A stretch of 32,019 nucleotides of DNA, taken from NCBI GenBank assembly GCA_000739535.1, contig DF820472.1, positions 195,394 to 227,412 of the forward strand, written 5' to 3'. This document shows, piece by piece, positions 1-32,019 of this stretch (position 1 is the stretch's first letter; every line of letters starts with the position of its first letter). A program made the position numbers and the translations under genes. The notes below the pieces were generated by a model. That model was given only the letters and a program-made list of their open reading frames with translations, did no database searches and was not told the origin of the DNA. Source of the DNA: Candidatus Vecturithrix granuli (GTDB lineage: Bacteria; Moduliflexota; Moduliflexia; Moduliflexales; Moduliflexaceae).

Positions 1-46
1 AAACTCCAGTTTCGCGGCTATCAACGATGCGCGAAACTGGAGTTTC
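1..46. repeat. Inverted repeat, TTTCGCG family, left edge
   Basis: Bases 1-16 and 31-46 are perfect 16-bp reverse complements around a 14-nt loop. The right arm runs on into TTTCGCGCTAC followed by a TTTTCA.GGGAG stretch. The same right end recurs at 12665-12690, directly in front of the lipase start codon, so this is a dispersed intergenic repeat and not a private terminator. The element touches the window edge and may extend further left. Confidence 0.75.
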
Positions 47-99
47 GCGCTACATTTTCAGGGGAGTTGTCATGAGTCGGATACTCACCCGCCATGATA

Positions 100-181
100 A
101 AACTACATGGATTTCATGTAGGGAGGATTGAGTTTCGATGTCCCTCGGAGGCATCCTCCCTATATGAAATCCATGTAGTTT
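100..181. repeat. Hairpin-forming inverted repeat before the CoA-transferase gene
   Basis: Arms 100-128 and 153-181 are reverse complements over about 29 bp with one mismatch, around a loop of about 24 nt. The element ends 15 bp before the CaiB-family start codon at 196. An upstream ATG at 72 opens a short frame that stops inside the left arm. In the CaiB frame the element is also open, giving a false N-terminal extension. It may be a small inserted element or an RNA hairpin over the leader of the operon. No flanking direct repeat was seen. Confidence 0.65.
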
Positions 182-195
182 CCCAGGAGAACATT

Positions 196-1377
196 ATGCA
201 GCAAGCATTACAAGGCGTCAAGGTACTGGATTTGTCCAGAGTGCTGGCAGGTCCGTTTGCCGGGCAGATTTTGGGAGATCTTGGCGCGGAAGTGATTAAA
301 GTGGAAGTTCCGGATTCCGGCGATACCACGCGCGGTTGGGGTCCGCCGTATATTGGCGGCGAATCAGCCTATTATTTGTGCGCCAACCGTAACAAGCGCA
401 GTTTGACGTTGGATTTTCGCAAGGGACGCGACATTCTGGAACGCTTAGTCAAATGGGCGGATGTGGTTTTGCTAAATCTGCGTGTTGACAGCCTGGAACG
501 ACAAAAACTGACCTACGATGATCTGAAAGCGATCAATCCGAAAATCATTTACGGATTGATAACCGGCTTCGGCACATCCGGCCCGTATGCCCACAAATCC
601 GGCTTTGATGTTGTGGCTCAGGGCATGGGGGGTATTATGAGCCTGACCGGGGAACCGGATGGAGAGCCGATGAAAGTCGGCGTCGCCATTGTCGATGTGA
701 CCAGTGCGTTATATCTGATTATCGGGATTCTGGCCGCGCTTCATCACCGCGAACAGACCGGCGAGGGACAGATGATTGATGTGGCTCTGCTTGATAGTCA
801 GGTCTCCTGGCTGGTGAATGTCGCGTCGAGTTATCTGGTGACCGGTAATCGCCCGAAACGCTATGGCAACGAACATGCGACGATTGTGCCCTATCAAGTG
901 TTTCAGGTGCAAGACGGTTATATCATCGTGGCGGCCGGTTCGGAAAAACAATGGAAAGATTTTTGCGATCTGCTCGGAAAGCCGAAATGGAAAGAGGATG
1001 ACCGCTATCGAACGAACAAAGATCGCGTCCACAACCGCGCTGAACTCATTGCGAAGATTCAGGAGATTTTGCTAACCAAAACGAGCGAAGAATGGCTTGA
1101 CGCGATGGAGCATGCGGATATTCCCGGTGGCCCTATTAATCCGCTGGATAAAGTGTTCGAAAACCCGCAGATTTTACATCGTGAGATGCTGATAAAATTA
1201 CCGCACCCGACCGCCGGAGAGGTCAAAATGGTCGGTAACCCGATTAAAATGAACGCCACGCCAGTCGAATACCGTCAGGCTCCGCCGTTACTGGGCCAAC
1301 ATACGGAAGAAATTTTACATGAACTTGGATATGCACTGGAAGAAATTCAGACATTGAAAGCCAACAAGATTGTCTAA
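196..1377 (+). CDS. CaiB/BaiF family CoA transferase
   Basis: Family III CoA transferase, 393 aa, which moves CoA between carboxylic acids; the substrate cannot be read from the sequence. The N-terminus shows the family signature (VLDLSRVLAGPFAGQ, then GDLGAEVIKVE). Asp167 in VAIVDVTSAL fits the catalytic aspartate that forms the acyl-anhydride in formyl-CoA transferase relatives. The GEGQMIDVALLDSQ segment is also typical. I chose ATG 196 because AGGAG lies just upstream and the family N-terminus starts there; the frame is open back to 94, but that stretch is the upstream hairpin. It is 18 bp from the ferredoxin gene and first in an apparent operon with the 2-oxoacid oxidoreductase. It may handle the acyl-CoA made or used by that enzyme (inference). 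Confidence 0.9.
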   Translation: MQQALQGVKVLDLSRVLAGPFAGQILGDLGAEVIKVEVPDSGDTTRGWGPPYIGGESAYYLCANRNKRSLTLDFRKGRDILERLVKWADVVLLNLRVDSLERQKLTYDDLKAINPKIIYGLITGFGTSGPYAHKSGFDVVAQGMGGIMSLTGEPDGEPMKVGVAIVDVTSALYLIIGILAALHHREQTGEGQMIDVALLDSQVSWLVNVASSYLVTGNRPKRYGNEHATIVPYQVFQVQDGYIIVAAGSEKQWKDFCDLLGKPKWKEDDRYRTNKDRVHNRAELIAKIQEILLTKTSEEWLDAMEHADIPGGPINPLDKVFENPQILHREMLIKLPHPTAGEVKMVGNPIKMNATPVEYRQAPPLLGQHTEEILHELGYALEEIQTLKANKIV

Positions 1378-1395
1378 GGGGGAAGGAATGAAACC

Positions 1396-1614
1396 ATGAA
1401 GAAGTATCGCGTACTTATCAATGAAAATTGGTGCAAGGGCTGCTATATCTGTCAGGGACTCTGCCCCAAAAACGTCTTTGAGCCGGCGATTACCATCAAT
1501 GACAAGGGGATTGTAATTATCACTGCCGCCAGGCAAGCAGATTGCATCGGATGTCATCAATGTGATACCCATTGCCCTGATCTTGCGATTATTGTAGAAA
1601 AGGAGGGAGAGTAA
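1396..1614 (+). CDS. korD: 2x[4Fe-4S] ferredoxin, KorD-type subunit
   Basis: Small ferredoxin of 72 aa with two complete CxxCxxCxxxCP motifs: Cys13/16/19/23 and Cys50/53/56/60. Each should hold one [4Fe-4S] cluster together with a Cys of the other motif's set, as in bacterial-type ferredoxins. GGAAGGA precedes the ATG. The stop codon overlaps the ATG of the alpha subunit as TAATG at 1612-1616, so the two are probably translationally coupled. Genes of this kind just before korAB encode the delta subunit of 2-oxoacid:ferredoxin oxidoreductases (family knowledge), which passes electrons from the catalytic clusters to soluble ferredoxin. The gene symbol rests on context. Confidence 0.88.
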   Translation: MKKYRVLINENWCKGCYICQGLCPKNVFEPAITINDKGIVIITAARQADCIGCHQCDTHCPDLAIIVEKEGE

Positions 1615-2747
1615 TGCCGCTGGAATATGTGAATGTGCATCTCACGCCCGGTCGTCATTTTTTGCAGGGGGATGAAGCCTGCGCCGAAGGCGCTGTGGCC
1701 GCCGGATGCCGGTTTTTTGCCGGGTATCCGATTACGCCGGCCAGTGAAATTATGGAAGTCATCGTCAAACGTTTCGATGAACTGAATCGGGCGTTCATTC
1801 AGATGGAAGATGAAATCGGCTCCATGGGCGCGATTGTCGGCGCATCCTGGGCTGGTGCAAAAAGCATGACCGCCACCTCGGGACCAGGTATGTCCTTAAA
1901 AATGGAAAATCTGGGCTATGCCATTATCACGGAAACCCCATGCGTGGTTGTGGACGTGCAGCGCGTGGGACCGTCAACCGGCCAGGCCACACGCACGGCT
2001 CAGGGCGATCTCATGCAAGCCCGCTGGGGTACACACGGCGACCATGCCATTATCGCGCTCTCGCCCTGGAGTGTGCAGGAAGCCTTTTCTGAAACCGTCC
2101 GCGCCTTTAATCTGGCTGAAAAATACCGTACCCCGGTGATTATCCTGATGGAAGAAGCTACGGGCCATTTACGCGAGATTGTCGAGATTCCCGAAAAAAT
2201 AGCCGTATTTCAGCGTGAGACTGAGGGCGATTTGCCGCCCTTTGGCGGTTTCGATCCATTAGGAACAGTACCGCCGATGCCATCGTTCGGAACCGGTCAT
2301 CGTTTGCTGGTGACAGGGTCAACCCATAACCCTGAAGGCTTCCGCAAAACCCAGGATAAAACCGTCCAGACCAGATTATTGCGACACCTGAATCTGAAAA
2401 TCGAGCAAAATACAGCGGATATTTGTGAATATGACGAATATTTCACGGATGATATGGACGCGCTGATCGTTTCCTTTGGGTTTGCAGCTCGTGCCGGATT
2501 AAAGGCGATGAAACAGGCGCGAGTTCAAGGAAAAAAAGTCGGAATGCTGCGCTTGAAAACAGTCTGGCCTATGCCGGTTGAAAAATTCCGCGAACTCGGC
2601 ACAAAAGTTGAAAAAATTGTGGTACCGGAAATGAACTGCGGTCAATTGCGCGGCGAAGTTGAACGCTATACGCGTAAAGAGGCCATTGGCGTCAACCGCG
2701 CTGACGGCGAAGTCATCGAACCTGAACACATCCTGGAAGTGTTATAA
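1614..2747 (+). CDS. korA: 2-oxoacid:ferredoxin oxidoreductase, alpha subunit (KorA-like)
   Basis: Alpha subunit, 377 aa, of the thiamine-diphosphate enzyme that oxidatively decarboxylates a 2-oxoacid to an acyl-CoA, reducing ferredoxin, or runs the reverse. The GYPITPASEIME motif near residue 38 and the TSGPGMSLKMENLG segment near 87 are typical of the pyrimidine-binding domain of this family. The C-terminal third has the transketolase-C-like domain with VVPEMNCGQL. A strong AGGAGGGAGAG ribosome site lies inside the ferredoxin gene. The 377-aa length and separate alpha, beta and gamma genes fit the 2-oxoglutarate (Kor) subtype better than the single-chain pyruvate enzyme, but 2-oxoisovalerate or another 2-oxoacid remains possible. 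A repeat element starts 8 bp after its stop. Confidence 0.9.
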   Translation: MPLEYVNVHLTPGRHFLQGDEACAEGAVAAGCRFFAGYPITPASEIMEVIVKRFDELNRAFIQMEDEIGSMGAIVGASWAGAKSMTATSGPGMSLKMENLGYAIITETPCVVVDVQRVGPSTGQATRTAQGDLMQARWGTHGDHAIIALSPWSVQEAFSETVRAFNLAEKYRTPVIILMEEATGHLREIVEIPEKIAVFQRETEGDLPPFGGFDPLGTVPPMPSFGTGHRLLVTGSTHNPEGFRKTQDKTVQTRLLRHLNLKIEQNTADICEYDEYFTDDMDALIVSFGFAARAGLKAMKQARVQGKKVGMLRLKTVWPMPVEKFRELGTKVEKIVVPEMNCGQLRGEVERYTRKEAIGVNRADGEVIEPEHILEVL

Positions 2748-2754
2748 AGAAAAT

Positions 2755-2947
2755 GATTGCCCACGAAACACACGAAAAGACACGAAAAGATTATTAAAGA
2801 ATCCACCGCTGACCCCTCTCAGGAGGGAAATCGGTCTATCAGAGATGACCGAATAATCCTCTCCCGGGAAGGTCAGGGATGAATTGAAACACTTGATTGA
2901 TACATCTGTCTTTCTTTCGTGTCTTTTCGTGTGTTTCGTGGGCAATC
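2755..2947. repeat. 193-bp inverted-repeat element between korA and korB
   Basis: Bases 2755-2787 and 2915-2947 are perfect 33-bp reverse complements built on a CACGAAA(A)GACACGAAA theme. The 127-bp middle holds a second, weaker set of inverted segments rich in CCCTCTC/GGAGGG. There is no coding content: the short frames that run through it read as low-complexity FRVFRGQ-type peptides, which I take as a by-product of the repeat. No target-site duplication is visible. The element separates two genes that in relatives lie within a few bases of each other, so insertion into the operon is likely. Its transcript could fold into one long hairpin. Confidence 0.8.
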
Positions 2948-2957
2948 TCAGATTATC

Positions 2958-3692
2958 ATGCAAGCAGAATATTTAAAATATGTGCGCAAGAATGTCTTTC
3001 CTACTGCCTTCTGTCCAGGGTGTGGGCATGGCATTCTGCTAAATGCGTTTGTGACCGCTTTAGGCGAGCTGGACTTCGATCAAGATAATCTTGTGGTCGT
3101 CTCAGGCATCGGCTGTGGGGCCTGGATCGGATCACCCCATTTAGATGTAGATACCCTGCACACCACGCATGGTCGTGCGGTGGCCTTTGCTACTGGGGTA
3201 AAATTGGCGAATCCGCAACTAAAAGTCGTGGTCATCAGCGGCGACGGTGATATTGCCACGATTGGCGGCAATCATCTGATTCATGCGGCCCGGCGTCAAA
3301 TTCCGATCATCGTCATTTGCGCCAATAACAATATTTACGGCATGACCGGCGGACAGGCATCGGCGACATCGCCCTGTGGAGCGAAAACCATGACTACCCC
3401 CAAGGGGAGTAAAGAACGCCCCTTTGATTTGGTAAAGTTAGTGAAAGGCGCCGGAGCAGAGCATGTGTATCGTTACACCGTGTATCATGCTGTACCGTTG
3501 CAAAAGACACTCAAAGAGGCACTACAACATGACGAGTTCTATTTTATTGACGTCATTAGCAGTTGCCCGGTGCAATACGGCCGGCGGAACGAGATGCGCG
3601 AACCGCTCAAAATGCTCAATTGGATGAAAGGCCAGAGTGAACGTTATCAGGGAGAAGATCACGCCGACAAAATTATGATCGGAAAATTTTAA
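2958..3692 (+). CDS. korB: 2-oxoacid:ferredoxin oxidoreductase, beta subunit (KorB-like)
   Basis: Beta subunit, 244 aa, carrying the thiamine diphosphate site. The N-terminus has the family CPGCGHG motif. Further Cys residues follow in GIGCGAW and in the ISSCPVQYG segment, as expected for the ligands of the catalytic [4Fe-4S] cluster. GDGDIATIGGNH, followed by CANNNIYGMTGGQ, is the ThDP/Mg motif. I chose ATG 2958 (MQAEYLKY) because it matches the usual start. The frame is open back to ATG 2919, but those 13 codons come from the right arm of the upstream repeat. No good Shine-Dalgarno sequence precedes 2958, so the insertion may have removed the original one, or the longer start may now be used. 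Confidence 0.9.
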   Translation: MQAEYLKYVRKNVFPTAFCPGCGHGILLNAFVTALGELDFDQDNLVVVSGIGCGAWIGSPHLDVDTLHTTHGRAVAFATGVKLANPQLKVVVISGDGDIATIGGNHLIHAARRQIPIIVICANNNIYGMTGGQASATSPCGAKTMTTPKGSKERPFDLVKLVKGAGAEHVYRYTVYHAVPLQKTLKEALQHDEFYFIDVISSCPVQYGRRNEMREPLKMLNWMKGQSERYQGEDHADKIMIGKF

Positions 3693-3701
3693 GGAGTTGT
3701 T

Positions 3702-3729
3702 GTCGCGCGAAATTATAATTTCGCGCGAC
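3702..3729. repeat. Perfect 28-bp palindrome between korB and korC
   Basis: The 28 bases read identically on both strands: arms of GTCGCGCGAAATTA with no loop. It lies in the 51-bp gap between the beta and gamma genes, 14 bp before the gamma ATG. The TTTCGCGCG core relates it to the repeats at 1-46 and 12628-12676. There is no T-run after it, so it does not look like a terminator. It could be an RNA-processing or stability hairpin, or a protein-binding site. Confidence 0.75.
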
Positions 3730-3743
3730 TGGAAATTGATTTT

Positions 3744-4265
3744 ATGAAAGAAATATTATTTGCCGGAATCGGCGGGCAGGGGATTATTCTTTCAGCGAAC
3801 ATCCTGGCCCGCAGCGCCGCAGCAAAAGGCTTTTACGCCTGTCAATCACAATCTTACGGTTCAGAATCGCGCGGTACGGTTTCGCGTGCTGAGGTCGTCA
3901 TCGATCAGGAATTTATTGATTTTCCACATGTGGAATACGCCGACTTTTTTATTGCGATGGCTGAACCAGGGCTAAAAATGCTGCAAGAGAAAATTAAGCC
4001 CCATACCATTGTGCTGTATGACGGCTCTGTGTTCACACCGCAAGGGACGTTAGGCAAAGAAATGGTCAATGTCGAAGCCACGAAAATTTCCTTAAATCAT
4101 TTAGGACGGCCGCTGTTTGCCAATATTGTGATGTTAGGAGCATTGGTCAAGAAAAACGATCTGTTCAGCTTCGAAGACGTGGTGGCAGAATTAAAACAGA
4201 ACGTTCCGCCCAAAGCCGTTGAAGAGAATGTCCGCGCCCTGACCTTAGGTTACGAAGCCGTGTAA
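3744..4265 (+). CDS. korC: 2-oxoacid:ferredoxin oxidoreductase, gamma subunit (KorC-like)
   Basis: Gamma subunit, 173 aa, of the POR/KOR complex. The N-terminal GIGGQGIILSANILA motif and the SQSYGSESRGT segment near residue 36 are hallmarks of this family; together with alpha and beta they build the CoA-binding catalytic complex. Length is normal. The start follows the palindrome closely and has only a weak ribosome site, so coupling to the upstream gene or structure in the leader may matter. It is the last gene of the operon; a terminator-like hairpin starts 9 bp after the stop. Confidence 0.9.
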   Translation: MKEILFAGIGGQGIILSANILARSAAAKGFYACQSQSYGSESRGTVSRAEVVIDQEFIDFPHVEYADFFIAMAEPGLKMLQEKIKPHTIVLYDGSVFTPQGTLGKEMVNVEATKISLNHLGRPLFANIVMLGALVKKNDLFSFEDVVAELKQNVPPKAVEENVRALTLGYEAV

Positions 4266-4273
4266 TACCTATC

Positions 4274-4306
4274 AAAACCGAGTTTTTGAGAAAAACTCGG
4301 TTTTTT
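4274..4306 (+). terminator. Rho-independent terminator of the CoA-transferase/kor operon
   Basis: A perfect 14-bp stem (4274-4287 with 4291-4304) and a 3-nt loop are followed by a T-run ending at 4306. The stem core CCGAG/CTCGG flanked by A and T tracts also occurs, in variant form, at 4446-4478, 11643-11680 and 26970-27002, so the terminator seems to be built from a dispersed repeat. Confidence 0.85.
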
Positions 4307-4445
4307 CCTGCAAATAACGGATTTTTTATTCACAAGAATATTTAGCCTTGACAGAATCTCCTTTTCCTTTCATGACAATTCATAAACCATTGTAATTGAT
4401 AATTTCATAGATGCTATTTTTCAGTGATCATAAGAGATCCAGCGT

Positions 4446-4478
4446 AGAAACCGGGGTTTTAAGAAAAACTCGGTTTCT
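4446..4478. repeat. GAAACCG/CGGTTTC hairpin in the tyrS leader
   Basis: AGAAACCG at 4446-4453 pairs with CGGTTTCT at 4471-4478, with a further A/T-rich inner stem. It lies 19 bp before the tyrS ATG. It belongs to the same repeat family as the terminator 140 bp upstream, but lacks a T-run. It might attenuate tyrS or be a neutral repeat. No T-box signature was found around it. Confidence 0.6.
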
Positions 4479-4497
4479 GAGACGGGAAGATTATATT

Positions 4498-5769
4498 ATG
4501 CAACGCACAGTGATTGATGAATTGAGAGAACGCGGCTTTATTTTTCAAATGACAGAAACCGGGGTCGAAGAAGCGGCGAAAAATGAAAAGCTGATTGTTT
4601 ATGTCGGTTTTGACCCGACCGGTGCCAGCTTGCATGTAGGGCATGTGATTCCGATTATGGGTCTGGCGCACTTACAGCGATATGGTCACCAACCAATTGC
4701 GCTGATTGGAGGAGGAACGGCGCTGATTGGGGACCCCAGCGGTAAACAAACAGAACGTGCCTTGCTGCCGAAAGAAACCATTGAGGCCAATGCGGAAAGC
4801 ATTAAAGAACAGATGAAACATTTCTTGCGTTTCGAAGGCGAAAACCCGGCCTTGATGCTGAATAATGCGGATTGGTTATGTGAACTCAACTTAATTGACT
4901 TTATGCGTGATGTAGGCAAACATTTTTCATTGGGGGCCATGTTAGCCAAAGATTCTGTGAAATCCAGACTTGATCGCGAACAGGGCATTTCTGTCACCGA
5001 ATTTTTATATGCTCTCTTACAATCGTACGATTTTATGTACCTGAGCGAACATCACCACTGCAATATGCAGATGGGCGGCTCGGATCAATGGGGCAATATT
5101 ACGGCTGGTATCGAGTATATCCGTCGCACCACAGGGAAAACTGCACATGGCGTCACTTTTCCGCTGCTCACCAAAGCCGATGGCGGAAAATTCGGCAAAA
5201 CCGAAAGCGGGGCGATCTGGCTCGATCCGAATCTGACCTCGCCCTATGAAATGTATCAATTCTGGCTGAATACGGACGATCGCGACGTGGTGAAATTTTT
5301 GAAATTTTTCACCTTTCTGCCCCTGGAACACATCTACGAGTTAGAAAAAGAGGTGCAGAACAGCCCGGAAAAACGCAACGCGCAAAAAACCCTGGCCTGG
5401 GAATTTACCACCCTGGTGCATGGCGAGAAAGCTGCGAAAGCTGCGCGTGGGGCTTCTGAACTCTTATTTGGGACAACTCCGGACGACTTAAGCGAAGAGA
5501 CCCTGGCCTACGTCGAGAAAATTATCCCTAGCAGCCGGATCAGCCGCGATCAAATGACGGCGGGGATCGCCATGCCTGATGTGCTTGTGCACACGCAATT
5601 AAGCCCCTCAAAAGGGGAAGCGCGACGCTTAATCAATCAGGGCGGCGTGTACGTCAATAACCAGCGCCGCAACCTGGATGAGGACTTGATCCAGGCCGAT
5701 CTCTTGCTGAATACCGCCGTGCTCTTACGAGCAGGCAAGAAAAAATATCATTTATTGATTGCCGAATAA
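4498..5769 (+). CDS. tyrS: Tyrosyl-tRNA synthetase
   Basis: Class I aminoacyl-tRNA synthetase, 423 aa, charging tRNA-Tyr in the cytoplasm. The HIGH motif appears as HVGH near residue 46, after YVGFDPTGASLH. The KMSKS motif appears as KFGKTESG near 240, the form usual in bacterial TyrS. GGSDQWGN is the tyrosine/tRNA recognition segment. An S4-like RNA-binding domain fills the last 65 or so residues (SPSKGEARRLINQGGVYVNN). Length is standard. ATG 4498 matches the family start and follows GGGAAGA; the frame is open to 4411 only through the leader repeat. It is probably transcribed alone, as terminators or hairpins lie on both sides. Confidence 0.96.
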   Translation: MQRTVIDELRERGFIFQMTETGVEEAAKNEKLIVYVGFDPTGASLHVGHVIPIMGLAHLQRYGHQPIALIGGGTALIGDPSGKQTERALLPKETIEANAESIKEQMKHFLRFEGENPALMLNNADWLCELNLIDFMRDVGKHFSLGAMLAKDSVKSRLDREQGISVTEFLYALLQSYDFMYLSEHHHCNMQMGGSDQWGNITAGIEYIRRTTGKTAHGVTFPLLTKADGGKFGKTESGAIWLDPNLTSPYEMYQFWLNTDDRDVVKFLKFFTFLPLEHIYELEKEVQNSPEKRNAQKTLAWEFTTLVHGEKAAKAARGASELLFGTTPDDLSEETLAYVEKIIPSSRISRDQMTAGIAMPDVLVHTQLSPSKGEARRLINQGGVYVNNQRRNLDEDLIQADLLLNTAVLLRAGKKKYHLLIAE

Positions 5770-5828
5770 ATAACAGGTGGAATATGAACCTGTCAAAATG
5801 AATGTAGCCAGGACGAGCATTGAGGCAT

Positions 5829-5863
5829 AAAAAAACCTCCAGGAATGACTGATTCCTGGAGGT
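5829..5863 (-). terminator. Rho-independent terminator of rpsU
   Basis: An 11-bp perfect stem (5836-5846 with 5852-5862, core CCTCCAGGAAT) with a 5-nt loop is followed on the minus strand by seven T residues. It is 33 bp past the rpsU stop codon. The plus strand shows no T-run, so it serves rpsU, not the convergent tyrS. Confidence 0.85.
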
Positions 5864-5895
5864 GTGCTATGGCGATGCACTTACATATCTGACGA

Positions 5896-6081
5896 TTAGC
5901 TATTTCTGAACTTTCGCTGCAATTTTAAGGCTTTCCGTCTGCGAGCTTCACTCGGCTTTTCATAAAAACGGTTTTTGGTAATTTCATTCTTTAAGCCTTC
6001 TTTATTAAACTTATTTCTCAGGATATAGAGCGCTTTATTAATATCGCCGTCAACGGTAACCTCTACCTGAATTTTTCGCAT
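5896..6081 (-). CDS. rpsU: 30S ribosomal protein S21
   Basis: Basic small-subunit protein of 61 aa (MRKIQVEV...) with the S21 pattern: a short beta start, then DINKALYILRNKFNKEG, then KNRFYEKPSEARRRKALK. S21 sits at the platform near the 3' end of 16S rRNA and helps initiation. I prefer ATG 6081 because GGGGAGG lies 11 nt upstream; a GTG at 6093 would add four residues but nearly overlaps that ribosome site. It has its own terminator and lies 105 bp after clpC on the same strand. Confidence 0.93.
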   Translation of the reverse strand: MRKIQVEVTVDGDINKALYILRNKFNKEGLKNEITKNRFYEKPSEARRRKALKLQRKFRNS

Positions 6082-6186
6082 AGCACACTTCACCTCCCCT
6101 TTTCAACATAAGGTCATAAAATCTTGACCGTCGGGAAAACGCAAGAAAAAAGATGAAATATTTGGATTTTCTTGAACTGGATCGCG

Positions 6187-8643
6187 TTACATCCTCAGCA
6201 TCTCATACAAAAGCTGCTCATCGCTCTCATGCACTTCATAGCCAAGCGTGTCATCCGCATTCAAACGAATATGAATGTGCTGGTGTTCAGAAATGTGATC
6301 ATTCAGCAGTTCTTCTGCCAACATATCTTCAATCGTTTTTTGAATCAAGCGACGGAGTGGTCGGGCGCCATACACAGGATCGTAGCCCTGTTGAGCCAGC
6401 CAGCTTTTTGCTTCACTGCTCAGGGTAATGGTGAGATCTTTTTCCTTCATTTGGGCATTGATCTCTTTCAGCATAATATCCACAATATTCCGAATGTGGT
6501 CTTCTGTCAGAGCGTGAAAGGTGATGACCTCATCCACGCGATTCAAGAATTCCGGATTAAAGACACGCTTTAATTCTCCGGTCACCTGTTCTTTCATCTT
6601 CTGATAATTCAAATCTTCCGATTCCTGATGAAATCCCAGATGTGAACGTTTTTGGATCATCTTTGCGCCGACGTTTGACGTCATAATAATCACGGTATTT
6701 TTAAAATCGACCACATGTCCGTAGCTATCGGTCAATTGCCCGTCTTCCATGATTTGGAGCAGAATATTAAAGACATCCGGGTGCGCCTTTTCAATTTCGT
6801 CGAACAGCACAATCGAATAAGGGCGACGCCGCACCTTTTCCGTCAACTGGCCGCCTTCATCATAGCCAATGTAACCAGGTGGAGCCCCAATAAGCCGCGA
6901 GACGGCATGACGTTCCATATATTCAGACATGTCAATGCGAATCAGCGTGTTTTCATTGCCAAACAAATAGGTCGCTAAAGCCCGGCTGAGTTCGGTTTTT
7001 CCCACGCCGGTCGGCCCCAGGAAAATAAAGACACCAGTAGGACGTTTCGCGTTCTTAATACCGGTTCTGGAGCGTCGAATAGCCTTGGCAATGGCACTAA
7101 TCGCCTCATCCTGTCCGATGACGCGCTGGTGAAGTTCTTCTTCAATGTGTAGTAGTTTCTCGATCTCGCTTTCTTCAATTTTCGTCAACGGAATGCCAGT
7201 CCATTTTGAGACTACATGCGCCACGTCATCTTCGCTGACTAAGGGAAGTTGCTGATCTTGCTGATGTTGCAATGATTCTCTGACCATTTCTAAATTTCGC
7301 CGCAGCTCGCGCTCTTTATCGCGGAGTTCAGCAGCTTCCTGAAAATCTTGCGACCACACCGCCTGATCTTTTTGTAAAGTAATTTCCTGGAGCAAGGCTT
7401 CAACCTTCAGTAATTCTGCTGGATAGCGATACCCCTGGAGTTTGCGTAAAGAACTCGCTTCATCAATCACATCGATCGCTTTATCAGGAAAGTGATGGTC
7501 AGGAATATATTGCTCAGACAAACGCACGGCTAATTTGATGCTGCTATCCGGGATGCGGACTTGATGGTAGGTTTCATACGTTTCTTTCAATCCCTGGAGA
7601 ATGGCGATAGTATCTTCTGCTGTGGGTTGGAACACCTGAACCGGCTGGAAACGTCGGGCCAGGGCGCCGTCTTTTTCGATGTATTTGCGATACTCATCAA
7701 GCGTGGTAGCCCCAATACACTGAATTTCTCCTCTGGAAAGTGCAGGTTTCAACATGCTTGAGGCATCAAGGGATCCCTGAGCCGAACCAGCGCCCATAAG
7801 GGTATGAATTTCATCAATAAACATGATGAATTGGCGTTCAGATGCAATCAAGTCTTTCATGATCGCCTTGAGGCGTTCTTCAAATTGTCCTCGATACATG
7901 GTTCCGGCAACAATTCCGGCCAAATCGAGGGTAATCAGCTTTTTATCCAGCAGAATCTCAGGTACATCGCCGTTGACAATTCTTTGCGCCAGACCTTCAA
8001 CAATCGCTGTTTTCCCAACCCCTGGCTCGCCTAACAAAATTGGATTATTTTTCGTTCGGCGGCTCAGAATCTGGATAATCCGGGCAATTTCTTTTTCGCG
8101 CCCAATTACCGGATCAATTTTGTTCTCAGCGGCTAATTGAGTCAGATCCGTACTAAACTGACGTAGGGCCTTATATTCGGTTTTTTTCTTTTTAGTTCCG
8201 CGACGGGTTTCTCCGAGCAAATCGAGGATTTTTTCACCAAGTTGTTCTTCGGTGACGCCATACTCACGTAAAATCAAGGCCGCCAGATTGTCGCCTTCTC
8301 GAAGAATTCCTAAGAGCAAATGTTCCGTTCCAACATAATTATGCCCCATTTCTCGTGAAAGCTCTATGGCTAAACGAAGAACTTCTTTCGCAGATGGACT
8401 GAAGGGAATGTTGTTTGTCTCTGGTTCGAATACTCCACGATTCAGGCGGTGTTCAAGATCAATGCGCAAATCATGAATATCTATACCCAATTCTCGCAAC
8501 GCATGAATTCCTACCCCTTTCTCATCATGGAGGGCAGCTAACAAGAGATGTTCACAATCCAGGGACGCATGTCGAAAACGCAACGCTTCTTCACGTGCAA
8601 TAATAATCGTTTTTCTGGCCCGTTCTGTAAAACGGTCAAACAT
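6187..8643 (-). CDS. clpC: ATP-dependent Clp protease ATPase subunit ClpC
   Basis: Hsp100 unfoldase, 818 aa, that threads proteins into the ClpP protease. Domain order is standard: two Clp_N repeats (about 1-145), first AAA+ module with Walker A GEPGVGKT near 205 and an IDEIH Walker B, a middle region with a UVR-type helix ([11 protein letters not shown] near 430), and a second AAA+ module with GPTGVGKT near 550 followed by the C-terminal D2-small domain. The UVR motif and short middle domain favour ClpC over ClpB and ClpA. ATG 8643 has AAGGTGAG 5 nt upstream; a GTG two codons earlier is less likely. No mcsA/mcsB/ctsR genes are adjacent, unlike the classical Firmicutes operon. Confidence 0.95.
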
Positions 8644-8694
8644 ACGCACTCACCTTCCCAATGGATTGAATCAATTTCATAATGCTACCGGTCA

Positions 8695-8922
8695 TTATAC
8701 CGGAACAACTTTGGTGACTTCCTGAATCTCTTGCTGTAAAATTCTTTCCACGCCAAACTGAAGGGTCATTCTTGCTCCGGGGCAGCCAGCGCACGCACCT
8801 TGCAGACGAACATGAACTTCCCCATCATCCGTCACATTCACCAGTTCAATATTTCCACCATCTCTCGTTAAAGCCGGTCGGATTTTCTCTTCAATCACCT
8901 TTTCTACTCGTTGTCGTAACAT
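8695..8922 (-). CDS. NifU C-terminal-domain iron-sulfur scaffold protein
   Basis: 75-aa protein consisting of a NifU C-terminal domain alone (Nfu type). RPALTRDGGNIELV and GACAGCPGARMTL carry the CxxC pair that binds a transferable [4Fe-4S] cluster. It should act as an Fe-S carrier for the many clustered enzymes in this genome, including those of the kor operon (inference). ATG 8922 follows GAGGA at a spacing of 8; an in-frame ATG at 8937 has no ribosome site. The stop lies 51 bp before clpC on the same strand, so the two may be cotranscribed. Confidence 0.9.
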   Translation of the reverse strand: MLRQRVEKVIEEKIRPALTRDGGNIELVNVTDDGEVHVRLQGACAGCPGARMTLQFGVERILQQEIQEVTKVVPV

Positions 8923-9081
8923 AAATAGCGTCCTCATAGATGTTATAGATAAATTGACATACGTTGACTCTCACAGTTTTCATCATTGAATGTATGGAGG
9001 ACTGCCTTGAAAGTCAACTTATTTTCTAAAAAAACATATAAAGGAAAAACCACAAATTCAGAGAAAAACCAGAAAAATGCG

Positions 9082-9324
9082 CTAATTCAGTGGTTTTGGC
9101 GGTTCTATAGAGATTGCTTTTTGAGAATCTGCCTCTTTCTTGTGATGGGGGCGTTTTTTCCTGGGGTGCTTCCGTTGGGTGGATTCTCCAGGAATTGCGC
9201 GAAATTGAGCTTTTTTTTCATTTTCAATCGTGCTTTTCTGTGTTGTGATAAGCGTCGCCAACGAAGAATCCGATTCTTTGGCCGCTTCAACAAGTTGTGC
9301 GCCTAAACTACCAAGTGCTTGCAT
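9082..9324 (-). CDS. Doubtful small Lys-rich protein, unknown
   Basis: An open frame of 80 aa from ATG 9324, extendable to TTG 9369. The first half could form an amphipathic helix (GSLGAQLVEAAKESD); the second half is a Lys/Arg/His/Pro-rich tail (RKHPRKKRPHHKKE) that looks disordered and possibly nucleic-acid binding. There is no clear ribosome site and I recognise no family. The opposite strand is also open here, but its translation is hydrophobic and Cys/Phe-rich and does not look real. It may be non-coding. Confidence 0.3.
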   Translation of the reverse strand: MQALGSLGAQLVEAAKESDSSLATLITTQKSTIENEKKAQFRAIPGESTQRKHPRKKRPHHKKEADSQKAISIEPPKPLN

Positions 9325-9369
9325 AAATTCGTGTGCATAAACGCTGTTACAAGGGATTTCCCTGAACAA

Positions 9370-9756
9370 CGAAAATACGGAAAAACTCTGAAGATAAATT
9401 GTTAAATTCTTGACGTCATGATCAAAATTATACGATACATTATCGAAATATTTACGCAGACACGCTAAATTCCGATATAGCCGTCAAATACAGGCTGTAT
9501 TTTCTCTCGAATTTTTGTCAAGGAAACGATGATTTTTTTTCGAAATTTCTCTCAACCGCAGGTAAAAATTCTGGCTCGCAAGCGAAGTTGTTTTGAGAAG
9601 AGAAAAAACTTGTCAAGAATTACCGCTATGAATACTTTTCACAATCAGCGTCAACCGTTTTCAGGAAAAAACGAGAGTTCTCGAAAAAATCAGATTTTTT
9701 CCCTGAACATCTATGAACACATACATCATATTGCTTTGCAACATAACTGAGTAACA
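9370..9756. other. AT-rich intergenic region, no gene seen
   Basis: About 390 bp with no convincing reading frame. It contains TTGACG at 9410-9415 followed by TACGAT/GATACA at a poor or borderline spacing (plus strand), and TATAAT read on the minus strand at 9432-9427. A small perfect inverted repeat (AAATACAG G CTGTATTT) lies at 9486-9502. These could be divergent promoters for the Nudix gene and the small minus-strand ORF, but none is strong. Confidence 0.4.
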
Positions 9757-10419
9757 ATGCAAATACACGATATTGAACGCTTGCAAGCCCGACTTCCCGA
9801 CTATCCCGGAATTCTGGCGCGTGAGAGATTTTTCAATTCAGCTGTGCTCATTCCGCTTGTTCTGAAAGATGAGGAGATCTATGTGCTCTTTCAGAAACGA
9901 GCCAACCATATCCGGCAGGGGGGCGAAGTCTGTTTTCCTGGCGGACAGCACGATCCGGAACTCGACGCTGACTACCGAGAAACAGCGATCCGGGAAACGA
10001 TCGAGGAATTAGGCGTTGAACGCGAACAGATTTCGATCATCGGTCGTCTGGATCTGTTCCTGGCTCCGCAGGGCGTGACAATTGAACCCTTTGTCGGGAT
10101 GTTGAACATTACTGATGTGCATGAACTGTCGATCGATGCCAATGAAGTTGAGCGGGTCTTCCTGCTGCCCATGTCATATTTTGAAACCACGCCGCCGCAA
10201 GAATATCATGTCAGAGTAGAAGTACAGCCTTCCTATATTGACGAACAGGGGAAGAAACAAATTTTACTTCCGGTCAGAGAATTGGGACTTCCAGAACGCT
10301 ATGCCCAACCCTGGGGCGGCAAACATTACCGGGTGCTGGTGTATCTAACCCCGGAAGAAACGGTTTGGGGCATGACCGCTGCCATTATCTACGAACTTGT
10401 GCAAAAACTGCACTTATAA
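9757..10419 (+). CDS. Nudix hydrolase, CoA-pyrophosphatase type
   Basis: Nudix protein of 220 aa. The upstream NuCoA-like signature (VLFQKRANHIRQGGEVCFPGG) and a Nudix box with an enlarged loop between GG and REtIEELG match the CoA/acyl-CoA diphosphatase group (NudL, NUDT7/NUDT8) rather than the classical GX5EX7 spacing. Such enzymes cleave CoA or CoA esters to phosphopantetheine and 3',5'-ADP. The start ATG 9757 has only a weak upstream ribosome site (GAGTAAC). It stands alone between gene-poor regions. The substrate assignment rests on motif spacing and is fairly safe; the physiological role is not known. Confidence 0.85.
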   Translation: MQIHDIERLQARLPDYPGILARERFFNSAVLIPLVLKDEEIYVLFQKRANHIRQGGEVCFPGGQHDPELDADYRETAIRETIEELGVEREQISIIGRLDLFLAPQGVTIEPFVGMLNITDVHELSIDANEVERVFLLPMSYFETTPPQEYHVRVEVQPSYIDEQGKKQILLPVRELGLPERYAQPWGGKHYRVLVYLTPEETVWGMTAAIIYELVQKLHL

Positions 10420-10439
10420 TCCAGAAACTGCTGTGAACA

Positions 10440-10730
10440 GACCTCTCTTTAGCAAAGTCATGATAATTTTCCAAAATTTTCTCAGGAAATTTGTCAGGGC
10501 AATCTCCGGTTCGCAGTCAAAAGAATCGAGTAACAGGCGGCGTTCGCATTCTCGCGGGTCGTTGGGATTATCGTCATATTTTTGAGATAATCTTTTGGCG
10601 TCGCGGTCAGCCCCAACTTGCAGCCAACAAAGTATTCGAACACCGCCCCATGTCATTGCCTCTGATACAGCAAAATAAGTGTGATCACATTGCCCTGAGT
10701 AAGCCAAATCTGTCAATATATTTCTTCAGG
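10440..10730 (-). pseudogene. Decayed fragment of a type I restriction enzyme R subunit (HsdR)
   Basis: On the minus strand, one frame reads AVFEYFVGCKLGLTATPKDY (about 10640-10580) and a second reads NPNDPRECERRLLLDSFDCEP (about 10570-10510). Joined, they follow the HsdR motor domain: the LEYF.G.KLGLTATPKDYLK segment with helicase motif III (TATP), then the NDPR..ERR.LLDT segment. A frameshift lies between the two blocks, and the sequence before and after loses similarity. No hsdM or hsdS is present. I read it as a molecular fossil. The rest of the gap up to 10966 shows no gene; a small GGGAG/CTCCC hairpin lies near 10886-10900. Confidence 0.65.
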
Positions 10731-10966
10731 AATCCTTTGTTACTCCCTAAAAGCTATAGAGAAAACTTAAAAGAACACTCTGCTATTTCCTTTCATCCGT
10801 TGTTATCATATCGTTTTTTTCTTGCATTTATCAGCCGTTTGTATTTTTATGAATAAGAGTAGTGTTCAAAAATGACAAAAATTGGGAGTTTGTCTCCCCT
10901 CGGTTTTTAGACGTAGAAACATGAATATCAGGAGCGAAGTCATCATTTTTTATACGGAGGAAATCA

Positions 10967-11620
10967 ATGGAACAACCCAAAAATCATTATTGGCAATTAC
11001 GATTAGTACAGGTCAAACAGGCCTTAGAAAACAATAACTTTGACGTGTTCATTGCCGATTCGGCAGTGGAAGCGAAACGGCTGGTGTTAGAGGAGATTCT
11101 GCCTCATATCGAGGCCGCCAGCCTTTCCTGGGGCGGATCAATGACCGTCAGAGCGACCGGTGTGTTAGACGCTTTGATGAAAGAGGACAAACTAAGTATT
11201 TTGAATCCTGACGATTCAGCGCTCTCGCGGGAAGAGAAGTTGGAACTGCGCCGCAAAGCCTTGTTGACGGATCTCTACATCACGGGCACCAATGCGGTGA
11301 TCGAAACTGGGCAGTTAGTGAATCTGGATATGTTTGGCAATCGGATCAGTGCCATTACCTTTGGCCCGAAACATGTGATCATTATGGTCGGGCGCAATAA
11401 AATTATGCCGGATATGGAATCGGCTATGCTACGTATCAAAGAATTTGCGGCCCCAATGAATGCCATGCGCCTGGACATGAAAACGCCTTGCGTCCAGACC
11501 GGAGATTGTGAAGAGTGTAGCAGCCCGATGCGGATTTGCAACTCCTGGGCTATAACGGAAAAATCTTTCCCAAAGGGACGGATTAAAGTGGTGTTGATTA
11601 ATGAAGATTTAGGGTTGTAA
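10967..11620 (+). CDS. LUD domain protein (DUF162, LutC-like)
   Basis: 217-aa protein of the LUD family (LutB/LutC domain; PF02589 by family knowledge). The core motif block SLSWGGSMTV near residue 56, DLYITGTNAVIETGQLVNLD near 104 and FGPKHVIIMVGRNKI near 137 are typical. The C-terminus has a Cys-rich segment (Cys at TPCVQTGDCEECSS and RICN) that may bind metal or a cluster; stand-alone LUD proteins of anaerobes often carry it. Relatives act in lactate oxidation, but the LutA and LutB partners are absent here, so no reaction should be assigned. GGAGG lies 7 nt before the ATG. A GAAACCGG hairpin follows. Confidence 0.85.
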   Translation: MEQPKNHYWQLRLVQVKQALENNNFDVFIADSAVEAKRLVLEEILPHIEAASLSWGGSMTVRATGVLDALMKEDKLSILNPDDSALSREEKLELRRKALLTDLYITGTNAVIETGQLVNLDMFGNRISAITFGPKHVIIMVGRNKIMPDMESAMLRIKEFAAPMNAMRLDMKTPCVQTGDCEECSSPMRICNSWAITEKSFPKGRIKVVLINEDLGL

Positions 11621-11642
11621 GATATGATTGAAGGAATCTGGC

Positions 11643-11680
11643 ATAAGAAACCGGATTTTTCGAAACCCCCGGTTTCTTAT
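11643..11680. repeat. GAAACCGG/CCGGTTTC inverted repeat
   Basis: ATAAGAAACCGG at 11643-11654 and its perfect 12-bp reverse complement at 11669-11680 enclose a 14-nt T/C-rich loop. It lies between the LUD and hydroxyacyl-CoA dehydrogenase genes. It belongs to the family also seen at 4274, 4446 and 26970. No T-run follows it. Confidence 0.7.
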
Positions 11681-11715
11681 ACGTACAGATTTCATTTACC
11701 AGGGAGGAATGGGGT

Positions 11716-12606
11716 ATGGAAGTGAATACTGTTGCAATAGTCGGTGGAGGCAGAGTGGGGTCTGGTATTGCTATTGTCACCGCAAAAGCAGGCTTGAAGA
11801 CGATTCTAACAGAAAAGACCAGGGAACTGGCGGATGCTGCTATCGAACGCATTACGCGTGAGATTGATATGCAAATTGCACGCTGGGGCATGACAGAATC
11901 GGAGAAGAAATTTATCCTGGGGAATTTAGATGTGGGAGATGATTTGGAACGCTCGCGTCAGGCTCAACTTGCGCTTTGCTCGATTCCCAGTCTGCTGGAA
12001 GAACAGAAACAGATTTTTCGACAATTGAACGCCATCTGCGGAGCAGACACCATTTTTACCTCAAATAGCTCTGTGCTGAGCATTACTGAGTTGGGGGCCG
12101 AACTCGATCATCCTGAAAATATGTTAGGGCTGCACTTTCTGCACCCGGTACTGAAGACCAAACTGGTAGAAATCGTACGCGGTTTTGCCACTTCGGATCA
12201 GACGTATGAGACGGGCAAAGCCTTTGTAAAAACCCTGGGGAAAAAGGGGATCGAAGTGTTTGAATCGCCTGGATTTATTACGACTCGCGTGATGTTCCCG
12301 CTGATCAATGAAGCCATGAATGCCTTAATGGAGGGAATTGCCAGCGCAGAAGATATTGACAGTGCTATACAGCTCGGTTATAACATGCAGATGGGACCTC
12401 TGGAACTGGCGGATCGCATTGGGTTAGATCGAGTACTGGTGGCTATGGAACATTTATTTCGAGAATTTGGCGAACAAAAATTCCGCCCCTGTCCGCTTAT
12501 CAAAAAACTTGTACGTGCTAAACATTTTGGCGCGAAGACAGGCACCGGATTTTTCAGCTATGACAAAGAAACAGGAAAGAAACTCAGCTCTTCTTTCCAA
12601 CGATAA
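11716..12606 (+). CDS. 3-hydroxyacyl-CoA dehydrogenase (3-hydroxybutyryl-CoA dehydrogenase type)
   Basis: 296-aa single-function NAD(P)-dependent dehydrogenase interconverting 3-hydroxyacyl-CoA and 3-oxoacyl-CoA. The Rossmann glycine loop is GGGRVGSG at residues 10-17. TSNSSVLSI around 115-123, the His140/Glu152 pair in HFLHP...VEIVRG, and the C-terminal GPLELADRIGLD helix fit the short Hbd/PaaH family. HFLHP replaces the usual HFFNP, a mild divergence. GGAGG lies 8 nt before ATG 11716. It may work in butyrate-type fermentation or beta-oxidation, but no thiolase, crotonase or acyl-CoA dehydrogenase lies in the window. Confidence 0.9.
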   Translation: MEVNTVAIVGGGRVGSGIAIVTAKAGLKTILTEKTRELADAAIERITREIDMQIARWGMTESEKKFILGNLDVGDDLERSRQAQLALCSIPSLLEEQKQIFRQLNAICGADTIFTSNSSVLSITELGAELDHPENMLGLHFLHPVLKTKLVEIVRGFATSDQTYETGKAFVKTLGKKGIEVFESPGFITTRVMFPLINEAMNALMEGIASAEDIDSAIQLGYNMQMGPLELADRIGLDRVLVAMEHLFREFGEQKFRPCPLIKKLVRAKHFGAKTGTGFFSYDKETGKKLSSSFQR

Positions 12607-12627
12607 TAGCGCGGGGGCACCATCTGT

Positions 12628-12676
12628 GTACCGCGAAACTCCGATTTCGCGGACGCGAAAAACAATTTCGCGCTAC
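12628..12676. repeat. TTTCGCG-family double inverted repeat upstream of the lipase gene
   Basis: Two CGCGAAA/TTTCGCG pairs in tandem (12632-12651 and 12654-12672), with outer ends GTACCGCGAAA and TTTCGCGCTAC. The right end and the bases after it (TTTTCAAGGGAGG) match the element at 1-46 and its right flank. Here the trailing GGGAGG acts as the ribosome binding site of the lipase, so the repeat supplies or abuts the translation signal. Confidence 0.65.
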
Positions 12677-12695
12677 CTTTTCAAGGGAGGAAATG

Positions 12696-13517
12696 ATGGC
12701 AGCAAGTGGATCGCATGAAACCATTTCCAGAATTGCAGGCCCAATAGAGCAATGGGGACTATATCGAAAATCGTTGCTCTTTGCGGAACTTTCCAGAATC
12801 GCCTATCTTCGACAGGAACCTGCTGCTGCTATGGCGCAACAGATTGGATTGCCGCAGGTTGAGTTCTTTGATGTTGACGGCGCTCAATCGTACTTGTTTT
12901 CAAATGAGTATGATCTGGTCTTGGCCTGTCGAGGCACTGAACCCCGCGAATGGAATGATGTAAAGGCCGACATCAACGCCTGGCCGGTGGTGGCGGAGAC
13001 CCTGGGACGAGTCCATCGCGGATTTAAAAAAGAAGCGGATGACTTATGGCCGGTACTTGAACAGCGACTGCTTGAAAACACAAAAGAACTTTGGTTATGT
13101 GGACACTCCCTCGGCGGAGCCATGGCAACCATCTACGCTGGCCGTTGTAAAATGTCGTATATCAAAACAAACCCGGTAGAATTATTTACTTATGGCAGTC
13201 CGCGAGTCGGCACGAAAAAATATGTTGCGCATTGCACCGTGAAACATATCCGATGGGTGAATAATAATGATATTGTCACCCGCGTTCCGCCGACCTGGAT
13301 GGGCTATCACCACGTTGGTGAAGAAATGTATTTAAACGCCTATGGCAAGGTTCGAAAGCACACGCCCTATCAGCGTTTGAAAGATCGATGCCGGGGATTT
13401 GTCATGGGGTTGAAGGCGGGTAAGATTGATAATTTCTCGGATCATGCCATTGCGCGTTATGTCGAATATCTGTATGATGTCTTGATAGAATCCGGAGAAC
13501 TACCTGCTCCGTTCTGA
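12696..13517 (+). CDS. Lipase class 3 family protein
   Basis: 273-aa alpha/beta hydrolase of the fungal-type class 3 lipase family. The nucleophile elbow GHSLGGA places Ser at 138; Asp192 in NNNDIVTRVPP and His250 in SDHAIARYV complete a plausible triad. The CRGTEPREWNDV segment near 78 fits the oxyanion region. There is no signal peptide, so it is probably cytoplasmic or exported by an unseen route. Two ATGs lie together at 12693 and 12696; the second has the better spacing (5 nt) to GGAGG. The substrate is unknown. It is the last plus-strand gene before a convergent set. Confidence 0.88.
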   Translation: MAASGSHETISRIAGPIEQWGLYRKSLLFAELSRIAYLRQEPAAAMAQQIGLPQVEFFDVDGAQSYLFSNEYDLVLACRGTEPREWNDVKADINAWPVVAETLGRVHRGFKKEADDLWPVLEQRLLENTKELWLCGHSLGGAMATIYAGRCKMSYIKTNPVELFTYGSPRVGTKKYVAHCTVKHIRWVNNNDIVTRVPPTWMGYHHVGEEMYLNAYGKVRKHTPYQRLKDRCRGFVMGLKAGKIDNFSDHAIARYVEYLYDVLIESGELPAPF

Positions 13518-13537
13518 GAATCTGATCTAACAGCCCG

Positions 13538-13623
13538 GAATGCCAAAGCTCTGCTTTCGCGTTTAACGCCCGCTGGAGTGTCAAAACTCTGCTTTCACGG
13601 TCAAAGCAGAGTTTTGACACTCC
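13538..13623. repeat. GGAGTGTCAAAA..TCTGCTTT repeat cluster with a strong hairpin
   Basis: Bases 13575-13595 and 13603-13623 are perfect 21-bp reverse complements with a 7-nt loop. A second, degenerate half-copy (ATGCCAAAGCTCTGCTTTCGCG) lies just upstream from 13542. The cluster sits between the convergent lipase and azlD genes and may terminate both, although no T-run follows. Related copies lie at 16539-16587, 23164-23187 and 26857-26918. Confidence 0.75.
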
Positions 13624-13641
13624 GGGTCTCTAATCTGGCCA

Positions 13642-13974
13642 TCATCCTATCAAAACCTGGAGCACCCAAAGCGTTCCCATGCCGACGCCAATGGTGGCAA
13701 GCATGTTTTCGGTTTCCCAGGCCACTATCGCTGCCAGCAGACCAGCAATGAGCCTGGGATTCTCCAAACCAACGTACAATATCCCTTTCTGGAATACTAA
13801 GGCTGGAACAATCAGGGCTGGCAAGACGGCGACGGGCACAAATCGCAGCAGACGGTCGAGCAGAGGAGGGATCGCCCTTTGTCCGAAAATGGCAATGAAT
13901 GACAGGCGGAACAGGTAATTCCCAATTGTCAGAACCAGCACAATAAGCCAGAAGATACTATCTGATATGGGCAC
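13642..13974 (-). CDS. azlD: AzlD family branched-chain amino acid transport subunit
   Basis: 110-aa hydrophobic protein with about four membrane segments (for example FWLIVLVLTIGNYLF near 8-22 and VLPALIVPALVF near 51-62). Small size, the TIGNYLFRLSFI motif and pairing with AzlC identify it as AzlD. AzlC and AzlD together form an inner-membrane permease, exporting branched-chain amino acids in studied members. The start is a GTG at 13974, inside the end of azlC (17-bp overlap), with AGGAG 11 nt upstream; the overlap suggests translational coupling. Confidence 0.85.
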   Translation of the reverse strand: MPISDSIFWLIVLVLTIGNYLFRLSFIAIFGQRAIPPLLDRLLRFVPVAVLPALIVPALVFQKGILYVGLENPRLIAGLLAAIVAWETENMLATIGVGMGTLWVLQVLIG

Positions 13975-14710
13975 GGGGGGCTACGCTCCTTTCAGTAAGA
14001 AAGCCAACCAGGATTCCGAACGCGGATGCCACGAGTAATCCCAGATTTAAGGGCAGCGAGGCCGCCAAAATGATCGTGACGCCGGAGGCAATTGACGCAG
14101 CTTTTGAGGGGCGATCCTTGAGAGTTGGAACAAGCATACTCAGGAAAATCAGCGGAACCGCGAAATCGAGAGACCAGGATGCCGGGACTTGTGAACCGAG
14201 AAAAATCCCGGCGGCGGCGCCGATTTGCCAAACGATCCAGATGCTGAATGCGGTACCCAGATAATACCAGCCCTTCAGTTCAACGCGATAGCCACGCTGA
14301 AAACGCGCTACTGACAGCACAAAAGCCTGATCGGTGAGTAAATAGCCAAAGATTGCTTTCCATTTTGCGGCAGCATGTCGGATGTGCGGCGCAAGTGCTG
14401 CGCTGTACATGGCAAAGCGCAGATTCATTACCAGGCCGGTCAGGATGATCACCAGGGGCAGCCCATGCTGTTTCATAAGATCAAGCACTACAAGCTGCGA
14501 TGCCCCTGCAAACACCAGAACGGACATAACCAACGCAGAAAAAGGTGGAATACCCGCTTCAACGGCGGCAATTCCGGAAATCATTGCAAAGGGGAACATG
14601 CCAAACAGCGCAGGCAGAACTGCCTGCACTCCTTCAAAAAATGCACTGAGAGGCGTAATTCCCGGGTTTTTGCAATGTAACTGCTGATCACGAAAACGTG
14701 AAAAATTCAT
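13958..14710 (-). CDS. azlC: AzlC family branched-chain amino acid transport protein
   Basis: 250-aa inner-membrane protein of the AzlC/YgaZ family. The motif GMFPFAMISGIAAVEAG near residue 40, LVFAGASQLVVLDL and the MNLRFAMYSAALAPH segment are characteristic; hydrophobicity suggests seven to eight membrane helices. I prefer ATG 14710 because GAGG lies 8 nt upstream. The alternative ATG 14740 would add ten residues but falls in the loop of an AACCAGG/CCTGGTT hairpin (about 14731-14754). Its partner AzlD overlaps its 3' end. It probably exports branched-chain amino acids (family knowledge); no leucine-responsive regulator is adjacent. Confidence 0.88.
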   Translation of the reverse strand: MNFSRFRDQQLHCKNPGITPLSAFFEGVQAVLPALFGMFPFAMISGIAAVEAGIPPFSALVMSVLVFAGASQLVVLDLMKQHGLPLVIILTGLVMNLRFAMYSAALAPHIRHAAAKWKAIFGYLLTDQAFVLSVARFQRGYRVELKGWYYLGTAFSIWIVWQIGAAAGIFLGSQVPASWSLDFAVPLIFLSMLVPTLKDRPSKAASIASGVTIILAASLPLNLGLLVASAFGILVGFLTERSVAPRAHIR

Positions 14711-14785
14711 ATCACGAGCCTCGGGAGAAACCAGGCGCATGAAAGAACCTGGTTTTTAGATGTACAAATGAATTTGATACGTTCA

Positions 14786-14828
14786 TAGTTCCGCCTTCAG
14801 GAAGGCAAACTTGCTAAAGCAAGAACTA
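14786..14828. repeat. Cruciform-type repeat between the endolysin gene and azlC
   Basis: An outer pair TAGTTC/GAACTA (14786-14791, 14823-14828) encloses two small perfect hairpins: GCCTTC-AG-GAAGGC (14793-14806) and CTTGCT-AA-AGCAAG (14810-14823). The three-way-junction shape is distinct from the other repeat families here. It could act as a terminator for the endolysin gene on the minus strand, but lacks a T-run. Confidence 0.6.
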
Positions 14829-14858
14829 CGAACCCATCAATGAAATGTTAACAGAACA

Positions 14859-16118
14859 TTAGAGATCTTGTGCAGTTGTGCAAAAAAAGCGATCTTCCAG
14901 GTATTTGGGATCATAATTGCGCACGTCATAATGCACCCAGGTAGTTGCTCCGGCTTTTGCGGATTCCAGAGATTTGCGATTCGGCGTGCTCCAATCAAGC
15001 ACGGCTTTCGCTGTTTCGATAATTTTCTGACGGATTTTCTCACAGCGATCCTCGTCTTTGAGTTTATCATCTTTGACAGGTTTCGGATCAAGATCCACGG
15101 CTTTTCCTTGATGATTCGTGGTGTTCATCCCTTTCTGTTCGGCATAAACGCTGCAACGATAGCCGGAAGAAATGGGAAAAGTGTAATCGGGATGGTAAAA
15201 CATTACTGCTCTTACGGCCCACAATAACATGCGATGAATGCCTGGATATTCGTATAAATTGTTGCGCTCTGTTCGTTTCCCATCGCGATATTGTCCTTTA
15301 AATTTTCCCTGACCAAAACCGGAACATTTACCGCAAGGACATTTCAACACTTCAAAATCAATTGGATAGCGTTTCCCGAAGTCCTCGATAGATTTCAACG
15401 TATCTTGATCAGCGATACCGGTCGGGTCTTTCATCTGCATGACATCACGTTGAAATTGTTTCACCTGTGTTTCTGTGCCAGAGCCGAAATCTCCATCCGC
15501 CACAGTGCCGCTAAATCCGGCTAAGCGAATTTGTAGTTCCTGGACATCGGCCCCTTGCATTCCTTTTTGCATGATCCGCTGTCCGTATTGAACCGCTTGA
15601 CCGCGCGCAATGGCTGAAATTTCCCGGCTCACAATACGCGACTCTATGATTCCATGCCACAGCGCGCACTCTTTTTCGCGGCGCTCACACAATCCGCGTG
15701 CACGTTGACCGCCCGAATAGACCCAACGACGCATTTGTCCCGGCACGTCCTCATATTGCCCTATATTCAATACTTTGAGTAATGTACTCTTTTTAAAGGC
15801 ATGGCTGCCGACGTTCAACGCAAAAGAGGCTAACGCGTCAAATTGATGTTGGGCCAGTGTCACCTTGATGGACTTATTCAGCGTTCTCTCGACCTCTTTC
15901 AGATCCTGATCCAGCAGGTTCAAAACCTGGTGCTCTGTCAATCCATCAGCATATCTGACGGCCTTTCCTTGGATATAAATTTTACCGGAGGAAAGTTCAT
16001 CTTTGGTGAGCAGATGCCCGATCCCAATCGCCTGTTTCCCGGCAATATCCAGATAGACCCGGCATTCACATCCTTCCCATTCTATGAGGAGCGTTCTCCC
16101 CTGTTCACTGAGATTCAT
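14859..16118 (-). CDS. Modular peptidoglycan hydrolase: GH24 lysozyme, peptidoglycan-binding domain, M15-like peptidase
   Basis: 419 aa with three modules. Residues 1-155 are a phage T4-type (GH24) muramidase: Glu15 and Asp24 have the right spacing, followed by IGIGH at 31-35, but the residue at the catalytic Thr position is Ala30. Residues 185-245 are a PG-binding repeat (GMQGADVQELQIRL, DGDFGSGTETQVKQFQ). Residues 250-419 look like an M15 metallopeptidase: His336 and Asp342 in NHQGKAVDLD and His396 in WVHYD as zinc ligands, with a CPCGKC segment at 260-265. The His-to-Asp spacing is one residue shorter than the usual HxxGxAxD. There is no signal peptide, as in endolysins. GAGGA lies 7 nt before the ATG. 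No other phage gene is nearby. Confidence 0.85.
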   Translation of the reverse strand: MNLSEQGRTLLIEWEGCECRVYLDIAGKQAIGIGHLLTKDELSSGKIYIQGKAVRYADGLTEHQVLNLLDQDLKEVERTLNKSIKVTLAQHQFDALASFALNVGSHAFKKSTLLKVLNIGQYEDVPGQMRRWVYSGGQRARGLCERREKECALWHGIIESRIVSREISAIARGQAVQYGQRIMQKGMQGADVQELQIRLAGFSGTVADGDFGSGTETQVKQFQRDVMQMKDPTGIADQDTLKSIEDFGKRYPIDFEVLKCPCGKCSGFGQGKFKGQYRDGKRTERNNLYEYPGIHRMLLWAVRAVMFYHPDYTFPISSGYRCSVYAEQKGMNTTNHQGKAVDLDPKPVKDDKLKDEDRCEKIRQKIIETAKAVLDWSTPNRKSLESAKAGATTWVHYDVRNYDPKYLEDRFFCTTAQDL

Positions 16119-16152
16119 GATCTTATCCTCTTTTGTTCATCCACGTTTGTTC

Positions 16153-16193
16153 TGTTATTTCGGGAATGAGTCTTCGAAATTCCCGAAATAACA
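16153..16193. repeat. 15-bp perfect inverted repeat downstream of a gene gap
   Basis: TGTTATTTCGGGAAT at 16153-16167 and its reverse complement at 16179-16193 enclose an 11-nt loop. It lies 34 bp upstream of the endolysin start codon (minus strand), so it may be an operator or a leader hairpin for that gene. The rest of 16119-16522 holds the MITE-like element and no gene. Confidence 0.65.
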
Positions 16194-16271
16194 CCTAGGC
16201 TCCAGAAATACGGATAAGCGAGAAAGGTACAGCAGGCACATTTTTGCTTATCCCCCTTCCTATAGTTCTTC

Positions 16272-16386
16272 GGTAGTGGCTACCTTGTACATGATGACCG
16301 ATCGTCGAGCGGAGTCGAGACGAGCACGCAGGCGTTCCCTTCGACTTCGCTCAGGGAACGTGCATCATGTACAGGATACCACTACC
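16272..16386. mobile_element. MITE-like element with 8-bp target duplication, copy 1
   Basis: 115-bp element. The terminal inverted repeats 16272-16296 and 16363-16386 begin and end with GGTAGTGG/CCACTACC and match over about 24 bp with few differences. It is flanked on both sides by AGTTCTTC (16264-16271 and 16387-16394), a perfect 8-bp direct repeat. The middle carries a GAGCGGAGTCGAGACG / CCCTTCGACTTCGCTCAGGG inverted module, part of which recurs at the right edge of the window. There is no coding capacity, so it must be mobilised in trans if at all. Confidence 0.8.
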
Positions 16387-16522
16387 AGTTCTTCATTTAA
16401 CATTGTTGCATTATAATTACTTATCTATTGGTTTGCCGAGTAATTCGTCAAGTAAATCATACACTCTGAGCGAGATTTTTTATGAGGTAATCTTCTGGTT
16501 CTTCAAGCTTGATGATCAATCG

Positions 16523-17254
16523 TCAGTGAAGCAGACTTGGAGTGTCAAAGCTCAGCTTTGACAGCAAAAGCCTGGCTTTCGCACTCCTGATGTTTATAGG
16601 ATGGGAGTGGCAGGCGGATTGAAAATAGTGTAAAATTTTCAACTCATGTTCCAGAGTTGCGGCATCGCTCGTATGAACTGGCGTCATACAGGTCACAATA
16701 TTTTGCCCCTGAACCCATACCCGAAAAAATTCTACTCCGATTTTTTTTCTGATCCGGGTTTTTAAGCGTCTCAAGATCGCTTCATTGCCGTTTTTGATAT
16801 ACAACACTTTCATCTCCTGACATGTTGCAGGATAAAATAATTCCAGCAGTTTCAGCCAGAGAAAGCCTTCAGGCAGATGGTGGCGATAATCATGAATTTT
16901 GGCAATATTGAAGAGATGCGCGGCGATCTCGAAAAAATTCTGATAACATTCTTCTCTGGAAATTTCTAGATGAAATTGGGCGATTAACGCTTTAATCTCA
17001 GTTTCTTTGTGCAGGCCGCTCGGTTTGATCATTACAAAGAATTCGTGCGGTTCCGGCAGAGGAATGTCTTCTATGTCTTGCGGATCAAGCGGCGCAAAGG
17101 TGTATTGAGGAAGCGTATCTAAGGTGATTGTTGTAAACTGGCGCAAAATAAATTCTACGATAAACTGTTTCCAGGAGAGATTTATCATGCGCCACCAGGT
17201 TCGTTTGATCAACTTGTGTAGAAATTTGACTCTAGCATAAGAGCTTATGTTCAT
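16523..17254 (-). CDS. Divergent nucleoside diphosphate kinase-like protein
   Basis: 243 aa; I recognise no close family. Residues 72-211 follow the order of NDP kinase motifs: FVMIKPSG (73-80) for the IKPDG strand, EMKVLYIKNGNEAILRRL (147-164) for the VLEGENAV helix region, and TPVHTSDAATLEHELKIL (191-208) for NxxHGSDS..AEREI, with His194 at the place of the phosphohistidine. Many other kinase residues differ, so catalysis is uncertain. ATG 17254 overlaps the end of the radical SAM gene by 23 bp with no clear ribosome site, suggesting coupling; Met23 at 17188 is an alternative. The last 16 or so codons are read from a dispersed repeat (16539-16587). A shared role with the upstream gene is likely (inference). 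Confidence 0.6.
   Translation of the reverse strand: MNISSYARVKFLHKLIKRTWWRMINLSWKQFIVEFILRQFTTITLDTLPQYTFAPLDPQDIEDIPLPEPHEFFVMIKPSGLHKETEIKALIAQFHLEISREECYQNFFEIAAHLFNIAKIHDYRHHLPEGFLWLKLLELFYPATCQEMKVLYIKNGNEAILRRLKTRIRKKIGVEFFRVWVQGQNIVTCMTPVHTSDAATLEHELKILHYFQSACHSHPINIRSAKARLLLSKLSFDTPSLLH
16539..16587. repeat. GGAGTG..CACTCC repeat overlapping the 3' end of a gene
   Basis: GGAGTG at 16539-16544 pairs with CACTCC at 16582-16587, with inner pairs AAAGC/GCTTT and a local TCAAAGCT/AGCTTTGA hairpin. It belongs to the repeat family at 13538-13623. Here it lies inside the reading frame of the NDP-kinase-like gene and supplies its C-terminal tail (RSAKARLLLSKLSFDTPSLL region). Confidence 0.7.
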
Positions 17255-18929
17255 AGCATTGTTGCAACGTCGTCACATACATCCCTCGAAATGGGCCACA
17301 CTCTCCGGCGCGGATCATCTGCACAGAATCGCATGAGGAAAACTGGGAACGCCCGTAGCGAGGTTCGGTTAACGCCGTATAAGCATCTGATAGGGCAACA
17401 AGTTCGGCCATCGGCCAATTCAATTGAATCCGTTGATAGCCGGAGCCATCAATCCGTTCATGGTGCTGAAAGGCGATCTTACCTTCTACCTGATAGCCAA
17501 GTTGTTCCAGCATTTCTTTGCCATATACAGTGTGCTGGCGCACTAACTGCTTGTGATGCGGCGGTAAGTGGTGCTGACCGGCCAGGTGGCGAATAGCGGC
17601 ATGGCTTTTGCCAATGTCGTGCAATAACGCCGCACGCATCAAATAGTATACTGTCAGAAAGTGCCAGTGCAATTTCTTGCCGAGATAGCCAGCGTTCAAT
17701 GCTGTGCGTTTCAGATGCAATTCTAGGGGCAGTAATGATCTTTCCGCTTGAAACTGTTGAAAGACCTGTTGAATCGGGGTTTCCTGCAAGATCGTTTCCA
17801 GAACGACCGGCGGCTGAAACAGCGGATACTCAAAGAGATCCTGCAAACATCTCTGCACCATCAGATTATACTCTCGGGTGACATCGCAGCAATAGTTTCT
17901 GCAAATCGGGTCCCCCATACAGTTGTGTTTGAGAAACCAACGCCAGATTTTTTCATTTTTATCAGGATCAGAAACAGAAGCCATCGGCTGACCTCGCTCA
18001 CGGATATAGATATTACAGGGATACAAATATTGACCACCGACTGTCCGTTCGTCGAGCACCACATAACATTTTTCAATCTCCGTGTGTTCCAGCCCCCGCA
18101 CGTCAAAAAAATTGTTGATACGGTAGCGTAAGAACGGATATTCTTTTGACGCGATTTGAAGTAGCTGGGGTTGAATGATTTGATGATAATATTTCTGTTC
18201 TTCTAGCGTAAATTGCTCCTGAGTCACCGGAATCAGACGAATGTCATCGGGGTGCAGATTGGTCAGAAAATCAGCGACAATCTCCGGCAGCATAGGAAAA
18301 TTCAACTTCGTAATAGCCAGACAGATCACCACTTTAAGGTTATATGTCCGTTTTAACGCCATCAGCCGCCGAATGTTGGCGCTGACTCTTGCATAAATAT
18401 CCTCTCGTCCCCCCATTTGGCTGGCGATAGCCTCATTATGGGCATCTAAGGAGATCGAGAGATATTTTAAGCCATGCCGTACCAGTTCCCAATAATGGTC
18501 AAAATCAGCATAGCCGTTGGTACTCATAGAGACTTCAAATTGGTATTTTTGGGCGATTTTCAAATAATCCAGGATATACGGGCATACCGTCGGTTCCAGC
18601 CCGGTTAGATGCAGATATTTGAGACGGCGCGAGCGCCATTCCTGCAACACTTGTTCAAATTCTTCTAAGTTAGGAGCATCCATGCCAGAAGCCAATCCTT
18701 TACAATACATGCAGTGCAGGTTACACTGGTTCGACACAAAATACACTCCACGGCCATTGAGCGCAAAATTAAGATTTGAAGGCGGATGAATGAACTGTTC
18801 GATCAGTTTTTTGGCTCGCTCCCCATCCAGGGAATACAAAGTTGACGTTAATCCATTCAACACGCTTTGAATGGGAATTTGGCAAAGAGATGCATAAAGT
18901 TTGTAGCGGTTAAACAATTCATTTCGCAT
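17232..18929 (-). CDS. Radical SAM / SPASM-like protein fused to an HD-GYP domain
   Basis: 565 aa. The radical SAM cluster motif CNLHCMYC (Cys69/73/76) follows a 60-residue N-terminal region. The SAM-binding GGE motif is altered to TGLEP (109-113), and SISLDAHN follows at 158-165. Cys288, Cys305 and a CX5CX3C set (337, 343, 347) resemble a SPASM auxiliary-cluster region with one ligand missing. Residues 420-565 are HD-GYP-like: LLHDIGKS (His437/Asp438), VRQHTVYG (His466), HHERIDGSGY (489-498) with the final Pro replaced by Gln, and SDAYTAL. HD-GYP enzymes usually hydrolyse cyclic di-GMP; radical SAM/SPASM enzymes usually modify peptides. ATG 18929 starts the conserved part; the frame is open to 19133 through unlikely sequence. 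It overlaps the NDP-kinase-like gene. Confidence 0.85.
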   Translation of the reverse strand: MRNELFNRYKLYASLCQIPIQSVLNGLTSTLYSLDGERAKKLIEQFIHPPSNLNFALNGRGVYFVSNQCNLHCMYCKGLASGMDAPNLEEFEQVLQEWRSRRLKYLHLTGLEPTVCPYILDYLKIAQKYQFEVSMSTNGYADFDHYWELVRHGLKYLSISLDAHNEAIASQMGGREDIYARVSANIRRLMALKRTYNLKVVICLAITKLNFPMLPEIVADFLTNLHPDDIRLIPVTQEQFTLEEQKYYHQIIQPQLLQIASKEYPFLRYRINNFFDVRGLEHTEIEKCYVVLDERTVGGQYLYPCNIYIRERGQPMASVSDPDKNEKIWRWFLKHNCMGDPICRNYCCDVTREYNLMVQRCLQDLFEYPLFQPPVVLETILQETPIQQVFQQFQAERSLLPLELHLKRTALNAGYLGKKLHWHFLTVYYLMRAALLHDIGKSHAAIRHLAGQHHLPPHHKQLVRQHTVYGKEMLEQLGYQVEGKIAFQHHERIDGSGYQRIQLNWPMAELVALSDAYTALTEPRYGRSQFSSCDSVQMIRAGECGPFRGMYVTTLQQCYEHKLLC

Positions 18930-19475
18930 AATGAAAAGAGTTTCCCTGCTGATAATTATGAAAATATGTTCATTAAATGTTACACGACAATATATATAAA
19001 CTTTTGTTGAAACTGCCTGGATTGTCAAGACAAAAGCATCTTTACGGATTTTAAATCTGGGATGCCTGAAGCATTGACAGGAAAAAAACCTGATTTTTCG
19101 GTATGTGTGTATTTTAGTCTGGATTTCCGTCAAATCGGATCTCCGCCAAATCGTGCCGGAAGATCTAATGTAGTTCTTCCATGAGATTTATGGAAAACTC
19201 CGCGAAAGAACCAAATTTTTCAACATGATCGTATTTTTTTCTGGCATCATTTTGGATGGAGAATAAATTGTGTTGTCATGTAGAATTCGTAGAAACTCAT
19301 GAGCACAAATTTTCCCTGGTGTGTAACTCATGAGTGGTGGTTGGCGGTGTTCATGTTCCTGAGCGGCCTCCATTGTGACATTGATTCTGCCTTATATGGA
19401 GGACATCTCGGAAGGTGGACTCCAATCTGCAAACAACAGTCTTGAATTACACGCCCCATGCTATCAAGTAAGATC
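18930..19475. other. Intergenic region between divergent genes, no gene seen
   Basis: About 545 bp between the radical SAM/HD-GYP gene (-) and cfa (+). It should hold promoters for both. On the minus strand TTGACA (19028-19023) is followed by TATATA-rich sequence, but the spacing is too long for a standard promoter. A near-duplicate pair TCAAATCGGATCTCCG / CCAAATCGTGCCGG lies at 19131-19160. A 61-codon minus-strand frame at 19188-19373 has no ribosome site and no recognisable similarity, and I do not call it a gene. Confidence 0.5.
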
Positions 19476-20594
19476 ATGAAACACGATACGTTTTACAACA
19501 AAATTGTAGAATTGTTGACTCTGGCCGATGTTCAGATTAACGGGGAACATCCCTGGGATATTCACGTCCACAATGAAAAATTGTATGCCAGAGTTCTGTC
19601 AAAAGGATCAATAGCTCTTGGAGAGTCGTATATGGATGGATGGTGGGAGTGTGAACGTTTGGATGAATTTTTTTACAGGATTTTACGAGCCAAATTGGAT
19701 ACAAAAGTGATCTCCTGGACTGATATGTTCGCCATCCTGAAAGCAAAAATCTTTAATGCTCAAAAATTGTCGCGAGCTTATCGGATAGGAAAGCACCATT
19801 ATGATATTGGCAATCGCTTGTACTGGTACATGCTTGACCACTACATGAATTATAGCTGCGGCTATTGGGAAAACGCCAAGAATCTCGACGAAGCCCAGGA
19901 AGCTAAATTAGACTTGATCTGTCGGAAATTAGATTTACAACCCGGAATGCGTTTGCTGGATATTGGCTGTGGATGGGGAGGCATGGCAAAATTCGCCGCT
20001 GAACGCTATCAGGCGAAAGTGATAGGAATTACGGTCTCGAAAAAACAGGCTGAGTTTGCGAAAGAGTTCTGCAAGGGGCTCCCGGTTGAGATTCGCCTGC
20101 AAGATTACCGCGATCTGAAGGAAACCTTTGATCGCGTCGTCTCAATCGGCATGTTTGAACATGTAGGGTATAAGAACTACAAAACCTTCATGCAAACCGT
20201 GCGAAACTGTTTGACTGAGAATGGACTCTTGCTGCTGCACACCATTGGTGGACTTCTGTCGGTTGTCAAAACCGATCCCTGGATCAACACATATATTTTT
20301 CCAAATTCCATGCTTCCTTCGGCTCAACAGATTTGTCAGGCGAGTGAAGGACTCTTTGTGCTGGAAGACTGGCACAATTTTGGCGCAGATTACGATAAAA
20401 CCCTGATGCAGTGGTTTAAAAATTTTGATGAGCATTGGAATCAACTCAAAGATTCTTATAGTATGCGATTTTATCGAATGTGGAAATACTATTTATTATC
20501 GTGCGCCGGCTCGTTTCGGGCCAGGAGCAATCAACTGTGGCAAATTGTGTTCTCGCCTGAAGGTATTCCGGGCGGATACCACAGTATCCGGTAA
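19476..20594 (+). CDS. cfa: Cyclopropane-fatty-acyl-phospholipid synthase
   Basis: 372-aa S-adenosylmethionine-dependent enzyme that converts unsaturated acyl chains of membrane phospholipids to cyclopropane forms. It follows the E. coli Cfa pattern along its whole length: GESYMDGWWEC near residue 49, HYDIGNRLYWYMLD, NYSCGYW, SAM motif LLDIGCGWGGMAKF near 168, SIGMFEHVGYKNY, and DWHNFGADYDKTL near the C-terminus. I prefer ATG 19476 (MKHDTFY), aligned with the family start and following AAGTAAGA; an ATG at 19458 would add six residues without a ribosome site. It is peripheral at the inner membrane, and may share a transcript with the lipid kinase 70 bp downstream. Confidence 0.95.
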   Translation: MKHDTFYNKIVELLTLADVQINGEHPWDIHVHNEKLYARVLSKGSIALGESYMDGWWECERLDEFFYRILRAKLDTKVISWTDMFAILKAKIFNAQKLSRAYRIGKHHYDIGNRLYWYMLDHYMNYSCGYWENAKNLDEAQEAKLDLICRKLDLQPGMRLLDIGCGWGGMAKFAAERYQAKVIGITVSKKQAEFAKEFCKGLPVEIRLQDYRDLKETFDRVVSIGMFEHVGYKNYKTFMQTVRNCLTENGLLLLHTIGGLLSVVKTDPWINTYIFPNSMLPSAQQICQASEGLFVLEDWHNFGADYDKTLMQWFKNFDEHWNQLKDSYSMRFYRMWKYYLLSCAGSFRARSNQLWQIVFSPEGIPGGYHSIR

Positions 20595-20664
20595 CTTCCT
20601 TGATTGCAGATGCTTGTGTGACATTTAGCTGCATCGTTTACGCAATACCGGAGCGCATTAACTT

Positions 20665-21621
20665 TTGATAAGGAAAAGATTGGTGATAGCAGCAATTGTG
20701 AATCCAAAAAGCGGGGGAGGGAAAACAGGGGAGCGGTGGGCTGCGATTCAGTCCGCGCTGGAACGAGAGTTAGGGACGTTTACAGTGCTTGAGACGCGAC
20801 AGAAGTTGGATGCAATCGGGTTAACGCGGCAGGCCTTGAAAGACGGGACGCAAACGATTATTGCGGTCGGCGGCGACGGGACTCTGAACGAAGTTGTGAA
20901 CGGCTTTTTTGAGGATGGCGTGCCGATTCATCCGGCGGCGAAATTGGCGGTGGTATTGCGTGGCACAGGAAGCGATTTTGTGAAAACTTGCAAACTGCCA
21001 GGAACGATTGAGGAATTGACACAGGCAATCAAAACCGGAGATGCGTCGCCGTGCGATATCGTGAGAGCCACAGTGAAACCGATTTCAGAGGAACCCCGAG
21101 AACGCTATTTTATCAATGTAGCGGATGTCGGGATCGGCGGGCCGGTCGTAAATCTCGTCAACAACAGTTCAAAACGATTGGGTGGCAAGATCACCTTTCT
21201 TCTGGCCGGGGCGCAGGCGACCTTGCAATCCAAGAACTTCATGATGCGGATCAAGCTGGATGGGGAAACCATCTGCGACCAGCAACCCCGATATTTTACG
21301 GTAATTGCTAATGGCAAATATTTCGGCGGCGGAATGCATATCGCGCCAGAGGCGAACTTAAACGACGGGTTGTTTGATGTAATGTTGGCAGGGGATTTTT
21401 CGCTGTTTGAAAAAATTTTCAAAATTTTGCCTCGCTTATATACAGGAAAAATCGGACAACTCAAAAAAATCCGGATGTTACGAGGCAAACGTCTGCACAT
21501 CAACGCCGACCGTCCGCTCTTGATCGAAGCCGACGGTGAACTCATCGGCAAAACCGACGCCCTGTTTGAAATCCTGCCTTCTGCGCTCCAGATCGTGGGA
21601 ATGAACGACAAAGTTGATTAA
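20665..21621 (+). CDS. Diacylglycerol/lipid kinase, YegS/BmrU/DgkB family
   Basis: 318-aa lipid kinase of the DAGK-catalytic family. VNPKSGGGKTG near residue 12, the nucleotide-binding GGDGTLNEVVNG near 69, GTGSDF near 100 and the C-terminal EADGE are the key motifs. It phosphorylates diacylglycerol or a related lipid at the membrane. The start is uncertain: TTG 20665 has GGAG 11 nt upstream, while GTG 20683 has AAGGA 8 nt upstream and would remove six residues. It lies between cfa and the uxaA-like gene in what may be one transcript; the link with cfa suggests membrane lipid remodelling. Confidence 0.9.
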   Translation: MIRKRLVIAAIVNPKSGGGKTGERWAAIQSALERELGTFTVLETRQKLDAIGLTRQALKDGTQTIIAVGGDGTLNEVVNGFFEDGVPIHPAAKLAVVLRGTGSDFVKTCKLPGTIEELTQAIKTGDASPCDIVRATVKPISEEPRERYFINVADVGIGGPVVNLVNNSSKRLGGKITFLLAGAQATLQSKNFMMRIKLDGETICDQQPRYFTVIANGKYFGGGMHIAPEANLNDGLFDVMLAGDFSLFEKIFKILPRLYTGKIGQLKKIRMLRGKRLHINADRPLLIEADGELIGKTDALFEILPSALQIVGMNDKVD

Positions 21622-21636
21622 GGGAGATTATTTTAT

Positions 21637-23142
21637 ATGATGGCTCAAGAAAAGAAAATTCTTCATATTCATCCGCATGATAATGTGGTTGTTGTTATTA
21701 AAGACCTGAATGTTGGCGAGCAGGTCATTCTCAAGCAACATGAGTTTCGCACCCGTGCGGCGATTGTACAGGGGCATAAAATTGCGTTATTGCCAATTCA
21801 CAAAGGCGACATGGTGATCAAATACGGTTTTCCGATTGGCAAAGCTATATCTGATATTGAACCAGGGGAATGGGTGCATACTCATAATCTGTTCACAAAC
21901 CTGGAAGGGATTGTGGATTATACCTATACGCCGGTGACGTATTCTTTACCGACGATGGAAGCGGAACTGACCTTTGACGGCTTTATTCGTGCCAACGGCG
22001 AGGTGGGGATTCGCAATGAACTCTGGATTATTCCGACCGTTGGGTGCATCAATAAAACCGCCGAACGTCTGGCGCATAAGTTTCGAGCGGAACTTCCTGA
22101 AAATTCCGGCGTTGATGGAGTGCATGTTTTTCCTCATTCTTACGGCTGTTCGCAGTTAGGAGATGATGAACGGCGCACACAACAAACGCTGGCCGGATTA
22201 GTACGCCATCCCAATGCTGCCGGGGTGTTGGTGGTAAGTCTGGGCTGCGAGCATAATCATGTCAAAGCTTTCCAAAGGGTGTTGGGCGAGTTCGATCCGC
22301 AGCGCGTCCGGTTTCTGATCGCGCAGGAGTGCGATGATGAAATTGAGGCCGGAATGGGGGAATTACGGCAATTAGCCGCGTATGCCGCTCAGTTTCGCCG
22401 TCAGCCTGTCCCGGTTTCAAAGCTCAAAGTTGGCATGAAATGCGGCGCATCGGACGGATTTTCCGGGATTAGCGCGAACCCGCTGGTGGGGGCTTTTTCC
22501 GATCTGCTCGTTGCTAGCGGCGGGACAAGCGTGTTGACCGAGGTGCCAGAGATGTTCGGGGCTGAAACCCTGCTGTTGAATCGCTGCCGCAATCGTGAAG
22601 TGTTCGAAAAGTGCGTGAAGATGATCAACGGTTTTAAGACGTATTATTTGAGTCATCAACAGCCGATTTACGAAAATCCCGCGCCCGGGAATAAAACCGG
22701 CGGCATTTCCACGCTCGAAGAGAAATCCCTGGGCTGCATTCAAAAAGGCGGCTTCAGCCCCGTGGTGGACGTGCTGGATTACGGCGAACACCTTCAGATT
22801 CCTGGCCTGAATCTGCTGACCGGACCGGGGGATGATGCGGTGTCAATTACGTTGCTAACAGCGGCTGGTGCACAGCTCATTCTCTTTACAACCGGGCGCG
22901 GCAATCCACTCGGTGCACCCGCGCCGACGGTAAAAATTTCCTCAAATACGCGGCTTGCTGCTCAAAAACCACACTGGATTGACTTTAACGCCGGAGAATT
23001 GTTAGAAGGGGTTGACTTGAATAGGCTTGCCCGGAAACTCTTTCACGATGTGCTTGCTGTGGCCTCAGGCAAGGCGCTGACCTGGAACGAGCGTAACAAT
23101 TACCGCGAAATCGCCCTGTTTAAGGATGGAGTGATGTTGTGA
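21637..23142 (+). CDS. UxaA family dehydratase (altronate/galactarate dehydratase type)
   Basis: 501-aa enzyme of the UxaA/GarD family of iron-dependent sugar-acid dehydratases. An N-terminal SAF domain (residues 1-100, with GFPIGKAISDIEPGEWVHTHNL) is joined to the catalytic part with GVDGVHVFPHSYGCSQLGDD, LGCEHNH, MKCGASDGFSG and GGTSVLTEVPEMFGAE. The length equals that of full UxaA, with both domains in one chain. GGGAG lies 10 nt before ATG 21637; a second ATG follows at once. No uxaB, uxaC or kdg genes are near, so altronate is a guess from the family; other aldarates or sugar acids fit too. It follows the lipid kinase by 15 bp. Confidence 0.88.
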   Translation: MMAQEKKILHIHPHDNVVVVIKDLNVGEQVILKQHEFRTRAAIVQGHKIALLPIHKGDMVIKYGFPIGKAISDIEPGEWVHTHNLFTNLEGIVDYTYTPVTYSLPTMEAELTFDGFIRANGEVGIRNELWIIPTVGCINKTAERLAHKFRAELPENSGVDGVHVFPHSYGCSQLGDDERRTQQTLAGLVRHPNAAGVLVVSLGCEHNHVKAFQRVLGEFDPQRVRFLIAQECDDEIEAGMGELRQLAAYAAQFRRQPVPVSKLKVGMKCGASDGFSGISANPLVGAFSDLLVASGGTSVLTEVPEMFGAETLLLNRCRNREVFEKCVKMINGFKTYYLSHQQPIYENPAPGNKTGGISTLEEKSLGCIQKGGFSPVVDVLDYGEHLQIPGLNLLTGPGDDAVSITLLTAAGAQLILFTTGRGNPLGAPAPTVKISSNTRLAAQKPHWIDFNAGELLEGVDLNRLARKLFHDVLAVASGKALTWNERNNYREIALFKDGVML

Positions 23143-23163
23143 GCATTGCGATCAGGCCCAGCC

Positions 23164-23233
23164 GGAGTGCGCAAGCTCTGCTTGCGCCGCCACTGCTCAA
23201 ACACCGGGTGTCTTCAAGAAACCCGGTGTTTGA
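23164..23233. repeat. Two adjacent hairpins after the UxaA-type gene
   Basis: GCGCAAGC (23169-23176) and its complement (23180-23187) form a tight 8-bp hairpin with a TCT loop, preceded by GGAGT as in the 13538 repeat family. A second, 13-bp perfect inverted repeat (23197-23209 with 23221-23233, core ACACCGGGT) follows, with CTCCTCTTTT after it. Lying between convergent genes, the pair probably ends the plus-strand transcript. Confidence 0.7.
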
Positions 23234-23241
23234 CTCCTCTT

Positions 23242-23766
23242 TTATTCTTCCTGGCGGATGGCAGAACTCATGCCGCCGCGGCGTTTGACATTGAAAATCA
23301 CAAACAGCGATAGCCCAATCACAAAAGTCAGATTCGGTAGTAAATTGATATGAAGTTCATTGGCAGTCGGCAGTTTAAAGACAGCGACATAAACGTCGAT
23401 GAATAAAATCAAGATCATCGTCGAAATCAACACAACCACTCTGGCGGGTAAATTCGTCCTTCTGCCCATAGCATCCAGACAATACCAGGCGATCAAAATT
23501 CCAATGATGAGCGGAAATAACATGCCAATAATGCCAAAAGACAGCGTGGTAGTGCCTGCTAAAGCTTTGACAATGATATCCGGAATCGAAAATCCAACCG
23601 CGCGTGACAGAAAATAGAGTAAAAACCCGGCGACCAGGGCAAGCACTCTGATGAGTTTTTCAAGCGGACTTCCGCCCCTGGCAATCATTTTGACGATAAA
23701 CCCGAATATCGTAAACATACCAACAATAATAATGAGATGGGTCACAATATTGAAAAATGTGTTCAT
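23242..23766 (-). CDS. Integral membrane protein, unknown
   Basis: 174 aa with about five hydrophobic segments: VTHLIIIVGMFTIFGFIV, LALVAGFLLYFLSRAVG, FGIIGMLFPLIIGILIAW, VVVLISTMILILFIDVYV and FVIGLSLFVIFNV. The C-terminus is short, charged and Arg-rich (KRRGG). I recognise no family and no catalytic motif. I prefer ATG 23766 (MNTFFNIV), with AAGAG 7 nt upstream; the frame extends to 23841 through sequence that does not look translated. It lies alone, 261 bp after the DUF2062 gene on the same strand; that gap shows no gene. Confidence 0.65.
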   Translation of the reverse strand: MNTFFNIVTHLIIIVGMFTIFGFIVKMIARGGSPLEKLIRVLALVAGFLLYFLSRAVGFSIPDIIVKALAGTTTLSFGIIGMLFPLIIGILIAWYCLDAMGRRTNLPARVVVLISTMILILFIDVYVAVFKLPTANELHINLLPNLTFVIGLSLFVIFNVKRRGGMSSAIRQEE

Positions 23767-24027
23767 GATAATTCTCTTATCTTCATTTCTTGATAGATAT
23801 CCATTGCTTGTTTCTATCAAGAAATGAACATATTCGATCATTTTGAGATGTGAACGCGAACCGTATTTCTGGCAGTTTAAGCATCAGAAAAAAATTTCTT
23901 ATCATAGTAAATATATGCACTTCGCAAATGTCAAGTTTATTCAAGATGAGGAATAAAATAAGCAATGCTCATGTCTGTTGTCACAAAATATTCATGCATG
24001 GGTTGGGAGGAAAACGTAAGAGCTTCT

Positions 24028-24561
24028 TTATGTTTCTTTTGGCTGTTCGCCTTCTGATTTGCTGTCATCTTTACGCCGGAAAGGCAACCAGCCTCTAAGG
24101 GTTTTCTTGAGTTTTTCTTTATCTTTACGATATTCTTTAATGAAAAAAAGAGCCGCATAATAGCTGACTATCGCCAGGGGTAAACCAAGCAGCACGCCGC
24201 CGATGGTCAGGGCCGTAAAAATTTTGGGGGTTTTGGCAAGCATTTCCGGCAGCTCTCGCACTCTGAAACTCATAGGCAAACGCTGATCCGTCAGGGATGT
24301 ATAAATCTTTGCTCCCACAAGATATGTGACGCCGTAGATGGCGGGGGCTGTGGCCGGCGTGGTAATCCATACTCCCATCATTGCAGAGATTGGATTCCAT
24401 TTGAGTAACGCTGCCAAAAACGCGGCAATCGCCATCTGAATGCCCATTGTCGGCGTCATCCCGACAAAAATCCCCAGCGCAAATCCCTTTGCAATATTGC
24501 GAGGATCCCCCTGAATCGAAGACAGGGCATGTATCCCACGTGAAATAAACTTCATAATCAT
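24028..24561 (-). CDS. DUF2062 domain membrane protein
   Basis: 177 aa. The N-terminal half matches DUF2062: DPRNIAKGFALGIFVGMTPTMGIQM near residue 19, then ISAMMGVWITTPATAPAIYGVTYLVG. Three to four membrane helices are likely, with a last one at about 120-140 (GGVLLGLPLAIVSYYAALFF), followed by a charged cytoplasmic tail with many Lys, Glu and Arg. The function of the family is not established; members often lie beside glycosyltransferase or lipid genes, which is not the case here. Two ATGs (24561, 24555) are possible and neither has a good ribosome site. Confidence 0.8.
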   Translation of the reverse strand: MIMKFISRGIHALSSIQGDPRNIAKGFALGIFVGMTPTMGIQMAIAAFLAALLKWNPISAMMGVWITTPATAPAIYGVTYLVGAKIYTSLTDQRLPMSFRVRELPEMLAKTPKIFTALTIGGVLLGLPLAIVSYYAALFFIKEYRKDKEKLKKTLRGWLPFRRKDDSKSEGEQPKET

Positions 24562-24796
24562 CTGTTTGGAAAAAAGCGATTGCCACTTTTATAGCTACCG
24601 GACTGCTGAGGCTGACCCCACGCGAGATATTACCGCCAATAACGGCGTCAAAACCTTTCCCCGTGTATCCGGCTTTGTTCAGTTCTCTTTCATACGTCTG
24701 GCATCGTCACAAATAATCTTTTATTATCTGTTAAATTGTGCAAAGAAGTTTTTGTTGTCGGGTGAGTTACAATCACAAAATCCTGATTACTTGTGC
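24562..24796. other. Intergenic region before the alcohol dehydrogenase promoter
   Basis: The gap between the divergent DUF2062 and Fe-ADH genes runs from 24562 to 24880 (319 bp). Its left part shows no reading frame with a plausible start, no strong hairpin and no member of the repeat families seen elsewhere. Its right part holds the promoter at 24797-24825. Confidence 0.5.
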
Positions 24797-24825
24797 TTGA
24801 CATTCTCTGAACACATCCATATAAA
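24797..24825 (+). promoter_or_regulatory. Sigma-70-type promoter of the Fe-alcohol dehydrogenase gene
   Basis: TTGACA at 24797-24802 and TATAAA at 24820-24825 are separated by exactly 17 bp, close to the consensus. The start codon lies 55 bp after the -10 box, with AAAGGAG in between. This is the clearest promoter in the window. Confidence 0.75.
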
Positions 24826-24880
24826 GTATATAGTTTTCGTCAAATAGAATTTACAGAAAGAAATTGAAAGGAGTAAAGTA

Positions 24881-26047
24881 ATGCAGAATTTTACCTTTTG
24901 GAATCCAACCAAAATTATCTTCGGAACCGACACAATTCCTCAAATTGGTCAAGAAACCCGACGTTTTGGAAACAAAGCGTTATTGGTCTATGGCAAATCA
25001 AGTATCAAAAAGAGCGGAATTTATGATATGGTGCTCGCGTCATTCCAAGAAGCGGGAATAGAGGTTATTGAACATGCCGGAGTGAAGTCGAATCCGGTGC
25101 TCTCGCATGTCAATGCCGGAATCGCTCTGGTAAAACAGAAACAAATTGGTGTGATTGTGGCTGTGGGCGGCGGAAGCGTGATTGATGAATCGAAAGCGAT
25201 TGCGGTAGGCGCGCAAACAGACCATGATGTGTGGGATTATTATCTTGGCGTCAGAGAGGTTGAAGCTGCGCTGCCAGTTCTGGCCGTGTTGACAATTGCG
25301 GCGACTGGTTCGGAAATGAATTTAGTGTCTGTTGTCACCAATGAAGAAACCCAACAAAAATTTAATCTTCGCTCCCCCTTTATCTTCCCGAAAGTCTCGA
25401 TTCTTGATCCGACCGTGACATTTAGCGTGCCGAGAACCTACAGCGCGTATGGCGCAGTCGATGCCATTTCACACACCATTGAAGGCTATTTTAACGGATC
25501 AGATCCGTGGACGCCGATTCAAGATCGCTATGTTGAAGGGTTGATTCTCTCGATTATGGAAAGCGCCGAACGGATTCTGGAAAATGCTGAAGATTATCAG
25601 GGACGTGCCACCATGATGTGGGCGGCCACGCTCGCGCTGAACGGCCTGCCTGTGGCTGGAATTGGGGCGATGAGAAGTCCGAACCATTTGATTGCTCATT
25701 CCCTGGGGGCCATGTATGATATTGCGCATGGCGCGGCCTTGTCAATCGTTATTCCAGGCTGGATGACGTATGCATCCCGGAAAGCTCCGCGAAAATTCGC
25801 ACAATTTGCCCAACGGATTTTCAATATCCAGGAAGAATCCCCTGAAAAACAGGCTGAAAAAGGCATTGCCGCTCTCAAAGCCTGGTTTTACAAGATCGGC
25901 GCGCCGGTCAGCTTAGCAGAAGGAAATATTCCGGAAGAGGACATTGAGCGGATCGCTGAAAATACCCAGTCGCTCGCCAGAAAATGGAATGTGACTGATG
26001 AATATACGCAAAAAACTGTCGCGCATATTTTAACGCTCTGTCGATAA
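24881..26047 (+). CDS. Iron-containing alcohol dehydrogenase, YqhD/BdhA type
   Basis: 388-aa group III alcohol dehydrogenase that reduces aldehydes such as butanal to alcohols, or the reverse, in the cytoplasm. VAVGGGSVID (94-102) is the NAD(P)-binding loop. Metal ligands Asp194, His198, His269 and His283 lie in GAVDAISHTIEGY and NHLIAHSLGAMYDIAHG with the spacing known for YqhD. The N-terminal FWNPTKIIFG and the length also fit the YqhD/BdhA branch. GGAG lies 8 nt before the ATG, and a near-consensus promoter is upstream. It probably disposes of reducing power in fermentation or detoxifies aldehydes. A MITE-like element begins 18 bp after its stop. Confidence 0.94.
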   Translation: MQNFTFWNPTKIIFGTDTIPQIGQETRRFGNKALLVYGKSSIKKSGIYDMVLASFQEAGIEVIEHAGVKSNPVLSHVNAGIALVKQKQIGVIVAVGGGSVIDESKAIAVGAQTDHDVWDYYLGVREVEAALPVLAVLTIAATGSEMNLVSVVTNEETQQKFNLRSPFIFPKVSILDPTVTFSVPRTYSAYGAVDAISHTIEGYFNGSDPWTPIQDRYVEGLILSIMESAERILENAEDYQGRATMMWAATLALNGLPVAGIGAMRSPNHLIAHSLGAMYDIAHGAALSIVIPGWMTYASRKAPRKFAQFAQRIFNIQEESPEKQAEKGIAALKAWFYKIGAPVSLAEGNIPEEDIERIAENTQSLARKWNVTDEYTQKTVAHILTLCR

Positions 26048-26065
26048 AGATAACTTCACTTTTTT

Positions 26066-26250
26066 GGTAGCGGTTAAATTGTAAGTGATGGGGACCCGGA
26101 ACACTGCTCAACAGACAGGAGGGCGATGAGGTCATCGCCTCAGGGCAACGCCCTGGCAGGCGCGGCATCGGTGAGGCCGTTGCGACGACCTCGTCGCACT
26201 CCTGACCGCATCGTGACGCATGAGTCACCACTTACTATTTAACCACTACC
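26066..26250. mobile_element. MITE-like element with 8-bp target duplication, copy 2
   Basis: 185-bp element. The terminal inverted repeats 26066-26090 and 26226-26250 match at 22 of 25 positions and start with GGTAGCGG or GGTAGTGG. It is flanked on both sides by ACTTTTTT (26058-26065 and 26251-26258), a perfect 8-bp direct repeat. The middle is GC-rich with nested inverted segments and differs from that of copy 1 at 16272; the shared features are the outermost 8 bp and the duplication length. It has no open frame of its own. Confidence 0.82.
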
Positions 26251-26285
26251 ACTTTTTTCTCTGATTCCAGGTTAAAATTTTTTAT

Positions 26286-26313
26286 GTGACATTCCGGGGG
26301 AATGGTCTATAAA
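26286..26313 (+). promoter_or_regulatory. Probable promoter of the STAS-like gene
   Basis: GTGACA (26286-26291) and TATAAA (26308-26313) with a 16-bp spacer. A perfect -10 of the TATAAA type and one mismatch in the -35 make this a fair sigma-70 candidate, 43 bp before the ATG at 26357. It begins 35 bp after the MITE-like element. Confidence 0.6.
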
Positions 26314-26356
26314 AAGTAAAAGTGGATATGTGCTGTAAGGCAAGGAGGGAAAAACT

Positions 26357-26809
26357 ATGAATGAATCAGTGTATAAGAAGTACTCAAAATTTTATGAGGG
26401 AACCCACACTGTCCTCTATGATTGTTCAGCGGAAGTTCCTCATCTTGCGATAGGAATCTGGCGAGGATTCTTTCAACTCAAAAATCAAACTTTCATTGAT
26501 GAAATGTGGCTGTCCATTGACTTTATCAAAGAGAAAAAGATCATTGCCATGATCTCCGATCATTCAGGTTTACAAGTCGTTAGCAAGGATGTATTGGCGT
26601 GGTTGCATGACAATTGGTATCCGAATGCAGCAAAGCATGGTCTGCGTATTGAAGCGGCCCTTGATGCGGAAAGCCCGCTTGCGCAGCTTTCACTAAAGAA
26701 CATGCTTGATGAGGCGAAAACAGGAACTATCAGCACCCCCGTATTTCGAGATTTTCAAGCTGCCTATGCGTTTTGCGTGAAATTTCTGAATGAGTATACA
26801 AAACTGTAA
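26357..26809 (+). CDS. STAS/SpoIIAA-like domain protein
   Basis: 150 aa, soluble. The layout (beta-rich start, HLAIGIWRGFFQLKNQTFIDEM, KKIIAMISDHSGLQVVSKDVLAWLHDNWYPNAAKHGL, then a C-terminal helix) resembles the SpoIIAA-like/STAS proteins found singly in many environmental bacteria. There is no serine kinase or transporter partner nearby, so its role is unknown. AAGGAGG lies 9 nt before ATG 26357. I am fairly sure of the gene and less sure of the fold. Confidence 0.75.
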   Translation: MNESVYKKYSKFYEGTHTVLYDCSAEVPHLAIGIWRGFFQLKNQTFIDEMWLSIDFIKEKKIIAMISDHSGLQVVSKDVLAWLHDNWYPNAAKHGLRIEAALDAESPLAQLSLKNMLDEAKTGTISTPVFRDFQAAYAFCVKFLNEYTKL

Positions 26810-26856
26810 GCTGCTCTTTCTCTATGTGCATCCTGCTTGTCAGAGTATCCCTGCTG

Positions 26857-26918
26857 GAGTGCGAAGTTCTGCTTTCGCCTGCCAGTTTCCCAGCACATAT
26901 TCAAGAACTTTCGCACTC
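26857..26918. repeat. GAGTGCGAA..TTCGCACTC inverted repeat
   Basis: Arms 26857-26870 and 26904-26918 are reverse complements with a single one-base gap, around a 33-nt loop with a further CTGCTTTCGCC stretch. It belongs to the family at 13538, 16539 and 23164. It lies 48 bp after the STAS-like gene and may act in ending its transcript. Confidence 0.65.
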
Positions 26919-26969
26919 AGCACAAAATTAAGTAATGATGAATAAGTTTTTGTCAATTTCGACAGATCG

Positions 26970-27002
26970 AGAAACGGGGTTTTTCCCAATAACCCCGTTT
27001 CT
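26970..27002. repeat. GAAACGGGGTT/AACCCCGTTTC inverted repeat
   Basis: A perfect 12-bp pair (26970-26981, 26991-27002) with a 9-nt loop. It belongs to the GAAACCGG family seen at 4274, 4446 and 11643. It sits in the 420-bp gap between the STAS-like gene and the toxin-antitoxin pair. That gap holds, from left to right, two repeats, the tatD remnant, and a TTGACA at 27134 without a good -10 box. Confidence 0.65.
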
Positions 27003-27029
27003 GATATGACGGCATTTATCTCACATTTT

Positions 27030-27089
27030 ATGCACAATAATCATCTTGTAGATACACACACATCTCGATGTTATAGAGGCCATTTTTGA
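27030..27089 (+). pseudogene. Decayed duplicate of the 5' end of tatD
   Basis: ATG at 27030 opens a 19-codon frame starting MHNNHLVDTHT, against MHNNYLVDTHTHLYD for the intact tatD at 27929. At DNA level about 34 of 37 bases match, with one 2-base gap; the deletion shifts the frame and a stop follows at 27087. It lies 140 bp before the toxin-antitoxin operon, with the intact gene on the other side. This arrangement suggests that the module was inserted at, or recombined into, the start of tatD. Confidence 0.7.
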
Positions 27090-27229
27090 GAATACCCGCC
27101 GGACCACAATGTTCTGATGATAGAAAATTCTGCTTGACATGATGATTCTATGTAGAGATGCTTGAATAAATAAGATATCAACATTACCGGAGCATAACAA
27201 TAACAAGTTTATCCGAATGAAAGAATTTT

Positions 27230-27490
27230 ATGTTAACAGCACAGATTACCTTGAATGACAACGAGAGTCAGGTGATTCAAGACATCACCGAGCACACAGG
27301 GAAATCCCTGGAAGACATTTTGCATGAAGCGGTCCACCAATTTATCAGCCGCATGACGGCTCAGAATCGGTTGTTTTTGCTCAGACAAGCTCGCGGTCTC
27401 TGGAAAGATCGGGATGATCTCCCTGATTTCCAAACATTGAGACACGGATGGGATCGATTTGAAGGGAATAGAGAGATGAGCCATGTCTAA
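27230..27490 (+). CDS. Antitoxin of a VapBC-type toxin-antitoxin pair
   Basis: 86-aa small protein directly before a PIN-domain gene and overlapping it by 8 bp, the usual antitoxin-first order. The N-terminal half (ITLNDNESQVIQDITEHTGKSLEDILHEAVHQFI) looks like a ribbon-helix-helix or DUF2281-like DNA-binding unit. The second half (LRQARGLWKDRDDLPDFQTLRHGWDRF) resembles the toxin-binding tails of VapB proteins. It should neutralise the toxin and repress the operon. The ATG at 27230 has only a weak ribosome site (GAAAGA). Confidence 0.8.
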   Translation: MLTAQITLNDNESQVIQDITEHTGKSLEDILHEAVHQFISRMTAQNRLFLLRQARGLWKDRDDLPDFQTLRHGWDRFEGNREMSHV

Positions 27491-27866
27491 GAATCTCCTA
27501 ATTGATCCCGATGTGTTGATTGATTATTTACGGGCGCAAGCGGAGGCGGTAAGCTATATTGAGAGTTTGGCCAATCCGCTTTTGATGTCTGCCATCACAG
27601 CGGCAGAACTTTATGCTGACGTGCGTGAAGGTGAAGAACGGACAAAACTGGATGCATTTATCACTGCTTTTGAAGTAGTTGCTATTGATCAGGCCATCGC
27701 GATCAAAGGCGGATTATATCGCCGGGATTACAAGAAAAGTCATAATGTCGGCATTGCCGATGCGTTAATTGCCGCAACTGCCGAAACCAGACAAGCCAGC
27801 CTTGTTACCCTGAACAAGAAACATTTTCCCATGTTGAATACGGTCATTGTTCCTTATCAAAAGTAA
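27483..27866 (+). CDS. PIN-domain ribonuclease toxin, VapC type
   Basis: 127-aa PIN-domain protein. Acidic residues Asp8 (LLIDPDVLIDYL), Glu42 (AAELYADV) and Asp93 (GIADALIAATA), followed by TLNKKHF, form the Mg2+-dependent RNase site. VapC toxins cut tRNA or rRNA when the antitoxin is lost. The start codon lies inside the antitoxin gene, so translation is coupled. All catalytic positions are kept, so the toxin should be active. The pair sits between a tatD remnant and the intact tatD gene. Confidence 0.9.
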   Translation: MSKNLLIDPDVLIDYLRAQAEAVSYIESLANPLLMSAITAAELYADVREGEERTKLDAFITAFEVVAIDQAIAIKGGLYRRDYKKSHNVGIADALIAATAETRQASLVTLNKKHFPMLNTVIVPYQK

Positions 27867-27928
27867 TTTAGAATTATTCTGTAGATTTTTAGCTGTTTGA
27901 TACAAAAAGCTAAAAAAGCGAAAAATTT

Positions 27929-28699
27929 ATGCACAATAACTATCTTGTAGATACACATACGCATCTCTACGATCCTGTATTTGACGCTGACCGCGGCGAG
28001 GTACTTGAGCGGGCGCAGGCGAAGGGCGTCTCGGCCGTTGTTACAGTCAGCGAAACCCTTGTAGATGCTCATAAAAACCTCGAACTGGCTGTAAGTCACC
28101 CCCTTCTGCGTCCGGCCGCAGGGCTGTACCCGACGCATCTAGATCGCGCTCAGGCCGAGGCGATCATCGCCTTGATTCGTAAGGAACGCAGCAGAATCTC
28201 GGCAATTGGCGAGGTTGGATTGGATTATTGGGTGATCAAAGAAGAAACGGAGCAAGAGCTGCAACGCGAAATTTTCAGGATGTTCATTGATCTCTCCTTA
28301 GAGCTTGATTTACCGCTGAATGTGCATTCCCGATCGGCCGGTCGTCATGCTATCGCTTTGTTGCTTGAGCAGCAGGCCCGCAAAGTACAACTTCATGCCT
28401 TTGACGGCAAAGCCGCAACTGCGCTGCCAGCCGTGGAAGCCGGGTATTTTTTCTCGATTCCTCCCTCGATTCTCCGTTCCCGCCAAAAACAGAAATTGGT
28501 CAAGCAGCTCCCGTTCTCGTGTCTGCTTGTCGAAACCGACAGTCCGGTGTTAGGGGCTGATCGAGAAGCACGCAATGAGCCTGCCAATGTTGTCGCAGCG
28601 ATTGACGCCATCGCCGAATTGAAAAATCTGCCCAGAGAAGAGGTCATAGCAGCCGTTTCCGAGAACACCCGTCGCTTGTATGGCGATCTCGGGGAATGA
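27929..28699 (+). CDS. TatD family metal-dependent hydrolase (DNase)
   Basis: 256-aa TIM-barrel amidohydrolase of the TatD family. Metal-binding residues are in order: VDTHTH (His10, His12), GEVGLDY near 95, VHSRSAG near 133, LHAFDG near 155 and VETDSP near 203. Family members act as 3'-5' exonucleases or D-aminoacyl-tRNA-type hydrolases; the exact substrate is not clear. Length is normal. The ribosome site is weak, and the gene starts 62 bp after the toxin. Its first 40 bp are duplicated upstream of the toxin-antitoxin pair, so the present start may have a changed promoter. Confidence 0.9.
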   Translation: MHNNYLVDTHTHLYDPVFDADRGEVLERAQAKGVSAVVTVSETLVDAHKNLELAVSHPLLRPAAGLYPTHLDRAQAEAIIALIRKERSRISAIGEVGLDYWVIKEETEQELQREIFRMFIDLSLELDLPLNVHSRSAGRHAIALLLEQQARKVQLHAFDGKAATALPAVEAGYFFSIPPSILRSRQKQKLVKQLPFSCLLVETDSPVLGADREARNEPANVVAAIDAIAELKNLPREEVIAAVSENTRRLYGDLGE

Positions 28700-28702
28700 T
28701 AA

Positions 28703-28813
28703 AATCATCCACAACCAGCATTTCAATGAATCCCATGAGGCTCTCTCCTGACGAACATATTCCTGCACATCAATCCCTGGCCAGATTTCAGTCCCTAACC
28801 CTTCAAGCTCCAT
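28703..28813 (-). pseudogene. Remnant of a VapBC-type toxin-antitoxin pair
   Basis: On the minus strand a frame contains MELEGLGTEIWPGIDVQEY followed by VRQERASWD (about 28813-28730), which resembles the C-terminal tail of VapB-type antitoxins (ELRGLG.EIW.GID..EYV...R..WD). A second frame opens at ATG 28736 with MGFIEMLVVDD, like the start of a PIN toxin, and runs straight into the tatD 3' end after about 11 codons. The wider frame (up to 28951) has no other recognisable part. The plus strand of 28700-28947 shows nothing. Confidence 0.45.
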
Positions 28814-28947
28814 AATGCTGTGTTTTTTCGCTTGTTGTTGTTGCAGAGGCTGTCGGATATTGTCAAACATGTCTGACCTGTCTGCCAAGAGGACTTCAAC
28901 CAGGAATCTCCGGAGTATGACAAACTTCTGTCCCAAAGCAGTACTTA

Positions 28948-30030
28948 TCACTCCTCACGAAGAATATGGATCTTGCCCGGATGAAATCTGAGAAAAATCT
29001 CGCCGGCATAGATGCCTTTCTCACTCGGATCAAACACATCAACCATGAATGTTCTTGTTCCAACTTTGATCCAATACCGAATATGGGAGCCTTCAAAAAT
29101 ATAATTGAGCACTTCCCCTTTCACTGTATTTATAGGGTTATCCTGAATTGTATCGAGAATCTCAATCGTTTCAGGTCTGATGCACACTGTCATCGCATCA
29201 TTCGGGGCAAGAGTTTCATTCGGTTCATCAATCCTTAGCTCGATCTCATCAATAGCAACTTTCAGAGAACCGGAATCTTTGCTGATAACGGTGCCTTCAA
29301 GAAGATTGGCCGTGCCGACAAAATCTGCGACAAAGGTATTGACAGGCGTATAATAAATCTCCCAGGGAGAGCCTGTCTGGACGATCTGTCCCTTGTTCAT
29401 GACGGCGATCTGATCGGAAAGAGCCAGAGCTTCCCCCTGATCGTGCGTGACATAAATCGTGGTGATTCCAAGCCGTTTTTGCAGTTGTCGGAGTTCAGCC
29501 CGTATATTCATCCGCAGCTTGGCATCGAGATTTGAAAGCGGTTCATCCAACAGCAGAACTTCCGGTTCCATAATCAGCGCTCGCGCCAGGGCGACGCGCT
29601 GCTGCTGTCCCCCGCTGATCTGCCCGGGAATGCGTTTTTCAAGACCCTGAATGCCAAGATACTGCATGGTTTTTTCAACTTTCGCGGTGATCTCGTGATC
29701 AGAAAGCTTTTGCAGTTTCAAACCGTAAGCTATATTCTCGCCGATATTCATGTGCGGAAATAAGGCATAATCCTGAAAAACCATAATTGCATTGCGTTTA
29801 TGCGAAGGCACCTGGTTAATCAAGCGGTCGCCAATATAGATTTCTCCCTGATCGACTTCATAAAACCCGGCGATGGTTCGCAGCATCGTGGTTTTTCCGC
29901 ATCCGCTGGGGCCAAGAAATGTGGTGAAACTCCCTTTCAGGATATTGAGCGAGACATTGTGTAAGGCCTGCACATCTCCGAACCTTTTACTCACATCGGA
30001 AATTTTGAGATGAACTGAATTAGTATTCAT
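28948..30030 (-). CDS. ABC transporter ATP-binding protein, FbpC/PotA type
   Basis: 360-aa ATPase that powers a binding-protein-dependent importer. Walker A GPSGCGKTT (40-48), Q-loop Gln86, signature ISGGQ (138-142), Walker B LLLDEP (159-164) and the H-loop His196 are complete. The C-terminal 120 residues form a TOBE-type regulatory domain, as in ferric iron (FbpC), polyamine (PotA) and phosphonate systems. GGAG lies 4 nt before the ATG. The fused two-domain permease directly upstream favours the ferric-iron (Fbp/Afu) group, but thiamine or 2-aminoethylphosphonate cannot be excluded. Confidence 0.92.
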   Translation of the reverse strand: MNTNSVHLKISDVSKRFGDVQALHNVSLNILKGSFTTFLGPSGCGKTTMLRTIAGFYEVDQGEIYIGDRLINQVPSHKRNAIMVFQDYALFPHMNIGENIAYGLKLQKLSDHEITAKVEKTMQYLGIQGLEKRIPGQISGGQQQRVALARALIMEPEVLLLDEPLSNLDAKLRMNIRAELRQLQKRLGITTIYVTHDQGEALALSDQIAVMNKGQIVQTGSPWEIYYTPVNTFVADFVGTANLLEGTVISKDSGSLKVAIDEIELRIDEPNETLAPNDAMTVCIRPETIEILDTIQDNPINTVKGEVLNYIFEGSHIRYWIKVGTRTFMVDVFDPSEKGIYAGEIFLRFHPGKIHILREE

Positions 30031-30043
30031 GGAACTCCTGCCT

Positions 30044-31654
30044 CTAAATTTTAAACAGATCCAGCTTTTGACCGATGGCTAATTTGGCAACTCCAAGAAT
30101 TGAAAACGCGATAACCAGCAGCGTGGTTGTTAATGCAGCGGCATTTCCGTAAAATCCGTCACTCACAAAGTTCATAATGGTAAATGTCGCCACCACATTT
30201 TTGGATGTGGAGAGAAAGACGATCACGCTCAAAGTGGTCAGGGCGCGGATAAACGAAACCACAAAGGCGGCAAAAAACGAGCTTTTCAGCAGCGGGGCTT
30301 CGATCTGCCAGAAAATCTTCATGCTTCCGGCTCCTAAATTCGAGGCGGCTTCCCCCAGAGATGGCGAAATTTGCTGAAATGCGCCTATTCCGGTCTGATA
30401 GCCCATTGAAATATTCCAAAAGATCATACTGAGAATAATGATTGTTGCTGTGCCGTACAGATCAATCGGAGGATGGGTAAATGCAATAGAATACCCGATA
30501 CCGAAAAAAATGCCGGGCAGCGCAGCCGGAAGAATACAGGTGAAATCAACAAACTTTCGCAGCAGAAAACGTTTGCGGGAAACCAGATAGGCAGCGATCA
30601 TTGCGAATAACGAACTGATAAAACCAGCGATGAGCGCAAAAACAAAACTATGCACCAATTCCGGGGACCGGGAAAAAATGCTTTGTACATGCTTCAGCGT
30701 CGGCATCCAGTCAAATCCCCATCCTTTGACGAACGCCCCCATCACCAGGGCAATATACACCAACAAGATCATAATTGACACGCATAAACACAACAGGAAG
30801 AGTAGCCCGCGGACATACCAGGCAACTGGTTGTCGCTGAATTTGGGTCATTTTTCCGGTGATGGTAATATAAGATGCCTGACCTACCCAATAGCGCTGGA
30901 TGAGAAAGATCAAAAAAGATGGAATGAGAAGGAGCGATGATAACACCGCTGCCCCGCTGACATCTCCCCACCCCTCAACCCTCATCCAGGCTTCGGTCGC
31001 CAGTACGGAAAAATCTCCGGCAATCATAATCGGATTTCCGAAATCCGCCAGGACAAGAATAGAAACTAAAAGCGCGGCACCTGCCACGCCTGGTCTGGCA
31101 AGAGGAAAGGTGATCGTCCTGAATAATGTGAAGCCAGTTGCGCCAAGATTTCGGCCGGCATATTCCAGACTGGGCGAGATTGATTGTAAAACCCCTTCCA
31201 TGATTAAGGCTGCGACCGGAAAAAACGCGATGGTTTCTGAAAGCCACAATCCGTGCCAGCCGAAAATACTCACCCGCAGCCCTAAAAGATGAGCCGTAAT
31301 CAGACCATTTTTGCCAAACATCATCAGATAACTGAATGCCACCATAAAGGGAGGAGAAAATAACGGCAAAATAGAGACCGTTTTAAAAAATCGCTTCAGC
31401 GGCACATTGGTTCTGGTGATGGTAAAGGCAAACAGGAAACCCAACAGAGTCGCGGTCGAAGTTGAAAGAACGACCATCAGCAGACTGTTTTTGATCGCCC
31501 GCAGGTAGCGTAAATTTTGGGGCACTTCGATAAAGTCTTTCAGCGTTGGGAAACTAAACACCCTGACAATCGGATACAGAACAAACAAAGCCAAACAGAT
31601 GATAACCACCAGGATTGTGAGGAAAAGCGCAGGTTCTCTGAGAAGCTTTTTCAT
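30044..31654 (-). CDS. ABC transporter permease, two fused domains (FbpB type)
   Basis: 536-aa inner-membrane protein with about 12 helices, made of two homologous permease halves. Each half has its EAA loop that docks the ATPase: EYAGRNLGATGFTLFRTITF near residue 165 and EAASNLGAGSMKIFWQIEAP near 430. This duplicated layout is typical of FbpB/SfuB/HitB-type ferric iron permeases and of ThiP. The stop lies 13 bp before the ATPase gene, so the two form an operon. The periplasmic binding protein is not in the window; it could lie further right, beyond the repeat-rich stretch. Confidence 0.92.
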   Translation of the reverse strand: MKKLLREPALFLTILVVIICLALFVLYPIVRVFSFPTLKDFIEVPQNLRYLRAIKNSLLMVVLSTSTATLLGFLFAFTITRTNVPLKRFFKTVSILPLFSPPFMVAFSYLMMFGKNGLITAHLLGLRVSIFGWHGLWLSETIAFFPVAALIMEGVLQSISPSLEYAGRNLGATGFTLFRTITFPLARPGVAGAALLVSILVLADFGNPIMIAGDFSVLATEAWMRVEGWGDVSGAAVLSSLLLIPSFLIFLIQRYWVGQASYITITGKMTQIQRQPVAWYVRGLLFLLCLCVSIMILLVYIALVMGAFVKGWGFDWMPTLKHVQSIFSRSPELVHSFVFALIAGFISSLFAMIAAYLVSRKRFLLRKFVDFTCILPAALPGIFFGIGYSIAFTHPPIDLYGTATIIILSMIFWNISMGYQTGIGAFQQISPSLGEAASNLGAGSMKIFWQIEAPLLKSSFFAAFVVSFIRALTTLSVIVFLSTSKNVVATFTIMNFVSDGFYGNAAALTTTLLVIAFSILGVAKLAIGQKLDLFKI

Positions 31655-31702
31655 AATTCACTTGCTCTGCAAATTACACAGTCCCCCCGTGTTCCTCTCC
31701 TT

Positions 31703-31870
31703 ACAGGTATGGGTTTTACACGGCGAAGCCGTGAACTCCCCTCCTGGGAGGGTTTGGGGGTGGGTTGCCGAATCTGGCGATATGCTCTCGGTCAAGAACC
31801 CACCCCTACCCCTCCCAGGAGGGGAATCGATCGCCTTTGGCGACACTGGCAACGAAAAACCCATACCTGT
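31703..31870. repeat. 168-bp long inverted-repeat element
   Basis: Outer arms 31703-31717 and 31856-31870 (ACAGGTATGGGTTTT) are perfect 15-bp reverse complements. Inner arms 31734-31766 and 31797-31829 (CCCCTCCTGGGAGGG plus GGGGTGGG) match with a few differences. The whole element could fold into a single long hairpin. No flanking direct repeat was found. It lies upstream of the ABC permease gene on the minus strand, so it may separate that operon from the next gene. Confidence 0.75.
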
Positions 31871-31967
31871 CAGCCCCCTCCCGCAAGCAGAGGAGAGGTT
31901 CAATAGTAAACTGCGCTGCTCACATTGGGCTTCCCCCCGCTTGCGGATAGGACTGTTAAGTTCTCGC

Positions 31968-32019
31968 AAAATAGAGCGTCTCGACTTCGCTCGACGTGCG
32001 GTGTTCCGGTCATCGAGCG
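31968..32019. repeat. Start of a further GTCTCGACTTCGCTCGACG-type repeat, cut by the window edge
   Basis: The GCGTCTCGACTTCGCTCGACG stretch at about 31977-31997 is the same module found inside the MITE-like element at 16272-16386 (GAGCGGAGTCGAGACG on the other strand), followed by a CATCGAGCG end. The second arm is not visible. Between 31655 and 32019 no gene is seen. Confidence 0.5.

Follow-up and report, generated by a model that had tools for sequence, protein, structure and literature searches.

A radical-SAM enzyme joined to an HD-GYP-type domain in Candidatus Vecturithrix granuli, and its relatives in huge phages

A single gene of Candidatus Vecturithrix granuli appears to encode a radical-SAM enzyme and an HD-GYP-type domain in one chain, raising the questions of whether this fusion is genuine, how rare it is and what its two halves might do together. 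We analyzed it within a stretch of 32,019 nucleotides (the window; contig DF820472.1, positions 195,394 to 227,412). The gene lies on the minus strand, a point absent from the sequence-only reading that had singled it out, as were the phage radical-SAM family and the NDK-like partner gene described below. It runs from an ATG at 18929 to a TAG ending at 17232 as one open frame of 565 aa with no internal stops. The features of the locus are as follows.

17232..18929, minus strand: coding sequence of the fused radical-SAM enzyme and HD-GYP-type domain, 565 aa (open reading frame, Pfam and PDB matches)
18210..18752, minus strand: radical-SAM core, residues 60-240 (PF04055, alignments, model pLDDT about 90 or more)
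17874..18077, minus strand: SPASM/twitch-like C-terminal cysteine region, residues 285-352 (family alignment; 39-41% identity to the same region of L095, the bacterial relative)
17286..17744, minus strand: HD-GYP-type phosphohydrolase domain, residues 396-548 (HD_5, E 1.8e-8; 4mcw, E 2e-8; site residues)
16523..17254, minus strand: coding sequence of the partner, 243 aa, with its first 23 bases lying inside the 3' end of the fusion gene (open reading frame)
16610..17047, minus strand: probable divergent nucleoside-diphosphate-kinase (NDK)-like domain, partner residues 70-215 (L095 homology, PDB searches)

The claim that radical-SAM and HD-GYP parts share one chain was borne out: within the single frame, Pfam recognized Radical_SAM (PF04055) at residues 65-195 (E 3.4e-15; 57 bits against a cut-off of 29.5) and HD_5 at residues 411-540 (E 1.8e-8; 34.7 bits against a cut-off of 27.2), both above their curated cut-offs. 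The closest solved chains of the C-terminal part were the HD-GYP phosphodiesterases 4mcw (E 2e-8) and 4r8z and the 3'3'-cGAMP-specific phosphodiesterase 5z7c and, because these PDB matches are HD-GYP phosphodiesterases, the HD-GYP assignment is not due to chance. The 8.38-Mb draft genome holds one copy of the fusion protein; its other matches there were separate, partial ones to HD or radical-SAM proteins. Since there is a single observation of the fusion, in a draft assembly whose contamination is estimated at 10.75%, we retained as a rival explanation a chimera, in which two genes were joined by assembly or sequencing error, or a fusion in decay. Besides the draft state of the assembly, the somewhat higher GC content of the HD part (0.50 versus 0.44) and the absence of a second copy from every set searched speak for it. 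However, the frame is uninterrupted and scores well for a domain at either end, the neighboring genes span a GC range that includes both values, and the partner gene overlaps the HD end; we consider a chimera highly improbable.

The radical-SAM half contains a CX3CX2C motif at residues 69-76 (CNLHCMYC), TGLEP at 109-113, STNG and SISLD, the first two as the sequence-only reading had described. The cluster cysteines C69, C73 and C76 lie inside the PF04055 domain, as expected of the radical SAM superfamily. In place of the SAM-binding motif GGEP, which is present in the aligned viral relatives and in the bacterial relative, the window protein has TGLEP, which is unusual by this comparison. The GGEP motif varies across the radical SAM superfamily, so membership of the window protein rests on the cluster motif and the fold. 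Further downstream, C288, C305, C337, C343 and C347 are in register with the SPASM-like cysteines and give the CX5CX3C signature; C288, C305, C343 and C347 are invariant across the family, and C337 is shared by the window protein and a minority of its relatives. The set is partial, as had been proposed: the first Cys of CX2CX5CX3C is absent, and T351 stands where relatives carry a further Cys. The full seven-Cys SPASM pattern (CX9-15GX4C ... CX2CX5CX3C ... C) does not fit the window protein, in which the spacing is G-X5-C.

We aligned the HD site with HD-GYP proteins, including several of the same genome, and compared it with the mutational study of PmGH (4mcw), an HD-GYP c-di-GMP phosphodiesterase (PMC4159591). 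Like PmGH, the window protein has an HD fold by sequence, an HD motif (residues 437-438) and the HHExxDGxGY signature; it reads HHERIDGSGYQ at 489-499, so that the terminal Pro of HHExxDGxGYP is replaced by Gln (GYQ for GYP), again as noted before. PmGH H189, H221, D222, K225, H250, H276, H277 and D305 correspond to H405, H437, D438, K441, H466, H489, H490 and D515, meaning that seven of the eight metal ligands and the active-site Lys K225 are kept. The earlier description of a near-complete HD-GYP site stands to that extent; it does not extend to E185 (P401 in the window protein), the putative catalytic D183 (L399) or D308 (T518), which are altered together with P286 (Q499). Unlike PmGH, moreover, the window protein has its HD domain joined to a radical-SAM enzyme and not to a sensor. 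E396 was considered as the E185 ligand and rejected, since E185 lies four residues before H189, that is, at P401 here (PMC4159591). E185 is the one HD-GYP ligand that varies naturally, and in PmGH activity was substantially lowered by D183A, K225A and D308A but not by P286A (PMC4159591). Given these kept and changed residues and the PmGH mutant data, the HD domain of the fusion is probably metal-binding and hydrolytic, and activity on c-di-GMP should not be assumed.

Among the sets searched, the window protein was the only one in which an HD domain is joined to this radical-SAM family. An HD domain was found in or near the radical-SAM gene in none of 41 IMG/VR contigs, nor in the one other bacterial relative, and full-length relatives with an HD domain were absent from a scan of genome contigs (which returned HD-only matches), four genomes of the phylum, plasmids and viral contigs. 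'Rare' here means rare in these genome, plasmid and viral sets. Within the literature library searched, no paper combined radical SAM, HD-GYP and fusion, and none brought radical SAM and domain fusion together with nucleoside diphosphate kinase. The interpretation offered by the sequence-only reading is partly supported, in that the fusion is real at the sequence level and looks rare in the sets searched. Its suggestion that the HD part could hydrolyze a cyclic dinucleotide or another phosphodiester is backed indirectly by the GGDEF genes adjoining the viral relatives (see below) and weakened by the changed D183 and E185 positions.

The radical-SAM half, by contrast with the complete fusion, has relatives in huge phages. 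In a tblastn search of phage records it matched uncultured phages of 735 kb and 485 kb (E 1e-38 and 3e-26), and profile scans placed the family in 41 distinct IMG/VR contigs. Searched with a typical viral member, the phage records gave only three matches, from two distinct genomes, and the plasmids none. When a profile was run against 385 genomes from across bacteria, it matched only the window gene and a second gene, L095; the family is nearly absent from the sampled bacteria. A radical-SAM profile sweep of 398 genomes from the phylum of one HD-only match, run without a positive control, returned nothing. Sequence searches did not match the family to any described one, and NCBIfam, Pfam and PHROGs hold no specific model for it, the nearest being generic MoaA, tungsten-maturase and viperin models, far below cut-off. 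Most members share an N-terminal GFYTLSD.RA, C[NT]F.C.YCR, GGEP, S[IV]S.D, P[IL]L..R, VR, HFPC.IY.RE and D.IC...CLD. The unnamed phage proteins (LR756501, LR745208, IMG/VR) resemble the window protein in core, C-terminal cysteines and VRG and PC.IY.RE motifs, at 29-34% identity, but they lack the HD domain, keep GGEP intact and possess the last Cys of CLDVC. Two viral copies were irregular. In L013 (LR745208.1, 7764-8822) the CX3CX2C stretch is missing while the rest is well conserved, which may reflect a deletion, an assembly error or an inactive copy, and in L058 (IMGVR 3300035698_011578, 4083-6387) the family is spread over three separate open frames, perhaps owing to an insertion, an intron or decay.

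The viral members have GGDEF, sulfotransferase-like or glycosyltransferase genes as neighbors. Of the 41 viral contigs, 12 carry a GGDEF gene (PF00990, E about 1e-12) downstream of the radical-SAM gene and on its strand; in ten of these the two genes are no more than 1 kb apart or overlap, and in L017 and L041 the overlap with the radical-SAM gene is a few bases. When four GGDEF-bearing contigs were scanned whole, this neighbor was the sole GGDEF gene in each. The radical-SAM domain of the 735-kb phage is preceded in the same chain by a GGDEF-like domain (hhalign pairwise E 0.005), which shows the GGDEF motif order (DPIFGVYTRKY, IVDFERIGKLN, FFSGDEL). The main rival to the reading that we favor is a cyclic-dinucleotide signaling module in which the phage GGDEF protein would make the nucleotide and the HD-GYP domain would hydrolyze c-di-GMP or 3'3'-cGAMP, thereby controlling the radical-SAM reaction. 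It is favored by the repeated association of one radical-SAM family with domains for synthesis (GGDEF) and breakdown (HD-GYP), and by the nearest solved relatives of the HD part, which are phosphodiesterases of c-di-GMP or cGAMP. However, the positions of D183 and E185 are replaced, GYP has become GYQ (although P286A was mild in PmGH; PMC4159591), the viral GGDEF proteins are short (132-142 aa), and no sensor domain is present. We regard such a module as possible but doubtful.

Other genes also recur beside the viral members. In phages L013 and L050 the next gene downstream of the radical-SAM gene is glycosyltransferase-like, and further neighbors encode a sulfotransferase-like P-loop protein (Pfam E 0.015) and a conserved protein of 90-120 aa, which recur downstream in L014-L055 (for example, L055:1707-2297 and L055:2257-2544). 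The small protein carries the motifs W.AGSL.ELG ... RPK...AVMF ... FWTHLT..EF. Near the radical-SAM gene of the 735-kb phage (L012; LR756501.1), many small ORFs end alike in a tag-like sequence, roughly W(K)..(K)RT.LMD.MLN (for example, 5422-5760, 6678-7118, 7096-7437, 11509-11952, 11942-12403 and 12387-12731).

An AlphaFold model of the fusion protein had high confidence at about residues 61-350 and low confidence in the HD part (pLDDT mostly under 60), whose half of the model is unreliable because HD homologues could not enter the alignment. The best fold match of the radical-SAM half was BlsE (7vob; VIA Z 25.7 over 285 residues at 3.1 A, VIA-align), followed by DesII (Z 23.3), SkfB (22.5), CteB (19.8), MoaA (19.4), anSME (19.2) and viperin (17.5); such a ranking inside one shared fold is only a hint. 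DesII is a TDP-sugar enzyme, and both it and BlsE have sugars linked to a nucleoside or nucleotide as substrates. We know of no HD, GGDEF or NDK partner of BlsE. The nucleoside-linked sugar on which BlsE acts is cytosylglucuronate, which it decarboxylates (PMC3715490). Identity between BlsE and the window protein is 15%, and the NCBIfam BlsE model gave 26 bits against a cut-off of 400; MoaA TIGR02666 likewise gave 57.4 bits against 284.

Two further explanations bear on this fold. The protein could be a peptide-modifying, RiPP-type radical-SAM/SPASM enzyme, in which case the HD and NDK-like parts would be passengers, either regulatory or unrelated. The SPASM-like cysteines and the matches to SkfB (Z 22.5) and to CteB and SuiB (about 19-20) agree with this proposal, yet no RiPP equivalog reaches its cut-off, and a non-systematic look recognized no precursor-like small gene adjoining the window gene; we judge it quite unlikely. 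Alternatively, it could be a viperin-like antiviral enzyme making a chain-terminating nucleotide, whose phosphate level would be set by the NDK-like and HD partners. Prokaryotic viperins (SAND) share with the window locus the radical-SAM core, a weak pVip match (PADLOC; E 4e-19), a fold match (Z about 17.5) and a nucleotide-kinase theme, the kinase partners being paralleled by viperin-kinase pairs. However, the pVip match spans the radical-SAM core only, NCBIfam NF038283 gave 55.7 bits, far below its curated cut-off of 180, the window protein has a SPASM-like Cys region and an HD fusion, and the family occurs mostly in phages. To our knowledge, C-terminal SPASM-like cysteines are not a viperin trait, and we consider a viperin-like role very unlikely. 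Filing of the window gene as a defense system, for which pVip was the best match at 67 bits, was rejected.

We then considered the partner gene, which is probably translationally coupled to the fusion gene. Its product matched no family, with no PF00334 match up to E 10, its structure predicted from the single sequence had a pLDDT of 39 and was set aside, and 9 of 300 shuffles scored equally well against a home-made NDK profile. The domain keeps an IKP motif and the histidine of VHTSD. Its homologue was found in L095, where a frame break divides the radical-SAM gene and the second frame encodes the SPASM-like region (41% identity to the window over 83 aa, E 2e-16) and then a domain homologous to the partner (BLASTP E 1e-5). 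In this locus the NDK-like domain directly follows the radical-SAM part without an HD domain, and no HD gene was found nearby. A PDB search with the L095 domain ranked one multicystatin match above nine distinct NDK sequences, the latter aligned across 125 residues at E 0.2-0.5, and a two-domain profile of partner and L095 matched, in the whole PDB, only chains of NDK homologue 5 (E 1.5, a weak score). Because these weak scores converge and are joined by motif order and shared linkage, the partner and L095 domains likely have an NDK-like fold. In resemblance to nucleoside diphosphate kinases (PF00334), the partner domain has the IKP motif, the VHxSD histidine and the overall order, but it lacks a Pfam match and the Asn before the His is not at its usual place; a separate, normal ndk is present in the same genome. 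At L096:8357-10010 (G521:C157), the site of the only other bacterial relative found, the frame break falls inside the radical-SAM region and a GroEL gene adjoins.

Most recognizable partner domains belong to nucleotide chemistry, and for this reason we favor, tentatively and at somewhat less than even confidence, a small unnamed radical-SAM family acting on a nucleotide, nucleoside or nucleotide-sugar, whose member in the window is joined to a metal phosphohydrolase of the HD-GYP type, its translation probably being coupled to that of an NDK-like protein. As judged from their sequences, HD-GYP (window), NDK-like (window and L095) and GGDEF (viral) partners would all handle nucleotides, and the top fold matches, BlsE and DesII, ahead of MoaA, anSME and viperin, hint in the same direction. 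On the motif, a [4Fe-4S] cluster at C69/C73/C76 would cleave SAM. Fold and conservation then suggest that the partial barrel would hold a phosphorylated nucleoside or sugar, from which the 5'-deoxyadenosyl radical may take a hydrogen atom, and that the site would be closed by a cluster at C288/C305/C343/C347. If domain identity is a guide, the NDK-like partner would bind or transfer phosphate, and the HD domain would hydrolyze the substrate or product at a phosphate ester or phosphodiester bond. Against this reading, the peptide maturase SkfB ranks nearly as high in a fold common to many radical-SAM/SPASM enzymes, the NDK-like protein keeps the catalytic-type His but has lost other NDK positions, D183, E185 and D308 of PmGH are changed in the HD domain and TGLEP is unusual; among bacteria, the family was found in just two genomes, with a broken frame in the second copy.

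A bolder version, which we hold unlikely, is that the family makes or alters a modified, possibly cyclic, nucleotide, so that phages with a GGDEF synthase and bacteria with HD-GYP and NDK-like proteins would form an undescribed nucleotide-signal or counter-signal system. That GGDEF, HD-GYP and NDK-like domains are recurrently paired with a single radical-SAM family points to nucleotide or nucleotide-sugar radical chemistry beyond MoaA and viperin, and suggests a testable function for a gene carried by some of the largest known phages. Adjoining the fusion operon, the minus strand of the window also encodes, at 14859-16118, a phage-type lysozyme that also has a peptidoglycan-binding domain and an additional C-terminal part.
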